From Niveibacterium sp. SC-1 (GTDB lineage: Bacteria > Pseudomonadota > Gammaproteobacteria > Burkholderiales > Rhodocyclaceae): 64,000 nt of DNA. The notes below the pieces were generated by a model, which saw only the letters and a list, made by a program, of their open reading frames with translations, ran no database searches and was not told the origin of the DNA. Position numbers and translations under genes: made by a program. Location of the stretch: contig NZ_CP151275.1 of the NCBI RefSeq assembly GCF_038235435.1, forward strand, positions 4,278,001 to 4,342,000. The letters are read 5' to 3'. Shown piece by piece: positions 1 to 64,000 of this stretch; positions within the stretch are counted from its first letter, which is position 1, and every line of letters starts with the position of its first letter.

Positions 1-1
1 C

Positions 2-244
2 ACACGGCATTTCGCCGCGGCAACCGTCGCCACGGTGCTCGAACGCTTCGAAGGCGACGTCTTCGCGAGCTACGCTGCGCTGTCCAGCCATCGCCCGCCC
101 GGCAACCGCTTCGTGCTGCTGAGCGCGCGCGGACAGCTCAGCATCCACGGCGAGGAAGAGGGTTTCTGGTGCGGCGAGATGTGGGTCTCCAACGCCCGCT
201 GCCGCGACATCTTCGAGCCCAGCGAAGCTGCGGTTGCGGCTTAG
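2..244 (+). CDS. C-terminal fragment of an unrecognised protein
   Basis: The frame is open from the window edge to a TAG at 242-244, so this is the last 80 residues of a protein whose start lies outside. The visible part carries the stretches ERFEGDVFASYAAL and FWCGEMWVSNARCRDIFEP. I do not recognise a domain and see no membrane segment. It meets dhaK tail to tail about 20 bp away, with no obvious terminator between them. Codon use is GC-rich like its neighbours, which supports real coding. The function is not assignable from this fragment. Confidence 0.5.
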   Translation, partial: TRHFAAATVATVLERFEGDVFASYAALSSHRPPGNRFVLLSARGQLSIHGEEEGFWCGEMWVSNARCRDIFEPSEAAVAA

Positions 245-264
245 GTCTCAGTACCCGCCAAGCC

Positions 265-1254
265 CTACATCTTCCAGCGCAGCGCCGCGGTGTGCACCGG
301 CGCGTCCCAGAGCGCGCGGAGTTGATCGTCGAGCACCGACACGGTGATCGAGCAGCCGGCCATTTCGAGCGAGGTCACGTAGGAACCGACCAGCTGTCGT
401 TCGATGCGCAGCCCCGCTTCGGCGAGCAGGCGCTGGGCCATGCTGGCCATCAGGTAGAGCTCCATCGCGGGCGAACCGCCGAAGCCGTTGACCAGCAGCA
501 GCACCGGCGCGCCCGGGCGCGGCGCGAGGTCCTTGAGGATCGCGCCGAGCATCTCGCTGGCGATCTCGGCAGCCGGCATCAAGGCCACGCGGCGGCGGCC
601 CGGTTCGCCGTGGATGCCCACCCCCATCTCCATCTCGTTCTCGGCCAGCGTGAATGTCGGCTTGCCCGCGGCGGGCACGGTGCAGGACGAGAGTGCGACG
701 CCCATCGAGCGCGTCTGCGCGTTGACCGTGGTGCCCAGCTTCTGCAGCGCGTCGAGCGTCGCGCCCTCTTCGGCCGCGGCACCCAGCATCCTCTCGACGA
801 TCAGCGTTCCGGCGACGCCGCGCCGGCCGGTCGACCAGGTCGAGGTCTCGACCGCCACATCGTCGTCGGTGATCACCGTGGCGACCTCGCGCCCGCACAT
901 CTCGGCGGCGAGCTGGAAGTTCATCACGTCACCCTCGTAGTTCTTCACCACGAAAAGCACGCCCGCGCCGGTGTCGACCGCCTCCGCCGCGGCGATCATC
1001 TGGTCAGGCGTCGGCGAGGTGAAGACCTGGCCGGGGCAGGCGGCATCGAGCATGCCATGACCGACGAAGCCGGCATGCAGGGGCTCATGGCCCGAGCCGC
1101 CACCCGAGATCAGCGCGACCTTGCCCGGCTTGAGCTCACGGCGACGCACGAACTTGTGCTCATCGCCGAGCGTCAGGATGTCGGCGTGCGCGGCAGCGAA
1201 GCCGTCGAGGCTTTCGGTCAGCACCGTGGCGGGATCGTTGATCAGCTTCTTCAT
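265..1254 (-). CDS. dhaK: Dihydroxyacetone kinase substrate-binding subunit DhaK
   Basis: DhaK binds dihydroxyacetone covalently through a histidine and receives phosphate from ADP/ATP held by DhaL, giving dihydroxyacetone phosphate in the cytoplasm. The 329-residue length is normal. Visible signatures are the N-terminal KKLINDP, the SGGGSGHEPLHAGFVG loop and the GVGIHGEPGRR segment, whose His is the substrate-binding residue in the family. The start is set by AGGAGA eight bases before the ATG. It is the last gene of the minus-strand operon and is separated from dhaL and dhaM by PTS genes and an HTH gene. In E. coli the order is dhaKLM, so this layout is rearranged. Assignment is secure. Confidence 0.96.
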   Translation of the reverse strand: MKKLINDPATVLTESLDGFAAAHADILTLGDEHKFVRRRELKPGKVALISGGGSGHEPLHAGFVGHGMLDAACPGQVFTSPTPDQMIAAAEAVDTGAGVLFVVKNYEGDVMNFQLAAEMCGREVATVITDDDVAVETSTWSTGRRGVAGTLIVERMLGAAAEEGATLDALQKLGTTVNAQTRSMGVALSSCTVPAAGKPTFTLAENEMEMGVGIHGEPGRRRVALMPAAEIASEMLGAILKDLAPRPGAPVLLLVNGFGGSPAMELYLMASMAQRLLAEAGLRIERQLVGSYVTSLEMAGCSITVSVLDDQLRALWDAPVHTAALRWKM

Positions 1255-1301
1255 GCGGATCTCTCCTGCGAAGCAAGGCTGCGGCGATCGCGCCGCGCGG
1301 A

Positions 1302-1733
1302 CTACATCAGCTCGATATGACGGACCAGGGAACGCACCATTTCGGCGACGAGCTCGTCGAGCCTGTGGTTGCGCTCGACGCTGCCCAGATCCGGCACCGT
1401 GAGCACCAGGTTGCGCGTCGCCGGGCGCGCCTCGGCCGCGCGCATGCGGGTGTGATGGGCCTCGGCATAGGCGGCGAGGAACTCGTCGCGCTCGTGCGGC
1501 GCGAAGTGGCAGACGCCGAACAGGGTTTCCAGATGCTGGACCGGGATCGGCACCGGATAGAGCGGGCTGGAGATCTGCGAGATGAAAGAGCGGTTCTTTC
1601 CGAGCGCCAACGCCAGCTTCTGGCGCGTGCCCGAGGGCCGGTTGTCGAGCACCTGGCGCAGCACGTTCTTGTAGCGTGCGACCGCGGGGGCGACGGCGGT
1701 ATCGGTCTTGCGGGAACTGCGCTGGCTACTCAA
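1302..1733 (-). CDS. Small HTH (XRE-like) protein inside the dha operon
   Basis: A 143-residue protein between enzyme I and dhaK. Residues about 32-65 (RQKLALALGKNRSFISQISS and the following PVPIPVQHLETLF) have the layout of a Cro/C1-type helix-turn-helix. The rest is helical and ends in EMVRSLVRHIELM. I place the start at the TTG at 1733, preceded by GGAG at seven bases. The frame runs further upstream, but only inside the enzyme I gene. Its position suggests it regulates the operon or senses its PTS state, which is inference. It could bind the palindrome in the operon promoter, but nothing in the sequence proves that. Confidence 0.7.
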   Translation of the reverse strand: MSSQRSSRKTDTAVAPAVARYKNVLRQVLDNRPSGTRQKLALALGKNRSFISQISSPLYPVPIPVQHLETLFGVCHFAPHERDEFLAAYAEAHHTRMRAAEARPATRNLVLTVPDLGSVERNHRLDELVAEMVRSLVRHIELM

Positions 1734-1752
1734 TCGGGGGCTCCGGATTCGT

Positions 1753-3366
1753 TCATGACAGGCGCGTCTGCGAGATCGCAAGCTTGGCACGCGCCACGGC
1801 GGCGGGCGACATCGAGAGCCTGCGCAGCCCCGCGGCGAGCAGGGCCGGAATCCGCTGCGGATTGCCGCCGGCCTCGCCGCAGAGGCTCAGCTCGATACCG
1901 CGCGCCGAGGCGGTCCGCGCGAGCATCTCGATGAGCCGCAGTACCGCGGGGAAGGCCGTCTCCGCGAGCTCGGCCACGCCGGCATTGTCGCGTGCGGCAG
2001 CGGCGACGTACTGCGTCAGGTCGTTCGAGCCGATCGAAAAGAAGTCGGCCGCGAATTGCTCGGCCAGCAGCGCCGCGGCGGGGACCTCGATCATGATGCC
2101 CAGTGGCGGCCGCGCGCAGGCGATACCGGCGGCTTCGAGTGCCGCCATCTCCGCCTCCAGCATCGCGCGCGCACGCTCCAGTTCCGCGGGCAGCGTGACC
2201 ATCGGCAGCATGATCTTGAGCGGGCCGTGGCAGGTCGCGCGCAACAGCGCACGTAGCTGGACGCGGAAGGGCTCGGGTTGCGCGAAGGACAGGCGCAGAC
2301 CGCGGATGCCGAGGAACGGATTCGTCTCGCCTTCCGGCGTGAGACCGGCGATCGGCTTGTCGCCGCCGGCATCCAGGGTGCGGATCGTGACCGGTCGCCC
2401 GGCCGCCCATTCGACGATGCGACGATAGACGCGGTACTGCGTTTCCTCGTCAGGCAGGCCGCCGGCCCGCTCGAAGAGGAACTCGGTGCGCACGAGACCG
2501 ATGCCGTCGCAGAGCGCCGGGTCGAGCGTGTCGAGCTCCTGCGGGTCGGCGACATTGAGCAGCACAGCCACCGGCGTGCCGTCGGCCGTCCGTGCGGCGC
2601 GCAGGCGCTGGGCTTCGGCCGCCACGCCTTCGGCCGCGAAACCGCTGCGCGCCTGCGCAAAGGCGGCACGCGAATCGGAGGACGGTGCGAGGATCAGCTC
2701 GCCACGCTGGGCGTCGACCAGGGCCGCCTCGTGCGTGCGCCCCAGCAGTTCCGCGGGTCGCACGGGCAGACCCACCAGCATGGGCACCGCGCGCGAGCGC
2801 GCGAGCATCGCCACGTGGCTCGTCGGGCTGCCGGCGCTGAGCACCAGCGCACCGCCCTGCGACCAGTCGATCGCGAGAAAGCGCGAGGGCGGCAGGTCTT
2901 CCGCCACCAGCACCGCGGCGGCCGGCACCAGCACGGACGCGGCGGCACCGGCGAGCTGGTCCAGCACCTGGTCGCGGATGTCGCGGATGTCGCTCGCACG
3001 GGCGCGGAAGTAGGCGTCCTCGGCGGCTGCAAAACCGGCGATCTCGTCCTCGAGCGCCGCGCGCCAGGCTTCGTCGGCGGCCATGCCGGCGGCAATCGCA
3101 TCGAAGGCCGGGGTGGAGAGTTCGGGATCCTCGATCAGCGCGATCTGGAATTCGAGCACCTCGGCCGCCTCGCTGCTGCTGGCCACGACGAGTTCCCGCA
3201 GGGCCGCCAGTGCGGCGATGAGCGCGGCCTGCAACGCGGCCGCCTCGTCTTGCGGTAGCCCGCGATCGCGTGCGCTGCGTGCCGGGCCGTGCAGCACGAA
3301 GAGCGGGCCTTCGGCGAAACCGGCGGAGGCTGCGAGTCCGCGCAGGCGCAGTTCGGGCGGGCTCAT
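1753..3366 (-). CDS. PTS enzyme I (PEP-protein phosphotransferase) of the Dha system
   Basis: Enzyme I takes phosphate from PEP onto a histidine and passes it to HPr, the first step of the chain that rephosphorylates DhaL-bound ADP through DhaM. The 537-residue protein has the phospho-His loop GSPTSHVAMLAR, the PEP-domain motifs EVPAAALLAEQFAADFFSIG and GSNDLTQY, and the C-terminal CGEAGG holding the active cysteine. It is therefore a full-length enzyme, unlike the truncated enzyme I domain at the C-terminus of E. coli DhaM. The ATG overlaps the HPr stop codon by four bases, indicating translational coupling. It may also feed other PTS branches, which cannot be judged from this window. Confidence 0.93.
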   Translation of the reverse strand: MSPPELRLRGLAASAGFAEGPLFVLHGPARSARDRGLPQDEAAALQAALIAALAALRELVVASSSEAAEVLEFQIALIEDPELSTPAFDAIAAGMAADEAWRAALEDEIAGFAAAEDAYFRARASDIRDIRDQVLDQLAGAAASVLVPAAAVLVAEDLPPSRFLAIDWSQGGALVLSAGSPTSHVAMLARSRAVPMLVGLPVRPAELLGRTHEAALVDAQRGELILAPSSDSRAAFAQARSGFAAEGVAAEAQRLRAARTADGTPVAVLLNVADPQELDTLDPALCDGIGLVRTEFLFERAGGLPDEETQYRVYRRIVEWAAGRPVTIRTLDAGGDKPIAGLTPEGETNPFLGIRGLRLSFAQPEPFRVQLRALLRATCHGPLKIMLPMVTLPAELERARAMLEAEMAALEAAGIACARPPLGIMIEVPAAALLAEQFAADFFSIGSNDLTQYVAAAARDNAGVAELAETAFPAVLRLIEMLARTASARGIELSLCGEAGGNPQRIPALLAAGLRRLSMSPAAVARAKLAISQTRLS

Positions 3367-3695
3367 CCTGCGCTCGGCTCCGCGGTGTCATTGCCCGAGT
3401 CACTGCCCGCATCACCGCCTTCCTCGAAGCCCGATTCGATCATCGCCACCATCGCCGCGACCGCTGCCTGCGCGTCCTCACCCTCGGCGCGGAAGTAGAG
3501 GGTCGTGCCCTTCGGAGCCTTGGCGCGCATCACCTTGACCGGACTCTTCGCGTCGATCCAGGGGCCTTCGTCCGCGAGCGCGAATTCGAGCCTCGCGGCG
3601 AAGCGCTTGGCGAGCTGGGTGAATTTCACCGAGGGCCGGGCATGCAGGCCGACTTCATTGACGAGAGTGGCCTGGCCCTGGGCAGTCGCGCTCAT
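3363..3695 (-). CDS. HPr-family phosphocarrier protein
   Basis: HPr relays phosphate from enzyme I to the EIIA-type protein DhaM. The 110-residue protein has the phospho-histidine motif GLHARPSVKF near residue 18 and keeps a serine in DAKSPVKVMRAKAPKG at the place of the regulatory serine of classical HPr. The last 20 residues (after EEGG) are acidic and low-complexity, an extension beyond the usual 85-90 residues. It lies between dhaM and enzyme I, with 12 bp to dhaM and a 4-bp overlap with enzyme I. The dedicated location indicates it serves the Dha kinase. Confidence 0.93.
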   Translation of the reverse strand: MSATAQGQATLVNEVGLHARPSVKFTQLAKRFAARLEFALADEGPWIDAKSPVKVMRAKAPKGTTLYFRAEGEDAQAAVAAMVAMIESGFEEGGDAGSDSGNDTAEPSAG

Positions 3696-3707
3696 CCTCG
3701 TTCTCCC

Positions 3708-4097
3708 CTACACCGGTGACAGTTCTTCGGCGGTGCGCTGCACCGCCTCGAGCGGACTGCCGCCCGAAGCTTCGGTGGCGGCCATCACCGCGCCCTCGAC
3801 GACCGGCGCGCTGCAGACCACGACCTTGTCGCGGCGCGCATCGTCGAGCATCTCGATCGCCATCTCGCTATTGGTCTCGGCCCCGCCCAGATCAACGAGG
3901 ATCGCGACGCCGGCCGGCGACCAGGCGCGTTCGATCGCACCCAGGATCGCCGCCACATCGGTGCCGAGCCCGCCGTCCGGGTCACCTCCGGTCCAGGCCA
4001 GCGGCACCGAGTCGCCCACCATCTGGCGCACCATGTCGGCCGCGCCCTCCGCGACCTTGGACGAATGCGAGACGATCACGATTCCGACATTGGGCAC
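3708..4097 (-). CDS. dhaM: DhaM, EIIA-like phosphotransfer subunit of PTS-dependent DHA kinase
   Basis: DhaM donates phosphate to ADP bound in DhaL. The 129-residue protein starts PNVGIVIVSHSSKVAEGAAD, whose His is the phosphorylated residue of the EIIA (mannose-like) fold, and continues with DLGGAETNSEMAIEML and APVVEGAV typical of the family. I choose the GTG at 4097 because a perfect AGGAGG lies seven bases upstream and the protein then begins at the family's usual N-terminus. An in-frame ATG at 4136 would add 13 unrelated residues. It carries only the EIIA domain. HPr and enzyme I follow as separate genes in the order in which they are fused in E. coli DhaM. Confidence 0.93.
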   Translation of the reverse strand: MPNVGIVIVSHSSKVAEGAADMVRQMVGDSVPLAWTGGDPDGGLGTDVAAILGAIERAWSPAGVAILVDLGGAETNSEMAIEMLDDARRDKVVVCSAPVVEGAVMAATEASGGSPLEAVQRTAEELSPV

Positions 4098-4135
4098 CTT
4101 GTGTCCTCCTCTGTGGTACTGCAATCCCGCATCCA

Positions 4136-4741
4136 TCAGTCCGTGTCCAGCGCGCCGCAGATCGCCGCGACCAGCAGCGAAGCCGAGCGTGCGCCGGGAT
4201 CCATGTGGCCGATCGAACGTTCGCCGAGGAAGGAGGCGCGGCCCTTGATCGCGCGCATCGGCACGGTCCGCTCCGCAGCTTCGGCTGCACAGCGTGCCAG
4301 CCGCGCCGACAGCCCCTCGCCGCCACGCGCGAGCGCCTCCTGTACCGGCACCAATACATCGAGCATCGTCTTCTGGCCGGGCTCGCTCTTTCCCAGTTTC
4401 TCGATCGCGGCAATCGCGCTCGCGAGTGCGGCCGCAAGGCCTGCAGCATCCAACGGTTCTGGCCAGGCCTTGCCCAGGCTCATGAAGAGCGTGCCGTAGA
4501 GCGGGCCGGAGGCGCCACCGACCTTCATGATCAACGCGGTGCCCAGCGCCTTGAGCGTTTCCGCGGACGGCTTGTCGTGCCACTGCGGCGAGGCTTCCAG
4601 CACATGGCGGAAGCCGCGCTCCATGTTGAGGCCGTGGTCGCCGTCGCCAATCGCGCGGTCGAGTTCGGTCAGCTCCTCGGCATGCACGAAGATGGTCTCC
4701 GCCATCGCCGCGATGAGTTTCGCCTGCAGGGTCGGCGTCAT
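4136..4741 (-). CDS. dhaL: Dihydroxyacetone kinase ADP-binding subunit DhaL
   Basis: DhaL holds ADP as a cofactor, is rephosphorylated by DhaM and transfers phosphate to dihydroxyacetone on DhaK. The 201-residue protein has the Mg-binding ELDRAIGDGDHGLNM motif, the GGASGPLYGTLF loop and GERSIGHMDPGA near the end, all diagnostic. The ATG at 4741 follows GAGG at a suitable distance; an upstream in-frame ATG overlaps the ABC ATPase end and is less likely. It lies 8 bp after the ATPase gene and 38 bp before dhaM, in the same operon. Assignment is secure. Confidence 0.95.
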   Translation of the reverse strand: MTPTLQAKLIAAMAETIFVHAEELTELDRAIGDGDHGLNMERGFRHVLEASPQWHDKPSAETLKALGTALIMKVGGASGPLYGTLFMSLGKAWPEPLDAAGLAAALASAIAAIEKLGKSEPGQKTMLDVLVPVQEALARGGEGLSARLARCAAEAAERTVPMRAIKGRASFLGERSIGHMDPGARSASLLVAAICGALDTD

Positions 4742-4749
4742 GGTCGTCC

Positions 4750-5763
4750 TCACTGGAGCCGCGCGCCGGCAGCGTCGAAGAAAAGCGGCCGCACGAATTC
4801 GATATCCACCGCTTCGCCGCCGGCAAGGCCGTGGCCGTCCTGCGCCAGGGTGACGAAGTCATGCTCGGCAATGCCGACATGCAGATGGATCTGGTCCCCG
4901 AGATTCTCGATGCGCGTGACGCGCCCCAGCGCGCCGCCGCCGTTCGCTGGCCGCACGCGCGCATGCTCGGTGCGCACGCCGACGGTGGCGCACTGCGCGG
5001 GCGCAGCCAGCGCGGGCAGCAGGCTGCGCGGCAGGAGGTTGATGACCGGGCTGCCCAGGCGCGTCGCGACATAGGTGCTGACCGGGTCCTCGTAGATCTC
5101 GCGCGGCGTGCCAAGCTGCACGAGGCGGCCGTGGTCGAGCACGCCGACGCGCGTGGCCAGCGTCATTGCCTCGGTCTGGTCGTGGGTGACGTAGAGCATG
5201 GTGGCACCGAGCTCCTGCTGGATGCGCTTGAGCTCGACCCGCAACTCGCCACGCAGCTTCGCGTCGAGCGAGGACAGCGGTTCGTCCATCAGGTAGATCT
5301 GCGGCGTGCGCACCAGCGCGCGGCCGATCGCGACGCGCTGCATCTGGCCACCCGAGAGCTGGGTGGCGCGACTGCTGAGCTTTTCCTCGATATGCAGGAG
5401 GCGTGCGACCTCGCGCACTCGCACCTCGATCTGCGGCTCGGGCACCCGGCGCGCCGGCGAGCGCAGCGGGAAGGCGAGATTGTCGAAGACGCTCAGATGC
5501 GGGTAGAGCGAGTACTGCTGGAACACGAAGGCAAGATCGCGCGCGGCGGGCGGCTCCTCCGTGATGTCTTCGCCACCGATCCACACGCGGCCACTGTCGG
5601 GCTTCTCCAGCCCGGCGAGCAGGCGCAGCGTGGTCGTCTTGCCGGCGCCCGTGGGGCCGAGGAGGACCAGGAACTCGCCGTCGCCGACATGCAGGCTGAG
5701 CCCGCTCAGCGCCTGGATGGCGCCGAAGCGTTTGGAGACCTCGTCGAAGCGGAACTCAGCCAT
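4750..5763 (-). CDS. ABC importer ATPase, carbohydrate/polyol type (first of two)
   Basis: A 337-residue nucleotide-binding subunit of a CUT1-like importer. It has Walker A GPTGAGKTTTLR (about residue 37), the Q loop FVFQQYSLYP, signature LSGGQMQR, Walker B IYLMDEPLSSLD and the switch His in THDQTEAM. The C-terminal 100 residues form the MalK/UgpC-type regulatory beta domain. It overlaps the preceding ATPase by 8 bp and lies just before dhaL. Two different ATPases with two permeases and one binding protein is the arrangement of the rhizobial glycerol ABC importer GlpSTPQV, so glycerol, dihydroxyacetone or a related polyol is the likely substrate (inference). Confidence 0.9.
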   Translation of the reverse strand: MAEFRFDEVSKRFGAIQALSGLSLHVGDGEFLVLLGPTGAGKTTTLRLLAGLEKPDSGRVWIGGEDITEEPPAARDLAFVFQQYSLYPHLSVFDNLAFPLRSPARRVPEPQIEVRVREVARLLHIEEKLSSRATQLSGGQMQRVAIGRALVRTPQIYLMDEPLSSLDAKLRGELRVELKRIQQELGATMLYVTHDQTEAMTLATRVGVLDHGRLVQLGTPREIYEDPVSTYVATRLGSPVINLLPRSLLPALAAPAQCATVGVRTEHARVRPANGGGALGRVTRIENLGDQIHLHVGIAEHDFVTLAQDGHGLAGGEAVDIEFVRPLFFDAAGARLQ

Positions 5764-6862
5764 GAGGCACCTCGTGCAGGCGGCTCTTCAGGGCGCGCCC
5801 ATCGCGCTTCCTGAACACGGAGAGGCGCTCGGGCCGCAGATGCAGGCCGACGTTGTCGCCCGCGCGCACTGCGAGTTCGGAGGACACGCGTGCCTTGAGC
5901 GTGCCGCCGCCGGCCGGATTGAGCGTCACGATCTGCGTGGTGCCCATGTACTCCACGCCGAACACTCGTGCGCGCAAGGGTGCCGCCTCATTTGGATCAG
6001 TGAGCTCGATATGTTCGGGCCGCACGCCGAGCACCAGCTCGCTGTCCTCGACCGCTTCGCGCAGCGGCGGCACGGGGACCGCCACGTCGTCGATGCGGAC
6101 CTCGGCCGCGCCCTCGGCAAGCGCGGCGCGGAAAGGAATGAAGTTCATCGCCGGCGAACCGACGAAGTCCGCGACGAAGAGGCTCGCCGGCTGCTCGTAG
6201 ACCGTCCGCGGCGTGCCGACCTGTTCGATCACGCCCTCGTTCATGATCGCGATGGTGTCGGCCATCGACATCGCTTCGAGCTGGTCGTGGGTGACATAGA
6301 CCGTGGTCGCACGCAGGCGGTCGTGCAAGGCGCGCAACTCGCCGCACATGAGCTCGCGGAACTCGGCGTCGAGCGCGCCCAGCGGCTCGTCCATCATGAA
6401 GGCCTTGGGCTGCCGCACGATCGCGCGGCCGAGCGCCACGCGCTGGCGGTCCCCACTGGACAGGCCCGAGACCGGCAGGTCGAGCAGCGGCGCAATCCGC
6501 AGGATGCGCGCGACCTCCTCCACCCGCGTGCGGATCTCGCCGCGCGGCATGCCCTGCGCCTTGAGCGGGAAGGCGATGTTGGCGCGCACGTTCATGTGCG
6601 GATACAGCGCGAAGAGCTGGAACACGAAGGCGATGTCGCGATGCGAAGCACGCCGGAACGTCACGTCCTCACCGTCGAGCAGGATGCGGCCCGAGGTCGG
6701 AAGCTCCAGGCCCGCGATCATGCGCATGGTCGTGGTCTTGCCGCAGCCCGAAGGGCCGAGCAGGCAGAAGAAGTCCCCGTCGCGCACGGTGAAGTCCGAC
6801 TCGCGCACCGCGACGAAATCGCCGAAGGCCTTGTGCAGTTTGTCGACGCGGATCTCGGCCAT
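5756..6862 (-). CDS. ABC importer ATPase, carbohydrate/polyol type (second of two)
   Basis: A 368-residue ATPase paired with the next gene. Walker A is GPSGCGKTTTMR, the Q loop FVFQLFALYP, Walker B FMMDEPLGALD and the switch region THDQLEAMSMAD, followed by a TOBE-like C-terminal domain. The ABC signature reads SGLSSGDRQR instead of LSGGQ-QR, so this subunit may form a degenerate ATP site next to the canonical partner. That would make a functionally asymmetric heterodimer (inference). The gene begins after the first composite repeat block and the small membrane protein gene. Confidence 0.9.
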   Translation of the reverse strand: MAEIRVDKLHKAFGDFVAVRESDFTVRDGDFFCLLGPSGCGKTTTMRMIAGLELPTSGRILLDGEDVTFRRASHRDIAFVFQLFALYPHMNVRANIAFPLKAQGMPRGEIRTRVEEVARILRIAPLLDLPVSGLSSGDRQRVALGRAIVRQPKAFMMDEPLGALDAEFRELMCGELRALHDRLRATTVYVTHDQLEAMSMADTIAIMNEGVIEQVGTPRTVYEQPASLFVADFVGSPAMNFIPFRAALAEGAAEVRIDDVAVPVPPLREAVEDSELVLGVRPEHIELTDPNEAAPLRARVFGVEYMGTTQIVTLNPAGGGTLKARVSSELAVRAGDNVGLHLRPERLSVFRKRDGRALKSRLHEVPHG

Positions 6863-6889
6863 GGTCAGAGGCCCCGCCTGACAAGCGCG

Positions 6890-7118
6890 CGTTGGCCGGG
6901 TCCCGCCCCGGCGGGCGGCTTACTTTCTTGTGCGGACAAGAAAGTAAGCAAAGAAGCCGCCCCCGCATCCTCGCCGCGCTCGCGCGCGGTGCCCTGCGCT
7001 ACTCGAACGAAGGGCTTGGCTGCGGAACTCGCGGCCTTCGGCCACTCAGACAGTCCTCGCCAGCCCGCTGCGCGGGCCCGCACTTCGTTCTGCGTTGCTC
7101 GGCGAGGCTGAAGGGGGA
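6890..7118 (+). repeat. Composite repeat, left-type arm (arm 1a)
   Basis: The arm begins TTGGCCGGGTCCCGCC and holds a 12-bp perfect hairpin at 6919-6948 (CTTACTTTCTTG, 6-base loop, CAAGAAAGTAAG). The recurring block CCCTGCGCTACTCG follows, and the arm ends near TGCGTTGCTCGGCGAGGC. It is the inverted counterpart of 7421-7651, with a small gene between them. It occupies the 325 bp between the ATPase and small-protein genes. Short open frames in it repeat the same translation in every copy and are not genes. Confidence 0.85.
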
Positions 7119-7187
7119 ATCGGCGATGGCGCGGATTCGGTCGGCCGCAGGTATTCCGGTGCGTGTGCGCCTGGCCTTGCATATCTG

Positions 7188-7373
7188 TCACTCCGGAAAC
7201 TTCGAGAACACGGTGAACATCACGACCCCAGCCAGCGTGGTGACAAAGGAATAGGTGTAGAGAGTCATCGAGAAAGGCTGCAGCAGCATCAGCACACCGG
7301 CGCCGATTACCGCGAGACCGAAGTTCTCAAGTGACCCGCGACGCAGCCAGCGGGGGAGTTTTCGGTCACTCAT
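7188..7373 (-). CDS. Small two-helix membrane protein in the ABC-Dha operon
   Basis: A 61-residue protein, MSDRKLPRWLRRG followed by two hydrophobic segments (about residues 18-35 and 38-56), with a basic N-terminus predicted to stay in the cytoplasm. I use the ATG at 7373; the frame extends upstream only into the repeat. Polyol ABC importer loci often encode a small integral membrane protein at this place, so it may be an accessory subunit of the transporter (inference). It is unusual in lying exactly between the two inverted arms of a composite repeat, 70 bp from one and 47 bp from the other. Confidence 0.65.
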   Translation of the reverse strand: MSDRKLPRWLRRGSLENFGLAVIGAGVLMLLQPFSMTLYTYSFVTTLAGVVMFTVFSKFPE

Positions 7374-7420
7374 GACACAGTCTCCGGCACGGAAGATCGG
7401 CTGACCTTTGCCGACGCAGA

Positions 7421-7651
7421 CTCCCCCTTCGACGTCGCCGAGCAACGCAGGATGGACGGCGGTCCCGCGAAGCGGGATGGCGAGGACTGTCTGAGGCCCG
7501 GCACGGGCCGAGTTCCGCAGCCAAGCCGTTCAGCCGAGTAGCGCAGGGAACCGCCGCAGGCGGCGACGTCGCAGGGGCGACTTTCTCTGGTTACTTTCTT
7601 TGTTCGCACAAAGAAAGTAACCCGGCCGCCGGGACGGACTCCCGGCCAACG
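7421..7651 (-). repeat. Composite repeat, right-type arm (arm 1b)
   Basis: Inverted counterpart of the arm at 6890-7118. It starts CTCCCCCTTCGACG, runs through GCCGAGTAGCGCAGGG and ends CCCGGCCAACG. Its hairpin at 7590-7621 has a 14-bp perfect stem (GTTACTTTCTTTGT, loop TCGC). No gene is visible in this 300-bp gap between the small membrane protein and the permease gene. Confidence 0.85.
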
Positions 7652-7680
7652 AACGTCTGCACGAAGGAAAGCGTTCATCG

Positions 7681-8640
7681 TCATTTCCTCACCGCCCCAA
7701 ACGTAATCCCCCGCAACAAGTGCTTCCGCAACAGCACCGTAAACACCAGGATCGGCACCAGGAAGATCGCCGTGCCCGACGCCACTGCAGGCCAGTCCTG
7801 CCCCCCCTCCCCGATGATGATCGGGATGAAGGGCGGCGCCGTCTGTGCCTCCCCGGAGGTGAGCAACACCGCGAACGCATACTCGTTCCACGCGAAGATC
7901 AGGCAGAAGATCGCGGTTGCCACGATGCCCGTCGTCGCCTGCGGCAGCACGACCTTGAAGAAGGCCTGCAGGCGCGTATAGCCGTCGATCAGCGCGGCCT
8001 CCTCGTACTCGCGCGGAATCTCGTCCATGAAGCCCTTGAGCAGCCACACCGCGAGCGAGATGTTGACCGCGGTGTAGAGCAGGATCATGCCGACCCGCGT
8101 GTCGTTGAGCCCGAGCTCGCGGTACATCAGGTAGATCGGGATCGCGACGGCGATCGGCGGCATCATCCGCGTCGACAGGATGAAGAAAAGCAGATCGTCC
8201 TTGCCCGGCACGCGGAAGCGCGAGAAGGCATAGGCGGACGTCGCGCCGAGCAGGATGGAGAGCGCGGTCGAGCCAAAGGCGATGATCAGCGAATTGATGA
8301 AGCGTGGCTGGAAGTTCGAGGGTCCCGCGATGACCATGTTGTGTTCGCGCGTGACGCTGTCGCAGACGCTCGCCGAAGGCGGCAGCGACTGAATGTATTC
8401 GGCGGTCTGTCGCGTGCGCGTCGTGAAGAGATTGCAGAAGCCTTCGGCCGAAGGCTTGAACACGACCTTGGGCGGATAGGCGATCGAGTCGGGCCCGGTC
8501 TTCACCGCCGTGAGGAAGATCCAGCCCAGCGGCACCATCGAGAGCAGCGCATAGAGCACGATCAGGACACCCGCGATCCGCTTCGCGAGCGGCGTGGGCT
8601 CGACCACCGAGTGGGCAAGGTTTCTGGCTGCGGCGCTCAT
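7681..8640 (-). CDS. ABC importer inner-membrane permease (MalG-like)
   Basis: A 319-residue permease of the CUT1 type. It has an N-terminal transmembrane segment (LIVLYALLSMVPLGWIFLTA), a long periplasmic loop of about 80 residues, then further helices and the EAA loop EYEEAALIDGYTRLQAFFKV, which contacts the ATPase. It ends in a transmembrane helix and HLLRGITFGAVRK, typical of MalG-type subunits. Its ATG overlaps the stop of the partner permease (ATGA), a standard coupled arrangement. With the neighbouring genes it completes a two-permease, two-ATPase importer. Confidence 0.92.
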   Translation of the reverse strand: MSAAARNLAHSVVEPTPLAKRIAGVLIVLYALLSMVPLGWIFLTAVKTGPDSIAYPPKVVFKPSAEGFCNLFTTRTRQTAEYIQSLPPSASVCDSVTREHNMVIAGPSNFQPRFINSLIIAFGSTALSILLGATSAYAFSRFRVPGKDDLLFFILSTRMMPPIAVAIPIYLMYRELGLNDTRVGMILLYTAVNISLAVWLLKGFMDEIPREYEEAALIDGYTRLQAFFKVVLPQATTGIVATAIFCLIFAWNEYAFAVLLTSGEAQTAPPFIPIIIGEGGQDWPAVASGTAIFLVPILVFTVLLRKHLLRGITFGAVRK

Positions 8641-9590
8641 CGGTTCTTCACCCGGTTGAGTGCCTTGACGTAGATGTTCGCCAGCCCGAACACGGTGACG
8701 AACAGGATGATCGCGAAGGCGCAGGAGTAGCCGGTGCGCCACTTCTCGAAGGCCTCGCGCTTGAGCGTGATCGAGGCGAGTTCGGTCGTGGAGCCGGGAC
8801 CGCCCGAGGTGAGCAGGTTCACCATGTCGAACATGCGGAAGTTCTCGATCCCGCGAAAGAGCACCGCGAGCATGATGAAGGGCAGCACCATGGGCAGCGT
8901 GATCGACCAGAACTGCCGCCAGGGCGAGGCGCGGTCGACCTCGGCCGCCTCGTAGATGTAGTCGGGGATCGAGCGCAGGCCGGCGAGGCAGATCAGCATC
9001 ACGTAGGGCGTCCACATCCAGGCGTCGACGATGATGATGGACCAGGGCGCCAGCGCGACCGAGCCGATCATCGAGAAGTCCGAGGCCGGGATCCCGGTGA
9101 GGAAGGCCACGGCGTAGTTGAAGAGCCCGATCTGCGGCTGGTAGAGGAAGGTCCAGAAATTCCCGACCACCGCGGGCGAGAGCATCATCGGGATCAGGAT
9201 CACCGTGGTCCAGAAACTGTGGGCGCGAAAGCGCCGGTCGATCAGCCAGGCGAGCGCGAAACCGAGCAGGGTTTCGATGACGATGGTCCAGAACACGAAA
9301 TGCGCCGTGCTCTGCATCGCGGCCCAGACATCGGGGTCGGTGAGGATCGCGCGGTAGTTGTCGAGGCCTTTTTCGATCAGCGGCGCGTTCGGCCGGTTGG
9401 CGCGGTAGTTGGTGAAGGAGAGCCGGATCGTCCAGATCAGCGGAAAGATGTTCATGCCCAGCAGCAGGAGCATCGTCGGGGCGATGAAGAGCCAGGCCAC
9501 CGCACGGTCGGAGAGACCGCGGACGCGGCGCGCGATTTTCTGCGGCGTAGCCTCGGCGAGGCGGTCCATGACGGCGGCGTTGGTGCTCAT
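8637..9590 (-). CDS. ABC importer inner-membrane permease (MalF-like)
   Basis: A 317-residue permease with about six transmembrane segments, beginning at WLFIAPTMLLLLGMNIFPLI, and an EAA loop YEAAEVDRASPWRQFWSI. I choose the ATG at 9590 (MSTNAAVMDRL); a TTG six codons upstream is possible but less likely. A 390-bp gap with a lone composite repeat separates it from the binding-protein gene. Such gaps are common between an abundant binding protein and membrane subunits. It belongs to the same importer as the flanking genes. Confidence 0.92.
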   Translation of the reverse strand: MSTNAAVMDRLAEATPQKIARRVRGLSDRAVAWLFIAPTMLLLLGMNIFPLIWTIRLSFTNYRANRPNAPLIEKGLDNYRAILTDPDVWAAMQSTAHFVFWTIVIETLLGFALAWLIDRRFRAHSFWTTVILIPMMLSPAVVGNFWTFLYQPQIGLFNYAVAFLTGIPASDFSMIGSVALAPWSIIIVDAWMWTPYVMLICLAGLRSIPDYIYEAAEVDRASPWRQFWSITLPMVLPFIMLAVLFRGIENFRMFDMVNLLTSGGPGSTTELASITLKREAFEKWRTGYSCAFAIILFVTVFGLANIYVKALNRVKNR

Positions 9591-9653
9591 TGGCTTACCT
9601 GCTTTCAAAGCTGTTTACCCGCCTTCGGTCGCGGACGGCGTGTGCTGTGGACA

Positions 9654-9904
9654 TCCCCTTCAGCGTCGCCGAGCAACGGAGGAAGGACGGCGGTCCCGCG
9701 AAGCGGGATGGCGAGGACTGTCCGAGCTCCGTTCTGGCGCGCAGCGACAGAAAAGGGCGAGTTCCGCAGCCAAGCCGGCCTTCCGAGTAGCGCAGGGGAC
9801 CGCGCCGGAGGCGCGGCGACGATGCAGGGGCGACTTTCTTTGCTTACTTTCTTTGTTCGTACAAAGAAAGTAAGCCGGCCGCCGGGACGGACTCCCGGCC
9901 AACA
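9654..9904 (-). repeat. Composite repeat, lone right-type arm (arm 2)
   Basis: A single arm of the composite repeat family with no inverted partner nearby. It starts TCCCCTTCAGCGTCGCCG and ends ACTCCCGGCCAAC. The central hairpin at 9843-9874 is a 14-bp perfect stem (CTTACTTTCTTTGT, loop TCGT). It lies between the binding-protein and permease genes and fills most of a 390-bp gap that holds nothing else I can identify. Confidence 0.85.
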
Positions 9905-9980
9905 GCGTTGGTGTTGTCGACCAAGAGTCCGACAGGCAGCCACGGGTCGCAGAAAGGTCGCGAGGGCGAGCGGCATCCGC

Positions 9981-11306
9981 TCAGAGCTTCCCGTCGTCCT
10001 TGAACACCTTCGTCCAGTCCGAGACGAGTCCATCCAGCGCCTCCTTCGCCGTCCCCTTGTCGGCGACAACGTAGTCGTGCACCCGCTTCTGCATTGCGAG
10101 CAGCAGTTGTGCGTAGGAGGGTTCGGCCCAGAAGTCCTTGACCATGCTCATCGACTGCAGGAAGTCCGGTGCGAAGGGTGCGCTGGTGGCGAAGCCCGGG
10201 TCGTTGAGCACGGCCTTGTGGCAGGAGTAGCCGCCCAGCGCCCACCACTTCTTCTGCACGTCCGGCGTGGCGAACCACTTGATGTACTGGAGCGCGGAAT
10301 CGCGGTTGGCCGAGTAGGCGACTACCGAGATGCCCTGTCCGCCGAGCTGGGTGAAGTGCTGCTTGGCAGCCGGGTTGGCGAAGAAGCCGATCTTGTCGCC
10401 ACCGACGTTCGGGTCCTTGTAGAGGCCGGGGAAGAAGGCGAACCAGTTCATCATCATCGCGACCTGGCCCGACTTGAAGGCGTCCAGCCCTTCCTGCATG
10501 TAGGCATTGGTGAGGCCGGGGGCGGTACAGCACTTGTAGAGCGCCTTGTAGAACTCGAGCCCCTTCACGGCGTCAGCCGAGTTCACGAAGCCGTTCATCG
10601 AGTACGGTTTCTTCGGGTCGTCGTACTGGAAGCCCCAGTCGTAGAGGACGTTGGTGACGCCCATCGTGATGCCTTCGGAACCACGCTCGGTGAATATGTA
10701 GGCGCCGTAGACCTTCTTGCCGTCGATCATGCGGCCCTGGAAGAACTCGCCGATCTGCTTGAGCTCCTCATAGGTCTTGGGCGGCGCGAGATCGCGGTTG
10801 TGCTTCTTCTTGAACTCGGCCTGCAGCTCGGGCCGGGAGAACCAGTCCTTGCGGTAGGCCCAGCCCGCGGCATCCCCCATCGCGGGCAGCGCCCAGTAGT
10901 TCGGCGTCTTCTTCGGCCACTCCGAATAACCGGTGACGGTGGCCGGCATGAAGTCGCTCATCTTGATGCCGTTCTTGTCGAAGAACTCGTTGAGCTTCAC
11001 GTAGTGGCCGTTCTCGGCCGCGCCCCCGATCCACTGGCTGTCGCCGATCAGCAGGTCACACAGCTTGCCCTTGGAATTGAGCTCGTTGAGGAAACGATCG
11101 GCGAAGCTCGTCCAGGGCACGAATTCGAATTTCATCTTGATGCCGGACTTCGCGGTGAAGTCCTTCGATAGCTCGACCAGGGCATTGGCTGGATCCCAGG
11201 CGGCCCAGCACAGCGTGATCGTCTTCTCCTGAGCGCTGGCAATCGTCGCGGCGAAAAGCGATGCGACAAATACCAGCGCGCCTGCAACTCTGGCCGGCTT
11301 GAACAT
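9981..11306 (-). CDS. Periplasmic solute-binding protein of the ABC importer
   Basis: A 441-residue protein with a Sec signal peptide (FKPARVAGALVFVASLFAA, cleavage near ASAQ-EK) and the fold-1 pattern of carbohydrate-binding proteins: CWAAWDPANALVELSKDF near the N-terminus, and an aromatic-rich C-terminal lobe. The ATG at 11306 follows AGGAGA. It is the first gene of the long operon, and a promoter with an operator lies about 105-130 bp upstream. With DhaKLM downstream, a C3 polyol or triose is the likely ligand (inference); glycerol-3-phosphate and larger polyols are alternatives. Confidence 0.88.
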   Translation of the reverse strand: MFKPARVAGALVFVASLFAATIASAQEKTITLCWAAWDPANALVELSKDFTAKSGIKMKFEFVPWTSFADRFLNELNSKGKLCDLLIGDSQWIGGAAENGHYVKLNEFFDKNGIKMSDFMPATVTGYSEWPKKTPNYWALPAMGDAAGWAYRKDWFSRPELQAEFKKKHNRDLAPPKTYEELKQIGEFFQGRMIDGKKVYGAYIFTERGSEGITMGVTNVLYDWGFQYDDPKKPYSMNGFVNSADAVKGLEFYKALYKCCTAPGLTNAYMQEGLDAFKSGQVAMMMNWFAFFPGLYKDPNVGGDKIGFFANPAAKQHFTQLGGQGISVVAYSANRDSALQYIKWFATPDVQKKWWALGGYSCHKAVLNDPGFATSAPFAPDFLQSMSMVKDFWAEPSYAQLLLAMQKRVHDYVVADKGTAKEALDGLVSDWTKVFKDDGKL

Positions 11307-11411
11307 GGCTGTCTCCTCTTGTTGGGCGGACGCCGTCCGCACGATGCGGCTTCGGCGGGTCACCCGGGCGCGGCATTCTCGGGAACCGACAGACCGGAGT
11401 GACCGTTTTTC

Positions 11412-11439
11412 AGCATATGTTTAGTTACTAAACATTCAA
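11412..11439 (-). promoter_or_regulatory. Promoter of the ABC-Dha operon with operator palindrome
   Basis: On the minus strand TTGAAT (11434-11439) and TATGCT (11412-11417) are separated by 16 bases. Between them lies a perfect 19-bp palindrome at 11417-11435, ATGTTTAGT-T-ACTAAACAT. A repressor bound there would block polymerase. The ten-base half site ACTAAACATT recurs at 11537-11546. The regulator is unknown. Confidence 0.65.
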
Positions 11440-11629
11440 GGAGAACTTTTCGGTCGCACTTGCTGCGGAACAGCATCAAACCCCTTGCGATCAGGTGGTT
11501 TGGCCATGAGCATCGTTGAGCGGGCTGCGGCGCCGCACTAAACATTGCGCTTGGCCGAGAGCCTCGGGAGGCGGCACCGCTGATCGGCAGCCCACCGCCA
11601 TATGCGTCCGGCACGCGCCGAAACTCGCC
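11440..11629. other. Divergent intergenic region
   Basis: Between the two divergent operons (11307-11818) I see no gene. The stretch holds the repeated half site at 11537-11546 and scattered stop codons. Short open frames here have no ribosome binding site and mixed codon use. Confidence 0.5.
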
Positions 11630-11657
11630 TTGATGACGAGGTGGGCTTTGCTATATC
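11630..11657 (+). promoter_or_regulatory. Candidate sigma-70 promoter of the cytochrome-GMC-peroxidase cluster
   Basis: TTGATG (11630-11635) and TATATC (11652-11657) are 16 bases apart, in an AT-richer patch about 160 bp before the first gene of the cluster. It is the best match in the gap, though the transcription start is not shown. Confidence 0.4.
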
Positions 11658-11818
11658 GAGCTAAAGGCCTGTTCTCAGGCCCCCGGCCCCGCTCTCGTCT
11701 GCTGTCGCTCGCGCGGGGCTGGCCGGGACAGGGGCCGTGTGTTGCGCGCCCCCGGTTCTTCCCGCTGTCATGAGCAACCGGTGTCACCAGAATGCCTCAC
11801 CTGGAAGGGAGGACCGTG

Positions 11819-14404
11819 ATGGTCAGCGCCCCGGACGCAGCAGCATTTGGTCCCCTCGTCGTAAACACGAGTCCCGCCGCATCCTCACGTGGCCGCGGGA
11901 GGCAAGCCGCCTTGTTGTTGGCCGCCCTGCTGCTCGCGGCCTGCTCGAAACAGCCGCAGCCCGGGGAGGTGCTCGACGAAGCCAGGCACGCCGGGCGGGA
12001 CGTCGCCTCCTTCCCGCATGCGGGCGAGGACTACTTCCACGACATGGATGGTGGCGTCGCCCTGTCGCCCGAGGAGATCAAGGGCCGCAACATGTGGATC
12101 GTCTGGAGCGGTGGCAACGACCGCTTCTGGAACGGCCTGAGCCAGTACACCTTCGGCGCTTTCGACCTGCTGAAGATCATCAGTTCGCATCCTTCGCTCG
12201 GCTATTCGCGCGACAACCGCTGGGCCTATCTCGGCCTCGTCAACGAACCCTGCTTCGAAGCGCCGAAGGGTCCGGACAAGGGCAGGCGCGGCCTCTGGCT
12301 CGACCAGCGCGGCAAGGACTGCGCGCCGGACCCGTTCGAGAACGAGCAGAAGTATCCGGGCGTAGTCGTCGGCTCGCGCGGCAAGGCCCTGGGCGACGGC
12401 ACGACGCAGCCTGTCGGCTCCTTCTACGGCTATGCGACGGGCATCGTCGGGCTGAGGCTCTTTCCCAACCCGGACTTCGATGAGAAAGCTGCCAAAGCCT
12501 GGGACCCGGAGCGGTACTACTCGGACCCCAGCTACTACAACCGCAAGGACCTGGTAAGGCCCTACCGCGTCGGCATGTCCTGCGGCTTCTGCCATGTCGG
12601 GCCGAGCCCGGTCAAACCGCCGGCTGACGCGGAGCATCCGAAGTACGAGAACCTGAGTTCTTCCGTCGGCGCGCAGTACATGTGGGTGGACCGGATGTTC
12701 ATCTTCAATTCGAACAAGCCGGAAGGCCGCGCGAACTTCATGTACCAGCTCGCGCACACCTACCGGCCGGGCTCGATGGACACCTCGATCATCTCGACCG
12801 ACAGCATCAACAACCCGCGCACCATGAACGCGGTCTACGACTTCATGTCGCGCATGGGCCTCGCGCAGCGGATCGGTCACGAGCAGATCGCGGGCGGCGA
12901 GCTCGACAACCGTCAGTTCAACGACGTCCTCAAGGAAGGCCCGCTGCTCGACTTCTTCGTCAAGCCCGACAAGGTACGCACGCCGCATGTGTTGAAGGAC
13001 GGCGCCGACTCGGTCGGCCTGCTCGGCGCGCTCAACCGGGTGTACCTCAACATCGGGCTCTTCAGCGAAGAGTGGCAGCTGCACTTCAACACTATCGTCG
13101 GCGGCAAGGACATCACGCCGATCCCGATCAAGACCGCGCAGAAGAACTCGGTCTATTGGCTTGCGACCGAGGCTGGCACGCCGAACACGGCGCTGTTCTT
13201 CCTCAAGGCCGCGCAGCCCGATCACCTGAAGGACGCGCCGGACGGTGACAAGTACCTCGCGGCCGACGCCGCGGTGCTCGCGCACGGCAAGGACGTGTTC
13301 GCCAACACCTGCGCGCGCTGCCATTCGAGCAAGGCGCCGGCGCCACCGCCCGACATGGATATCGACAAGTGCCAGGGGCCGGGCTATCTCGCCTGTTTCA
13401 AGAAATACTGGGGCTGGACGCAGACCGATGAGTTCAAGGCGAAGATGCGCGAGATCGTCGCGGCGCCAGACTTCCTCGAACACAACTACCTCTCGACCGA
13501 CGCGCGGATTCCGGTGTCCCTGCTGCGCACGAACCTGTGCAGCCCGCTGGCGACGAATGCGCTCGCCGGCAACATCTGGGACAACTTCTCCTCGCACACG
13601 TACAAGTCCCTGCCCTCGGTCGGCACGGTCACGTTCAGCAATCCCTTCACCGGCGATCCGATGAGCTATGCGATGCCTGCCGGCGGACGCGGCTACACAC
13701 GCGTGCCCTCGCTGATCGGACTCTGGTCGACCGCGCCCTTCCTGCTCAACAACACGGTAGGTCCTTTCTCGGGCGACCCCTCGGTCGACGGGCGGATGAA
13801 GGTCTTCGAGGCCTCGATCGAGCAGATGCTGTGGCCCGAGAAGCGCGACCACGATGCCGAACTCGCCGCGAAGATCCCGATCGGAAAGATCGATCGCACC
13901 ACCGAGCGCAGCCACCTCTTGATCCCGGTCGGCTACCTGCCCGAGGCCGTGCAGCCCTGGCAGAAGAAGCTGCCGGCCTGGCTGACTGAGTGGCTGCCCG
14001 TGGTCGGCGAGGGCGGTGACCTCTTGCTCGGTCCGATCCCCAAAGGCATTCCCGTCGGCGTACTCGCGAACCTGAAGCTGCGCGCCGAAAGCGACGATCC
14101 GGCCGACAAGGCGCGGCACCTGAAGGATGTCGCCGATCTGGTCATCAAGCTCAAGGCCGATCTGCTGACCGCACCGAAGAACGCCAGCGATGCCGAGCTG
14201 CGCACGCAGTTCCTCGACCTGCGCGGGCCGCTGCTCACGCTCAGCAAGTGTCCCGACCTCGTCGTCAACAAGGGCCACTACTTCGGCACGGCCGAGTTCA
14301 ACAAGCAGGAGGGCCTCTCCGCCGACGAGAAAGCCTTCGGCAAGGAGCCCGAGCTGAGCGACGAGGACAAGCGCGCGCTGATCGCCTTCCTCAAGACCTT
14401 CTGA
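11819..14404 (+). CDS. Lipoprotein dihaem cytochrome c, first gene of an oxidative cluster
   Basis: An 861-residue exported protein with two c-haem motifs, CGFCH at residues 255-259 and CARCH at 498-502. A hydrophobic signal ends in the lipobox LAAC with Cys42, so it is a lipoprotein facing the periplasm. Start: GGGAGG six bases before the ATG at 11819. The C-terminal half, with the second haem, resembles large cytochrome c proteins that accept electrons from dehydrogenases. It sits 9 bp before a GMC flavoenzyme, so the pair may form a flavin-to-haem dehydrogenase (inference). I do not recognise a named family for the N-terminal half. An electron acceptor role is likely; a peroxidase role is possible. 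Confidence 0.85.
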   Translation: MVSAPDAAAFGPLVVNTSPAASSRGRGRQAALLLAALLLAACSKQPQPGEVLDEARHAGRDVASFPHAGEDYFHDMDGGVALSPEEIKGRNMWIVWSGGNDRFWNGLSQYTFGAFDLLKIISSHPSLGYSRDNRWAYLGLVNEPCFEAPKGPDKGRRGLWLDQRGKDCAPDPFENEQKYPGVVVGSRGKALGDGTTQPVGSFYGYATGIVGLRLFPNPDFDEKAAKAWDPERYYSDPSYYNRKDLVRPYRVGMSCGFCHVGPSPVKPPADAEHPKYENLSSSVGAQYMWVDRMFIFNSNKPEGRANFMYQLAHTYRPGSMDTSIISTDSINNPRTMNAVYDFMSRMGLAQRIGHEQIAGGELDNRQFNDVLKEGPLLDFFVKPDKVRTPHVLKDGADSVGLLGALNRVYLNIGLFSEEWQLHFNTIVGGKDITPIPIKTAQKNSVYWLATEAGTPNTALFFLKAAQPDHLKDAPDGDKYLAADAAVLAHGKDVFANTCARCHSSKAPAPPPDMDIDKCQGPGYLACFKKYWGWTQTDEFKAKMREIVAAPDFLEHNYLSTDARIPVSLLRTNLCSPLATNALAGNIWDNFSSHTYKSLPSVGTVTFSNPFTGDPMSYAMPAGGRGYTRVPSLIGLWSTAPFLLNNTVGPFSGDPSVDGRMKVFEASIEQMLWPEKRDHDAELAAKIPIGKIDRTTERSHLLIPVGYLPEAVQPWQKKLPAWLTEWLPVVGEGGDLLLGPIPKGIPVGVLANLKLRAESDDPADKARHLKDVADLVIKLKADLLTAPKNASDAELRTQFLDLRGPLLTLSKCPDLVVNKGHYFGTAEFNKQEGLSADEKAFGKEPELSDEDKRALIAFLKTF

Positions 14405-14413
14405 GCCCGCCTG

Positions 14414-16297
14414 ATGGCCGGCGCCGAAACACAGGAATGGGACTATGTCATCGTCGGGTCCGGCGCAGGGGGTGGCACGCTGGCGGCGCGGCTCGCCGAA
14501 GCCGGCATGCGCGTCTGCGTGCTCGAAGCGGGCGGTGACCCCGCGGCCCAGAGTGACGCCCGCCTGCCCGACGATTACGCGGTGCCCGCCTTCCATGCCT
14601 TTGCCTGCGAGAACCCCGCGATGAGCTGGAACTTCCACGTCCGCCACTACGCCGACGAGGATCGCCAGGCGCGCGACCCCAAGTATGTGGCCGGACGCGG
14701 TGTGCTGTATCCGCGCGCCGCGGCGCTGGGCGGCTGCACCACGCACAACGCGATGATCTTCATGCTCCCGCACGACTCGGACTGGAACCATATCGCCACG
14801 CTCACGGGCGATCCGAGCTGGGAGGCTGCCCACATGCGCCGCTATGCGCAGCGGATCGAGGCCTGTCACCACCGCCCCTTGTGGCGCGCGCTGCGGCATC
14901 TGGGCCTGGACATCACCGGCCACGGCTGGGAAGGCTGGCTGCGGGTCGAGAAGGCGATCCCGCACGAGGCGCTGCACGACGACGCGCTGCTCGATACCGT
15001 CGTCGGGGTTGCGCACAGCTTTGCGGCGAACCTGCCGCGGCCGCTCGCGAGCGCACTGCGCTGGCTGCGCGGTGCCGGCGATCCGAACGCGCGGACCCTG
15101 GGCGGGCGCAGTTTCGAAGGGCTCTGCTACACGCCGCTCTCGACGCGCGGCCATGCGCGCTCGGGCGTGCGCGAGCGTCTGCTCGCGGTGCGCGCCGCGC
15201 ATCCCGAACGCCTGCATCTCGAACTCGATGCGCTCGCCACGCGCGTGCTCTTCGACGACAGCGGTCGCGCACACGGCGTCGAATACCTCAAGGGCGCGCG
15301 CCTTTATGGCGCCCATCCGGCACCGCGCGGGAGCGAGGGCGAGATCCGCGTCGCGCGCGCGAAGCGCGAAGTGATCCTCGCCGGTGGCGCCTTCAACACG
15401 CCGCAACTCCTGATGCTCTCCGGCATCGGCCCGGCCAGCGCGCTGCGTGCGCTCGGCATCCCCTCGCGCGTCGATCTCGCGGGGGTCGGCCGCAATCTGC
15501 AGGACCGCTACGAAGTCGCGGTGACACATCGGGTGGCCCGACCCTGGAAGGTGCTGGACGGCGCCGACTACATGCGCGGCGATCTGCTCTGGCAGCTCTG
15601 GAACGCCTCGCGCGGCGGCATGTACGCCTCCAGCGGCGCGGCGCTCGCCTTCGTGCGTCGCTCGCTGGCGGAACTACCGGAGCCGGACATCTTCTGCATG
15701 GGCCTGCTCGCCCGCTTCGAGGGTTACTACGAGGGTTTCTCGGAACCGATCCGTGCGCATCGCGACGCGCTCACCTGGGCCGTGCTCAAGGCGCATACGC
15801 GCAACCGCGCCGGCACCGTCACCCTGCGTTCCGCCGATCCGCGCGAGCCGCCGCAGGTGAACTTCCACTACTTCGAGGAAGGCGATGACGCCGCAGGCCA
15901 CGACCTGCGCGCCGTCGTCGATGCGATCCGCTTCGTGCGGCGCATGACCGCGCCCCTGGTGGCACGCGGCGCCATCGCCGAGGAACTCGCGCCGGGGCCC
16001 GCAGTGAGCAGCGACGAGGCGCTCGCCGACTATGTGCGCAACACCGCCTGGGGCCATCACGCCTCCTGCTCCTGCCCGATCGGCGATGCCGCCCAGGGCG
16101 GTGTGCTCGACAGCAACTTCCGGGTGCACGGCGTGCGCGGCCTGCGTGTCGCCGACGCCTCGGTGTTCCCGCTGATTCCCGGCTTCTTCGTCGCCTGCGC
16201 CGTGCACATGGTCGGCGAGAAGGCAGCCGACGTGATCCTGCGCGATGCCGCCAGCGGCATTGAACGCACACGGGGAGAACCAACGAACCCCACTTGA
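14414..16297 (+). CDS. GMC-family FAD-dependent oxidoreductase
   Basis: GMC enzymes oxidise alcohols or sugars with FAD. The 627-residue protein has the N-terminal dinucleotide fold DYVIVGSGAGGGTLAARLAE followed by VLEAGG, the ATHNAMIF-type GMC region (GGCTTHNAMIFMLP), the second signature GGAFNTPQLLMLSGIGP and the C-terminal HHASCSCPIG with the active histidine, then DSNFRVHGVRGLRVADASVFP. There is no signal peptide, so it is cytoplasmic or exported with a partner. It follows the cytochrome gene at 9 bp. The substrate is unknown. Sterol, choline or long-chain alcohols are all known for the superfamily, and nothing here distinguishes them. Confidence 0.92.
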   Translation: MAGAETQEWDYVIVGSGAGGGTLAARLAEAGMRVCVLEAGGDPAAQSDARLPDDYAVPAFHAFACENPAMSWNFHVRHYADEDRQARDPKYVAGRGVLYPRAAALGGCTTHNAMIFMLPHDSDWNHIATLTGDPSWEAAHMRRYAQRIEACHHRPLWRALRHLGLDITGHGWEGWLRVEKAIPHEALHDDALLDTVVGVAHSFAANLPRPLASALRWLRGAGDPNARTLGGRSFEGLCYTPLSTRGHARSGVRERLLAVRAAHPERLHLELDALATRVLFDDSGRAHGVEYLKGARLYGAHPAPRGSEGEIRVARAKREVILAGGAFNTPQLLMLSGIGPASALRALGIPSRVDLAGVGRNLQDRYEVAVTHRVARPWKVLDGADYMRGDLLWQLWNASRGGMYASSGAALAFVRRSLAELPEPDIFCMGLLARFEGYYEGFSEPIRAHRDALTWAVLKAHTRNRAGTVTLRSADPREPPQVNFHYFEEGDDAAGHDLRAVVDAIRFVRRMTAPLVARGAIAEELAPGPAVSSDEALADYVRNTAWGHHASCSCPIGDAAQGGVLDSNFRVHGVRGLRVADASVFPLIPGFFVACAVHMVGEKAADVILRDAASGIERTRGEPTNPT

Positions 16298-16324
16298 CGC
16301 GGCATCCCGCGAAAGGAGACGACC

Positions 16325-16762
16325 ATGGCCTACGACGTAGCGAAGCTGCTGTCGATGACACAGCAGGAGCTCGACGACCTCTTCAAATCCAAGCCCGCCG
16401 GCGACATTCCGAACGGCGAGGCGAAAGGCACGGCGATCATCGCGCCGGGCACGAAGTATTCCGAAACCATCGCGAGCTTCATCAACCACTTCGGCTGGCA
16501 GGGCAAGGTCTTCAACGCCGAGAAGGGCTTGCTGAAGAACCGCATCAGCGCTTTCGGCATCGAGGCGATCGTGGCGCGCGTCTACAAGGGATCGAGCTGG
16601 CTCGACGGCAACGAATGCATCGTGCTCGACTACTCCGACACCTCGCTGCTCGCCCACTGGATCCGCGACGAGATCCGCCAGATCGAGCCCGGCTTCTACC
16701 TCGGCAAGGTGTACTGGGCCAAGGATCGGCTGATCGACTTCTCGCTGCAGTTCAACCCGTGA
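16325..16762 (+). CDS. Conserved-looking 145-residue protein of unknown function
   Basis: A soluble protein with no signal or membrane segment. The ATG follows AAAGGAG. The C-terminal half is rich in beta-strand patterns (ECIVLDYSDTSLLAHW, GFYLGKVYWAKDRLIDFSLQF), which suggests a small barrel binding a lipid-like or cofactor ligand, but this is only an impression. It lies between the GMC enzyme and a membrane protein, and its TGA overlaps the next start, so it is translationally coupled to the oxidative cluster. I do not recognise a family. Confidence 0.8.
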   Translation: MAYDVAKLLSMTQQELDDLFKSKPAGDIPNGEAKGTAIIAPGTKYSETIASFINHFGWQGKVFNAEKGLLKNRISAFGIEAIVARVYKGSSWLDGNECIVLDYSDTSLLAHWIRDEIRQIEPGFYLGKVYWAKDRLIDFSLQFNP

Positions 16763-18054
16763 CACCCCAGTCCGCCTTCATGGTGGTGGCGCCGGTCGCG
16801 GCGGGTCGCGAGGCGGCGCTGCGCGAGCTGCTCGCGCGCATGAACCGCGAGCCCGGCGTGGTGGATCCGCACAACCCGGTGTTGCCCTTCGGGCGCTTCG
16901 ATTGCCTGCACTTCGCCCGGCTGGTCCTGGTCGACGACGCAACGATGGCGGATCTCGAACGCTTCGGCCTGCCACGCCCACGCCTGCCGCTCTACCTCGT
17001 GCTGCTCGGCGAATGCGACGGCGAAGCCGATGCGTTGCTGCGCGAACTGGCGCAGCATGCCGCGCCCGGCCTGCGCCAGCTCTTCGCCCACTGCGAGGGC
17101 TTCGACGCCGGTACCGATCTGCTCGCCTGGCTGCTCGCCCACGCAACCCCGACCACGGCGAGCTATGTGAACCGCGTCGGCCGTACGGTGAAGCAGGTCC
17201 GCGAAGAGGCGGCGCTGGCACGGGCGCTCGCCACGCAAGTGAGCACGCCGACACCGCAGGGCACTTCGGCCATGCAGCGGCGGACCGCGCTCAAGACCTT
17301 CGTCGACGCGCAGCTGCGCGAGGGGCGGCTCACGCTCACGCCGGAAGCCCCCACCCCGCTTGGCTGGCAGCTGCGCAATCTGCTGCATCTGCTTGGCGTG
17401 CCGCTGCTCGGGCTCATCGCCTTCCCCTTCCTGCTTGTGCTCTCGCCGCTGTTCATCCTGGTGTTGCGTCGGCACGAGAAGAGCGACCCCGAGTACTGCC
17501 CACGCCCCGCGGCTGTGGCCGTGCTGGCGATGCAGGAGCTGGAGGACCACGACCTGACGAACAGCTTCACCGCGGTCGGCCCCGTGAAGCCCGGCGCTTT
17601 CCGCTACGGCCTGCTGTGGGTGCTGCTGGTAGCGATCGACTATGCGAGCCGGCATGTCTTCACGCGCGGCCACCTGGGCCGGGTGCAGACGATCCACTTC
17701 GCCCGCTGGACCTGGCTCGACGGCGGCGCGCGCGTGCTGTTCGCGAGCAACTACGACGGCAGCCACGAGGCCTACATGGACGACTTCATCAACAAGGTCG
17801 CCTGGGGGCTCAATCTCTCGTTCAGCAACGGCTTCGGCTGGCCGCGCACGGACTGGCTGATCAAGGGCGGCGCGCGGCACGAACTGCGCTTCAAGCACTA
17901 CCAGCGGCGCCACCAGGTGCCGACCCAGGTCTGGTTCAAGGCCTACCCGGGCCTGACCCTGAGCGATCTCGAACGCAACCGGCGGATCCGCCAGGGCCTC
18001 GAAGCCGCCACGCTCGGCGAGGCCGAAGCCCTCGCCTGGCTGAGCCTGCTATGA
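16759..18054 (+). CDS. Membrane-associated protein of unknown function in the oxidative cluster
   Basis: A 431-residue protein starting at a GTG at 16759 that overlaps the previous stop codon. The N-terminal 130 residues (FMVVAPVAAGREAALREL, FDCLHFARLVLVDD) look like a dimeric alpha-beta barrel, the fold also used by DyP peroxidases. Residues about 200-235 (LLHLLGVPLLGLIAFPFLLV) and 275-293 are hydrophobic membrane segments. The C-terminal region has a distinctive pattern, VLFASNYDGSHEAYMDDFIN and NGFGWPRTDWLIKGG, that I associate with uncharacterised proteins next to haem peroxidases; this is memory, not proof. The function is unknown. Context points to redox chemistry on a membrane substrate. 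Confidence 0.8.
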   Translation: MTPQSAFMVVAPVAAGREAALRELLARMNREPGVVDPHNPVLPFGRFDCLHFARLVLVDDATMADLERFGLPRPRLPLYLVLLGECDGEADALLRELAQHAAPGLRQLFAHCEGFDAGTDLLAWLLAHATPTTASYVNRVGRTVKQVREEAALARALATQVSTPTPQGTSAMQRRTALKTFVDAQLREGRLTLTPEAPTPLGWQLRNLLHLLGVPLLGLIAFPFLLVLSPLFILVLRRHEKSDPEYCPRPAAVAVLAMQELEDHDLTNSFTAVGPVKPGAFRYGLLWVLLVAIDYASRHVFTRGHLGRVQTIHFARWTWLDGGARVLFASNYDGSHEAYMDDFINKVAWGLNLSFSNGFGWPRTDWLIKGGARHELRFKHYQRRHQVPTQVWFKAYPGLTLSDLERNRRIRQGLEAATLGEAEALAWLSLL

Positions 18055-19526
18055 GCGGCGCGGCCGTCGACTACGAGGACATCCAGGGCCTGGTGCGCTT
18101 TGGCTACAAACACCTGACGCAGGCGTCCTTCCTGCTACTGCGGATTACCCAGCGGGAGGCCGCGCAGGCGTGGCTCGCCGCGGCACCGGTGCTGGACGCG
18201 CAGGAGCGCAAGCCGCTGCCGCAGACCGCCCTGCAGGTCGCGCTCACGCGCGAGGGCCTCGAAGCGCTCGGCGTGCCGCCAGAGGTGCTCACCGGCTTCT
18301 CGGCCGAGTTCCTCGCCGGCATGGCGAGCGACGCGGCGCGCTCGCGCCGGCTCGGCGACATCGGACAGAACGCGCCCTCGGGCTGGCAGTGGGGCGCGCC
18401 GACCCGCATGCCGCATGTACTGGTGATGCTGTACGCGGTACCGGGTGAGCTGCCGGCCTTCGAGCAGTCGATCCGCGCCGGCTGCGAGGCCGGCTTTGAG
18501 CTCGTCGATCGGCTCGCCACCTCCGACATGGACGGCACCGAGCCCTTCGGTTTCATCGACGGCATCTCGCAACCGGAACCCGACTGGGAGCGCCAGCGTC
18601 CGGTCGAGGATGCGACCCGCTTCGACTACACCAACGTCGCCTGCCTCGGCGAGTTCCTGCTCGGCTATCCCAACGAATACGGCGCCTACACCGACCGGCC
18701 GCTGCTCGATCGCGCGGCGGATGCCGTCGGCATATTGCCGCGCGCCGAAGATGCCTCCGACTGCGCCGACCTCGGCCGCAATGGCAGCTACCTGGTGATG
18801 CGCCAACTGCGCCAGGAGGTCGAGGTCTTCTGGCAATACCTGGACCACCAGGCGCACGGCGACGCAGCGCTGCGCCAGCAGTGGGCCGAGGCGATGGTCG
18901 GGCGCAGGCTGGACGGCCGCTCGCTGGTCGCCGAAGGCCCGGTCGCGCCCGACAAGCTCAACGACTTCGACTACCGCGGCGATCCGCGGGGCCTGCGCTG
19001 CCCGCTTGGCGCCCATGTGCGGCGCGCGAATCCGCGCAACGCCGATCTGCCCGGCGACGAGCCGGGCCCCTTCACCCAGCTGCTGCGCACCCTCGGCTTC
19101 GACCCCGTCCTACTCGCGCAGGACCGGGTGGCCTCGACCCGCTTCCATCGCCTGTTGCGCCGGGGCCGCGAATACGGCGTCGCCCGCACGATCGCGCAGG
19201 CTGTCGCCGGTACGCCGGCGCCGGATGCGGAGACCGGCCTGCATTTCATCTGCCTTGGCGCCAACATCGCCCGCCAGTTCGAGTTCGTCCAGAACGCCTG
19301 GATCGCGGGCACGCACTTCGACGGCCTGCGCAGCGAAGGCGACCCGCTGCTCGGCCACCGCCAGCCCGGCCCCGACGGCAGCGCCACCGATTGCTTCTCC
19401 CTGCCTGACGCTAGCGGGCCGGACCAGCGCCTCTGCGGGCTGCCCGCCTTCGTGCGCGTGATCGGCGGGGCGTACTTCTTCCTGCCGGGCATCCGCGCCC
19501 TGCGTTTCCTCGCCACGGTTCGATGA
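18051..19526 (+). CDS. DyP-type haem peroxidase
   Basis: DyP peroxidases use H2O2 to oxidise a wide range of substrates. The 491-residue protein has the defining GFIDGISQP motif with the distal Asp at about residue 170, and the proximal haem ligand in HVRRANPRN (His at about 322), followed by a duplicated ferredoxin-like fold ending in AYFFLPGIRALRFL. There is no signal peptide and no encapsulin-targeting tail or encapsulin gene nearby. The ATG overlaps the preceding stop. In this cluster it could use peroxide made by the GMC enzyme (inference). Confidence 0.93.
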   Translation: MSGAAVDYEDIQGLVRFGYKHLTQASFLLLRITQREAAQAWLAAAPVLDAQERKPLPQTALQVALTREGLEALGVPPEVLTGFSAEFLAGMASDAARSRRLGDIGQNAPSGWQWGAPTRMPHVLVMLYAVPGELPAFEQSIRAGCEAGFELVDRLATSDMDGTEPFGFIDGISQPEPDWERQRPVEDATRFDYTNVACLGEFLLGYPNEYGAYTDRPLLDRAADAVGILPRAEDASDCADLGRNGSYLVMRQLRQEVEVFWQYLDHQAHGDAALRQQWAEAMVGRRLDGRSLVAEGPVAPDKLNDFDYRGDPRGLRCPLGAHVRRANPRNADLPGDEPGPFTQLLRTLGFDPVLLAQDRVASTRFHRLLRRGREYGVARTIAQAVAGTPAPDAETGLHFICLGANIARQFEFVQNAWIAGTHFDGLRSEGDPLLGHRQPGPDGSATDCFSLPDASGPDQRLCGLPAFVRVIGGAYFFLPGIRALRFLATVR

Positions 19527-19542
19527 ACCGAAGGAGACCGTG

Positions 19543-20793
19543 ATGGATGCGAACCTGAGTCGCCCCGTTCCGCGGGCAAACACCGGCTCCGCGCTGCTCG
19601 ACGGCCTCGCCGACACCACGCTGTTCCTGCTCCAGATGGAGCGGCGCATCGACCCCTGGGTGCGACCCGCCTTCGACGCCCTGCTGCTCAATTCGCTCGA
19701 ACACTTCTTCTCGTGGCTGATCCAGGTGCGCCGCGAGGACCAGCACCTTGCGATCGCGGAAGAACGCATCCCGCCGGACGAAGACGCCTGGTGCGACGCG
19801 ATCATCGAGACCTTCAAGAAACAGGCGGCGGACCTCTGGAAGCCGGGTGGCTGGGGGCGCGGCGGCAACACCAAGACCCATGGCATCGTGCGCGGCGAAT
19901 TCATCGTGCACGACGGACTGGCGCCGAACCTGCGCCACGGGATCTTCCGCGAACCGCGCAGTTTCCCTGCCTGGGTGCGCTTCTCGGGCCCCGGCCCCTA
20001 CATCACGCCGGACATCGACGACCCAGGCTTCATGAGCATCAGCGCCAAGCTCATGGGCGTGCCGGGACCGAAGCTGCTGGACGACGAGAAGTTCACCCAG
20101 GATATCTTCGGCGTCTCGCCGCCGACCTTCGTCACGCAGGATGCGAAGTCCAACGCGGACCTGCAGGTGTGGAGCCGCAGGAACGCGGCGCTCTACCACT
20201 TCGTGAACTTGCGCCAGCCGCACCTGATCGACTTCATCCTCCAGGGGCTGTGGCTCAAGACGCAGTCCAGCCCCTTCGAGGCGCCCTACTTCAGCCAGGT
20301 GCCCTACCTGCTCGGCGAAGGCCAGGCGATGATGTATTCCTTCTGGCCCAGGGCGAAGACGAAGACGCCGATCCCCAACCTGCCGCGGCGCCCACCCCAC
20401 GACTACCTGCGCGGCGCGATGATCCACACGCTGGACGAACGCGACGTCGAGTTCGAAATCCGCGTACAGCTACAGACCGACTCGCACCGCATGCCCATCG
20501 AGAACGCCGGCGTGTACTGGTCGGAGAAACTGTCGCCACGCATCCCGGTCGCGACGCTGCGCATCCCCAAGCAGAAGTTCGCGTCGCAGGCGCAGATCGA
20601 ATTCGAGAAGAAGCTCTCGCTCAACCCCTGGCACTGCGTGCCCGAGCACCGCCCGCTGGGCAACATCAGCCGCGTACGCCGGCGCATCTACTACGAGCTG
20701 TCGGTGCTGCGCCACGCGATGAACCAGGTGCCGCACTACGAGCCGACCGGCGACGAGACCTTCGAGGACGGGCTGCCGTTCGGCGAGCCCTGA
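19543..20793 (+). CDS. Catalase-fold haem protein (catalase-related, not a classical catalase)
   Basis: A 416-residue protein. It shows the catalase core pattern: distal histidine in THGIVRGEF (His113), then GIFREPRSFPAWVRFSGPGP, corresponding to the catalase RFS segment, and RVRRRIYYELSVLR, whose Tyr (383 or 384) is the expected proximal haem ligand. It is shorter than classical catalases and diverges elsewhere. Relatives of this type include allene oxide synthase-like enzymes acting on fatty-acid hydroperoxides, so peroxide or hydroperoxide removal or rearrangement is plausible (inference). The start follows GAAGGAG. A decayed copy of its 3' end lies at 24092-24243. It is the last gene of the cluster. 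Confidence 0.82.
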   Translation: MDANLSRPVPRANTGSALLDGLADTTLFLLQMERRIDPWVRPAFDALLLNSLEHFFSWLIQVRREDQHLAIAEERIPPDEDAWCDAIIETFKKQAADLWKPGGWGRGGNTKTHGIVRGEFIVHDGLAPNLRHGIFREPRSFPAWVRFSGPGPYITPDIDDPGFMSISAKLMGVPGPKLLDDEKFTQDIFGVSPPTFVTQDAKSNADLQVWSRRNAALYHFVNLRQPHLIDFILQGLWLKTQSSPFEAPYFSQVPYLLGEGQAMMYSFWPRAKTKTPIPNLPRRPPHDYLRGAMIHTLDERDVEFEIRVQLQTDSHRMPIENAGVYWSEKLSPRIPVATLRIPKQKFASQAQIEFEKKLSLNPWHCVPEHRPLGNISRVRRRIYYELSVLRHAMNQVPHYEPTGDETFEDGLPFGEP

Positions 20794-20890
20794 GGCGGAT
20801 TTGGGCACGCGCGATTCACGGGGGCGGACATTCGCTCTACGCCGACCTAGGTCCGCTTGCGCGCCACTTCCTGCCTGTCGATTCAACCAC

Positions 20891-20916
20891 GAAGCCGCCA
20901 TTCGCGAGGCGGCTTC
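20891..20916 (+). terminator. Hairpin after the oxidative cluster
   Basis: A 9-bp stem GAAGCCGCC/GGCGGCTTC with an 8-base loop, about 100 bp after the last gene and before a convergent gene. There is no run of T, so it may be only a weak or protein-assisted terminator. Confidence 0.35.
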
Positions 20917-20993
20917 ACTCAGAAACCTGCCGGACGACCCATGCGTGCTCGTCGGCCAAGGCGGACAGCCATGCGCGCATACAGCGCCGTCCG

Positions 20994-21425
20994 CTATGGC
21001 GCCTTCACGCGGTCGGTGCTCGCGGCCGACTCTTCCATCAGATGGTAGTGGAACACCTTCGACATGATCTGCCAGCGCCCTTCCACGTGGAGCAGGGTCA
21101 GGAAGTCCATGAATCTCTTTGGCGGAATCGCACACTCCAGCCGCACTAGTGCCGTTACTGGTCCGGCGAATTCGATCGAAAGCAGCCGGTCCTGGCGGGC
21201 GTGGCCGTGGCTGGCGGGAGAAGGCCTGCGGTCCACGATGGGGAAATATTCATCCATGCTGAGCACGACTAGTTCGCCGCTTGTGGCGCAGGCATAGATC
21301 GCGCGTGGATGCATCGCCTTTCGCAGCAGCGTTGTGTCGCTGTGGTAAAGGCCATCCAGATAGTCCTGCAGCACCGCGACAATGGCGTCGTAGTCGGTCG
21401 CGCCTATTGCGCCCAGCGTGCTCAT
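20994..21425 (-). CDS. NTF2-like (putative lumazine-binding type) protein
   Basis: A 143-residue protein whose layout (YDAIVAVLQDYLDGLYHSDT, LLRKAMHPRAIYA, FMDFLTLLHVEGRWQIMSKVFHYH) matches the NTF2-like superfamily, in the branch seen in small stand-alone proteins. These proteins hold small ligands or act as enzymes; the ligand here is unknown. The ATG at 21425 follows GGGAGG and overlaps the tautomerase stop, so the two are translated together, downstream of a GST. Confidence 0.8.
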   Translation of the reverse strand: MSTLGAIGATDYDAIVAVLQDYLDGLYHSDTTLLRKAMHPRAIYACATSGELVVLSMDEYFPIVDRRPSPASHGHARQDRLLSIEFAGPVTALVRLECAIPPKRFMDFLTLLHVEGRWQIMSKVFHYHLMEESAASTDRVKAP

Positions 21426-21637
21426 CGCGCCTCCCTCGGCACAATGCCGCGGCGCACGGCAACCGATTCGCCCGCGATGCCCCAGTTGTCGGGCTCGACT
21501 TCTTCGATGAGTACGAAGGTCGTCGCCGGGTCCTTGTTCAGGATGCGCACGAGCATCTCGGTCGTCTCGCGGATCAGGGCGGCTTTCTGTTCGCGCGTGA
21601 CTCCGTCGCGCGTGATCTCGATCTTCACGTAGGGCAT
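21422..21637 (-). CDS. 4-oxalocrotonate tautomerase family protein
   Basis: A 71-residue member of the tautomerase superfamily. After the initiator Met, the mature protein begins with Pro (PYVKIEITRDGVTREQKAAL), the catalytic base of the family. The ATG at 21637 follows AAAGGA. Length and the EEVEPDNWGIAG segment match stand-alone hexameric tautomerases acting on 2-hydroxymuconate-like or other enol substrates. The gene lies between GST and the NTF2-like gene, suggesting a small detoxification or aromatic breakdown operon (inference). Confidence 0.88.
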   Translation of the reverse strand: MPYVKIEITRDGVTREQKAALIRETTEMLVRILNKDPATTFVLIEEVEPDNWGIAGESVAVRRGIVPREAR

Positions 21638-21699
21638 GTTGGTCCTTTCGGATGAGGTAGGTGCGCGTGCCGTCCGGCACTGCACGCGCATGGGAGGGA

Positions 21700-22311
21700 T
21701 CAGGCGGCCAGCAAGCCTTCGGCAGCCAAGGCTTCACGCACGGCCGGGCGCGCGCCCACCTCGGCAAGAAAGCGCTGCAGGTGGCTCAGACCCTGGATGC
21801 TCAGTCCGACGAAGCGAGCCCATCCGCAGACGACGAACAGATACGCGTCGGCCGCGCTGAACGCCTCACCGAGCAGATGCCGGCGTTCGGCCAACTGCGT
21901 GTCGACCCACTGCAGCTTTTTGAGCAGGATCTGGCTCAGCACGCGCTTCGCGTCGGCATCGAGCGCCGCGTTGAACAGCGGCGTGAAGCTCTTGTGCAGC
22001 TCGGTCGTGATGAAGGTCTGCCACTCCAGCAGCCGGTAGCGTTCATCCGTGCCGGGACGTGGCATCAACGAGGGATTGTCGACGCGGTCGCCGAGATACT
22101 GGGCGATGACCGCGCCCTCCGACAGACGACGGCCGTCGTCGAGCTCCAGCAGCGGCACCTGTCCCTTCGGATTGATCTCCATGAAATCGCGCCCGTCCTC
22201 GGTACGGTGGGTGGCGAGATCCACCCGGACCAGGTCGGCCGTTTGCCCGGTTTCGCGCAGAACGATATGGGGCGCCAGGGAGCAGGCGCCAGGAGAGTAG
22301 TAGAGCTTCAC
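21700..22311 (-). CDS. Glutathione S-transferase
   Basis: A 203-residue GST with an N-terminal thioredoxin-like domain (KLYYSPGACSLAPHIVLRE, NPKGQVPLLELDDG, then LSEGAVIAQYL) and an all-helical C-terminal domain. The SPGACSLAPH segment, with Ser and Cys near residue 10, is typical of bacterial beta-class enzymes. I use the GTG at 22311, preceded by AAGGAG at six bases; translation from an upstream ATG would add an unrelated leader. It is transcribed divergently from a LysR gene, the usual setting for regulation by that LysR protein. Confidence 0.92.
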   Translation of the reverse strand: MKLYYSPGACSLAPHIVLRETGQTADLVRVDLATHRTEDGRDFMEINPKGQVPLLELDDGRRLSEGAVIAQYLGDRVDNPSLMPRPGTDERYRLLEWQTFITTELHKSFTPLFNAALDADAKRVLSQILLKKLQWVDTQLAERRHLLGEAFSAADAYLFVVCGWARFVGLSIQGLSHLQRFLAEVGARPAVREALAAEGLLAA

Positions 22312-22344
22312 GGTGACTCCTTCGATGGATAGGAGTCCCCATGC

Positions 22345-22384
22345 TATTGAGCATATGAGGTGCAATAAATGAGCCACAATGCAC
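22345..22384. promoter_or_regulatory. Candidate LysR binding region between GST and LysR genes
   Basis: The divergent gap contains TATTG-N13-CAATA (22345-22367) and GTGCA-N15-TGCAC (22360-22384), overlapping inverted repeats in an AT-rich stretch. LysR regulators usually bind interrupted dyads of this kind near their own start. Which dyad is used cannot be told. Confidence 0.35.
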
Positions 22385-22416
22385 TTCTCCATTTACGCGA
22401 CGTGCCTGAATAACCC

Positions 22417-23340
22417 GTGAGTCGTGAATTCGAAGACTTCAACCTCGGCAGCCTCGAACTCTTCTGTCTCGTCGCCGAGTTGGGCAGTTTCACGTCCGCC
22501 GCCACCGCGGCCGGGCTGACGCCGCCTGCGGTGAGCCGCACTGTCGCGCGGCTGGAAGAGCGCCTCGGCGCGCGGCTGTTCACGCGCAACACCCGCAACG
22601 TGCGGCTCACCGAAGGCGGGCGCGCCTACTACGCGCAGAGCAGGCAGGCGCTGTCACAACTCGCCGAGGCAGAGCGCCTTCTTACGGGTCAGCAGGCGCA
22701 GGCAAGCGGCACCGTGCGGCTGAGCCTGCCCACCTCGTACGGCCATTACCGCGTGCTGCCGCTACTCGGCGAATTCCGACGTCATCACCCGGGCGTGCGG
22801 CTCGAAGTGCAGCTCAGCAATCAGAACGTGGATCTGCTGTCCGACGGCTATGACCTTGCCGTTCGCGCCCGCACCCTGCCCGACTCCGGCCTCGTAGCGC
22901 GCAAGCTTGAGGATGCCGGCCTCGTCATCGTGGCGTCGCCCGAATACCTCGATCGCACTGAGTCCATTCGCGTGGCGGCCGATCTGGGCCGGCACGAATG
23001 CATTTTTTTCTCGCGCCCGAGCACCGGTCAGCCCACGCCATGGCTACTTCGCGAAGGAGAGCGCATCGTCGAATGGCTGCGCGATGACAGGGGCCTCTCC
23101 TGCCTGGAAGACCTCAATGGCCCGGTCACGCTCGCGCGCCACGGTGCCGGCGTGACGCAGACCTATCGTTTCATGGTGGAGGACGATCTCGCCCAGGGGC
23201 GGCTCGTAGAAGTCCTGCCGGAGCTTGGCGGCGCGTCGCGCCCCTTCTCGTTGATCTATCCGACACAGCGCCACGTGCCACAACGCGTTAAGGTGTTGAT
23301 CGATTTCTTGGTGGAAAGACTGGCCGTGCGTGCTCGTTGA
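22417..23340 (+). CDS. LysR-family transcriptional regulator
   Basis: A 307-residue regulator with an N-terminal winged helix (LGSLELFCLVAELGSFTSAA, AVSRTVARLEERLGARLFTR) and a periplasmic-binding-like sensing domain (VRLSLPTSYGHYRVLPLLGE). It starts at GTG 22417. It is divergent from the GST-tautomerase-NTF2 genes and probably controls them in response to a small aromatic or oxidised compound (inference). Confidence 0.92.
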   Translation: MSREFEDFNLGSLELFCLVAELGSFTSAATAAGLTPPAVSRTVARLEERLGARLFTRNTRNVRLTEGGRAYYAQSRQALSQLAEAERLLTGQQAQASGTVRLSLPTSYGHYRVLPLLGEFRRHHPGVRLEVQLSNQNVDLLSDGYDLAVRARTLPDSGLVARKLEDAGLVIVASPEYLDRTESIRVAADLGRHECIFFSRPSTGQPTPWLLREGERIVEWLRDDRGLSCLEDLNGPVTLARHGAGVTQTYRFMVEDDLAQGRLVEVLPELGGASRPFSLIYPTQRHVPQRVKVLIDFLVERLAVRAR

Positions 23341-23779
23341 GTGCTGGCTGCTTCGGTGGCCGCTTCGCTGATTTCATCGCGCTTCCTGAACGTGCACCAT
23401 ATCTCTCGGGATCGGCAGTCCATTCGAGTCCGATCAGACGTCAGTCATACAGTGCTGGTCATTCATTTGGCTCCTGTCACCGACTGAAGATCTCATGCCT
23501 TCTTTCGGGCGCGGCGAAGTGGGGCTCAACGTCCGCTTCGGCCGTGCTGCCTGTCAGTTGCTGCGATAGGTGGCTGCTCGACCCAGAAAGCTGCCGTCGA
23601 GCTATCCGAACGTCGAATGACAGCATCGGTCGCGATGCGACGGTCAAGACCAGCGGCGCAGGTCAGCCACGACCGGCAAACCACTCAACGCATACCTGCG
23701 CCTTGCATGGTTGGGGGCCGGGGCAAGTCTTTGTCGGCCCGGGGCGTACAATGCTGGTCCTCAGAATTTTGGACACTCG
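23341..23779. other. Intergenic region without a recognisable gene
   Basis: About 440 bp of lower GC content than its surroundings. An open frame spans most of it, but it is Cys/Ser/Arg-rich with no ribosome site and no codon bias like that of the neighbours, so I do not call it. This stretch may be decayed DNA. Confidence 0.45.
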
Positions 23780-24064
23780 ATGCAAAATGAATATCTGATC
23801 TACAAACCTGGCAGCACCGAAGACATCGCAGCAACGATATTCTCGCCGGGCCCTCTTTCTCATCTGGCCGTCGGCAACTCAATCCGGCACACCGAAGAGA
23901 CCACCACTCCGGGGGCAGGCTCACATTGGTTGATCCGGCACGTCGAGACCTACTTCTACACGCCGGAAGACGATCAGGACTCGACCCGTGCGCGGGTGAG
24001 CATCTACACGACCGAACAGGATCGGGCCGAGATTTTCAGGACGACCTTGCACGAGGGGAACTGA
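23780..24064 (+). CDS. Orphan 94-residue hypothetical protein
   Basis: MQNEYLIYKPGSTEDIAATI begins a protein of mixed composition without signal or membrane segments. The ribosome site before the ATG at 23780 is weak (GGAC). The amino-acid make-up is ordinary for a soluble protein and the GC content is lower than in flanking genes, consistent with acquisition or loss of constraint. It lies right before the catalase-like remnant. I do not recognise it. Confidence 0.45.
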   Translation: MQNEYLIYKPGSTEDIAATIFSPGPLSHLAVGNSIRHTEETTTPGAGSHWLIRHVETYFYTPEDDQDSTRARVSIYTTEQDRAEIFRTTLHEGN

Positions 24065-24091
24065 CCCTCGTCACTGTGCCAGCGACGCCTG

Positions 24092-24243
24092 GCCCGAGCG
24101 CCGGCCGCTGGGCAGCATCAGCCGCGTACGCCGGCGCATCTACTACAAACGGTTGTTACTGCGGCACGCGTAAACAAGGTGCCGCACTACGAGCCGATCG
24201 GCGACGAGACCTTCGAGGACGGACCGCCGTTCGGTGAGTCGCG
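24092..24243 (+). pseudogene. Decayed 3'-end copy of the catalase-like gene
   Basis: This 150-bp stretch aligns with 20640-20790, the end of the catalase-like gene, at roughly 85-90 percent identity by eye. It keeps the haem-tyrosine segment (RVRRRIYY) but has a TAA at the HAMNQ position and a 1-bp deletion, so it cannot encode the protein. No 5' part is present nearby. It is in direct orientation to the intact gene, 3.45 kb apart. Confidence 0.85.
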
Positions 24244-25128
24244 GTAACGCAGGGCTTCGAGCACCAGGGCGAAGGCCGGCGAGGCCTGGCGGCGGCTCGG
24301 GTAGTAGAGGTGGTAGCCCGCGTAGGGCGCGCACCAGTCGTCGAGCACACGTTCGAGACGACCTGCGGCGATATGCAGCAGGACAAGATCCTCCGGCACG
24401 TAGGCCAGCCCGTGGCCGCCAAGCGCAGCGGTGAGCTTCTGCGGCGTGGTGTTGCAGATCAGCTGCCCCTCGACGTGCACTTCAAGCGGCTGCCCGTCTT
24501 TCTCGAACTCCCAGGCGTAGAGGCCGCCGTAGGTCGGCAGGCGCAGGTTGATGCAGTTGTGCGCCGCGAGCTCGCGCGGCGTCGCGGGCTTCGCGCGCGT
24601 CGCAAAGTAGGACGGCGCACCCACGACCGCCATGCGCAGGTCGGGCCCGATGCGCATCGCAATCATGTCCTTGGCCACCTGGTCGGAACTGCGCACGCCG
24701 GCGTCGAAACGCTCGGCGACGATGTCGACCAGCGCGTAGCTGATGTTGATCTCGATGCGTAGATCCGGGTACTCCGGCAACAGCTTCGAGAGCCTGGGCC
24801 ACAGGATGGTGTCGGCCGCATGGTCGTGCGCGGTGATGCGTACGGTGCCGGCCGGCTTTTCCCGCAGATCACTGAGCGCCGCGAGTTCGAGGGCGATGCC
24901 CTCGTAGTGCGGCCCCAGCCGCGACAGCAGGCGCTCGCCCGCCTCCGTCGGCGAGACGCCCCGCGTGGTGCGCGTGAGCAGACGGATCCCCAGGTGCTCC
25001 TCGATGCCGCGGATCGTGTGGCTCAGCGCCGATTGCGAGACCCCGAGCTGTGCGGCAGCGCGCGTGAAACTGCGTTCGCGCGCAACGAGGATGAAGGACT
25101 GGAGCTTGTTGAGGTCCAGGCGTGTCAT
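24187..25128 (-). CDS. LysR-family regulator with a chimaeric C-terminus
   Basis: A 313-residue LysR protein: helix-turn-helix in [20 protein letters not shown] and [20 protein letters not shown], then the effector domain. The reading frame should end about 20 residues earlier, after ALRYRD. It instead runs antisense through the catalase-like remnant, adding [16 protein letters not shown]. So an original stop has apparently been lost by the rearrangement that placed the remnant here. The gene is divergent from the cupin-CMD-aldo/keto reductase genes, its likely targets. Confidence 0.9.
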
Positions 25129-25264
25129 TGATGAATCCGGCTCATATCGACATGCGAAGTCTAGCCTCTTCTTTCATGACCGCGCGCTGGGTAGATTGGT
25201 GACACCCCCTGCGGCGCATGCACATCCTGCCCGCAGGCGACCCTTAGTTTCGGGAGCCGCCCAG

Positions 25265-25770
25265 ATGAAACCCAAGTCCTCCTTGTTGCCCGCCGCCCTT
25301 GCGGGATCCCTGCTTTCCGGCGCCGCGCCGGCCGCGGACACCCTGTCGCAGATCGTCACCCACGCCGGCGCCCAGCCCTCCATGAAGGGCCCGGAGGACT
25401 ATTTCACCGGAAGCGTCCGCGTCGATCCGCTCTTCGCACCCTCCGCGCCCGCCAGCTATTCCGGTGGCGCGGTCAGCTTCGAAGCGGGTGCGCGCTCTGC
25501 CTGGCACACGCATCCCGCGGGGCAGTACCTGCTCGTGACCGCGGGCGTCGGCCGGGTGCAGGAATGGGGCGGACCGCTGGTCGAGCTGCGAGCCGGCGAT
25601 GTCGTCTGGTGCCCACCCGGCGTCAAGCATTGGCATGGCGCTGCGCCGGCCGCGGCGATGACGCATATCGCCATCACCGGCGTGCGCGACGGCAAGAACG
25701 TCGAATGGCTGGAGCAGGTCAGCGACGAACAGTACCGACGCGAGGCCGTCGGCGCGGTCGGGAGCGGGAC

Positions 25771-25774
<4 letters not shown>
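25265..25774 (+). CDS. Exported cupin-domain protein
   Basis: A 169-residue single-domain cupin with a signal peptide ([19 protein letters not shown]). The metal-binding motif [12 protein letters not shown] and the second motif [10 protein letters not shown] place a metal at the barrel centre. In this type, cupins are often fused or next to carboxymuconolactone decarboxylase-like proteins, as here. The ATG at 25265 gives the signal peptide directly. Its stop overlaps the next GTG. It probably acts in the periplasm on an unknown organic acid or phenol. Confidence 0.85.
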
Positions 25775-27527
<1,753 letters not shown>

Positions 27528-27747
27528 GCTCGGTTCGGGCCGACGCTTCCCGTACGCGCTGACAGGGGCACCGTGCGGCGCACCTGGCATGCGTCCGCAC
27601 GGAGGGGGACAGCCCGGAGTTGCGCTTTGGGCTCCCTGCACTTCGCTCTGGCTGGCCCTCGCCTCCCCATCGAGCGTCCGCTTTGGGGCGCCGAACTCAG
27701 CGCGGCGCGCTTGGGCTTCGCTCGATGTCGGCCACGGCGTCCGCGTT

Positions 27748-28353
27748 CTACGCGCCGTCCACCAGCCGCTGGATAGTGGCCCCCATCCACTGCTTCAATG
27801 CGTCGGTGTCGCCGAGGTCGTCGCGGAGCACGCGAAGCCGCGCGGAGATTCCGAGGACGAAGATGTCGACGGCGCGGGCACGCGCAGTGGCCTCGTCGTC
27901 AGTCATGCCGTAGCGGAGCAACTGCTGCCGGAAGGGTTCCAGGGACTCTTCGTCGAGGAACTTCGCCAGGGTCGCTGCCGCTTCGCGGCGTTCGCCCGCG
28001 GCGCGCAGCAGCACGAGGAGCGGATCCTGCCCTTCCATCGTCGTCCACCGGGTGACGATGCCCTCCGCCAGCCGACGCCCGATGGACTCGCGGGGGCTGT
28101 GGGACAGCGCATCGAGTTTCAGATGAACCTCGGTCGCCGCCACAAAAAGCCCGTCCTTGCCGCCGAAGTATCGGGTGATGAGATTGGGTGACACGTTCGC
28201 CGCCATGGCGATGTCGCGGACCTTGGCCCCGGCGAACCCGACCCGGGCGAACTCGTGTCGTGCCGCAGCAAGAATGCGCTCGCGGGTTCGCGCAGCGTCC
28301 TTCGGTCGTGCAGTTTTGGTTTCCACGCTAGCCCTATCGCCGTTTTCGGCCAT
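27748..28353 (-). CDS. TetR-family repressor next to an epoxide hydrolase gene
   Basis: A 201-residue regulator with an N-terminal TetR helix-turn-helix (RILAAARHEFARVGFAGAKV, then IAMAANVSPNLITRYFGGKD) and an all-helical ligand domain. I use the ATG at 28353; longer versions would start inside the operator region. It is divergent from the epoxide hydrolase, and two palindromes lie between the genes, so autoregulation and control of the hydrolase are likely. Confidence 0.9.
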   Translation of the reverse strand: MAENGDRASVETKTARPKDAARTRERILAAARHEFARVGFAGAKVRDIAMAANVSPNLITRYFGGKDGLFVAATEVHLKLDALSHSPRESIGRRLAEGIVTRWTTMEGQDPLLVLLRAAGERREAAATLAKFLDEESLEPFRQQLLRYGMTDDEATARARAVDIFVLGISARLRVLRDDLGDTDALKQWMGATIQRLVDGA

Positions 28354-28373
28354 GGTACGCGCGAACGCGAAAA

Positions 28374-28391
28374 TGTGTATTGCCATACACA
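28374..28391. promoter_or_regulatory. TetR operator 1
   Basis: Perfect palindrome TGTGTAT-TGCC-ATACACA in the divergent gap between the tetR and epoxide hydrolase genes. Confidence 0.7.
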
Positions 28392-28398
28392 CAGCGCG

Positions 28399-28416
28399 TG
28401 TGTATGGTTGTACACA
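28399..28416. promoter_or_regulatory. TetR operator 2, overlapping the hydrolase start
   Basis: Palindrome TGTGTA-TGGTTG-TACACA, 7 bp after operator 1. Its last base is the A of the presumed hydrolase start codon, leaving no room for a ribosome binding site. Confidence 0.65.
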
Positions 28417-29498
28417 TGACACTTCCTCTATACCCCATCCCTGACGCCGACCTTGACGATCTGCACGGACGGCTCGCGGCGACGCGACGGCCAGGACTCC
28501 CGCGGGGCGTCGGTTGGGAGCGCGGAACCGATGCCGACTTCCTCGCCAGTCTGCTTGAGTCCTGGCGTCATCGTTACGACTGGCGAACGCACGAGGCCCG
28601 CATCCTCAACTTCCCCTGGGAGTCGGCTGGCGAAGGCGAGCGTGCGCTTCGCGTCGTGCATCAACGCGCGGCCCGTGCCGACGCTCCGGTCGTGGTCCTG
28701 CTGCACGGGTGGCCCGACTCGGTGCTTCGGTTCGAGCGCGTGCTAGCTCGGCTCGATGACGTGCACGTCGTCGTACCGGCGCTGCCTGGCTTCCCGTTCG
28801 CCTACCCGCTGACGAAGCCAGGAATGACGAGCGTTGTCATGGCATCGCTCGTCGCCGACGCGCTGCAGTCGCTCGGGCACGAGCGTTACGTGGTCTCGGC
28901 CGGCGACTTCGGGGCCGACGTCGCGGAACAGCTCGCCGTCATGCATCCGGACCGGATCGCGGCGCTGCATCTGACGAACATCTCGCCATTGCACGCGGTG
29001 TTCGCAGACCGGTCGACGCTGGACCAGGAGGCGCTCCGCTATCTCGATTCAGCCGCGGTCTGGCAACGCAAGGAGGGCGCGTACATCGCGCAGCAGGCGA
29101 CGAAGCCTCATTCCCTCGCGCCTGCTCTCATGGACTCACCCGCAGGTCTTGCCGCGTGGCTCGTCGAGAAGCTGCAGGGCTGGTCGGACACCCCGTTCTC
29201 CGAGGACGATCTGCTGACCTGGATCAGCGCCTACTGGTTCACGGGGACGATCGGGACATCCTTCGCACCCTACGTCGAGTTCGCGCCGCCACCGCCGTAT
29301 GTGCAGACGCCCACCGTGCTCAGCGCGTTTGCGCACGACATCAAGCTCGCGCCACGCGCCTTCGCGTCGCGCTTCGTCAACATCCAGGAGTTCATCGAGC
29401 ACGCGAACGGTGGGCACTTCGCCGCGTGGGAGCAGCCGGACCAGTATGTGGAGGACCTGCGCCGGGCGATCGCGTTGGCGCATCGGTCGCTGGCGTGA
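28416..29498 (+). CDS. Epoxide hydrolase (alpha/beta hydrolase with EHN domain)
   Basis: A 360-residue enzyme that opens epoxides to diols. The N-terminal EHN region (DLDDLHGRLAATRRPGLPRG with the following WRHRYDWR) precedes the alpha/beta core with the oxyanion motif LLHGWPDS, the nucleophile in SAGDFGADVAEQL and the catalytic His in GGHFAAWEQP. The ATG at 28416 overlaps operator 2 with no Shine-Dalgarno, so the mRNA may be leaderless, or the upstream ATG at 28404 is used. It is controlled by the divergent TetR. The juvenile-hormone or microsomal-type epoxide hydrolase branch fits. Confidence 0.92.
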   Translation: MTLPLYPIPDADLDDLHGRLAATRRPGLPRGVGWERGTDADFLASLLESWRHRYDWRTHEARILNFPWESAGEGERALRVVHQRAARADAPVVVLLHGWPDSVLRFERVLARLDDVHVVVPALPGFPFAYPLTKPGMTSVVMASLVADALQSLGHERYVVSAGDFGADVAEQLAVMHPDRIAALHLTNISPLHAVFADRSTLDQEALRYLDSAAVWQRKEGAYIAQQATKPHSLAPALMDSPAGLAAWLVEKLQGWSDTPFSEDDLLTWISAYWFTGTIGTSFAPYVEFAPPPPYVQTPTVLSAFAHDIKLAPRAFASRFVNIQEFIEHANGGHFAAWEQPDQYVEDLRRAIALAHRSLA

Positions 29499-29733
29499 TC
29501 ATCGTCAGCTTCGCGAAGACGTCTTGGGTGGCGTCGTTCGTCTCGCGCGTCACCGACACGTCGCTCGAAGTGATTCAAATGTGCGATTGGCAGGCGTCGA
29601 CGAGTCCCTCCTGGCGGTAGTCGGCATCGCATCGGAACGGTTTCAACGGGCCGCGCGCTGCAGCGAAGCGCCCGGGCTTTCGCGGCGGCCGGCTGGCTCC
29701 AGGGCCCCACGGGCTCGGGATGCGGCCGCGCGC

Positions 29734-29762
29734 TTGACGGATTAGGACGCCCGCCCTAATAC
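29734..29762 (+). promoter_or_regulatory. Promoter of the second tetR gene with built-in operator
   Basis: TTGACG (29734-29739) and TAATAC (29757-29762) are 17 bases apart, close to consensus. A near-palindrome ATTAGGACGCCCGCCCTAAT covers 29741-29760, exactly in the spacer and across the -10 box. Confidence 0.7.
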
Positions 29763-29770
29763 TCCACGAC

Positions 29771-29790
29771 ATTAGGACAAACGCCCTAGA
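29771..29790 (+). promoter_or_regulatory. Second operator copy
   Basis: ATTAGGACAAACGCCCTAGA, a weaker copy of the operator, centred 30 bp further on and just before the ribosome binding site. Together with the first it suggests tandem binding by the TetR protein encoded next. Confidence 0.6.
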
Positions 29791-29806
29791 CCCCGGGAGT
29801 CCCGCC

Positions 29807-30394
29807 ATGGAGACACGCGAGCGCATCGTCGGAGCCGCGGACCGGCTCTTCTACGAGCAAGGCTACGAACATACCTCCTTCGCCCATATCGCCGAGGCGG
29901 TCGGCATCTCGCGGGGCAACTTCTACCACCACTTCAAGACCAAGGACGAGATCCTCGACGCGGTGATCGCGACGCGGCAGGAGCGCACGCGCGAGATGCT
30001 CGCCGCCTGGGCGGCCGAGGGCGATTCACCCGGCGCCCGCATCCGTTGCTTCATCCAGATCCTGATCCACAACCTCGCCGACATCCGGCTCTACGGTTGC
30101 CCGGTCGGCAGCCTCGCGACGGAACTCACCAAGCTTGGCCATGCGGCGCGTGGCGAGGCGAATGCGGTCTTCTCCCTCTTCCGCGACTGGCTCCGCGATC
30201 AATTCCGCGAGATGGGATGCGGCAAGGCATCGGACGCACTGGCCATGCACCTGCTCGGCCGCAGCCAGGGGGTGGCTACGCTCGCCAGCACCTTCCGGGA
30301 CGACGCCTTCGTGCGCAGCGAGGTACGCCAGATGCTGGCCTGGCTGGACACGCTCGCGCCGCAACCGGCGCCGCGTCCGCGCCGGAAGCGCTAA
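29807..30394 (+). CDS. TetR-family regulator
   Basis: A 195-residue regulator with the N-terminal helix-turn-helix RERIVGAADRLFYEQGYEHT and IAEAVGISRGNFYHHFKTKD, then a ligand domain with Cys residues (GCPVGSL, EMGCGKA). The start follows GGGAG. Two operator copies lie in its promoter, so it represses itself. It may also control the following yciI-like and tag genes, read from the same promoter region, though a 42-bp gap leaves room for another start. Confidence 0.92.
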   Translation: METRERIVGAADRLFYEQGYEHTSFAHIAEAVGISRGNFYHHFKTKDEILDAVIATRQERTREMLAAWAAEGDSPGARIRCFIQILIHNLADIRLYGCPVGSLATELTKLGHAARGEANAVFSLFRDWLRDQFREMGCGKASDALAMHLLGRSQGVATLASTFRDDAFVRSEVRQMLAWLDTLAPQPAPRPRRKR

Positions 30395-30436
30395 GACGCC
30401 CGGTTGCTCAGACTGACTCCGCCCCAAGGGGAATCC

Positions 30437-30733
30437 ATGTTCGTCGTACTACTGAGATTCGCAGCACACAAGGACCAGGCCCCGCAGCACATGTCGGCGC
30501 ACAACGCCTGGCTGCGCCAGGGTTTCGACGAGGGCGTCTTCCTGCTTGCGGGCAGTCTTGCGCCCGGCGCGGGCGGCGCGATTCTCGCCGCGCACTGCAG
30601 CGCGGAGGCGCTTGAGGCGCGCATCGCCCAGGATCCCTTCGTGGTGGCCGGCGTCGTCGCCCCCGAGGTCGTCGCGATCACCCCGGGACGCACCGATCCG
30701 CGCCTCGCCTTCCTCGCGCAGGCCAGCGCATGA
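30437..30733 (+). CDS. YciI-like protein
   Basis: A 98-residue protein of the YciI family (dimeric alpha-beta barrel), beginning FVVLLRFAAHKDQAPQHMSA with the conserved His near residue 16 and the Asp in AQDPFVVAGVV. The ATG at 30437 follows AAGGGGA. Function in the family is poorly known; hydrolase-like roles have been suggested. Its stop overlaps the tag start by 4 bp. Confidence 0.85.
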   Translation: MFVVLLRFAAHKDQAPQHMSAHNAWLRQGFDEGVFLLAGSLAPGAGGAILAAHCSAEALEARIAQDPFVVAGVVAPEVVAITPGRTDPRLAFLAQASA

Positions 30734-31338
30734 GCGCCACGACACTCCCCGGCCCCGACGGCCGGCCGCGCTGTCGCTGGTGCGCCGCGGCGCCCGAGTT
30801 CCTCGACTACCACGACCACGAGTGGGGCCGGCCCGTCGGCGACGACCTGCGGCTCTTCGAGAAGCTCTGCCTCGAAGGCTTCCAGTCAGGACTGAGCTGG
30901 CGGACCATCCTCGCCAAGCGCGAGAACTTCTGCGCCGCCTTCCACGGCTTCGAGTTCGTCCGCATCGCCCGCTACACCGACACGGACGTGGCGCGCCTGC
31001 TCGCCGATGCGGGCATCGTGCGCCACCGCGGCAAGATCGAGGCGGTCATCAACAACGCCGCGCGGGCGCAGGAGATGGTCGCGCGCGAGGGCTCGATCGC
31101 GGCTTTCGTCTGGCGCTACGAGCCTGCGCCCGCAGAGGCTGCGCTGGCGCAGACGCAATCGGTGTCGGCCGCCTCCGTCGCGCTCTCGAAGGAACTCAAG
31201 AAGCGCGGCTGGAAGTTCGTTGGCCCGACCACCGTCTACGCCTTCATGCAGGCCATGGGTCTGATCAACGACCATGCGGAAGGCTGCGTGACGCGTACGC
31301 AAGTCGACAAGGCGCGCGCCGCGTTCCGCAGACCCTAG
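30730..31338 (+). CDS. tag: DNA-3-methyladenine glycosylase I
   Basis: Removes N3-methyladenine from alkylated DNA in base-excision repair. The 202-residue protein has the Zn-binding start RCRWCAAAPEFLDYHDHEWG, the substrate-pocket SGLSWRTILAKRENF, and the C-terminal VGPTTVYAFMQAMGLINDH with the conserved Cys in AEGC. It overlaps the YciI gene at ATGA and is followed 7 bp on by a bidirectional terminator. Assignment is secure. Confidence 0.95.
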   Translation: MSATTLPGPDGRPRCRWCAAAPEFLDYHDHEWGRPVGDDLRLFEKLCLEGFQSGLSWRTILAKRENFCAAFHGFEFVRIARYTDTDVARLLADAGIVRHRGKIEAVINNAARAQEMVAREGSIAAFVWRYEPAPAEAALAQTQSVSAASVALSKELKKRGWKFVGPTTVYAFMQAMGLINDHAEGCVTRTQVDKARAAFRRP

Positions 31339-31345
31339 ATCCGAA

Positions 31346-31377
31346 CGAAAAAACGGCGCCCGCGGGCGCCGTTTTCG
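31346..31377. terminator. Bidirectional rho-independent terminator between tag and ybiT
   Basis: The stem ACGGCGCC..GGCGCCGT is flanked by A-rich and T-rich tracts on either side, so it can stop transcription from both convergent genes. Confidence 0.9.
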
Positions 31378-31396
31378 TAGCTGAATTGGGCCGGGC

Positions 31397-33016
<1,620 letters not shown>

Positions 33017-33229
33017 GTGGGGATTCCTTTGGGTATTTCCGTGGCCGGGCCCGGTCCGGGGCTTTGGGGGCAGGCGGGTTAGAGCAAGAACCTCGCCGCG
33101 GGCCGACCGAGAGCTTGAGTAAACCCGTTATTGTACCTTGGGGCGGTGACACGCCATCGCACCCCCAAACGCCCCCTCAGGGACACGTACAATCACGGTC
33201 TTCGCGAGCCCCCTTTCCCGCCCCCGCCC

Positions 33230-34045
33230 ATGACCTTCCGCGACAAGCTTGCTGCCGCCTGGCAGCGCAACGATTCCCTGCTCTGCGTCGGCCTCGACCC
33301 CGACCTTGCCAAGATCCCGGTCCATCTGCGCGGCCGCCCCGATGCCGTCTTCGAGTTCTGCCGCGCGATCGTCGATGCCACGGCCGGGTTCGCCTGCGCG
33401 TTCAAGCCACAGATTGCCTACTTCGCCGCCCTGCGCGCCGAAGAACAGCTCGAAGCCCTGATCGCCTATATCCACGAGCAGCATCCGCAGGTGCCGGTGA
33501 TCCTGGACGCGAAGCGCGGCGACATCGGCGCCACCGCCCAGCAGTACGCCCGTGAGGCCTTCGAGCGCTACCGAGCCGACGCGCTCACGGTGAATCCCTA
33601 CATGGGCTTCGACTCGGTCGAGCCTTACCTGGAGTTCCCGGACAAGGGCCTGATCGTGCTCTGTCGCACCTCCAACCCAGGCGGTTCCGACCTGCAGAAT
33701 CTCGCGGTCGAGGGCGGTCGCAAGCTCTATCAACACGTTGCCGAACTGGTGGCGGGCCGCTGGAACCGCAACGGCCAGAACGCGCTGGTGGTGGGTGCGA
33801 CCTTCCCGCAGGAGCTGGCGGACGTGCGCAGCATCGTCGGCGACCTGCCCCTGCTGGTGCCCGGCATCGGCGCCCAGGGCGGCGACGTGGAGGCCACGGT
33901 CAAGGCGGGGCGCACCGCGGCCGGCACGGGCCTGATGATCTCCTCTTCCCGCGCGATCCTCTACGCCTCGGGCGGCGAGGACTTTGCCGAGGCTGCCGGC
34001 AAGGTGGCGAGCGCCACCCGCGACGAGATCCGTCGCTGGGCCTGA
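33230..34045 (+). CDS. pyrF: Orotidine 5'-phosphate decarboxylase
   Basis: Last step of UMP synthesis. The 271-residue protein belongs to the larger bacterial type with the catalytic [18 protein letters not shown] motif, LCVGLDPD near the start and the phosphate-binding [11 protein letters not shown] with [10 protein letters not shown] place the start at the ATG 33230 ([13 protein letters not shown]), matching the family's N-terminus. It is divergent from ybiT. Confidence 0.95.
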
Positions 34046-34198
34046 ACCCGCTCGCCGCCGCCCGGCGGCGGCAGGCTTGATGATTCCGTCATCCGGGGCG
34101 ATGCTTGGCGAGCCTGCCCATCGCCCGGCGGTGGGCTTCAACACGCCTGATTCACCACGCCCGACTCACCGCGTCTGCACTCACCGAGGATCACCCGC

Positions 34199-35092
34199 GT
34201 GAAGATCCAGACCTTGTCCCGCGCCCTGCGCGCCTGGGCGCTAGGCTGCGCCCTGCTGGCAGGCGCCCCCGCGCTGGCGGCCGACACTGCGCCGCTGCAG
34301 GTCGTCTACCCCAACCTCAACGGCAACGGCACGGCCAACCTCGGCTACCGCGTGCTGAAACTTGCGCTGGAAAAATCCGGGCAGGCCTACGACCTGAGCG
34401 TGGACCCGCGCCCCGCCAACGATGAACGGGCGCGGTTGCTCCTGCAGGCGGGCGAGATCAGCACCGCGGACTTCGGCTCGGGTGCCGACTTCGAGAAGCG
34501 CTTTGCCGCGATCTACTTCCCGATCGACCAGGGCTTGCTGGGCTACCGGCTCTTCATCATCCACCGCGACGACGCGCCGCGTTTCGCCCAGGTGCAGTCC
34601 CTGGAGGATCTGCAGCGTTTCGCGGCCGGCCAGGGCCTGGGCTGGTCGAACAACCAGATCATGTCGGCGGCCGGGCTGGAGGTCGTGACGGGGCCGACAC
34701 TGGAGAGCCTCTTCCCGATGCTGGAAGCGCGCCGCTTCGACTTCCTGCCGCTGGGCCTCAACGAGGTCTACGGCTTCCAGGAGCAGTACCGCAAGCTCGC
34801 GCCCTCCAGCCTGGTCGAAACGCACCTGGTGCTGATCTACCCCTTCGCCCGCCTTTTCTACGTCCGCCAGGGCGACACCGCGCTGCGCAAGGCGGTGGAG
34901 GACGGGCTGCGCAAGGCCTTTGACGACAGCAGCTTCCAGCACCTGCTCAACAACGATCCGGCGATCCGCGCCGCGGTCCTGCAGGCCAATCTGCGCTCGC
35001 GGGTGCAGATCCGCATCGGCAATCCCACGCTGACCAAGGCCTTCCGCGCGATTCCCCCGCGCTACTTCTTCGACCTGCGCGCCTTCAAGTAG
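34199..35092 (+). CDS. Orphan periplasmic solute-binding-like protein
   Basis: A 297-residue exported protein with a signal peptide (MKIQTLSRALRAWALGCALL, cleavage near ALA-AD) and a family-3 binding-protein fold (VVYPNLNGNGTANLGYRVLK, LGYRLFIIHRDDA, EVYGFQEQYRKLAPSSLVE). The start is a GTG at 34199 with GAGG upstream. No permease or ATPase is next to it, so it may feed a remote transporter or serve as a sensor. Ligand unknown. Confidence 0.82.
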   Translation: MKIQTLSRALRAWALGCALLAGAPALAADTAPLQVVYPNLNGNGTANLGYRVLKLALEKSGQAYDLSVDPRPANDERARLLLQAGEISTADFGSGADFEKRFAAIYFPIDQGLLGYRLFIIHRDDAPRFAQVQSLEDLQRFAAGQGLGWSNNQIMSAAGLEVVTGPTLESLFPMLEARRFDFLPLGLNEVYGFQEQYRKLAPSSLVETHLVLIYPFARLFYVRQGDTALRKAVEDGLRKAFDDSSFQHLLNNDPAIRAAVLQANLRSRVQIRIGNPTLTKAFRAIPPRYFFDLRAFK

Positions 35093-35152
35093 GCGGCGCG
35101 GCACGACAAGCGCCACGCCGCGATCAACCCAACTGAGCTTGCGCTGCCAGAC

Positions 35153-36571
35153 CTAGCGCGCGGCCGAGGGCGCAACCCGGGTCGCCGCACTCCGGCGACG
35201 CATCTTCACGAAGGCATAGCCCAGGCCGAGAATCAGGAACCAGGCGGGCGTCACGAAAAGCGCGATCCGCGTGTCCTCTTGCAGGGTCAGCAGGCCCAGG
35301 ACGAAAACGAAGAAGGCCAGACAGGCCCAGCACATCGCGACGCCCCCGGGCATCTTGAAATGCGACGCGGCATGCAGCTGCGGCCGCTTCTTCCGGTAGG
35401 CGATGTACGAGAGCAGGATGATCGACCAGACGAACATGAAGCAGATCGCCGAGATCGTCGTCACCAGCGTGAAGGCCTCCATCAGGTTCGGCACCGCGTA
35501 GATCAGCGCCACGCCGCCCAGCAAACAGGTGCAGGAGAAGAGCAGGCCGCGGGCCGGCACGGCGCTGCGCGAGAGATGCGCAAAGCCCCGCGGCGCGTCG
35601 CCTTCCTCCGCGAGGCCGAAGAGCATGCGGCTGGTCGAGAAGATGCCGCTGTTGGCCGAGGACGCCGCCGAGGTCATCACCACGAAGTTGATGATGCCCG
35701 CCGCGGCCGGCAAGCCCGCCAGCACGAAGAGTTCGACGAAGGGGCTGCGGTCGGCGCGTACCTGCGTCCAGGGCGTGACACACATGATCGTGATCAGCGC
35801 GAGCACGTAGAACATGATCACGCGGATCGGAATCGAATTGACCGCCCGCGGCAACGTCTTGTGCGGATCGCGCGTCTCGGCTGCCGTAGCGCCGACCAGC
35901 TCGATGCCGACAAAGGCGAACACGGCGATCTGGAAGCCGGCGAAGAAGCCGAGCGCGCCCTTGGGGAACATCCCGCCCTCGTTCCACAAGTGACTGAAGG
36001 CGGCTTGCGTGCCCGAGGGCGAGGTGAAGCCGCTCACGACCATGTAGACGCCGATCAGGATCAGCCCGACGATCGCCACGATCTTGATCATCGCGAACCA
36101 GAACTCCAGCTCGCCGAACATCTTCACGTTGACGAGATTCAGGCTCAGCAGGAGCAACACGCAGGCCAGCGCCGGCATCCACTGCGGTAGATGCGGGAAC
36201 CAGAACTGCATGTAGCCGGCGATCGCGACCACGTCCGCCATGCCGGTCACCACCCAGCAGAACCAGTAGGTCCAGCCGGTGAAGAAGCCGGCCCAGGGGC
36301 CGAGCAGGTCGAAGGCGAAGTCCGAAAAGGACTTGTAGGCAAGATTGGAGAGCAGCAACTCGCCCATCGCCCGCATCACGAAGAACAACATGAAGCCGAT
36401 GATCATGTAGACGAAGATGATCGACGGCCCCGCCATGCTGATCGTCTTGCCCGAGCCCATGAAGAGCCCGGTGCCGATCGCCCCGCCGATGGCGATGAGC
36501 TGGATGTGCCGGTTGCCCAGCCGGCGACGCAGATGCTCTTCTTCCGGCGCTGTCGCTACGTGTTTGTCCAT
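35153..36571 (-). CDS. cycA: Amino-acid permease, CycA/AAT family (likely D-alanine/D-serine/glycine)
   Basis: A 472-residue inner-membrane permease of the APC superfamily with 12 transmembrane segments. Near the N-terminus it has LGNRHIQLIAIGGAIGTGLF, and further on MRAMGELLLSNLAYKSFSDF and FVGIELVGATAAETRDPHKT, typical of AAT proton symporters. The overall sequence fits CycA best, but specificity within the family is hard to tell from motifs. I take the ATG at 36571; an upstream in-frame ATG lacks a ribosome site. Confidence 0.82.
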   Translation of the reverse strand: MDKHVATAPEEEHLRRRLGNRHIQLIAIGGAIGTGLFMGSGKTISMAGPSIIFVYMIIGFMLFFVMRAMGELLLSNLAYKSFSDFAFDLLGPWAGFFTGWTYWFCWVVTGMADVVAIAGYMQFWFPHLPQWMPALACVLLLLSLNLVNVKMFGELEFWFAMIKIVAIVGLILIGVYMVVSGFTSPSGTQAAFSHLWNEGGMFPKGALGFFAGFQIAVFAFVGIELVGATAAETRDPHKTLPRAVNSIPIRVIMFYVLALITIMCVTPWTQVRADRSPFVELFVLAGLPAAAGIINFVVMTSAASSANSGIFSTSRMLFGLAEEGDAPRGFAHLSRSAVPARGLLFSCTCLLGGVALIYAVPNLMEAFTLVTTISAICFMFVWSIILLSYIAYRKKRPQLHAASHFKMPGGVAMCWACLAFFVFVLGLLTLQEDTRIALFVTPAWFLILGLGYAFVKMRRRSAATRVAPSAAR

Positions 36572-36762
36572 TCTGGCCTGCCTCGATGGGGAAGACGCGG
36601 GAGACGGCTGCACGATACCGCAGCGCGCCGACCGATCAGTCGCGAAAGGGCAGCATTATTCCGCTGCGCGTCAAGCCGGCGGGACGATCTGGAACAAGAG
36701 TTGGTTCAATAGCGGGTTCAATAACGGGCCGCGCCAGCGCGCAGCCCGACCCTGCGCAGCGC

Positions 36763-37617
36763 TCAGCGCAGCTTGCCGCGCGTGGCGAGCACCGCCAGCA
36801 CGACGCCAACCGCGATCATCGGCAGCGAGAGCCACTGCCCCATCGAGAGCTGGCCGGCGAGCAGGCCGAGGAAGTCGTCCGGCTCGCGCGCGAACTCTGC
36901 GAGGAAGCGGAAGACCCCGTAGCCGATCAGGAAGGCCGCACTCACCAGGCCCGTGGGACGCGCCTTGCGCGAGAAAAGCCAGAGGATCGCGAAAAGCGCG
37001 AGGCCTTCGAGGGCGAACTGATAGAGCTGGGAGGGGTGGCGCGGCAGCATGTGGTACTGCGTGAGCCAGTCCATCAGCTGCGGATCGCCCACGGCACGCG
37101 CGGCATCCTCATGCGCCGCCTGCGGGAAGCCCATGGCCCAGGGCAGCGAGGGCGAGGTCACCCGGCCCCACAGCTCACCGTTGATGAAGTTGCCCAGGCG
37201 CCCCGCGGCCAAGCCCAGCGGGACCAGCGGCCCGACGAAATCACCGACCTGCAGAAAGCTGCGGCCGCTCTTGCGGCCAAAGAACCAGAGCGCGGCCAGC
37301 ACGCCCAGGAAGCCGCCGTGAAAGCTCATCCCGCCCTGCCAGACGTAGAGGATCTCCAGTGGATGGCCGAGGTAGTAGCTGGCCTTGTAGAAGAGCACAT
37401 AGCCCAGGCGGCCGCCCAGAACGACCCCCAGCACGCCGTAGAAGAGCAGGTCGTCCAGGTCCTTGGCCTCCCAGCCCGGAATCGGGCCCTTGCGGGCGCG
37501 GTAGCGGCCCAGGCTCACGAACAGGATGAAAGCCACCATGTACATCAGGCCGTACCAGCGCACGGACAGCGGGCCCAGCGAGAAGGCGATGGCGTTGAAC
37601 TGGGGATGGATGAGCAT
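36763..37617 (-). CDS. lgt: Prolipoprotein diacylglyceryl transferase
   Basis: Transfers a diacylglyceryl group to the lipobox cysteine of prolipoproteins, such as the cytochrome lipoprotein in this window. The 284-residue membrane protein has the signature [14 protein letters not shown], the HGGFLG motif with the essential His ([11 protein letters not shown]) and seven or so transmembrane segments. Length and motifs are normal. It is divergent from ilvD with a 92-bp gap. Confidence 0.95.
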
Positions 37618-37709
37618 GTCGGAGAGGCAGGTGCGCTAAAATTGACGATTCTACCGACTGCGCACGGCAAGCCCGTGACGCATAGGCGCCCGCTTCGGAG
37701 TCCTGTGAA

Positions 37710-39563
37710 ATGCCTGCTTATCGTTCCCGCACCTCTACCCATGGCCGCAACATGGCGGGCGCGCGTGCCCTGTGGCGCGCCACCGGCATGAAGGAAGGCG
37801 ATTTCGGCAAGCCGATCATCGCCATCGCCAACAGCTTCACCCAGTTCGTGCCCGGCCATGTCCACCTCAAGGACCTGGGCCAGATGGTGGCGCGCGAGAT
37901 CGAGGCGGCGGGCGGCGTCGCCAAGGAGTTCAATACCATCGCCGTCGATGACGGCATCGCCATGGGCCACGGGGGCATGCTCTATTCCCTGCCCTCGCGC
38001 GAGCTGATCGCCGACAGCGTGGAATACATGGCCAATGCCCACTGCGCCGACGCGCTGGTGTGCATCTCCAACTGCGACAAGATCACTCCGGGCATGCTGA
38101 TGGCGGCCCTGCGCCTGAACATCCCGACCGTCTTCGTCTCCGGCGGCCCGATGGAAGCCGGCAAGGTCATCGCGCATACCGCCGGTGGCGACAAGATCAT
38201 CAAGCTCGACCTGGTCGACGCCATGGTCAAGGCGGCCGACAAGGCTGTGAGCGACGCCGAGGTCGAAGAAATCGAGCGCTCGGCCTGTCCGACCTGCGGT
38301 TCGTGCTCCGGCATGTTCACCGCCAACTCGATGAACTGCCTCACCGAGGCGCTGGGCCTTTCGCTGCCGGGTAACGGCACCGTGGTGGCCACCCACGCTG
38401 ATCGCAGGGAGCTCTTCCTGCGCGCCGGCCGCATCGCGGTCGAACTGTGCCGCCGCTACTACGAAGAGGACGACGCCTCGGTGCTTCCGCGCTCGATCGC
38501 CACCTTCCAGGCCTTCGAGAACGCGATGAGCCTGGACGTCGCCATGGGCGGCTCCACCAACACCGTGCTGCACCTTCTGGCGGCGGCGCAGGAAGCGCAG
38601 GTGCCCTTCACCATGCGCGACATCGACCGCATCTCGCGCAAGGTGCCTTGCGTCTGCAAGGTCGCGCCAATGACGGACAAGTACCACATCGAAGACGTGC
38701 ATCGCGCCGGCGGCGTCATGGGCATCCTCGGCTCGCTCTCGCGCGCCGGCCTCATCCACCGCGACTGCCACACGGTGCACAGCAAGACCCTGGGCGGCGC
38801 GCTCGACACCTGGGACGTGATGCACGCGCACGACGAGGACGTCTTCAACTTCTACCGGGCCGCGCCCGGCGGCGTGCCGACGCAGGTCGCCTTCAGCCAG
38901 GACAAGCGCTTCTCGGAACTGGACCTGGACCGCACCGCCGGCTGCATCCGCGATGTCGAACACGCCTACTCCAAGGACGGCGGCCTCGCAGTGCTGACCG
39001 GCAACATCGCCGAGAAGGGCTGCATCGTGAAGACGGCCGGCGTCGATGAGTCGATCTGGAAGTTCACCGGCAAGGCCCGCGTGTTCGAAAGCCAGGAAGA
39101 CGCGGTCGAGGGCATCCTCAGCGAGACGGTGCAGGCCGGCGACGTGGTGGTGATCCGCTACGAAGGCCCCAAGGGCGGCCCTGGCATGCAGGAGATGCTC
39201 TACCCCACCTCCTACCTGAAGAGCCGCGGGCTGGGCAAGCAATGCGCGCTGCTCACCGACGGCCGCTTCTCCGGTGGCACCTCGGGCTTGTCCATCGGCC
39301 ACGCCTCGCCGGAAGCCGCCCAGGGCGGCGTGATCGGCCTGGTGCAGACCGGCGACACGATCGAGATCGACATCCCCAACCGTCGCATCCACCTCGCGGT
39401 GAGCGAGCCCGAACTGGCCAAGCGCCGTGCCGCGCAGGATGCCAAGGGCTGGAAGCCGGCAGACCGCGAACGCTTCGTCTCGCAGGCCCTGCAGGCCTAC
39501 GCGGCGCTCACCACCAGTGCGGACACCGGCGCGGTGCGCGACCTCTCGCAGCTCAAGCGCTGA
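37710..39563 (+). CDS. ilvD: Dihydroxy-acid dehydratase
   Basis: Third step of valine and isoleucine synthesis. The 617-residue protein has the Fe-S cysteines in [12 protein letters not shown] and [18 protein letters not shown], the catalytic Ser region [20 protein letters not shown] and a full-length layout. The start ATG at 37710 gives [20 protein letters not shown], the family's N-terminus. It ends at a terminator 30 bp downstream. Confidence 0.96.
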
Positions 39564-39592
39564 CCTGATGGAAGCCTGAGGCCTGACATGGC

Positions 39593-39626
39593 GGCCCGCG
39601 ATGCAAATCGCGGGCCGTTTGTTTTC
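39593..39626 (+). terminator. Rho-independent terminator of ilvD
   Basis: Ten-base-pair stem GGCCCGCGAT/ATCGCGGGCC with a GCAA loop, followed by GTTTGTTTTC. Confidence 0.9.
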
Positions 39627-39741
39627 TGGGGTGGGAGAGCGCCTACCGCGGTTTCGGACGCGGCTTCAGAACGCCCGCCCGCGCACCGCGGTCGACCCTG
39701 CATGAGCGCAGCCCCGACGCTGCGCGCCCCAGGAGACCATC

Positions 39742-40272
39742 ATGACCAGCGGACTCATTTTCGGCGAACGCTCGCTGACCAAGGTCGCGGCCCTCTTCAA
39801 GGACGCGGACTCGGCCCGCGCCGCGCAGATGGAGCTGCGCGGTACCAGCGACATGAGTGACGCGCAGATCCGCGTCGTCGCGCCCAACGACCCCGGATTC
39901 GAACTCAAGCTCGAACCCGAGTCGGTCGGCGTGCGCAAGAGCATGGTGCATGCGCACGTCTTCTTCGGTGTGGTAGGCCTGCTCTGCGGCGTCCTGCTAG
40001 CGCTGATCCTGCATGCCGCGAAAATTGCCGCGGTCCTCGCCGGCCCGATCGCCACCGTCATGGCCTGCACCGCCTTCGGCACGGTCTTCGGCTTGATGGT
40101 AGGCGGCTTCGTAGCCGCCCGACCGGACCATGACGCCATGATCGAACGGGTACGCAGCGGTCTGCACGAGGGACGCTGGGCCGTCGTCACGCATCCGATG
40201 AACGCCGAGCAGGAACGCGATGCGCTGCGCGCCTTCCACACCGTCCATGCCGAGGTCGTGCGGACTCTGTAG
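39742..40272 (+). CDS. Membrane protein of unknown function
   Basis: A 176-residue protein whose middle has two hydrophobic segments (HVFFGVVGLLCGVLLALILH and the following IATVMACTAFGTVFGLMVGG) separated by a short loop. The N-terminal region (LTKVAALFKDADSARAAQME) and the C-terminal region (RSGLHEGRWAVVTHPMNAEQ) are soluble and resemble riboflavin/stress-type domains found with such hairpins. I do not recognise a family. The ATG follows AGGAGACC. It stands alone after the ilvD terminator. Confidence 0.75.
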   Translation: MTSGLIFGERSLTKVAALFKDADSARAAQMELRGTSDMSDAQIRVVAPNDPGFELKLEPESVGVRKSMVHAHVFFGVVGLLCGVLLALILHAAKIAAVLAGPIATVMACTAFGTVFGLMVGGFVAARPDHDAMIERVRSGLHEGRWAVVTHPMNAEQERDALRAFHTVHAEVVRTL

Positions 40273-40372
40273 GCGAGGGTGGGCAGCGCGCCGCCACGAG
40301 ACGACGCGCGGCGCCCGCGGAGGCGAAGACAGACGCGTGCGCCCAGCGACGGACGCACGCGCCTCTCGCCGT

Positions 40373-41269
40373 TCAGGCTACGCGGCAGGCGCGCCTGCGC
40401 TTGTAAAACAGAATCAACAGCGCGCCCAGCGGCAGCAGGGCATACGTCGGCGGCTCCGGCACCGCGCTGACCCCAGTGAGCAGTACGCCCGAGTCCGAGG
40501 TGTAGCTGTAGCCCGTGGGCAGCACGATACCGGCATGACCGGTGTTGGCCACGTCCAGAAAGGCGACCCCGCCCCCTTGGGACAAGGTGCCAGAGGCATC
40601 ACCATCCATCCACCACTGCACGTCGATCGGCGCGCTCTCGCCCGTGGGGCCGATGGCAACGTCCAGCCAGTTCCATAGCACCACATCGAAGAAACTCTTC
40701 TCGTTCTTCAGAACCTCCACCTCGCCGGTCGGGATGGACTCGAAGATTTCGTTGCCGCCAACATTGAAGGTGTAGAGCCCCCATTTGTGCGCGTAGCTGG
40801 AAGTCGCCCGGTCCGAGTCATTGGCCAGCACCGTGGTGGTGAGCTGGGCCTTGAACTTGAACTCGCGGTTCGAATCCCCCACGTCGTCCAGATCGCCTGA
40901 GCCGTCGACCGCGAAAGAGATGCCCAGGGGGACCGTGGACGAGGGCGCGCCGCTGATCACGATGCGGTCGAAGATGGTGGCCTGGAATATGGCGTGATCC
41001 CAGGCACTGGCCAGCGCCGAACCTTTGAGCTCGCCCTTGGCCAGATCGGCCGAGGCGCTCGCGGACATGCTGTAGGGAATGCCGAGGCCGCTGACCCCCG
41101 AGCCCTCGGCGTGGTTCGCGAGCTTGACCGGATCCGAGCCGCCGGCAACTTTGTTGCCGCCCCAGGTCAGCGCGATGCGCGCACCGCTGGTGGCCTGTGC
41201 CCACGCAGGCGCAGCCACGAGTAGGCCGGCGGCAAGGCCGATGACGCGCAGGAGTTTCTTCGCTTCCAT
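40373..41269 (-). CDS. PEP-CTERM sorted exported protein
   Basis: A 298-residue secreted protein with an N-terminal signal (LLRVIGLAAGLLVAAPAWAQ) and a C-terminal PEP-CTERM tail: VPEPPTYALLPLGALLILFY followed by KRRRA. Such tails are recognised and cut by exosortase, attaching the protein to the envelope or exopolysaccharide. The central 240 residues are Gly/Ser/Asp-rich beta-type sequence of unknown role. The start at 41269 follows AGAGG. Exosortase itself is not in this window. Confidence 0.88.
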   Translation of the reverse strand: MEAKKLLRVIGLAAGLLVAAPAWAQATSGARIALTWGGNKVAGGSDPVKLANHAEGSGVSGLGIPYSMSASASADLAKGELKGSALASAWDHAIFQATIFDRIVISGAPSSTVPLGISFAVDGSGDLDDVGDSNREFKFKAQLTTTVLANDSDRATSSYAHKWGLYTFNVGGNEIFESIPTGEVEVLKNEKSFFDVVLWNWLDVAIGPTGESAPIDVQWWMDGDASGTLSQGGGVAFLDVANTGHAGIVLPTGYSYTSDSGVLLTGVSAVPEPPTYALLPLGALLILFYKRRRACRVA

Positions 41270-41368
41270 GGCAGCACCTCTTTCGCACACACTTCAGGTG
41301 TTATAGCAAGCGCTGGCCGACCACAAAATGGTCCCGCACCCGACAGCCACGACAGGATTTCACGCCCC

Positions 41369-41854
41369 ATGAAACCCGCCTCGCATCCCACTGCTTTGCG
41401 CTTCCAGGCGCGCCTCGAAGGCGCTGGCATGGGCGTCCGCGTCGTCGAGTTCGAGCAACCCACGCGCACCTCGGTCGAAGCCGCGGCCGCCATCGGCTGC
41501 ACGGTGGCGGAGATCGCCAAGTCGATCCTGTTCCGCGGCGAACGGAGCGGCGAGGCGATCCTGATCGTGGCTAGCGGCGTGAGGCGCGTGAGCGAGGCCA
41601 AGGTCGCCGCGATCGTCGAAGAAGCGCTGGCGCGCGCCGACGCGGACTTCGTGCGCGAGAGCACCGGCTACGCGGTAGGCGGCGTGCCGCCCTTCGGCCA
41701 TATCCAGCCGCTACGCATCCTCCTCGATCGCAACCTGCAGGCCTTCGAGCGCCTCTGGGCCGCCGCCGGCACGCCCTTCGCGGTCTTCCCGCTGAGCCCC
41801 GCGGAGCTCGCCGAGCACACCGGCGCGCACTGGGCCGACGTCACCGAAGACTGA
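41369..41854 (+). CDS. YbaK/EbsC-family aminoacyl-tRNA deacylase-like protein
   Basis: A 161-residue single-domain protein of the YbaK/ProX fold, which hydrolyses misacylated tRNAs in trans. Visible are the family's active-site region CTVAEIAKSILFRGERSGEA with the conserved Lys, RRVSEAKVAAIVEEALARAD and the ESTGYAVGGVPPFGH loop. The ATG at 41369 gives the normal N-terminus. The exact tRNA substrate of this branch cannot be read from the sequence. Confidence 0.9.
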   Translation: MKPASHPTALRFQARLEGAGMGVRVVEFEQPTRTSVEAAAAIGCTVAEIAKSILFRGERSGEAILIVASGVRRVSEAKVAAIVEEALARADADFVRESTGYAVGGVPPFGHIQPLRILLDRNLQAFERLWAAAGTPFAVFPLSPAELAEHTGAHWADVTED

Positions 41855-41930
41855 GATCCGTCCCGGGTTAACATAGGGCCGCGCAAATCTCCCATCTCGC
41901 GGCGCGCGCGACAGAACCCAGGAAAAGAAC

Positions 41931-42317
41931 ATGAAGACCGTTGCACTCATCGCCCACGATCAACGCAAGGACCAGATCGTCGCCTTCGCGCAGACCCATC
42001 GCGACCGCCTCGAACGCTGCAAGCTCCTCGGCACCGGCACCACCAGCCGCCGCATCCGCGAGGCGACCGGGCTTGCCGTGCAGGGCCTGCTTTCCGGCCC
42101 GCTGGGTGGCGACCAGCAGATCGGCGCGATGGTGGCCGAAGGCCGCGTGGACCTGGTGATCTTCCTGCGCGACCCGATGACCGCCCAGCCGCACGAACCG
42201 GACATCGCCGCGCTGATGCGCGTCTGCGATGTGCACGACGTGCCGCTCGCTACCAACCTCAACAGCGCCCACCTCCTGACCGTGGCGATCCTGCTCGAGG
42301 CCGACGGCAAGGTCTGA
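41931..42317 (+). CDS. mgsA: Methylglyoxal synthase
   Basis: Converts dihydroxyacetone phosphate to methylglyoxal and phosphate, relieving sugar-phosphate overload. The 128-residue protein has [15 protein letters not shown] at the N-terminus, the phosphate-binding [26 protein letters not shown] and the catalytic [15 protein letters not shown]. Length is normal. It is near a PfkB-type kinase gene. Its substrate is the product of the Dha kinase at the left of this window, though the genes are 30 kb apart. Confidence 0.95.
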
Positions 42318-42446
42318 ACGGGCCGGGCAGGCTGCGGCGCACGGCCGGCCGGCGCCGCGCGGCTGCCACCGCCCGAACCTACTGCACGGGCGGCCGAAAG
42401 CCATCCTCACCCGCGCGCCCGCGCCGGCCCCAAGCGAGAGAGCGCC

Positions 42447-43349
42447 ATGTCCAGCCAGGAAGCCCTCGACGTCTATCTCTTCGGCATGGTCGTGTGGTCC
42501 ACCCTGCACCGGCTTGCGGCCCCCTATCCCGACCCGGACCACTATGCCGAGATCGCCGAATCCGCCCAGGTTCCGGGCGGGGAAACCGGCAACGGCGCCA
42601 TCGTGCTCGCACACTGGGGCTGGCGCACACGCATGGATGGGCCCTGGCTGGGTACGCGCACCGCGGCCGGCGTGCGCGCCTGCTGCGCGCGCTACGGCAT
42701 CGATGACCGCGGTCTGGTCGACGCGCCGGACTTCGACGGCCTAGAGGACCTGGTCCTCATCGACGCGCAGTCCCGCACGGTCTTCGGCCGCTTCGCGCGC
42801 TACTTCGATGGGCACGCCCAGCAGTGGAGCGAACCCGATGCCGCGGCCATCGCCCGCGCCCGTGTCGTCGCCATCGACCCCTTCTTCGGCGCCAGCGGCG
42901 AACGCGCCGCGACGCTCTGCCGAGAGGCCGGCAAACCCTATGTCACCCTGGACTGCCTGCCGGACAGCCTGCTGCACCGGCACGCCGCGGCCACGGTAAT
43001 TTCGGCCGAGTTCCGCCGCCAGCACTTTCCCGCCGCCGACACCGCCGAGCTGCTCGACGCCTACGCGCGCCAGGCACCGGGCCTGTGCATCTTCACCGCT
43101 GGCGCGCAGCCCGTTCACTACGCCCGCGGGACGCAGCGCGCCGCGGTGCCGGCGCCCGCGATCGAACCGCGCAGCACGCTGGGGGCGGGCGACGTCTTCC
43201 GTGCCGGCGTCGTGCATGGCCTGCTCGCCGGCTTCGACGATGACAAGACCGTCCGCTTCGCCGCGGCGGCCGCCGCCTGCGCCTGCCTCGACTTCCCCAT
43301 CGCCGAGCACCCGCCGGCGCTCACGCGCATCCATGCCTTGATGCAATAG
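42447..43349 (+). CDS. PfkB-family sugar kinase
   Basis: A 300-residue kinase of the ribokinase/PfkB family, with the N-terminal glycine pair region QVPGGETGNGAIVLAHWGWR and the C-terminal PfkB signature with catalytic Asp in STLGAGDVFRAGVVHGLLAG. The middle is divergent from ribokinase and fructokinase, so the substrate is unclear. It stands alone between mgsA and the transporter-kinase fusion. Confidence 0.88.
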   Translation: MSSQEALDVYLFGMVVWSTLHRLAAPYPDPDHYAEIAESAQVPGGETGNGAIVLAHWGWRTRMDGPWLGTRTAAGVRACCARYGIDDRGLVDAPDFDGLEDLVLIDAQSRTVFGRFARYFDGHAQQWSEPDAAAIARARVVAIDPFFGASGERAATLCREAGKPYVTLDCLPDSLLHRHAAATVISAEFRRQHFPAADTAELLDAYARQAPGLCIFTAGAQPVHYARGTQRAAVPAPAIEPRSTLGAGDVFRAGVVHGLLAGFDDDKTVRFAAAAAACACLDFPIAEHPPALTRIHALMQ

Positions 43350-43435
43350 CCCTGAGGCAATAGGCAACCAAGACCCACAAAGCTTGACGGCCGCCGGGCC
43401 GATCCGCTGTACTGCGCCCACCGGCCGCAATCCGC

Positions 43436-46400
43436 ATGCCCTCGCCGGCCCCCACGATGGCAAGCCAACCCAGCCTCCCCGCCGGCAACGAAGCCGCCCC
43501 CGTCCAGCGCGTCATCAAGGTGCGCCGGGACTACAACACCTGGGTCGCCAACGAAACGCTGGAGGACTACGCCCTGCGTTTCACCCCGCACAGCTTTCGC
43601 AAGTGGAGCGAGCTGCGGGTCGCCAACACCGCCTTCGGCGCGGCCTCCTTTCTGGTGCTGGAGGCCGTGGGCGCGACCATGCTGGTCAACGCGGGCTTCA
43701 TCAACGCCTTTTGGGCGATCATCGCCACCGGCCTGATCATCTTCCTCGCCGGCCTGCCGATCTCGCACTATGCGGCGCGCTACGGCCTGGACATGGACCT
43801 GCTCACGCGCGGCGCCGGCTTTGGCTACATCGGTTCGACCATCACCTCGCTGATCTACGCGAGCTTCACCTTCATCTTTTTTGCGCTCGAGGCCGCGATC
43901 ATGGCCTACGCGCTGGAGCTGGTCTTCGGCATCCCGCCCGCCTGGGGCTACCTGCTCTGCGCGCTGGTGGTGATCCCGCTGGTGACCCACGGCGTGACCG
44001 CGATCAGCCGCCTGCAAACGATCACGCAGCCGCTCTGGCTGATCCTCCTGATCCTGCCCTTCGCCTTCCTGCTCTACCAGGAGCCCGAAGTGCTGCGGGG
44101 TCTCGCCGGCTACGCGGGAGCCGACGGTGGTGGCGGCCACTTCGACATGCAGCGTTTCGGTGCCGCGCTCACCGTCGGCATCGCGCTCATCACGCAGATG
44201 GGCGAGCAGGTCGATTACCTGCGCTTCATGCCGGCACGCACAGAGCAGAACCGGCGTCGCTGGACCCTGGCGACCATCATCGGTGGCCCCGGCTGGGTCT
44301 TGCCGGGCATCGCCAAGATGCTGGGCGGCGCCTTGCTGGCCTACCTCGCGCTGCGCAACTTCGTGCCGGTGGACAAGGCGGTGGACCCGAACCAGATGTA
44401 CCTGATCGGCTTCTCGCACGTCTTCGACAGCACCACGCTGGCGCTCGCGGCGACCGCGGTCTTCGTGGTGATCTCGCAGTTGAAGATCAACGTCACCAAC
44501 GCCTACGCCGGCTCGCTCGCCTGGTCGAACTTCTTCGCGCGGCTCACCCATAGCCATCCCGGCCGCGTGGTGTGGGTGGTGTTCAACACATTGATCGCGC
44601 TGATGCTCATGGAGCTCAACGTCTTCCAGGCGCTCGGACAGGTGCTGGGCCTGTATTCGAACATCGCCATCTCCTGGATGATGGCCGTGGTCGCGGATCT
44701 CGTGATCAACAAGCCGCTGGGCCTCTCGCCCAAGGGCATCGAGTTCAAGCGCAGCCACCTCTACGACATCAACCCGGTGGGCCTGGGCGCGATGCTGATC
44801 GCCTCCGGCGTATCGATCGGCGCCTACGTCGGCGTCTTCGGCCCGGATGTGCAGCCCTTCGCGTCCTTCATCGCGCTGGCGATCGCCCTGGTAGTCTCGC
44901 CGCTGATCGCGCTGATCACGCGCGGGCGCTACTACCTTGCGAGACCCCCGGAGTCGCCGGCGAGTGCGGGCCAGATCTGCCGCTGCGTGATCTGCGAACG
45001 CGAATACGAGGCCGAGGACACCGCCCGCTGCCCGGCCTACGGCGGCCGCATCTGCTCGCTCTGCTGCTCGCTCGATGCGCGCTGCAACGACCTGTGCAAG
45101 CCCGACGCGCGCCTCACCGCACAGTGGGCCGCGGTCCTCAAGGCCGTATTGCCGCGCGCCGTACTGCCCTATCTCGAGACCGGCCTCGCGCACTACCTGC
45201 TGCTGATGGCGGGCATCGTGCCTTTCCTCGCTTTGCTGCTCGGCCTGCTCTACTACCACGAGCACCTCACCATCGGCGTAACACATCCGGACCTGATCCC
45301 GCAGCTGCAGCAGACCTTCATCAACGCCTACGCGGTGCTCCTCCTGGTCTCGGGCATCGTCGCCTGGTGGCTGGTGCTCACGCACAAGAGCCGGCAGGTC
45401 GCGCAGGAGGAATCGAACCGGCAGACAAATCTGCTGGTGCAGGAAATCGACTCGCACCGGCGCACCGACGAACAGCTGCAGCGCGCCAAGCAGGTTGCCG
45501 AACAGGCCAACCAGGCCAAAAGCCGCTATGTCACTGCCATATCGCATGAGCTGCGCACGCCGCTCAACAGCATCCTGGGCTATGCGCAGATCCTCGACGG
45601 CGACGAGTCGATTCCCGCGCACCGGCGCCAGGCGGTGAGCGTGATCCGCCGCAGCGGCGACCACCTGCTCTCGCTGATCGAGGGCACGCTGGACATTGCC
45701 CGCATCGAGGGCGGCAAGCTCACCCTGGAGAGCCGGCCGCTGGACTTCCCGGAATTCCTGCGCCAGATCGTCGGCATGTTCGAGCTGCAGGCGCGCAACA
45801 AGGGCCTGGACTTCCACTACAGCGCGCCCGCCGGCCTGCCGCAGGTGGTGCGCGCAGACGAGAAGCGGCTGCGCCAGATCCTGATCAACATCCTGGGCAA
45901 CGCGGTGAAGTTCACCCCGCGCGGCGGGGTGCACTTCCGCCTGCGCTACCAGCGCGAACTCGCGCACTTCGAGATCGAGGACACCGGTCCCGGCATCCCG
46001 GCCGAGGAACTCGAACACGTCTTCGAGCCTTTCGTGCGCGGCAGCGCCACCAAGGCCGGCGCGGTGGGCGGCACCGGCCTGGGGCTGCCGATCGCCAAGA
46101 TGCTCACCTCGCTCATGGGGGGCGAACTCCTGCTCGAGAGCACGCCTGGCAAGGGCAGCCTTTTCCGCATCCGTCTCTTCCTGCCGCAACTGCACTCGAC
46201 CGCGGCGGCGCGCGCGCTGCCCGCCGCCAACCGCATCGGCTACGTGGGCGTGCGGCGACGCATCCTGGTGGTCGACAACGAACGGGTCGATCGCGAGTTC
46301 CTCGTGAGCGTGCTCGAACCCCTGGGCTTCCAGCTCGCGCAGGCGGCCTCCGGCCACGAGTGCCTGGAGCTGCTGGGTGAGTTCCAGCCCCATCTGATCT

Positions 46401-46900
46401 TCATGGACCTCGCCATGCCCGGCATCGACGGCTGGGAGACCATCCGCCGCATCCGCCGCGACAGGCTCAGCGACGCGTACATTGCGATCCTCTCGGCCAA
46501 CGCCTTCGACAAGGGCCTGGACAACGACGCGGGCGTCGCCAGCGAAGACTTCCTGCTCAAGCCCGTGCAGGTCAACGAACTGCTCGACTGGACCGGACGC
46601 CGCCTCGGTCTCGAATGGGTCAGCGCCGACCTGCCTCCGGCCGCCCCCGCACCCGCGCCCGCCCGGCCGCGCGCCATCGCCTATCCTGACGCGAGCGAGC
46701 TGCGCGCCCTCGATGAGCTGATCGGCCTGGGCTACGTGCGCGGCATCCTCAACAAGCTGGGAGAAATCGAGTCCCAGCATTCCGAACATGCGGAGTTCGT
46801 CCGCGTGATGCGCGATCTCGCGCGCCAGTTCCAGTTCGACGCCATGAAGAGTCTGCTTGCCAAGGGCCTGCCCGCCGAGCGCAGCGGGGCCCCGCGATGA
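43436..46900 (+). CDS. NCS1-type permease fused to a hybrid histidine kinase
   Basis: An 1154-residue protein. Residues about 25-500 are a complete NCS1 (purine/cytosine/allantoin) permease with 12 membrane segments, e.g. YNTWVANETLEDYALRF and HYAARYGLDMDLLTRGAGFG. Residues 515-558 form a linker with nine cysteines (CRCVICEREY, ICSLCCSLDARCNDLCK), probably metal-binding. Two more membrane segments follow, then a histidine kinase with H-box ISHELRTPLNS near residue 702, N-box LINILGNAVKFTPRGG and G-box GTGLGL. A receiver domain begins at ILVVDNER near 942, with the phosphoacceptor in LIFMDLAMPG. It probably senses its own transported or bound ligand (inference). It overlaps the next regulator gene at ATGA. 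The ligand is unknown. Confidence 0.92.
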   Translation: MPSPAPTMASQPSLPAGNEAAPVQRVIKVRRDYNTWVANETLEDYALRFTPHSFRKWSELRVANTAFGAASFLVLEAVGATMLVNAGFINAFWAIIATGLIIFLAGLPISHYAARYGLDMDLLTRGAGFGYIGSTITSLIYASFTFIFFALEAAIMAYALELVFGIPPAWGYLLCALVVIPLVTHGVTAISRLQTITQPLWLILLILPFAFLLYQEPEVLRGLAGYAGADGGGGHFDMQRFGAALTVGIALITQMGEQVDYLRFMPARTEQNRRRWTLATIIGGPGWVLPGIAKMLGGALLAYLALRNFVPVDKAVDPNQMYLIGFSHVFDSTTLALAATAVFVVISQLKINVTNAYAGSLAWSNFFARLTHSHPGRVVWVVFNTLIALMLMELNVFQALGQVLGLYSNIAISWMMAVVADLVINKPLGLSPKGIEFKRSHLYDINPVGLGAMLIASGVSIGAYVGVFGPDVQPFASFIALAIALVVSPLIALITRGRYYLARPPESPASAGQICRCVICEREYEAEDTARCPAYGGRICSLCCSLDARCNDLCKPDARLTAQWAAVLKAVLPRAVLPYLETGLAHYLLLMAGIVPFLALLLGLLYYHEHLTIGVTHPDLIPQLQQTFINAYAVLLLVSGIVAWWLVLTHKSRQVAQEESNRQTNLLVQEIDSHRRTDEQLQRAKQVAEQANQAKSRYVTAISHELRTPLNSILGYAQILDGDESIPAHRRQAVSVIRRSGDHLLSLIEGTLDIARIEGGKLTLESRPLDFPEFLRQIVGMFELQARNKGLDFHYSAPAGLPQVVRADEKRLRQILINILGNAVKFTPRGGVHFRLRYQRELAHFEIEDTGPGIPAEELEHVFEPFVRGSATKAGAVGGTGLGLPIAKMLTSLMGGELLLESTPGKGSLFRIRLFLPQLHSTAAARALPAANRIGYVGVRRRILVVDNERVDREFLVSVLEPLGFQLAQAASGHECLELLGEFQPHLIFMDLAMPGIDGWETIRRIRRDRLSDAYIAILSANAFDKGLDNDAGVASEDFLLKPVQVNELLDWTGRRLGLEWVSADLPPAAPAPAPARPRAIAYPDASELRALDELIGLGYVRGILNKLGEIESQHSEHAEFVRVMRDLARQFQFDAMKSLLAKGLPAERSGAPR

Positions 46901-47853
46901 GCGCGATCGACCGCATCAACAATGACATTGTCCTGATCGTGGACGACGTGCCAGAGAACCTCGCGCTGCTGCACGACGCGCTCGACGAATCCGGCTACAC
47001 GGTGCTGGTGGCCACCAACGGCGAGAGCGCGCTCACCCGCGCACGCCAGAGCCTGCCGGACGTGATCCTGCTCGACGCGATGATGCCGGGCATGGATGGC
47101 TTCGAGGTCGCACGCCGGCTCAAGGCGGATTTCGCGACGCACCACATCCCCATCGTCTTCATGACCGGGCTGACCGAGACCGAACACGTGCTCGCCGCGT
47201 TCGCCGCCGGCGGCGCCGACTACGTGACCAAGCCGATCCGCCCGCAGGAAGTGCTCGCGCGCATCGCCGCGCACATGCAGAACGCGCGGCAGATGAAGCA
47301 GGCGCGCACCGCGCTGGATGCCTTCGGCCAGGCCACGGTGGCGATCCGCGCGGCCGACGGCAAGCTCGTCTGGCAGACCCCGCTGGCGCGCCGCCTCCTG
47401 CACGACTACTTCGCCACCACACGCGACGAGACGCCGCCGCGCCTGCTCGAATGGATCCGCGACGCCGAGACCGCCCGCCGCGAAGGCCGCGAGATCTCGC
47501 AACTCCTGGTCGCCGACGGCTCGCGCCGCCTGCTCTCGTCCTTCCACGACCAGACCGGCGATGAGGAGTGGCTGGTGGTGCTGCGCGAAGAGGACCACGC
47601 CTCGGCGATCGAGACCCTGATCACCGCCTTCCGCCTCACCAGCAAGGAGGCCGAAGTCCTCTACTGGGTCACCCAGGGCAAGACCAGCCCGGACATTGGA
47701 ATCATCCTTGGCAGCAGCCCTCGCACCGTGAACAAACACCTCGAACACGTGTTCGAGAAGATGGGCGTGGAAACCCGCACCGCCGCTGCCGGGCTGGCGA
47801 TGAACCGGCTGCGTTCGAGCACACGGCTGGATGCGGGGGGCGGCGGCGACTGA
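46897..47853 (+). CDS. LuxR-type response regulator partner of the permease-kinase
   Basis: A 318-residue response regulator: receiver domain with VILLDAMMPGMDGFEVARRL near residue 55, a linker of about 120 residues unlike a standard one (EDHASAIETLITAFRLTS nearby), and a LuxR-type helix-turn-helix LTSKEAEVLYWVTQGKTSPD with the recognition helix in SSPRTVNKHLEHVFEKMGVE. It is translated with the kinase through a 4-bp overlap, so it is the kinase's likely output. It probably activates a remote uptake or breakdown operon. Confidence 0.92.
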   Translation: MSAIDRINNDIVLIVDDVPENLALLHDALDESGYTVLVATNGESALTRARQSLPDVILLDAMMPGMDGFEVARRLKADFATHHIPIVFMTGLTETEHVLAAFAAGGADYVTKPIRPQEVLARIAAHMQNARQMKQARTALDAFGQATVAIRAADGKLVWQTPLARRLLHDYFATTRDETPPRLLEWIRDAETARREGREISQLLVADGSRRLLSSFHDQTGDEEWLVVLREEDHASAIETLITAFRLTSKEAEVLYWVTQGKTSPDIGIILGSSPRTVNKHLEHVFEKMGVETRTAAAGLAMNRLRSSTRLDAGGGGD

Positions 47854-47876
47854 GGCCAGCCTTTCGTCCTGCGGTC

Positions 47877-48344
47877 CTACGCGGGAATCCGTCGGCGTTC
47901 GCCCGGTAGGTAGCCCGCGCCGGCAGGGGAGTCGGCAAGATAGGCCAGCACGGCACCCTGGTTCCAGGTGTCATGACCTTCGACGATCTTGTCGCCCTGA
48001 AAGCGGAGCCAGGTCGAACCGACGACATCGATCGATTTGCCCGAGGGAGGAATCCCCATCAGTGGGCCCTTCAATTCGCCTTGAGCGCGCCAGCGCACGG
48101 CCACCCAGGCACCTTCCGCGACCATGCTCTCGATCGAAAGACGGACGTTCGGGATCGCCGTCAGGTAGGTATCGCGGAACCCGCGAAATTCCGCGAGTCC
48201 CCGCACGATCACGCCCTCCAGGAAACCGACGGCCTCCTCGCCCAGGAGCTCCTCGATGGTGCCTTCGGTGTCCGGGTTGCCATCCCAGCAATGCTTGATC
48301 CAACGCTCGGCCAACTGCTTGTTGTGTTCGCTCAGCTCGCTCAT
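47877..48344 (-). CDS. SnoaL-like polyketide cyclase/NTF2-fold protein
   Basis: A 155-residue protein of the SnoaL-like branch of the NTF2-like superfamily, ERWIKHCWDGNPDTEGTIEE at the N-terminus and VAVRWRAQGELKGPLMGIPP, then WLRFQGDKIVEGHDTWNQGA, which hold the acid/base residues of ester cyclases. Many members catalyse other small-molecule reactions. The ATG at 48344 follows GGAGG. It is divergent from mntH; 269 bp lie between, in which I see no clear operator. Confidence 0.85.
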   Translation of the reverse strand: MSELSEHNKQLAERWIKHCWDGNPDTEGTIEELLGEEAVGFLEGVIVRGLAEFRGFRDTYLTAIPNVRLSIESMVAEGAWVAVRWRAQGELKGPLMGIPPSGKSIDVVGSTWLRFQGDKIVEGHDTWNQGAVLAYLADSPAGAGYLPGERRRIPA

Positions 48345-48613
48345 TTTCCACCTCCACGCGCGCCCGGGGGCACGCCGGCAACCATTCCAGCGAAGCGGGG
48401 TCGATCGCTCCGCGCCCGGCCCCTGTCGCGAAGGCAGCGGCCCTCCCAGAGGCATAGCAATCGCCCGTCGCTTCGCAAGCCGATACCTGGTGGCATTGTG
48501 CGGATACCCCGCGGACACGAATCCGGGCCTGGCGGCAACGGCCGTGGCGGCATTGCGGCGGAGACACCTCGCGACGCTTCGAGCGATCTGACGGCCGTGG
48601 CAGAATTTCTCCC

Positions 48614-49927
48614 ATGTTCTCGCTCCCCCGCACCGCGACTGCGCCGTTCTGCCCTTCCGAAGTCCGCGGCAGCATCGACGTCCCTGCCGCCGATCCCCAG
48701 TGGAAGCGCCTGCTGCGGGTGCTTGGCCCCGGGCTCCTGGTTTCAGTGGGCTACATGGACCCGGGCAACTGGGCGACCGACATCGAGGCGGGTTCGCGCT
48801 ATGGCTACGCACTGCTGTGGGTGGTACTTGCCTCCAGCATCGCCGCGATGCTGCTGCAGACCCTGAGCCTGCGGCTGGGCCTGGTCACCGGCAAGGATCT
48901 CGCCCGCGCCTGTCGCGACAACTACCCGCCGGCGATCAACCGGCTGCTGTGGATCGCGGCGGAGCTGGCCATCATCGCCTGCGACGTGGCCGAGGTGCTG
49001 GGCAGCGCGCTCGCCCTGCATCTGCTCTTCGGCATGTCGCTGCTCTGGGGCATCGCGATCACCGCCTTCGACACGCTGATCGTGCTGGGGCTCAAGGGCA
49101 AGGGCTTCCGCCAGGTGGAGGCGATCGTGCTCGGGCTGATCCTCACCATCGGCATCTGCTATGCGGTGGAGATCGTGCTGGTAGGGCCGGACTTGCTGGG
49201 GGTGGCGCGCGGCTTCGTGCCGCGGGGCGCGTCGGTGCAGGACCCGCATGCGCTATTGCTGGCGATCGGCATCCTCGGCGCCACCGTGATGCCGCACAAC
49301 CTCTACCTGCATTCGTCCATCGTGCAGACGCGACGCATCGGCGCGGACGATGCGGGCAAGCGCGAGGCGATCCGCCTCTCCACGCTCGACACGGTGCTCT
49401 CGCTCTCGCTCGCGCTCTTCGTCAATGTCGCGATCCTGGTGCTCGCGGCCTCGGCCTTCCACGCCACCGGGCACCAGGAGGTCACCGAGATCCAGGATGC
49501 CTACAAGCTCCTCGACCCCCTGGTGGGCGGCGCGCTCGCCTCGCTCCTCTTCGGCGTCGCCCTGCTCGCCGCGGGGCAAAGCTCCACCTTCACCGGCACC
49601 ATCGCCGGGCAGATCCTGATGGAAGGTTTCCTCGACCTGAAGATCCCCTGCTGGCAGCGCCGCCTCATCACCCGCGCGCTCGCGCTCATCCCCGCTTTCG
49701 CCGGCATCCTGTGGCTGGGCGAGGCGGGCGTCGGTCGCCTGCTGGTCGCAAGCCAGGTGGTGCTGAGCCTGCAACTGCCCTTCGCGATCTGGCCGCTGAT
49801 CCGCTTCACCAGCGATCGTCGCCTGATGGGCAGGTTCGCCAGCGGGCCGTGGCTACGTGGGATTGCGTGGCTGCTGTTCGCGGCCATCGCCGCCGCGAAC
49901 CTGATGCTGCTGCGCGGCCTCCTCTAG
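48614..49927 (+). CDS. mntH: NRAMP-family Mn(II)/Fe(II) transporter
   Basis: A 437-residue inner-membrane metal-proton symporter. It has the metal-binding DPGN at residues 49-52 in GYMDPGNWATD, the second MPH motif in GATVMPHNLYLHS, and 11 predicted membrane segments. The N-terminal 30 residues are soluble and variable. No Mur/Fur/MntR site was identified upstream. It may support the haem- and Fe-S-rich metabolism of this window (inference). Confidence 0.93.
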   Translation: MFSLPRTATAPFCPSEVRGSIDVPAADPQWKRLLRVLGPGLLVSVGYMDPGNWATDIEAGSRYGYALLWVVLASSIAAMLLQTLSLRLGLVTGKDLARACRDNYPPAINRLLWIAAELAIIACDVAEVLGSALALHLLFGMSLLWGIAITAFDTLIVLGLKGKGFRQVEAIVLGLILTIGICYAVEIVLVGPDLLGVARGFVPRGASVQDPHALLLAIGILGATVMPHNLYLHSSIVQTRRIGADDAGKREAIRLSTLDTVLSLSLALFVNVAILVLAASAFHATGHQEVTEIQDAYKLLDPLVGGALASLLFGVALLAAGQSSTFTGTIAGQILMEGFLDLKIPCWQRRLITRALALIPAFAGILWLGEAGVGRLLVASQVVLSLQLPFAIWPLIRFTSDRRLMGRFASGPWLRGIAWLLFAAIAAANLMLLRGLL

Positions 49928-50160
49928 CCACCTTCTGGCGGCTGTCGCGCGGGGACTCCGAACCCTGACGCTCATTGCGCGGCAGCGCTCCGCCGACAAT
50001 GCTTGGTCGTGGATGCTCCCGGAGCATTGCGGATGAATATCCCGCAAGTACCCGATCGACGCGGTTCTCGACCCGCGCCTATCATGTCCACCGCCTGCCC
50101 ACGCAGGAGGCCCTCGCAGGACATGACCTCAAGCCGCATTCCGCAAGGAGGAGGTACTGC

Positions 50161-50775
50161 ATGACCGCGTCCCCCCTGATCTACACCGCCGAGCAGGCGC
50201 TGGCACGGCTCAAGCGCGGCAACGAGCGTTTCCTGGCCGGCAAGGCGCGCTTTCCGACGGTCCAGAAGGAAGTACTCGCGGAGCTCACCAGGGGCCAGCA
50301 GCCTTACGCCACGGTGCTGGGCTGCAGCGACAGCCGGGTGCCGCCGGAGCTCGTGTTTGACGCAGGCTTTGGCGAGCTCTTCATCATTCGCGTGGCCGGA
50401 AACGTACTGGGCCCGACGATTGCGGGGACGCTGCAATACGCCGGGTCGTATCTGCACACACCACTTTTTGTGGTGATGGGGCATGAAGGCTGCGGCGCAG
50501 TGCAGGCCGCGCTCGATGTCCGTTTCGGCGGCGCCACCTACGGTAACCGCGTCGAGATCCTTCTGGAGAACATCCTGCCAGCGCTCGACGTACTCGACCC
50601 CGGCCTGTCACGAGAGCAACTCCTGCATGCGGCGGTGGAAGCGAACGTGCGCTGGATCATGCGTGAGCTGCGCGAATCCCCTGAAGGCCGGGCGCGGCTC
50701 GCGGCGCGAGAAATGATGCTGGTCGGCGCGGTGTATGAGCTCGACACCGGCCGGGTACGCTTCCTGGAGGACTGA
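50161..50775 (+). CDS. Beta-class carbonic anhydrase
   Basis: Interconverts CO2 and bicarbonate with Zn. The 204-residue protein has the metal ligands Cys and Asp in GCSDSRVPPELVFDAGFGEL and His-x2-Cys in GHEGCGAVQAAL, with the dyad GNVLGPTIAGTLQYA. The ATG at 50161 follows AAGGAGGAGG; open frame upstream is unrelated. It stands alone between mntH and a small unknown gene. Confidence 0.94.
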   Translation: MTASPLIYTAEQALARLKRGNERFLAGKARFPTVQKEVLAELTRGQQPYATVLGCSDSRVPPELVFDAGFGELFIIRVAGNVLGPTIAGTLQYAGSYLHTPLFVVMGHEGCGAVQAALDVRFGGATYGNRVEILLENILPALDVLDPGLSREQLLHAAVEANVRWIMRELRESPEGRARLAAREMMLVGAVYELDTGRVRFLED

Positions 50776-50906
50776 ACGTGTGGCGCACGACAAACACGTG
50801 GCAGCCCACGCAGTCCACCACCCCAAGGGGCAGGGACGCTGACGCATCGACGATGCCGAAACGTCGCCCGTGTTACCTTGGCCGCTTACGATCCGAAGGA
50901 CGTCAC

Positions 50907-51104
50907 ATGGCCACGTTCACGTTTCCGGAACCCGTCCTCGTGCAGGTGAGGGACGGATCGAATGCGCAGATCCCGCAGGGCCTGTGGCCGGCGCAGGTGT
51001 CCGGCCTCTCGGTCAGGGTGCAGGTCGGCGAGTCGGAGGTCGAGCTGGATCTCGACCAGTGGGATTCGATCCTGAGAGAAGGCCTGGCGCTACCGACGCC
51101 GTAG
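50907..51104 (+). CDS. Small conserved-looking protein of unknown function
   Basis: A 65-residue soluble protein, MATFTFPEPVLVQVRDGSN, then VSGLSVRVQVGESEVELDLD. GAAGGA precedes the ATG, and the composition is normal. It ends 15 bp from the convergent nudC. I do not recognise it. Confidence 0.6.
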   Translation: MATFTFPEPVLVQVRDGSNAQIPQGLWPAQVSGLSVRVQVGESEVELDLDQWDSILREGLALPTP

Positions 51105-51119
51105 CCAGCCCGCTCGGCT

Positions 51120-51971
51120 TCAACCCCGGGCTGAGCTGAGCTCCTGCACCGTCGCGTCGATCAGCCGCCGCGCGATCGAGAGCGGAGTCGGCATGAGCGG
51201 CAAGGCGTCGATCGCGAACCACCGCGCATCCTCGATCTCGTCCTCCTGGCAGGCAATCTCGCCGCCGGCCCATTCGGCGGTAAAGGCCACCATCAAGGAG
51301 TGCGGGAAGGGCCAGTTCTGGCTGCCGAAATAGCGCAGCGGCCCGAGTTCGACACCCACCTCCTCGCGTGTCTCACGCCGCACGCAGTCCTCCAGCGACT
51401 CACCCGGCTCGACGAAGCCGGCAAGCGCGCTGTACATGCCGGTCTGGAAGCGTGGTCCGCGAGCCAGCAGCAGCTCCGGCCCGCGCGCGCCCTTGCGGGT
51501 AACGAGCACCATCATGGCCGGCGCGATGCGCGGGTAGACGACCTCGCCGCAGGCCGTGCAAGAGCGACCGCGCCCCATGTCAGACGCCTCCATGCGCCCG
51601 CCGCAGACACCGCAGAAACGGTGCAGGCGCTCGAAGTCCAGCACCTGCAGGGCGCGACCGGCCAGTGCGACATGCGCCTCGGGCAGGCGCTCGAACAGGG
51701 CGCGCAGGCCCAGCCACTCATGCTTGCCCGCCGCCCCCGCCTCGGCGCCCACGTCGACCTCCACACCGTGGGCGGCCCAGCAGGGCCTGCCGTCCAAGGT
51801 GCCGATGCAGCGCGCACGATCGATACGGACAGGTGCGGCCGCGCCCGTCGGCAAAGCGGGCTCGGGACCGTTGAGTACGAGCAGATCGCGGCCGGAGAAC
51901 ACCAGCCAGAGCCCGTCGCCTGTTTGCTCGGGCGCGGACCACAGGGGTACGAAGGTGGATGAGAGTTGCAT
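51120..51971 (-). CDS. nudC: NAD(H) pyrophosphatase/deNADding Nudix enzyme
   Basis: Hydrolyses NAD(H) and can remove NAD caps from RNA. The 283-residue protein has the Zn ribbon [12 protein letters not shown] and [17 protein letters not shown], the Nudix box [20 protein letters not shown], and the NudC motif as [13 protein letters not shown], where the usual SQPWPFP has Asn for Pro. The start is uncertain: no clear ribosome site precedes the ATG at 51971, and an in-frame ATG at 52004 is possible. Confidence 0.9.
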
Positions 51972-52106
51972 GGGGTGGGTTGGCAGCGGCGGGGCAGCCA
52001 ACATACCACCGAGCGCCGAGGGTCGCCGCTGCCAAGCATCGCAGGACGTGGTGACCGACGAGTCGCGCTCTTCCGCTTCGACCGATGTCGATTGAAACAA
52101 CGTGGA

Positions 52107-52362
52107 TTGGCCGGGGTCCCGCCCCCGGCGGGCGGGTTACTTTCCTTGTGCGGCCAAGGAAAGTAACCAAAGGAAGGCCGCCCCGCTGTGTCGCCGCACT
52201 TCGTGCGGTCCCCTGCGCTACTCGGTCTGCCAGGATGGCTGCGCAACTCGCCCTTTTGTTCGCGGAAACAGCACCCGCGAACAACGGAGCTCGGACAGTG
52301 CTCGCCAGCGCGCGTACCGCGCGCAACCTGGCAGCCCTGCGTTGCTCGGCGACGCAGAGGGG
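52107..52362 (+). repeat. Composite repeat, left-type arm (arm 3a)
   Basis: Arm begins TTGGCCGGGGTCCC; hairpin 52135-52168 has a 14-bp stem with GGTTACTTTCCTTG against CAAGGAAAGTAACC, a compensated variant of the usual CTTTCTTTG. Further blocks read CTGCGCTACTCGGTCTGCC and GTTGCTCGGCGACGCAGAGG. Paired with the inverted arm at 52576-52837. Confidence 0.9.
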
Positions 52363-52458
52363 ATGAACGTCAAAGGCGTGTCCACTCGACCGCGGCAGAA
52401 CAACGACCGCGCACATTGCGCGTCGCCTGGATGAAGGCGAGCCGGAATCCTGGAATGG

Positions 52459-52540
52459 TCGTAGGGCGCCATGAGCGCAGCGAATCGCGCCGCATGGGGC
52501 AAGGCGGAACGGTGCAATGCGCTTCGCTTATTGCACCGTA
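52459..52540. repeat. Central GCGC-type repeat of composite repeat 3
   Basis: Between the two arms lies GTAGGGCGCCATGAGCGCAG, and further on GGTGCAATGCGCTTCGCTTA with TTGCACCGTA. The same block recurs between the arms of the repeats at 57357-58056 and, more diverged, at 60921-61646. Confidence 0.8.
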
Positions 52541-52575
52541 CCTCCCCCTGCGCGCGGTTCCGCGGCGACGCCTTT

Positions 52576-52837
52576 GACCTTCCTCCCCTCTGACCGCGCC
52601 GAGCAGCACAGGAAGCCAGAGGTACCGGGCGAAGCCCGGCGCGAGCACTGTCCGAGCTCCGTTGTTCACGGATGCTTCTCCCGCGAACAAAAGGGCGAGT
52701 TGCGCAGCGCTCTGGCTTCCGAGCAGCGCAGGGCACCGCACGCAGTGCGGCGCGGCCAGCGGGGTCGCCTTTCTTTGCTTACTTTCTTTGGCGAAGCAAA
52801 GAAAGTAACCCGCCCGCCGGGGCGGGACCCGGCCAAT
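52576..52837 (-). repeat. Composite repeat, right-type arm (arm 3b)
   Basis: Inverted arm ending GGGACCCGGCCAATT. Hairpin 52779-52808: TTACTTTCTTTG, loop GCGAAG, CAAAGAAAGTAA. No gene is visible in 51972-52934 apart from the repeat unit. Confidence 0.9.
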
Positions 52838-52934
52838 TCACGGCCGCAGAAGGAATCACCGCGAAGGCATCACGCGGCGAAGACGGTCGCGACAAACAGG
52901 GGCCGCCTAAAACCATGCGCGGCCCCTCGCCCCC

Positions 52935-53960
52935 TTACCCCACCAACAGCGGATTCCGCTCAAACCCGTGCTGGTGCCAATACGGATACGTCTTGGTCGT
53001 CGCGCTCGCGGCATCGAGCTTCGCGATCTGCTCGGGCGTGAGCGTCCAGCCGATCGCACCGAGGTTCTGGCGCAGTTGCTCCTCGTTGCGCGCGCCGATG
53101 ATCACGTTGGACACGGTGGGGCGTTGCAGCACCCAGTTGATCGCGATCTGCGGCAGGGTCTTGCCGGTCTCCTTCGCCACCTCGTCGAGCGCGTCGACCA
53201 CCTTGTAGAGGTATTCCTCCGGCACCGGCGGCCCCTGGTCGGCGGTGACATGCAGCCGGCTCGTCTCCGGCATCGGCTGGCCGCGGCGCAGCTTGCCGGT
53301 GAGCCGCCCCCAGCCGAGCGGACTCCACACCACCGCACCCACGCCCTGGTCTGCCGCGAGGGGCATCAGCTCCCATTCGTAGTCGCGCCCGACCAGCGAG
53401 TAGTAGGCCTGGTGTGCGACATGGCGCGCGTAGCCGTAGCGATCCGAGACGGCGAGCGACTTCATCAGGTGCCAGCCGGAGAAGTTGGAGCAGCCGATGT
53501 AGCGGATCTTGCCCGCACGCACGAGGTCGTCCAGCGTCGCGAGCGTCTCTTCCACCGGCGCGACGGCATCGAAGGCATGCAGCTGGTAGAGATCGATGTA
53601 GTCAGTACCCAGGCGCTTGAGCGACGCATCCACCGCCCGCACCAGGTGATGGCGCGAAGAGCCCACGTCATTGGCGCCCTGGCCCATCGAGAAGGTGCCC
53701 TTGGTCGAGATCAGCACCTTGTCGCGACGGCCGGCGATCGCCTTGCCGAGGATCTCTTCGGCGAGGCCGTTGGAGTACACGTCAGCCGTGTCGAACATCG
53801 ACAGCCCGTGCTCCAGGCAGATGTCCACCAGGCGCGTCGCTTCCTGCACGCCACTCTCGCCCCAGGCCTTGAAGAACTCGTTGCCGCCACCGAAGGTGCC
53901 GGTGCCCAGACTCAGTACGGGCACCTTGAGGCCCGACCTGCCCAATTGCCGGAATTCCAT
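52935..53960 (-). CDS. Aldo/keto reductase
   Basis: A 341-residue NADPH-dependent reductase of the AKR superfamily: catalytic Asp/Tyr in MFDTADVYSNG, Lys in ISTKGTFSMG, His in YQLHAFD, and the cofactor end SNVIIGARNEEQLRQNLGAI. It fits the large family of AKR enzymes acting on aldehydes or ketones. The ATG at 53960 follows AGGAG eight bases upstream. It stands alone; its role is not evident. Confidence 0.93.
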   Translation of the reverse strand: MEFRQLGRSGLKVPVLSLGTGTFGGGNEFFKAWGESGVQEATRLVDICLEHGLSMFDTADVYSNGLAEEILGKAIAGRRDKVLISTKGTFSMGQGANDVGSSRHHLVRAVDASLKRLGTDYIDLYQLHAFDAVAPVEETLATLDDLVRAGKIRYIGCSNFSGWHLMKSLAVSDRYGYARHVAHQAYYSLVGRDYEWELMPLAADQGVGAVVWSPLGWGRLTGKLRRGQPMPETSRLHVTADQGPPVPEEYLYKVVDALDEVAKETGKTLPQIAINWVLQRPTVSNVIIGARNEEQLRQNLGAIGWTLTPEQIAKLDAASATTKTYPYWHQHGFERNPLLVG

Positions 53961-54351
53961 ATCCACGTCTCCTCAGTTCTCAGTCAAAACCCTCGCAAGC
54001 CAGAGCGCGATTCTTGCGTGTCGTTCGCTGCATCGCACCGGCCCTGTTGCATCCATGCCGTCGCGTGCCGGACGCGCTGCGACGATGTGTCGACTGGCGT
54101 CCCTGCTGCTTGCAAAACGGCCGTTCCCGATCATGAACGAGAACGCATCCGGGCTCATGGACGAAACGGATACAGACCCTACCTGCACCGCCACGGAGCA
54201 CGCCGCGCACCGCGCCGGTGCTGGCTCTGGCGGCTACGCAGCCCCTACGCAATCTGACGTATTCCTCGAAATCGGGGCAAACGTGAAAGTGGCATCGCAG
54301 CTTCTCACCTATTCACTTGTCGTCACCCGTTCAGACCTGAGGAAGACCACC
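53961..54351. other. Upstream region of urtA
   Basis: This 391-bp gap holds no gene I can support. GCAC-N7-GTGC at 54207-54221 matches the NtrC half-site spacing. I find only poor sigma-54 matches, for example near 54095. Promoter elements for urtA are therefore unclear. Confidence 0.4.
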
Positions 54352-55620
54352 ATGCAACGTCGTCATTTCGTGAAGGCCCTGACGCTCTCGGCCTCCATCG
54401 CCGCCATCGGCCTCACCGCTTCGTCGGCCTACGCCGCAGACACCATCAAGGTCGGCATCCTGCACTCGCTCTCCGGCACCATGGCCATCTCGGAAACAGC
54501 GCTCAAGGAAACCGCGCTCATGACCATCGCCGAGATCAACGCCAAGGGCGGCGTGCTGGGCAAGCAGCTCGAACCGGTGGTGGTGGACCCCGCCTCGAAC
54601 TGGCCGCTCTTCGCCGAGAAAGCCCGCCAGCTGGTTTCCAAGGACAAGGTCGCCGTGGTCTTCGGCTGCTGGACTTCGGTCTCGCGCAAATCGGTGAACC
54701 CGGTGTTCAAGGAACTCAACGGCCTCCTGTTCTACCCGGTGCAGTACGAAGGTGAAGAGCTCGAGAAGAACGTGTTCTACACCGGTGCTGCGCCCAACCA
54801 GCAAGCCATCCCCGCCGTCGAATACCTGATGAGCAAGGACGGCGGCGAAGCCAAGCGCTTCGTGCTGCTGGGCACCGACTACGTGTATCCGCGCACCACC
54901 AACAAGATCCTGCGCGCCTTCCTCAAGAGCAAGGGCGTGGCCGAGGCGGACATCATGGAGGAGTACACCCCCTTCGGGCACTCCGACTACCAGACCATCA
55001 TCGCCAAGATCAAGAAGTTCGCTTCCGAAGGCAAGAAGACCGCCGTCGTATCGACGATCAACGGCGACTCCAACGTGCCCTTCTACAAGGAACTGGGCAA
55101 CGCAGGCCTGAAGGCGACCGACGTGCCGGTCGTGGCCTTCTCGGTGGGTGAAGAGGAACTGCGCGGCGTCGATACCAAGCCGCTGCTGGGTCACCTCGCT
55201 GCCTGGAACTACTTCGAATCGATCAAGAACCCGACCAACGCCGCGTTCATCAAGGCTTATCAGGACTGGGCCAAGAAGAACAACCTGCCCAAGGCCGACA
55301 CCGTCGTGACCAATGACCCGATGGAAGCCACCTACATCGGCATCCACATGTGGGCGCAAGCGGTCGAGAAGGCCAAGTCCACCGACACCGACAAGGTCAT
55401 CGCCGCGGTGGGCGGCCAGAAGTTCAAGGCGCCGTCCGGCTTCACGGTCGAGATGGACCCGAAGAACCACCACCTACACAAGCCGGTGTTCATTGGCGAA
55501 GTGAAGGGCGACGGCCAGTTCAACGTGGTCTGGAAGACCAAGGGCCCGGTCAAGGCGCAACCCTGGAGCCCCTTCATCGAAGGCAACGACAAGAAGAAGG
55601 ACGAGCCGGACACCAAGTAA
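54352..55620 (+). CDS. urtA: Urea ABC transporter periplasmic binding protein
   Basis: A 422-residue binding protein with a twin-arginine-like or Sec signal (MQRRHFVKALTLSASIAAIG, cleavage near AYA-AD) and the urea-binding core IKVGILHSLSGTMAISETAL, then VFGCWTSVSRKSVNPVFKEL and LLFYPVQYEGEE. High-affinity urea capture in the periplasm. First of the urtABCDE genes, with a hairpin terminator right after it that should leave excess urtA mRNA relative to the membrane subunits. Confidence 0.95.
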   Translation: MQRRHFVKALTLSASIAAIGLTASSAYAADTIKVGILHSLSGTMAISETALKETALMTIAEINAKGGVLGKQLEPVVVDPASNWPLFAEKARQLVSKDKVAVVFGCWTSVSRKSVNPVFKELNGLLFYPVQYEGEELEKNVFYTGAAPNQQAIPAVEYLMSKDGGEAKRFVLLGTDYVYPRTTNKILRAFLKSKGVAEADIMEEYTPFGHSDYQTIIAKIKKFASEGKKTAVVSTINGDSNVPFYKELGNAGLKATDVPVVAFSVGEEELRGVDTKPLLGHLAAWNYFESIKNPTNAAFIKAYQDWAKKNNLPKADTVVTNDPMEATYIGIHMWAQAVEKAKSTDTDKVIAAVGGQKFKAPSGFTVEMDPKNHHLHKPVFIGEVKGDGQFNVVWKTKGPVKAQPWSPFIEGNDKKKDEPDTK

Positions 55621-55650
55621 TCCTGCGGTTCTCTCCTCCTCTGTCTCATC

Positions 55651-55679
55651 GGGCCGGCCCCAGGCCGGCCCGTTTTTTC
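55651..55679 (+). terminator. Hairpin terminator/attenuator between urtA and urtB
   Basis: Perfect 9-bp stem GGGCCGGCC/GGCCGGCCC with a three-base loop and GTTTTTT after it, 30 bp past the urtA stop. Placed inside the operon, it would reduce read-through into urtB, giving more binding protein than permease. Confidence 0.85.
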
Positions 55680-55690
55680 GGGGCCTCCCC

Positions 55691-57283
55691 ATGAAGAACT
55701 GGCTCATCCTCTGCGTGGCCCTGCTGTTCGCGACACTCGCCCACGCCGCCGATCCGGACATCGCACGGCAACTGAACAGCGACGATTCCGACGAGAAGAT
55801 CGCCGCGATCCAGGCGCTGGTGAAGCGTGGCGATGACAACGCGCGGCTGACCCTGCGCGCACTCGCCGAAGACGCGCTCTACACCGACGGCACCCGCCTC
55901 TTCCGCCTCGAAGGCGAGAAGGCGATAGACACCCTTAGCGGCGCGGCGCTCGAACCCGCACCGGAAACCACCGACACGATCACGATCAACAACCGCGTGC
56001 GCCGCGAACTCGATGCCGCGGTCGCCTCGATGCGGCTCTTCGCCCCCGAGCGCGACAAGCGCCTGGCCGCTGCGCGCGAGCTGCGCGAAACCGCGAGCCT
56101 GGCCATGCTGCCACTGCTCGACAAGGCACTCGCCGCCGAGCAGGACCCCGCGGTCCACGCCGCGCTGACCCTCGCCCATGCCCGCGCCGGCCTGCAGAGC
56201 GAAGACGCCGCCGTGCGCCGCGAAGCCGCCACCGAGCTCGGCGCTTCGGCCGATGCCAACGTCAAGCCCCTGCTCGCGGCCTTGCTCGCCAAGAAGGGCG
56301 ACGCCTTCGCCGAACCCGACGCCGCCGTGCGCGAAGCCGCGGCCGCCTCGCTCGCCAGCCTCGAATCGCGCGTCGCCCGCGCCGAAGCGATCGGCCGCGT
56401 GTTCTCGGGCATCTCGCTCGGCTCCATCCTGCTGCTGGCCGCACTCGGTCTCGCGATCACCTACGGGGTGATGGGCGTGATCAACATGGCCCACGGCGAA
56501 CTGCTGATGATCGGCGCCTACAGCGCCTACGCGATGCAGACCGTGTTCCGCCGCTACCTGCCGGAGTTCGTCGACTACTACGTGATCGCCGCGATCCCGG
56601 TCGCCTTCTTCGCCGCGGCGCTCGTCGGCGTCGCGATGGAACGCCTGGTGATCCGCCACCTCTACGGCCGCGCGCTCGAAACCCTGCTCGCCACCTGGGG
56701 CCTCTCGCTGGTCCTGATCCAGGCCTCGCGCGTGCTCTTCGGCTCGCAGAACGTGGAAGTCGCCAACCCCGCCTGGATGTCCGGCGGCATCGAACTCTGG
56801 GGCGGCGTGCAGCTCCCGCTCAACCGCATCTACATCATCGGCTTCGCCGCCTTCGTGCTGGTGCTGGTGTGGCTGATGATGCAGAAGACGCGCCTCGGAA
56901 TGTTCGTCCGGGCCGTCACGCAGAACCGCTCCATGGCCGGCTGCGTCGGTGTGCCCACCGGGCGCATCGACACGCTGGCGTTCGCCATCGGCGCCGGCAT
57001 CGCGGGCCTGGGCGGCGTCGCCCTCTCGCAGATCGCCAACGTCGGCCCGGACATGGGTCAGGGCTACATCGTTGATTCGTTCATGGTCGTGGTGCTCGGT
57101 GGCGTCGGGCAGCTGGCCGGTGCCGTCTGGGCGGCGCTGGGGCTGGGCATCGTCTCCAAATTCCTGGAGGGATGGACCGGCGCGGTCATCGCCAAGATCC
57201 TGGTGCTGGTGTTCATCATCGTGTTCATCCAGAAGCGGCCGCAGGGGCTGTTTGCGATCAAGGGGCGGTTTGTTGAAAGCTGA
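55691..57283 (+). CDS. urtB: Urea ABC transporter permease UrtB
   Basis: A 530-residue permease. It has a signal peptide and an extra N-terminal region of about 220 residues made of helical repeats (DPDIARQLNSDDSDEKIAAI and similar), seen in proteobacterial UrtB. The membrane part follows, with LLLAALGLAITYGVMGVINM, GRALETLLATWGLSLVLIQA and GIGAGIAGLGGVALS-like motifs of the LivH family. A 700-bp composite repeat separates it from urtC. Transports urea with UrtC and the ATPases UrtD and UrtE. Confidence 0.95.
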   Translation: MKNWLILCVALLFATLAHAADPDIARQLNSDDSDEKIAAIQALVKRGDDNARLTLRALAEDALYTDGTRLFRLEGEKAIDTLSGAALEPAPETTDTITINNRVRRELDAAVASMRLFAPERDKRLAAARELRETASLAMLPLLDKALAAEQDPAVHAALTLAHARAGLQSEDAAVRREAATELGASADANVKPLLAALLAKKGDAFAEPDAAVREAAAASLASLESRVARAEAIGRVFSGISLGSILLLAALGLAITYGVMGVINMAHGELLMIGAYSAYAMQTVFRRYLPEFVDYYVIAAIPVAFFAAALVGVAMERLVIRHLYGRALETLLATWGLSLVLIQASRVLFGSQNVEVANPAWMSGGIELWGGVQLPLNRIYIIGFAAFVLVLVWLMMQKTRLGMFVRAVTQNRSMAGCVGVPTGRIDTLAFAIGAGIAGLGGVALSQIANVGPDMGQGYIVDSFMVVVLGGVGQLAGAVWAALGLGIVSKFLEGWTGAVIAKILVLVFIIVFIQKRPQGLFAIKGRFVES

Positions 57284-57356
57284 TCCTTATCTCTCATCGC
57301 GGCGCAATCACTGGCGCGAGTTCGCTGTGACGCATGCTGACTCGACGATCGTGCGT

Positions 57357-57607
57357 TGGCCGGGTTCCGCCCCGGCGGGCGTCTTACTTTCTTTGCTCGC
57401 GCAAAAGAAAGTAAGCAAAGAAAGCGCGCCCCGCTGTGTCGCCGCGCTTCGCGCGGTCCCCTGCGCTACTCGGTCTGCCAGGATGGCTGCGCAACTCGCC
57501 CTTTTCGTTTGCGATGAAACCGCAAACGAACGGAGCTCGGACAGTGCTCGCCAGCGCGCTGAAGCGCGCAACCTGGCAGCCCTGCGTTGCTCGGCGACGC
57601 AGAGGGG
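57357..57607 (+). repeat. Composite repeat, left-type arm (arm 4a), inside the urt operon
   Basis: The outer 80 bp (57357-57436) are the exact inverted match of 57977-58056. The hairpin at 57383-57415 has CTTACTTTCTTTGC against GCAAAAGAAAGTAAG, one base bulged. Confidence 0.95.
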
Positions 57608-57639
57608 AAAGAAGGTCAAGAGCGTCTCCGCTCGATCGC

Positions 57640-57722
57640 TCGTAGGGCGCCATGAGCGAAGCGAATCGCGCCGCATGTCCGTGCGCGAAACGGTGCAATG
57701 CGCTTCGCTTGTTGCCCCCTAC
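57640..57722. repeat. Central GCGC-type repeat of composite repeat 4
   Basis: CGTAGGGCGCCATGAGCGAA with further GGTGCAATGCGCTTCGCTTG, as in composite repeat 3. Confidence 0.8.
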
Positions 57723-57789
57723 GGCCACTCCTCACCTTCCGAGCCCAACAAGCCGGTCCTGTCCTCCGCGCGGTTCCGCGCAGACGCCT

Positions 57790-58056
57790 TTGACCTTCCC
57801 TCCCCTCTGACCGCGCCGAGCAGCACAGGAGGCCAGAGGAACCGGGCCGAAGGACCGGCGCGAGCACTGTCCGAGCGCCGTTTCGTTCGCGGCCTTTCGC
57901 GAACGAAAAAGGGCGAGTTGCGCAGCGCTCTGGCTTCCGAGCAGCGCAGGGAACCGCAGCGAAGCTGCGGCGCGGGCAGCGGGGCGCGCTTTCTTTGCTT
58001 ACTTTCTTTTGCGCGAGCAAAGAAAGTAAGACGCCCGCCGGGGCGGAACCCGGCCA
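57790..58056 (-). repeat. Composite repeat, right-type arm (arm 4b), inside the urt operon
   Basis: Inverted arm, exact in its outer 80 bp to arm 4a and more diverged inward. Hairpin 57998-58030 is the exact reverse complement of that in arm 4a, including the bulge. The 858-bp gap between urtB and urtC holds only this repeat unit. Confidence 0.95.
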
Positions 58057-58141
58057 GAACACGTCTGAACGAGCACCTCGCACAAACGCAGGCGCCACAC
58101 AGCGCCTTCCGAGCCGACTCCAAAGCAAGCGAGCTCCCATC

Positions 58142-59272
58142 ATGAGAACCCCCTTCACCATCCGCCTCCTCAAGGCCATGCCCCGCTGGGGCTGGGCCGC
58201 GCTCGCGGCCTTCGCGATCTTCGCCTGGGTACTGGTGCCCATCGCGCATCTCGCAATCCCCGAGAGCAGCCCCCTCCATCTCTCGGCCTACTTCGTGACC
58301 CTGGTCGGCAAGATCCTCTGCTACGCGGTGGTCGCGGTGGCGATGGACCTGATCTGGGGTTACGCGGGCATCCTCTCGCTCGGGCACGGCGTGTTCTTCG
58401 CGCTCGGCGGATACGCGTTCGGGATGTACCTGATGCGCGGCATCGGGCGCGACGGCAGCTACCACTCCGACCTGCCCGACTTCATGGTCTTTCTCGACTG
58501 GAAGGAGATGCCCTGGTTCTGGTGGAACTCGGACTCCTTCCTCTGGACTGTTTTCCTGGTGATCGCGGTGCCGGCGGTGCTGGCCTGGGTCTTCGGTTAC
58601 TTCGCCTTCCGCTCGCGGATCAAGGGCGTGTACTTCTCGATCATCACGCAGGCGCTGACCTTCGCGACGATGCTGCTCTTCTTCCGCAACGAGACAGGCT
58701 TCGGCGGCAACAACGGCTTCACCGACTTCAAGCGCATCCTCGGTTACTCGGTCACCTCGCCCACCACGCGCCTGGTGCTCTTCGGCCTCTCGGCGCTGCT
58801 CCTGATCGCCACGCTGATCCTCGGTCGCTACCTGGTGACCTCGAAGTTCGGCAAGGTGCTCACCGCGATCCGCGACGCGGAGTCACGCGTGATGTTCATC
58901 GGCTACAACCCACTTCACTACAAGCTCACGATCTGGACGCTCTCGGCCGTGCTCTGCGCGCTGGCCGGCGCGCTCTACGTGCCGCAGGTGGGCATCATCA
59001 ACCCGAGCGAGATGTCGCCCGCGCAATCCATCGAGATCGCGATCTGGGTCGCGGTGGGCGGACGCGGCACGCTGATCGGCCCGATCTTCGGCGCTGGCAT
59101 CGTGAATCTCGCCAAGAGCTGGTTCACCGTCAGCTTCCCCGAATACTGGCTCTTCTTCCTCGGCTTCATCTTCATCGCCGTGACACTGTGGCTGCCCGAT
59201 GGTGTGGTCGGTCTCTGGAAGAAGCTGCGCGACCGTCGCGCCATCGCCACCGCACAAGGAGCCGCCGCATGA
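58142..59272 (+). CDS. urtC: Urea ABC transporter permease UrtC
   Basis: A 376-residue LivM-type membrane permease with ten or so transmembrane segments (AVVAVAMDLIWGYAGILSLG, GHGVFFALGGYAFGMYLMRG) and the pattern GVYFSIITQALTFATMLLFF and NNGFTDFKRILG. It pairs with UrtB. Its ATG at 58142 has no strong ribosome site, and the 86-bp gap after the repeat may contain its own promoter. Its stop overlaps urtD. Confidence 0.95.
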   Translation: MRTPFTIRLLKAMPRWGWAALAAFAIFAWVLVPIAHLAIPESSPLHLSAYFVTLVGKILCYAVVAVAMDLIWGYAGILSLGHGVFFALGGYAFGMYLMRGIGRDGSYHSDLPDFMVFLDWKEMPWFWWNSDSFLWTVFLVIAVPAVLAWVFGYFAFRSRIKGVYFSIITQALTFATMLLFFRNETGFGGNNGFTDFKRILGYSVTSPTTRLVLFGLSALLLIATLILGRYLVTSKFGKVLTAIRDAESRVMFIGYNPLHYKLTIWTLSAVLCALAGALYVPQVGIINPSEMSPAQSIEIAIWVAVGGRGTLIGPIFGAGIVNLAKSWFTVSFPEYWLFFLGFIFIAVTLWLPDGVVGLWKKLRDRRAIATAQGAAA

Positions 59273-60132
59273 TGCGCGAGGAACCCGCAATCAAGGACAT
59301 CGTCAGCGCCGTGGAAGATCAACGCCCGAGCGCCGACGCGGCTCGTCCCGTGGGTCTGGAACGTCTGGTCATCGAAGGCCAGCTCGACACCAGCCACAAC
59401 GTCATCCTGTATCTCGATGACATCACGGTCAGCTTCGACGGCTTCCGTGCGCTCAACAAACTCACCCTCGCGGTGGACGTAGGCGAACTGCGTTGCATCA
59501 TCGGCCCCAACGGCGCGGGCAAGACCACGATGATGGACGTCATCACCGGCAAGACCCGCCCCGATTCGGGCACCGCCTTCTTCGGCACCACGCTGGATCT
59601 CACCCGCATGACCGAGCCGCAGATCGCGCACGCGGGCATCGGCCGCAAGTTCCAGAAGCCGACGATCTTCGAACACCACACGGTGTTCGAGAACCTTGAA
59701 CTCGCGATGAAGACCGACAAGCGCGTGCGCCGCTCGATCTTCGCGAGCCTCGACTCCGCCGAGCGTGACCGCATCGCCGCCACCCTGGAGCGCATCCGCC
59801 TGAACGGCAGCGCCGATCGCGAAGCCGGTCTCCTCTCGCACGGCCAGAAGCAGTGGCTGGAGATCGGCATGCTCCTGATGCAGGAGCCGCGGCTGCTGCT
59901 CCTCGACGAACCGGTCGCCGGCATGACCGACGACGAAACCGAACGCACCGCCGAACTCTTCGTCTCGCTCGCCGGCGAACACTCGCTGGTGGTGGTCGAG
60001 CACGACATGGCCTTCGTCAAGGCGCTGGGCGGCAAGGTCACCGTGCTGCATGAAGGCAGCGTGCTCGCCGAAGGCGATCTGGAAACCGTGCAGGCCGATC
60101 CGCGCGTGATCGAGGTCTACCTGGGCCGCTGA
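59269..60132 (+). CDS. urtD: Urea ABC transporter ATPase UrtD
   Basis: A 287-residue ATPase of the LivG type: Walker A GPNGAGKTTMMD, signature LSHGQKQWLE (His for Gly at one position, normal in UrtD), Walker B LLLLDEPVAGMTD and the LivG-type C-terminal LAEGDLETVQAD. An N-terminal extension of about 40 residues precedes the domain. The start is the ATG at 59269 with AAGGA upstream. Confidence 0.95.
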   Translation: MMREEPAIKDIVSAVEDQRPSADAARPVGLERLVIEGQLDTSHNVILYLDDITVSFDGFRALNKLTLAVDVGELRCIIGPNGAGKTTMMDVITGKTRPDSGTAFFGTTLDLTRMTEPQIAHAGIGRKFQKPTIFEHHTVFENLELAMKTDKRVRRSIFASLDSAERDRIAATLERIRLNGSADREAGLLSHGQKQWLEIGMLLMQEPRLLLLDEPVAGMTDDETERTAELFVSLAGEHSLVVVEHDMAFVKALGGKVTVLHEGSVLAEGDLETVQADPRVIEVYLGR

Positions 60133-60162
60133 GCCCGGGTCGCTGCAACAGGGAGAAACAAG

Positions 60163-60855
60163 ATGCTCAGAGTCGAGAACCTCAACCAGTACTACGGCGG
60201 CAGCCACATCCTGCGCGGCCTCTCCTTCGACGTGCCGATGGGCAAGGTCACCACGCTGCTCGGTCGCAACGGCGTCGGCAAGACCACGCTGCTCAAGACC
60301 CTGATGGGCCTCGTGCCCGCCAAGGCCGGCAGCGTGCACTTCGGCGAGCAGGACATCACCCGCGCGCCCTCGCATGCCCGCGTGCGCGCTGGCATCGGTT
60401 TCGTCCCGCAGGGTCGCGAGATCTTCCCCCGCCTCACCGTGGCCGAGAACCTGGAGATGGGCCTCGCCACCCGACCCGCCTCAGCGGAAGTCCCGGCACG
60501 CATCTTCGAGATGTTCCCGGTCTTGAAGCAGATGATGCGTCGCCGCGGCGGTGACCTCTCCGGCGGCCAGCAGCAACAGCTCGCCATCGGCCGCGCACTC
60601 GCCCCGGGACCGAAACTCCTGATCCTCGACGAACCCACCGAAGGCATCCAGCCCTCCATCATCAAGGACATCGAACGCGCCATCCGCGCCCTCGCCTCTT
60701 CCGGCGAAATGGCGATCCTTCTGGTCGAGCAGTACTACGACTTCGCGCGATCGCTGGCCGATCACTACCTCGTGATGGAACGGGGGGAGATCGTGATGCG
60801 GGGGGAGGGGGCGAATATGGATGCGGATGGGGTGCGGGAGCGGTTGGCGGTCTGA
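60163..60855 (+). CDS. urtE: Urea ABC transporter ATPase UrtE
   Basis: A 230-residue ATPase of the LivF type: NQYYGGSHILRGLSFDV, Walker [28 protein letters not shown], Walker B LLILDEPTEGIQP. UrtD and UrtE together energise urea import. Thirty bases separate it from urtD. Composite repeat 5 lies directly after it. Confidence 0.95.
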   Translation: MLRVENLNQYYGGSHILRGLSFDVPMGKVTTLLGRNGVGKTTLLKTLMGLVPAKAGSVHFGEQDITRAPSHARVRAGIGFVPQGREIFPRLTVAENLEMGLATRPASAEVPARIFEMFPVLKQMMRRRGGDLSGGQQQQLAIGRALAPGPKLLILDEPTEGIQPSIIKDIERAIRALASSGEMAILLVEQYYDFARSLADHYLVMERGEIVMRGEGANMDADGVRERLAV

Positions 60856-60920
60856 GCCCGTCTGCACTGGCCAGCGATCAGTTCGTCCGTTACGACTTCG
60901 CATTGCGCCCGTATCAACGT

Positions 60921-61178
60921 GCGTTGGCCGGGGTCCCGCCCCCGGCGGGCGGGATACTTTCTTTGCGCGCGCAAAGAAAGTATCCAAAGAAAGCGCGCCC
61001 CGCTGCGTCGCCGCGCTGCGCGCGGTCCCCTGCGCTACTCGTCTGGTCGGGTGGCTGCGCAACTCGCCCTTTTCGTTTGCGATAACGCCGCAAACGAACG
61101 GAGCTCGGACAGTGCTCGCCAGCGCGCGAATCGCGCGCAACCTGGCAGCCCTGCGTTGCTCGGCGACACAGAGGGGAA
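60921..61178 (+). repeat. Composite repeat, left-type arm (arm 5a)
   Basis: Starts GCGTTGGCCGGGGTCCC. Hairpin 60952-60985 is GGATACTTTCTTTGC, loop GCGC, GCAAAGAAAGTATCC: TTAC of other copies has become ATAC, with the matching TAT on the other side. Confidence 0.95.
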
Positions 61179-61241
61179 TGAGCGGTGTCTCGGCCTGACC
61201 GCTGAGAACAGCCAGGCAACACAACTCGCAGCTCGGGTTTT

Positions 61242-61340
61242 CGTGGGGGCCATGAGCGCAGCGAATCGCGCCGTCATGGGTTTGCTCCATTGCACCACCT
61301 CCATCGTCCGGCGCAATGCGCCGCGCTTATTGCGCCCTAC
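61242..61340. repeat. Central GCGC-type repeat of composite repeat 5
   Basis: Contains GGGGGCCATGAGCGCAGCGA, further AATGCGCCGCGCTTATTGCG, a diverged form of the central block of repeats 3 and 4. Confidence 0.7.
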
Positions 61341-61380
61341 CGCTCCCCTGTCGAAACGCTCAGCCGTTCCGCGGCGACGC

Positions 61381-61646
61381 TTTTGACCTACCCCCCTCTG
61401 ACCGCGCCGAGCAGCACAGGAAGCCAGAGGTACCGGGCGAAGCCCGGCGCGAGCACTGTCCGAGCTTCGTTGTTCGCGGATGCTTCTCCCGCGAACAAAA
61501 GGGCGAGTTGCGCAGCGCTCTGGCTTCCGCGCAGCGCAGGGCACCACGCGAAGCGTGGCGCGGCCAGCGGGGTGCCCTTCTCTTGGTTACTTCTCTTGGG
61601 CAAGCAAGAGAAGTAACCCGCCCGCCGGGGGCGGGGCCCCGGCCAA
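61381..61646 (-). repeat. Composite repeat, right-type arm (arm 5b)
   Basis: Inverted arm ending GGGGCCCCGGCCAAT. Hairpin 61585-61618 is GGTTACTTCTCTTG, loop GGCAAG, CAAGAGAAGTAACC, a second compensated variant. The gap between urtE and cfa (60856-61864) holds the repeat unit and no gene I can support. Confidence 0.95.
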
Positions 61647-61864
61647 TCCACGTACGCCGAAGGCACCCAAGCGCCGCAGCACAAGCGGCAGAGAATCCAC
61701 ATCGCCCGAGGGGGATATCCCCAAAGCCACCATGCTCGGAACCTTCGGTTCCGCGACACCTCAATAGCCGTAGCCAATACACTGCATAGCAACAGCAGGG
61801 GTGGTGCCACGCCCCACGACGGTGCTAAGGTTAAAACAGAGTGTCGCGTTAGCAGGAGTCTCCC

Positions 61865-63100
61865 ATGCTGCAGCTTGTGGCGGCCGCGCTCCCCGGCCGG
61901 GTACTCGAAAAGCGTATCGACGAATACATCCAGCGCCTGCGAGAGAAGGTATCTCTGCCTCTCGCGCTGCAGCTGTGGAACGGGCGCGAGTTCTCGCTCT
62001 CGGCCCACCCCACGGTGAAGCTCCGATTCACCAGCCCGGGCACGCTCACCCATCTCTTGCATCCGAGCCTGGACGGCCTGGGCGAGGCCTATGTCGAAGG
62101 GGACATCGACGTAGAAGGTTCGATCGACGAGGTGATGCACGTCGCGACCGAGCTCTCGGCCAGCGGCGGCGAGCTCGCTAGTCGTCCTGCGATCAAGCGC
62201 GGACGGCATTCGCGCCAGCACGATGCCGAATCCATCGGCTACCACTACGACGTCTCCAACGACTTCTACCAGCGCTGGCTCGACGAGCAGATGGTCTATT
62301 CCTGCGCTTACTTCCGCAGCGAGCACGACTCGCTGGAGGCGGCGCAGCTGCAGAAGATCGACCACATCCTCAACAAGATCCAGTTGAAACCGGGCGAGCG
62401 CCTGCTCGACATCGGCTGCGGCTGGGGCGCGCTGGTGCTGCGCGCGGCGCAGAAGTACGGCGCGCGCTGCGTGGGTATCACGCTCTCGCAGAACCAGTAC
62501 GCGCTCGCGTGCCAGCGGGTAGCGGCGGCGGGTCTGGAAGACCGCGTCGAAATCCGCATCCAGGACTACCGCGACGTCGACGGCCCCTTCGACAAGATCA
62601 CCTCGGTGGGCATGTTCGAGCACGTGGGGCTGACCAACCTGCGCGCCTATTTCACCCGCATCCGCGAGCTGCTCGCCGATGGGGGCGTAGCGATGAACCA
62701 CGGCATCACCTCCACCGATCCCGACTCGGGCGAGACGCCCTATGGCGGCGGCCGCTTCATCGATCGCTACGTCTTCCCCAACGGGGAGTTGCCGCATATC
62801 GCGCTCACCCTCAAGGAGCTTGCCGCCGCGGGCCTGGAGGCGATGGACGTGGAGAACCTGCGCCTGCATTACGCACTGACCCTGGAGCACTGGAGCCAGC
62901 GCTTTGAAGCCCGCGCCAACGAGCTGCGCGAGATGGTCGGCGACAAGCGCTTCCGCATCTGGCGCATCTATCTCGCCGGTTGTGCCTACGGCTTCCGTCA
63001 GAACTGGATGGCCCTCCACCAGATCGTGGCCTGCAAGCCGCACGCGAGCTTCCAGGCCCATCCGCTGCCGCTGACGCGCGACTACATGTATCCGCGCTGA
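61865..63100 (+). CDS. cfa: Cyclopropane-fatty-acyl-phospholipid synthase
   Basis: Methylates double bonds of membrane phospholipid acyl chains with S-adenosylmethionine. The 411-residue protein has the N-terminal Cfa domain, SAM-binding ERLLDIGCGWGALVLRAAQK, the VGITLSQNQ segment, EHVGLTNLRAYF and the C-terminal RIWRIYLAGCAYGFRQNWMA. Length is normal. It is the only gene between the repeat and the riboswitch region; stationary-phase use is known for the family. Confidence 0.95.
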   Translation: MLQLVAAALPGRVLEKRIDEYIQRLREKVSLPLALQLWNGREFSLSAHPTVKLRFTSPGTLTHLLHPSLDGLGEAYVEGDIDVEGSIDEVMHVATELSASGGELASRPAIKRGRHSRQHDAESIGYHYDVSNDFYQRWLDEQMVYSCAYFRSEHDSLEAAQLQKIDHILNKIQLKPGERLLDIGCGWGALVLRAAQKYGARCVGITLSQNQYALACQRVAAAGLEDRVEIRIQDYRDVDGPFDKITSVGMFEHVGLTNLRAYFTRIRELLADGGVAMNHGITSTDPDSGETPYGGGRFIDRYVFPNGELPHIALTLKELAAAGLEAMDVENLRLHYALTLEHWSQRFEARANELREMVGDKRFRIWRIYLAGCAYGFRQNWMALHQIVACKPHASFQAHPLPLTRDYMYPR

Positions 63101-63121
63101 AAGACGCGATCCGCAGCGATG

Positions 63122-63160
63122 CAAATGAAAACGGCGGGCCAAGCCCGCCGTTTTCATTTG
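63122..63160. terminator. Bidirectional terminator of cfa
   Basis: An 18-bp perfect stem (CAAATGAAAACGGCGGGC and its complement) with a 3-base loop, and T-rich/A-rich sides. Confidence 0.92.
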
Positions 63161-63210
63161 TGCTCGGCCAAACCGGCGACCGACCGCGAAGAGAAAAATC
63201 GAAAAAGACG

Positions 63211-63238
63211 ACGCCCCCGGCAGCATGCATCCGGGGGC
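63211..63238 (-). terminator. Minus-strand terminator with no assigned gene
   Basis: A 9-bp stem CGCCCCCGG/CCGGGGGCG, followed on the minus strand by TCGTCTTTTTCG. It lies 13 bp after the stop of a minus-strand open frame (63252) that encodes a small Arg/Leu-rich protein of up to 136 residues. I cannot confirm that the frame is a gene. Confidence 0.5.
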
Positions 63239-63527
63239 GTGGAGACCGGCCTTAGCGGGGGGCAGGCCGGTGAGCGGAGACAGCGTACTGGTGACGCAGG
63301 GCCAGCAGCCCCAAGGAGCGTCGCAGCAACGAGAGATGGACAGATTGCATGCGTCTCAAACGACGCCGGGACAGACGGCGTCGCCTTGCCTGCAGCGAAA
63401 TCCGTGCCGAGCGCGGTCTGTCCCTCTTGGCGTCAGTCAGCGCACGCAGAAGCAGCGGCGGTGCGGCTATGCGTGTGCGGCAAGAGGCCCCTTCCGTAGC
63501 CCCCGCGGGGACCGGGGCCCCATTCAC

Positions 63528-63542
63528 GCACCAAGTCTGTGC
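63528..63542 (+). promoter_or_regulatory. NtrC-like enhancer site
   Basis: GCAC-N7-GTGC (GCACCAAGTCTGTGC), the same half sites and spacing as in enterobacterial NtrC sites, about 135 bp upstream of the -24 element. Confidence 0.6.
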
Positions 63543-63675
63543 GCGCCCCCTTTGACCAGCCTCAGTGCGGTGCGCGGCCGGAGCATGACGGCACGGTGCC
63601 GGGCGACGGAGTGAAAGGGCTCCGGCGGCGAGGACCGCGGTCTTCGCCCCGGATTCACGCATGCGCAGATCGGTA

Positions 63676-63691
63676 TGGCACCGCTCTTGCT
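63676..63691 (+). promoter_or_regulatory. Sigma-54 promoter
   Basis: TGGCAC-CGCTC-TTGCT is a perfect match to the consensus TGGCAC-N5-TTGCW. It lies 50 bp before the riboswitch. This class needs an activator such as NtrC. Confidence 0.8.
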
Positions 63692-63740
63692 AATTCCCCG
63701 GCCATGAGAGGGGCAACGCATCGCCGCTGCTTCTTCAAGG

Positions 63741-63850
63741 GGAACTAGGGTTCCGACTGTCTGCAAGGCAGTGCCTGGTCCGAGAGTTCCCGGTCTTCAC
63801 GGCGCATCGCGCCCTCGAAGGCTCCACGGAGGGACAAAAGCCCGGGAGGA
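63741..63850 (+). promoter_or_regulatory. Guanidine-I (ykkC) riboswitch
   Basis: All conserved blocks are present in order: AACTAGGGTTCCG, CTGGTCCGAGAG, ACGGAGGGACAAAAGCCCGG and GAG, separated by the expected hairpins (e.g. ACTGTCTGCAAGGCAGT). The ligand is guanidine in the ykkC subtype 1 class. Confidence 0.93.
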
Positions 63851-63904
63851 TCGCTTGGAATAGCGCCTCTCGTGCCCGTGAACCTCACCGCCCAGGAGTC
63901 TTCG

Positions 63905-64000
63905 ATGCGCCAGTCCCCGATCCGTGCCGGGTCCCCCGCCACCGCATTCCTCGCCCGTCTCCGTCATTTCCCGCGCCGCATTTTGCAGACGGGCGCACAG
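63905..64000 (+). CDS. N-terminal fragment of the riboswitch-controlled gene
   Basis: Thirty-two codons from an ATG preceded by AGGAG. The protein starts MRQSPIRAGSPATAFLARLR, then HFPRRILQTGAQ, basic and running off the window. A signal-like or twin-arginine-like start is possible. By analogy with other guanidine-I operons it should be a guanidine carboxylase, hydrolase or transporter component, but the visible part cannot decide. Confidence 0.55.
   Translation, partial: MRQSPIRAGSPATAFLARLRHFPRRILQTGAQ

Follow-up and report, generated by a model that had tools for sequence, protein, structure and literature searches.

Operons for guanidine assimilation that carry two guanidine riboswitches have been described in Raoultella terrigena, Erwinia rhapontici, Klebsiella michiganensis and Vreelandella boliviensis and, as far as the accessible parts of those reports go, their gene set and the positions of both riboswitches are the same as in the locus considered here (PMC12186494, PMC12508155). 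Betaproteobacterial ammonia oxidizers have the same aptamer and the carboxylase pathway (PMC11410670, accessible part). The locus also resembles members of the NtrC/sigma-54 regulon in having a -24/-12 promoter, an upstream GCAC-N7-GTGC palindrome and a genome that encodes NtrC and RpoN; unlike them, it has a ligand-sensing RNA between the promoter and the genes. In the accessible text of the two-riboswitch reports, the words 'sigma', 'NtrC' and 'rpoN' are absent from PMC12186494, and 'Ntr' and 'rpoN' from PMC12508155, where 'sigma' occurs only as a supplier. COG3665 (102 genes, 59% of them named urea carboxylase) is among predicted sigma-54 targets in a study whose accessible part makes no mention of guanidine (PMC12316311). 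Our search of the openly licensed literature brought up no paper that links a guanidine riboswitch to sigma-54 or NtrC; an earlier mention is possible. The parts are known, and their combination is widespread and, within the literature searched, undescribed.

Below, we describe the right-hand end of the window, by which we mean the whole 64-kb stretch of Niveibacterium sp. SC-1 DNA that was analysed, along with the continuation of the genome beyond it (L002, in which a position equals the window position minus 59000). We consider it probable, at roughly 80%, that this end of the window holds the control region of a guanidine-assimilation operon gated by two signals, nitrogen shortage and guanidine.

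The control region and the operon behind it

Scanning the whole window with Rfam (cmscan) gave a single match above threshold, the guanidine-I riboswitch RF00442 at 63734-63850 on the forward strand (score 90.2 bits, E 6.5e-15, where the gathering threshold is 63). The match spans model positions 1-107 of 107 and is thus full length; it is the one guanidine-I aptamer in the 5.17 Mb genome. The covariance model therefore bears out the aptamer of the original prediction, and the sigma-54 promoter claimed there also stands: TGGCACCGCTCTTGCT at 63676-63691 is the sole perfect match to TGGCAC-N5-TTGCW in the window, where matches with at most one mismatch number three against 1.89 expected. Motifs were scored against what we take to be the consensus of the sigma-54 site and of the NtrC site. 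The GG-N10-GC core is perfect in its TGGCAC/TTGCT context and has the same spacing in relatives; 42 nt separate the end of the site from the start of the aptamer, and in the R. terrigena and E. rhapontici records the site likewise lies 40-41 nt before the aptamer. Transcription from sigma-54 promoters starts 11-12 nt past the -12 element, which would place the start here at 63702. The gene start, too, is as predicted, with ATG 63905, behind AGGAG, being the start codon of a 350-aa substrate-binding protein. The parts of the control region, all on the forward strand, are as follows.

63528-63542, forward: NtrC-type palindrome GCAC-N7-GTGC, GCACCAAGTCTGTGC; centred some 167 bp ahead of the predicted start, spacing enriched in relatives
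63676-63691, forward: sigma-54 promoter (-24/-12) TGGCAC-N5-TTGCT, TGGCACCGCTCTTGCT; motif match, position kept in 143/168 loci
63702, forward: predicted transcription start, 12 nt past the C of the -12 element
63706-63714, forward: leader strand GAGAGGGGC, which can pair with 63863-63871
63734-63850, forward: guanidine-I riboswitch aptamer (RF00442), Rfam covariance model
63844-63871, forward: alternative hairpin, in which the aptamer 3' end (GGGAGG) pairs with CCUCUC; z -1.71, no U tract behind
63863-63871, forward: 3' strand GCGCCUCUC, with two competing partners, the leader strand or the aptamer 3' end
63894-63898, forward: Shine-Dalgarno sequence AGGAG, upstream of ATG 63905
63905-64000, running past the window, forward: gene for an SsuA-family substrate-binding protein of a putative guanidine importer (350 aa, ends at L002:5957)

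Genes for guanidine use were anticipated beyond position 64000, and importer, CgdA, CgdB, guanidine carboxylase and allophanate hydrolase genes do follow.

L002:4905-5957: SsuA-family substrate-binding protein; above the cut-off of TIGR01728, below that of the urea-named TIGR03427
L002:6057-6884: permease
L002:6903-7745: ATPase
L002:7777-8580: UAAP1/CgdA
L002:8595-9254: UAAP2/CgdB
L002:9260-9990: repeat-rich stretch of about 700 bp, from cgdB to the guanidine-II element
L002:9987-10041: guanidine-II riboswitch (38.0 bits, gathering score 32), about 5 kb beyond the right end of the window
L002:10061-13693: carboxylase (1210 aa), directly behind the guanidine-II riboswitch
L002:13690-15576: allophanate hydrolase

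CgdA, CgdB and the allophanate hydrolase are each above cut-off, in TIGR03425, TIGR03424 and TIGR02713, respectively. Guanidine carboxylases are recognized, in the accessible part of PMC11410670, by Asp at both positions 1330 and 1584 of the Kluyveromyces lactis urea amidolyase. Aligned with that protein, the predicted carboxylase carries this guanidine signature, with Asp699 at position 1330 and Asp956 at position 1584, the latter equivalence being counted along a cut alignment. Judged by their sequences, the genes past the window are the published two-riboswitch guanidine operon (PMC12186494, PMC12508155, accessible parts). This genome differs from the published operons in having the repeat-rich stretch after cgdB, ahead of the guanidine-II element. 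The stretch contains a repeat with a 32-base palindromic core, TTACTTTCTTTGCTTCGCCAAAGAAAGTAAGC, which has seven matches in the genome with at most three mismatches; one is inside the window (4330777; window near 52800) and two flank the stretch. Judged by eye, there also seems to be similar sequence between urt genes.

It had also been suggested that the use of guanidine and of urea nitrogen might be joined here through urtABCDE. This is not supported by the distribution of UrtA, by an intervening gene or by the carboxylase route. In the window, the distance from UrtA to the aptamer is 9.4 kb. Nine other guanidine-I genomes searched for UrtA divide into three with no match (E <= 1e-60), three in which UrtA and the riboswitch are on different contigs and three with both on one contig, about 70 to 910 kb apart. 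Among the stretches listed by the pattern scan described below, UrtA occurs in 1/119, a weak test given that distance, the stretches being at most 8 kb long and just 48/119 reaching 4 kb upstream. A gene of the cyclopropane-fatty-acid-synthase family, scoring under each model's curated cut-off, stands between urtE and the operon. The carboxylase route has carboxyguanidine and allophanate as its intermediates and does not go by way of free urea (PMC12186494, accessible part). A perfect GCAC-N7-GTGC at 54207-54221 precedes the start of UrtA (54352) by about 140 bp, and no near-perfect sigma-54 site was found between the two.

The promoter and aptamer across Pseudomonadota

Guanidine-I loci above the Rfam cut-off were gathered from four overlapping samples, whose scoring used stricter filters at the cost of weak matches: the family of the window (found in 9 of 199 genomes), its class (29 of 369), its order (50 of 399) and its phylum (41 of 398). 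The switch is thus patchy in the family, with no match in five further genomes from the genus of the window. With six sub-threshold matches excluded (three each from the order and phylum samples), there are 168 distinct loci in Pseudomonadota. Sigma-54 sites were scored with a weighting of our own (maximum 21, threshold 18.5).

In the 115 nt ending 5 nt before the aptamer, 141/168 loci have a sigma-54 site, compared with 37/3969 equal segments elsewhere in the same loci. Stretching the segment to 3 nt past the aptamer start raises the count to 143/168, in 49/56 families, the two loci gained being L031 and L032. An unweighted test, which asks for TGGC and then GC at the spacing of a sigma-54 site, is positive in 135/168 loci, with 5 to 13 at six other spacings. 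Sorted by first gene, with labels taken from a translated search because longest-ORF labels mislabelled some loci, the site precedes 103/111 substrate-binding protein genes, 24/25 permease genes, 7/9 cgdA genes and 3/5 arginase-family genes (one Pfam-checked), as well as 6/6 genes that are other or unlabelled; it precedes 0/10 APC permease genes, 0/1 carboxylase genes and 0/1 cgdB genes. Outside one family of ammonia oxidizers (f3, discussed below) it is missing in 14/157 loci. TPP riboswitches, taken as a control, have the site in 0/27 cases (5 of the 27 are below the Rfam cut-off), and guanidine-II riboswitches in 2/19 (2 below cut-off), a weak control in that many of the elements are operon-internal. 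Both guanidine-II positives (L295, L308) are from one genome, G325, in which two guanidine-II elements were found.

Scanning named genomes for the combined pattern of promoter and aptamer returned at least 119 stretches. Six of these were submitted to Rfam and five, from R. terrigena, E. rhapontici, Pseudomonas profundi, Cupriavidus numazuensis and Zoogloea dura, have guanidine-I above threshold. The sixth, a Spirochaetales assembly (L219), matched the pattern but has no guanidine-I above the Rfam threshold. Overall, the sequence evidence for promoter and aptamer is strong.

Some loci depart from the usual arrangement. In several loci outside the class of the window (L090, L092, L160, L161, L163 and L166), a mere 10-11 nt separate the sigma-54 site from the aptamer, and the RNA would therefore begin at the aptamer itself, without a leader strand. 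The first gene after a sigma-54 site and guanidine-I aptamer in two genomes of family f215 (L144:1110-1952, reverse strand, and L145) encodes a xylose-isomerase-like TIM-barrel protein (PF01261, one of the two genes checked), possibly an unrecognized guanidine-related enzyme. At L103:886-1884 (reverse strand), the first gene found in this position is of the fatty-acid-desaturase family (PF00487).

NtrC as the putative activator

The original prediction placed an NtrC-type site 135 bp before the promoter. The palindrome at 63528-63542 is indeed perfect, and its kind is enriched in relatives; the gap, when counted, is 133 bases. Within the window alone it is at chance level: perfect copies of GCAC-N7-GTGC lie at three places (43074, 54207 and 63528) and those with at most one mismatch number 57, against 64.4 expected from shuffles. 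It becomes credible only through comparison with relatives. Of the 143 sigma-54 loci, 140 have enough upstream sequence, and 40 of these have a perfect palindrome in the 250 bp that precede the -24 element, compared with 8/1643 control segments; with one mismatch, the numbers are 113/140 and 212/1643. Spacer 7 alone is enriched, other spacers (3 to 6, 8 to 12) being found in 0 to 4 loci each. The perfect form is missing in 100/140. R. terrigena has no palindrome within 260 bp, even with one mismatch, and E. rhapontici has one, with a mismatch. The genome of the window encodes RpoN and also NtrC (705.1 bits against the TIGR01818 cut-off of 558.6). Taken together, the sequence evidence that NtrC may control guanidine-I promoters is good.

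Family f3 is an informative exception, in which promoter, palindrome and an NtrC above cut-off are absent together. Its 11 guanidine-I loci include none with a sigma-54 site and none with a palindrome, even with one mismatch; the first gene is an APC permease in 10/11 (one Pfam-checked) and a carboxylase in the other. Ammonia monooxygenase (PF02461) is found in 7/10 f3 genomes, with no match in three. RpoN is present in 10/10, and NtrC above cut-off in 0/10 (best 425.5), whereas four other genomes compared are all above. Three ammonia-oxidizing strains convert guanidine to nitrite only when ammonium is also present (PMC11410670, accessible part). This would be the reverse of a nitrogen-starvation lock, which would forbid such use.

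Published expression data are also relevant. In Burkholderia cenocepacia H111 under nitrogen limitation, expression of I35_7282 (cyclic-nucleotide phosphodiesterase), 7283 (urea-carboxylase-related ABC periplasmic protein), 7285 (aminomethyltransferase) and 7286 (urea carboxylase) falls in an ntrC mutant, with log2 changes of -4.7 for I35_7282 and -6.0 for 7286 and no reads for 7283 and 7285, according to the accessible part of PMC5491218. That study classes I35_7283-7286 as urea genes, and the words guanidine and riboswitch are absent from its text. In another B. cenocepacia strain (L336), a substrate-binding-protein gene and divergent UAAP1 and UAAP2 genes adjoin a phosphodiesterase-family gene. 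Two divergent guanidine-I aptamers are present there; a sigma-54 site precedes each of them, and a single palindrome lies in between. The two strains are matched here on the order and naming of their genes rather than on sequence; so matched, the H111 data fit the nitrogen half of the proposed control.

A proposed two-signal model of control

The guanidine-I switch of PMC12508155 (accessible part) is presumed there to act through an intrinsic terminator, formed by a hairpin at the aptamer 3' end and a U tract. The window copy has the hairpin, which 10/200 shuffles equal or better in folding, and the leader strand, and no U tract was found behind the hairpin; this lowers the claim of a terminator here and does not lower that of a riboswitch. 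In relatives, U is enriched behind the hairpin, peaking at 0.43 over a background of 0.205, and 30/122 have at least five U in six, compared with 2/122 shuffles, so some of them look like transcription attenuators. These 122 loci, all with a recognized Shine-Dalgarno sequence, are part of a set of 128 sigma-54 loci whose leaders measure 25 nt or more. In the predicted ligand-free ensemble, the 3' region pairs with the aptamer 3' end (at least four expected pairs) in 113/122, and pairing with the leader reaches five expected pairs in just 13/122. For the local hairpin, the last 10 aptamer bases alone hardly distinguish own from cross pairings (15.8 and 15.4), and a longer aptamer arm does so weakly (20.2 and 18.3).

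The RNA that follows the predicted start is also able to pair with that following the aptamer. Among the 128 loci, the mean stem score is 30.5 within a locus and 23.1 for cross pairings between loci of different families; scores of at least 30 are reached by 70/128 own and 441/3840 cross pairings, and occur in 33/42 families. The leader strand begins at a median of +3. For the window itself the score is 24.5, near a threshold of 24 that 1562/3840 cross pairings, about 4 in 10, also reach; such high cross scores arise partly because many families share the GAGAGG/CCUCUC motif. Plain duplex comparison of the leader with the 3' region was set aside in favour of the stem score, being blurred by long bulged duplexes (-30.8 own, -26.4 cross). 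Evidence for a leader helix is thus moderate in the relatives and weak in the window.

From these parts, the following scheme may be proposed. When nitrogen is short, phosphorylated NtrC bound upstream would activate sigma-54 polymerase at 63676-63691, and only then would the RNA be made. The nascent RNA would fold the guanidine-I aptamer. Without guanidine, the CCUCUC strand would draw the aptamer 3' end into the alternative hairpin, by whatever output the 'off' fold may act; with guanidine, the aptamer would retain its 3' end, and the freed CCUCUC would be captured by GAGAGG at the 5' end of the transcript, so that expression continues. The guanidine-II switch before the carboxylase gene would repeat the test for guanidine. 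A broader proposal, which we put at a little short of even odds, is that the guanidine-I switches of most Pseudomonadota are built for a sigma-54 transcript: placement of the promoter would make the first nucleotides (median +3 onward) the strand that frees the aptamer from the 'off' hairpin, and start site and switch would have co-evolved as one two-signal device, which, like NtrC, is missing from ammonia oxidizers, organisms that use the released ammonia as fuel.

Other readings have been considered. It is conceivable that the sigma-54 promoter is real and driven by another enhancer-binding protein, in which case the first signal would not be nitrogen shortage sensed by NtrC. At E <= 0.001 the NtrC model does have 61 matches in the genome, the majority being partial or under the cut-off, and the perfect palindrome accompanies only 40/140 sigma-54 loci; against this, the one-mismatch palindrome is enriched at spacer 7 alone (113/140 and 212/1643), promoter and NtrC are jointly missing in the ammonia-oxidizer family while RpoN is kept, and the ntrC-mutant RNA-seq in B. 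cenocepacia (PMC5491218, accessible part) points to NtrC. We regard a different activator as unlikely. Slightly less likely again is that the riboswitch has ceased to gate the operon in this genome and nitrogen alone controls it, the aptamer being a remnant. The modest stability of the hairpin, with no U tract behind it, and a leader helix weaker (24.5) than in many relatives would suit a remnant; against it stand the full-length aptamer at 90.2 bits and an intact operon in which a further guanidine switch scores 38.0 bits (cut-off 32).

Many annotations would make this a urea-use operon and the guanidine reading wrong. NCBIfam TIGR02712 names the enzyme urea carboxylase, at 1904.3 bits, and urtABCDE lies upstream. 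Asp699 and Asp956, which are the residues of a guanidine carboxylase in the accessible part of PMC11410670, the presence of CgdA and CgdB, and riboswitches of two guanidine classes in one operon speak so clearly for the other substrate that we consider a urea operon highly improbable. Control of a guanidine operon by nitrogen shortage and guanidine together is therefore the reading that we prefer.

The question of why guanidine sensing is so common among bacteria continues to be raised (PMC12186494, accessible part). The placement of the sensor behind a promoter of the nitrogen-starvation type in 143/168 loci suggests that there guanidine is a reserve source of nitrogen, and not only a poison. 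A gate with two inputs would also give a reason for the strong response of urea-labelled genes in published work on NtrC. Betaproteobacterial ammonia oxidizers, which unlike the window have an APC permease first (10/11), a sigma-54 site in 0/11 loci and NtrC above cut-off in 0/10 genomes, would, in having no nitrogen lock, provide a natural comparison.
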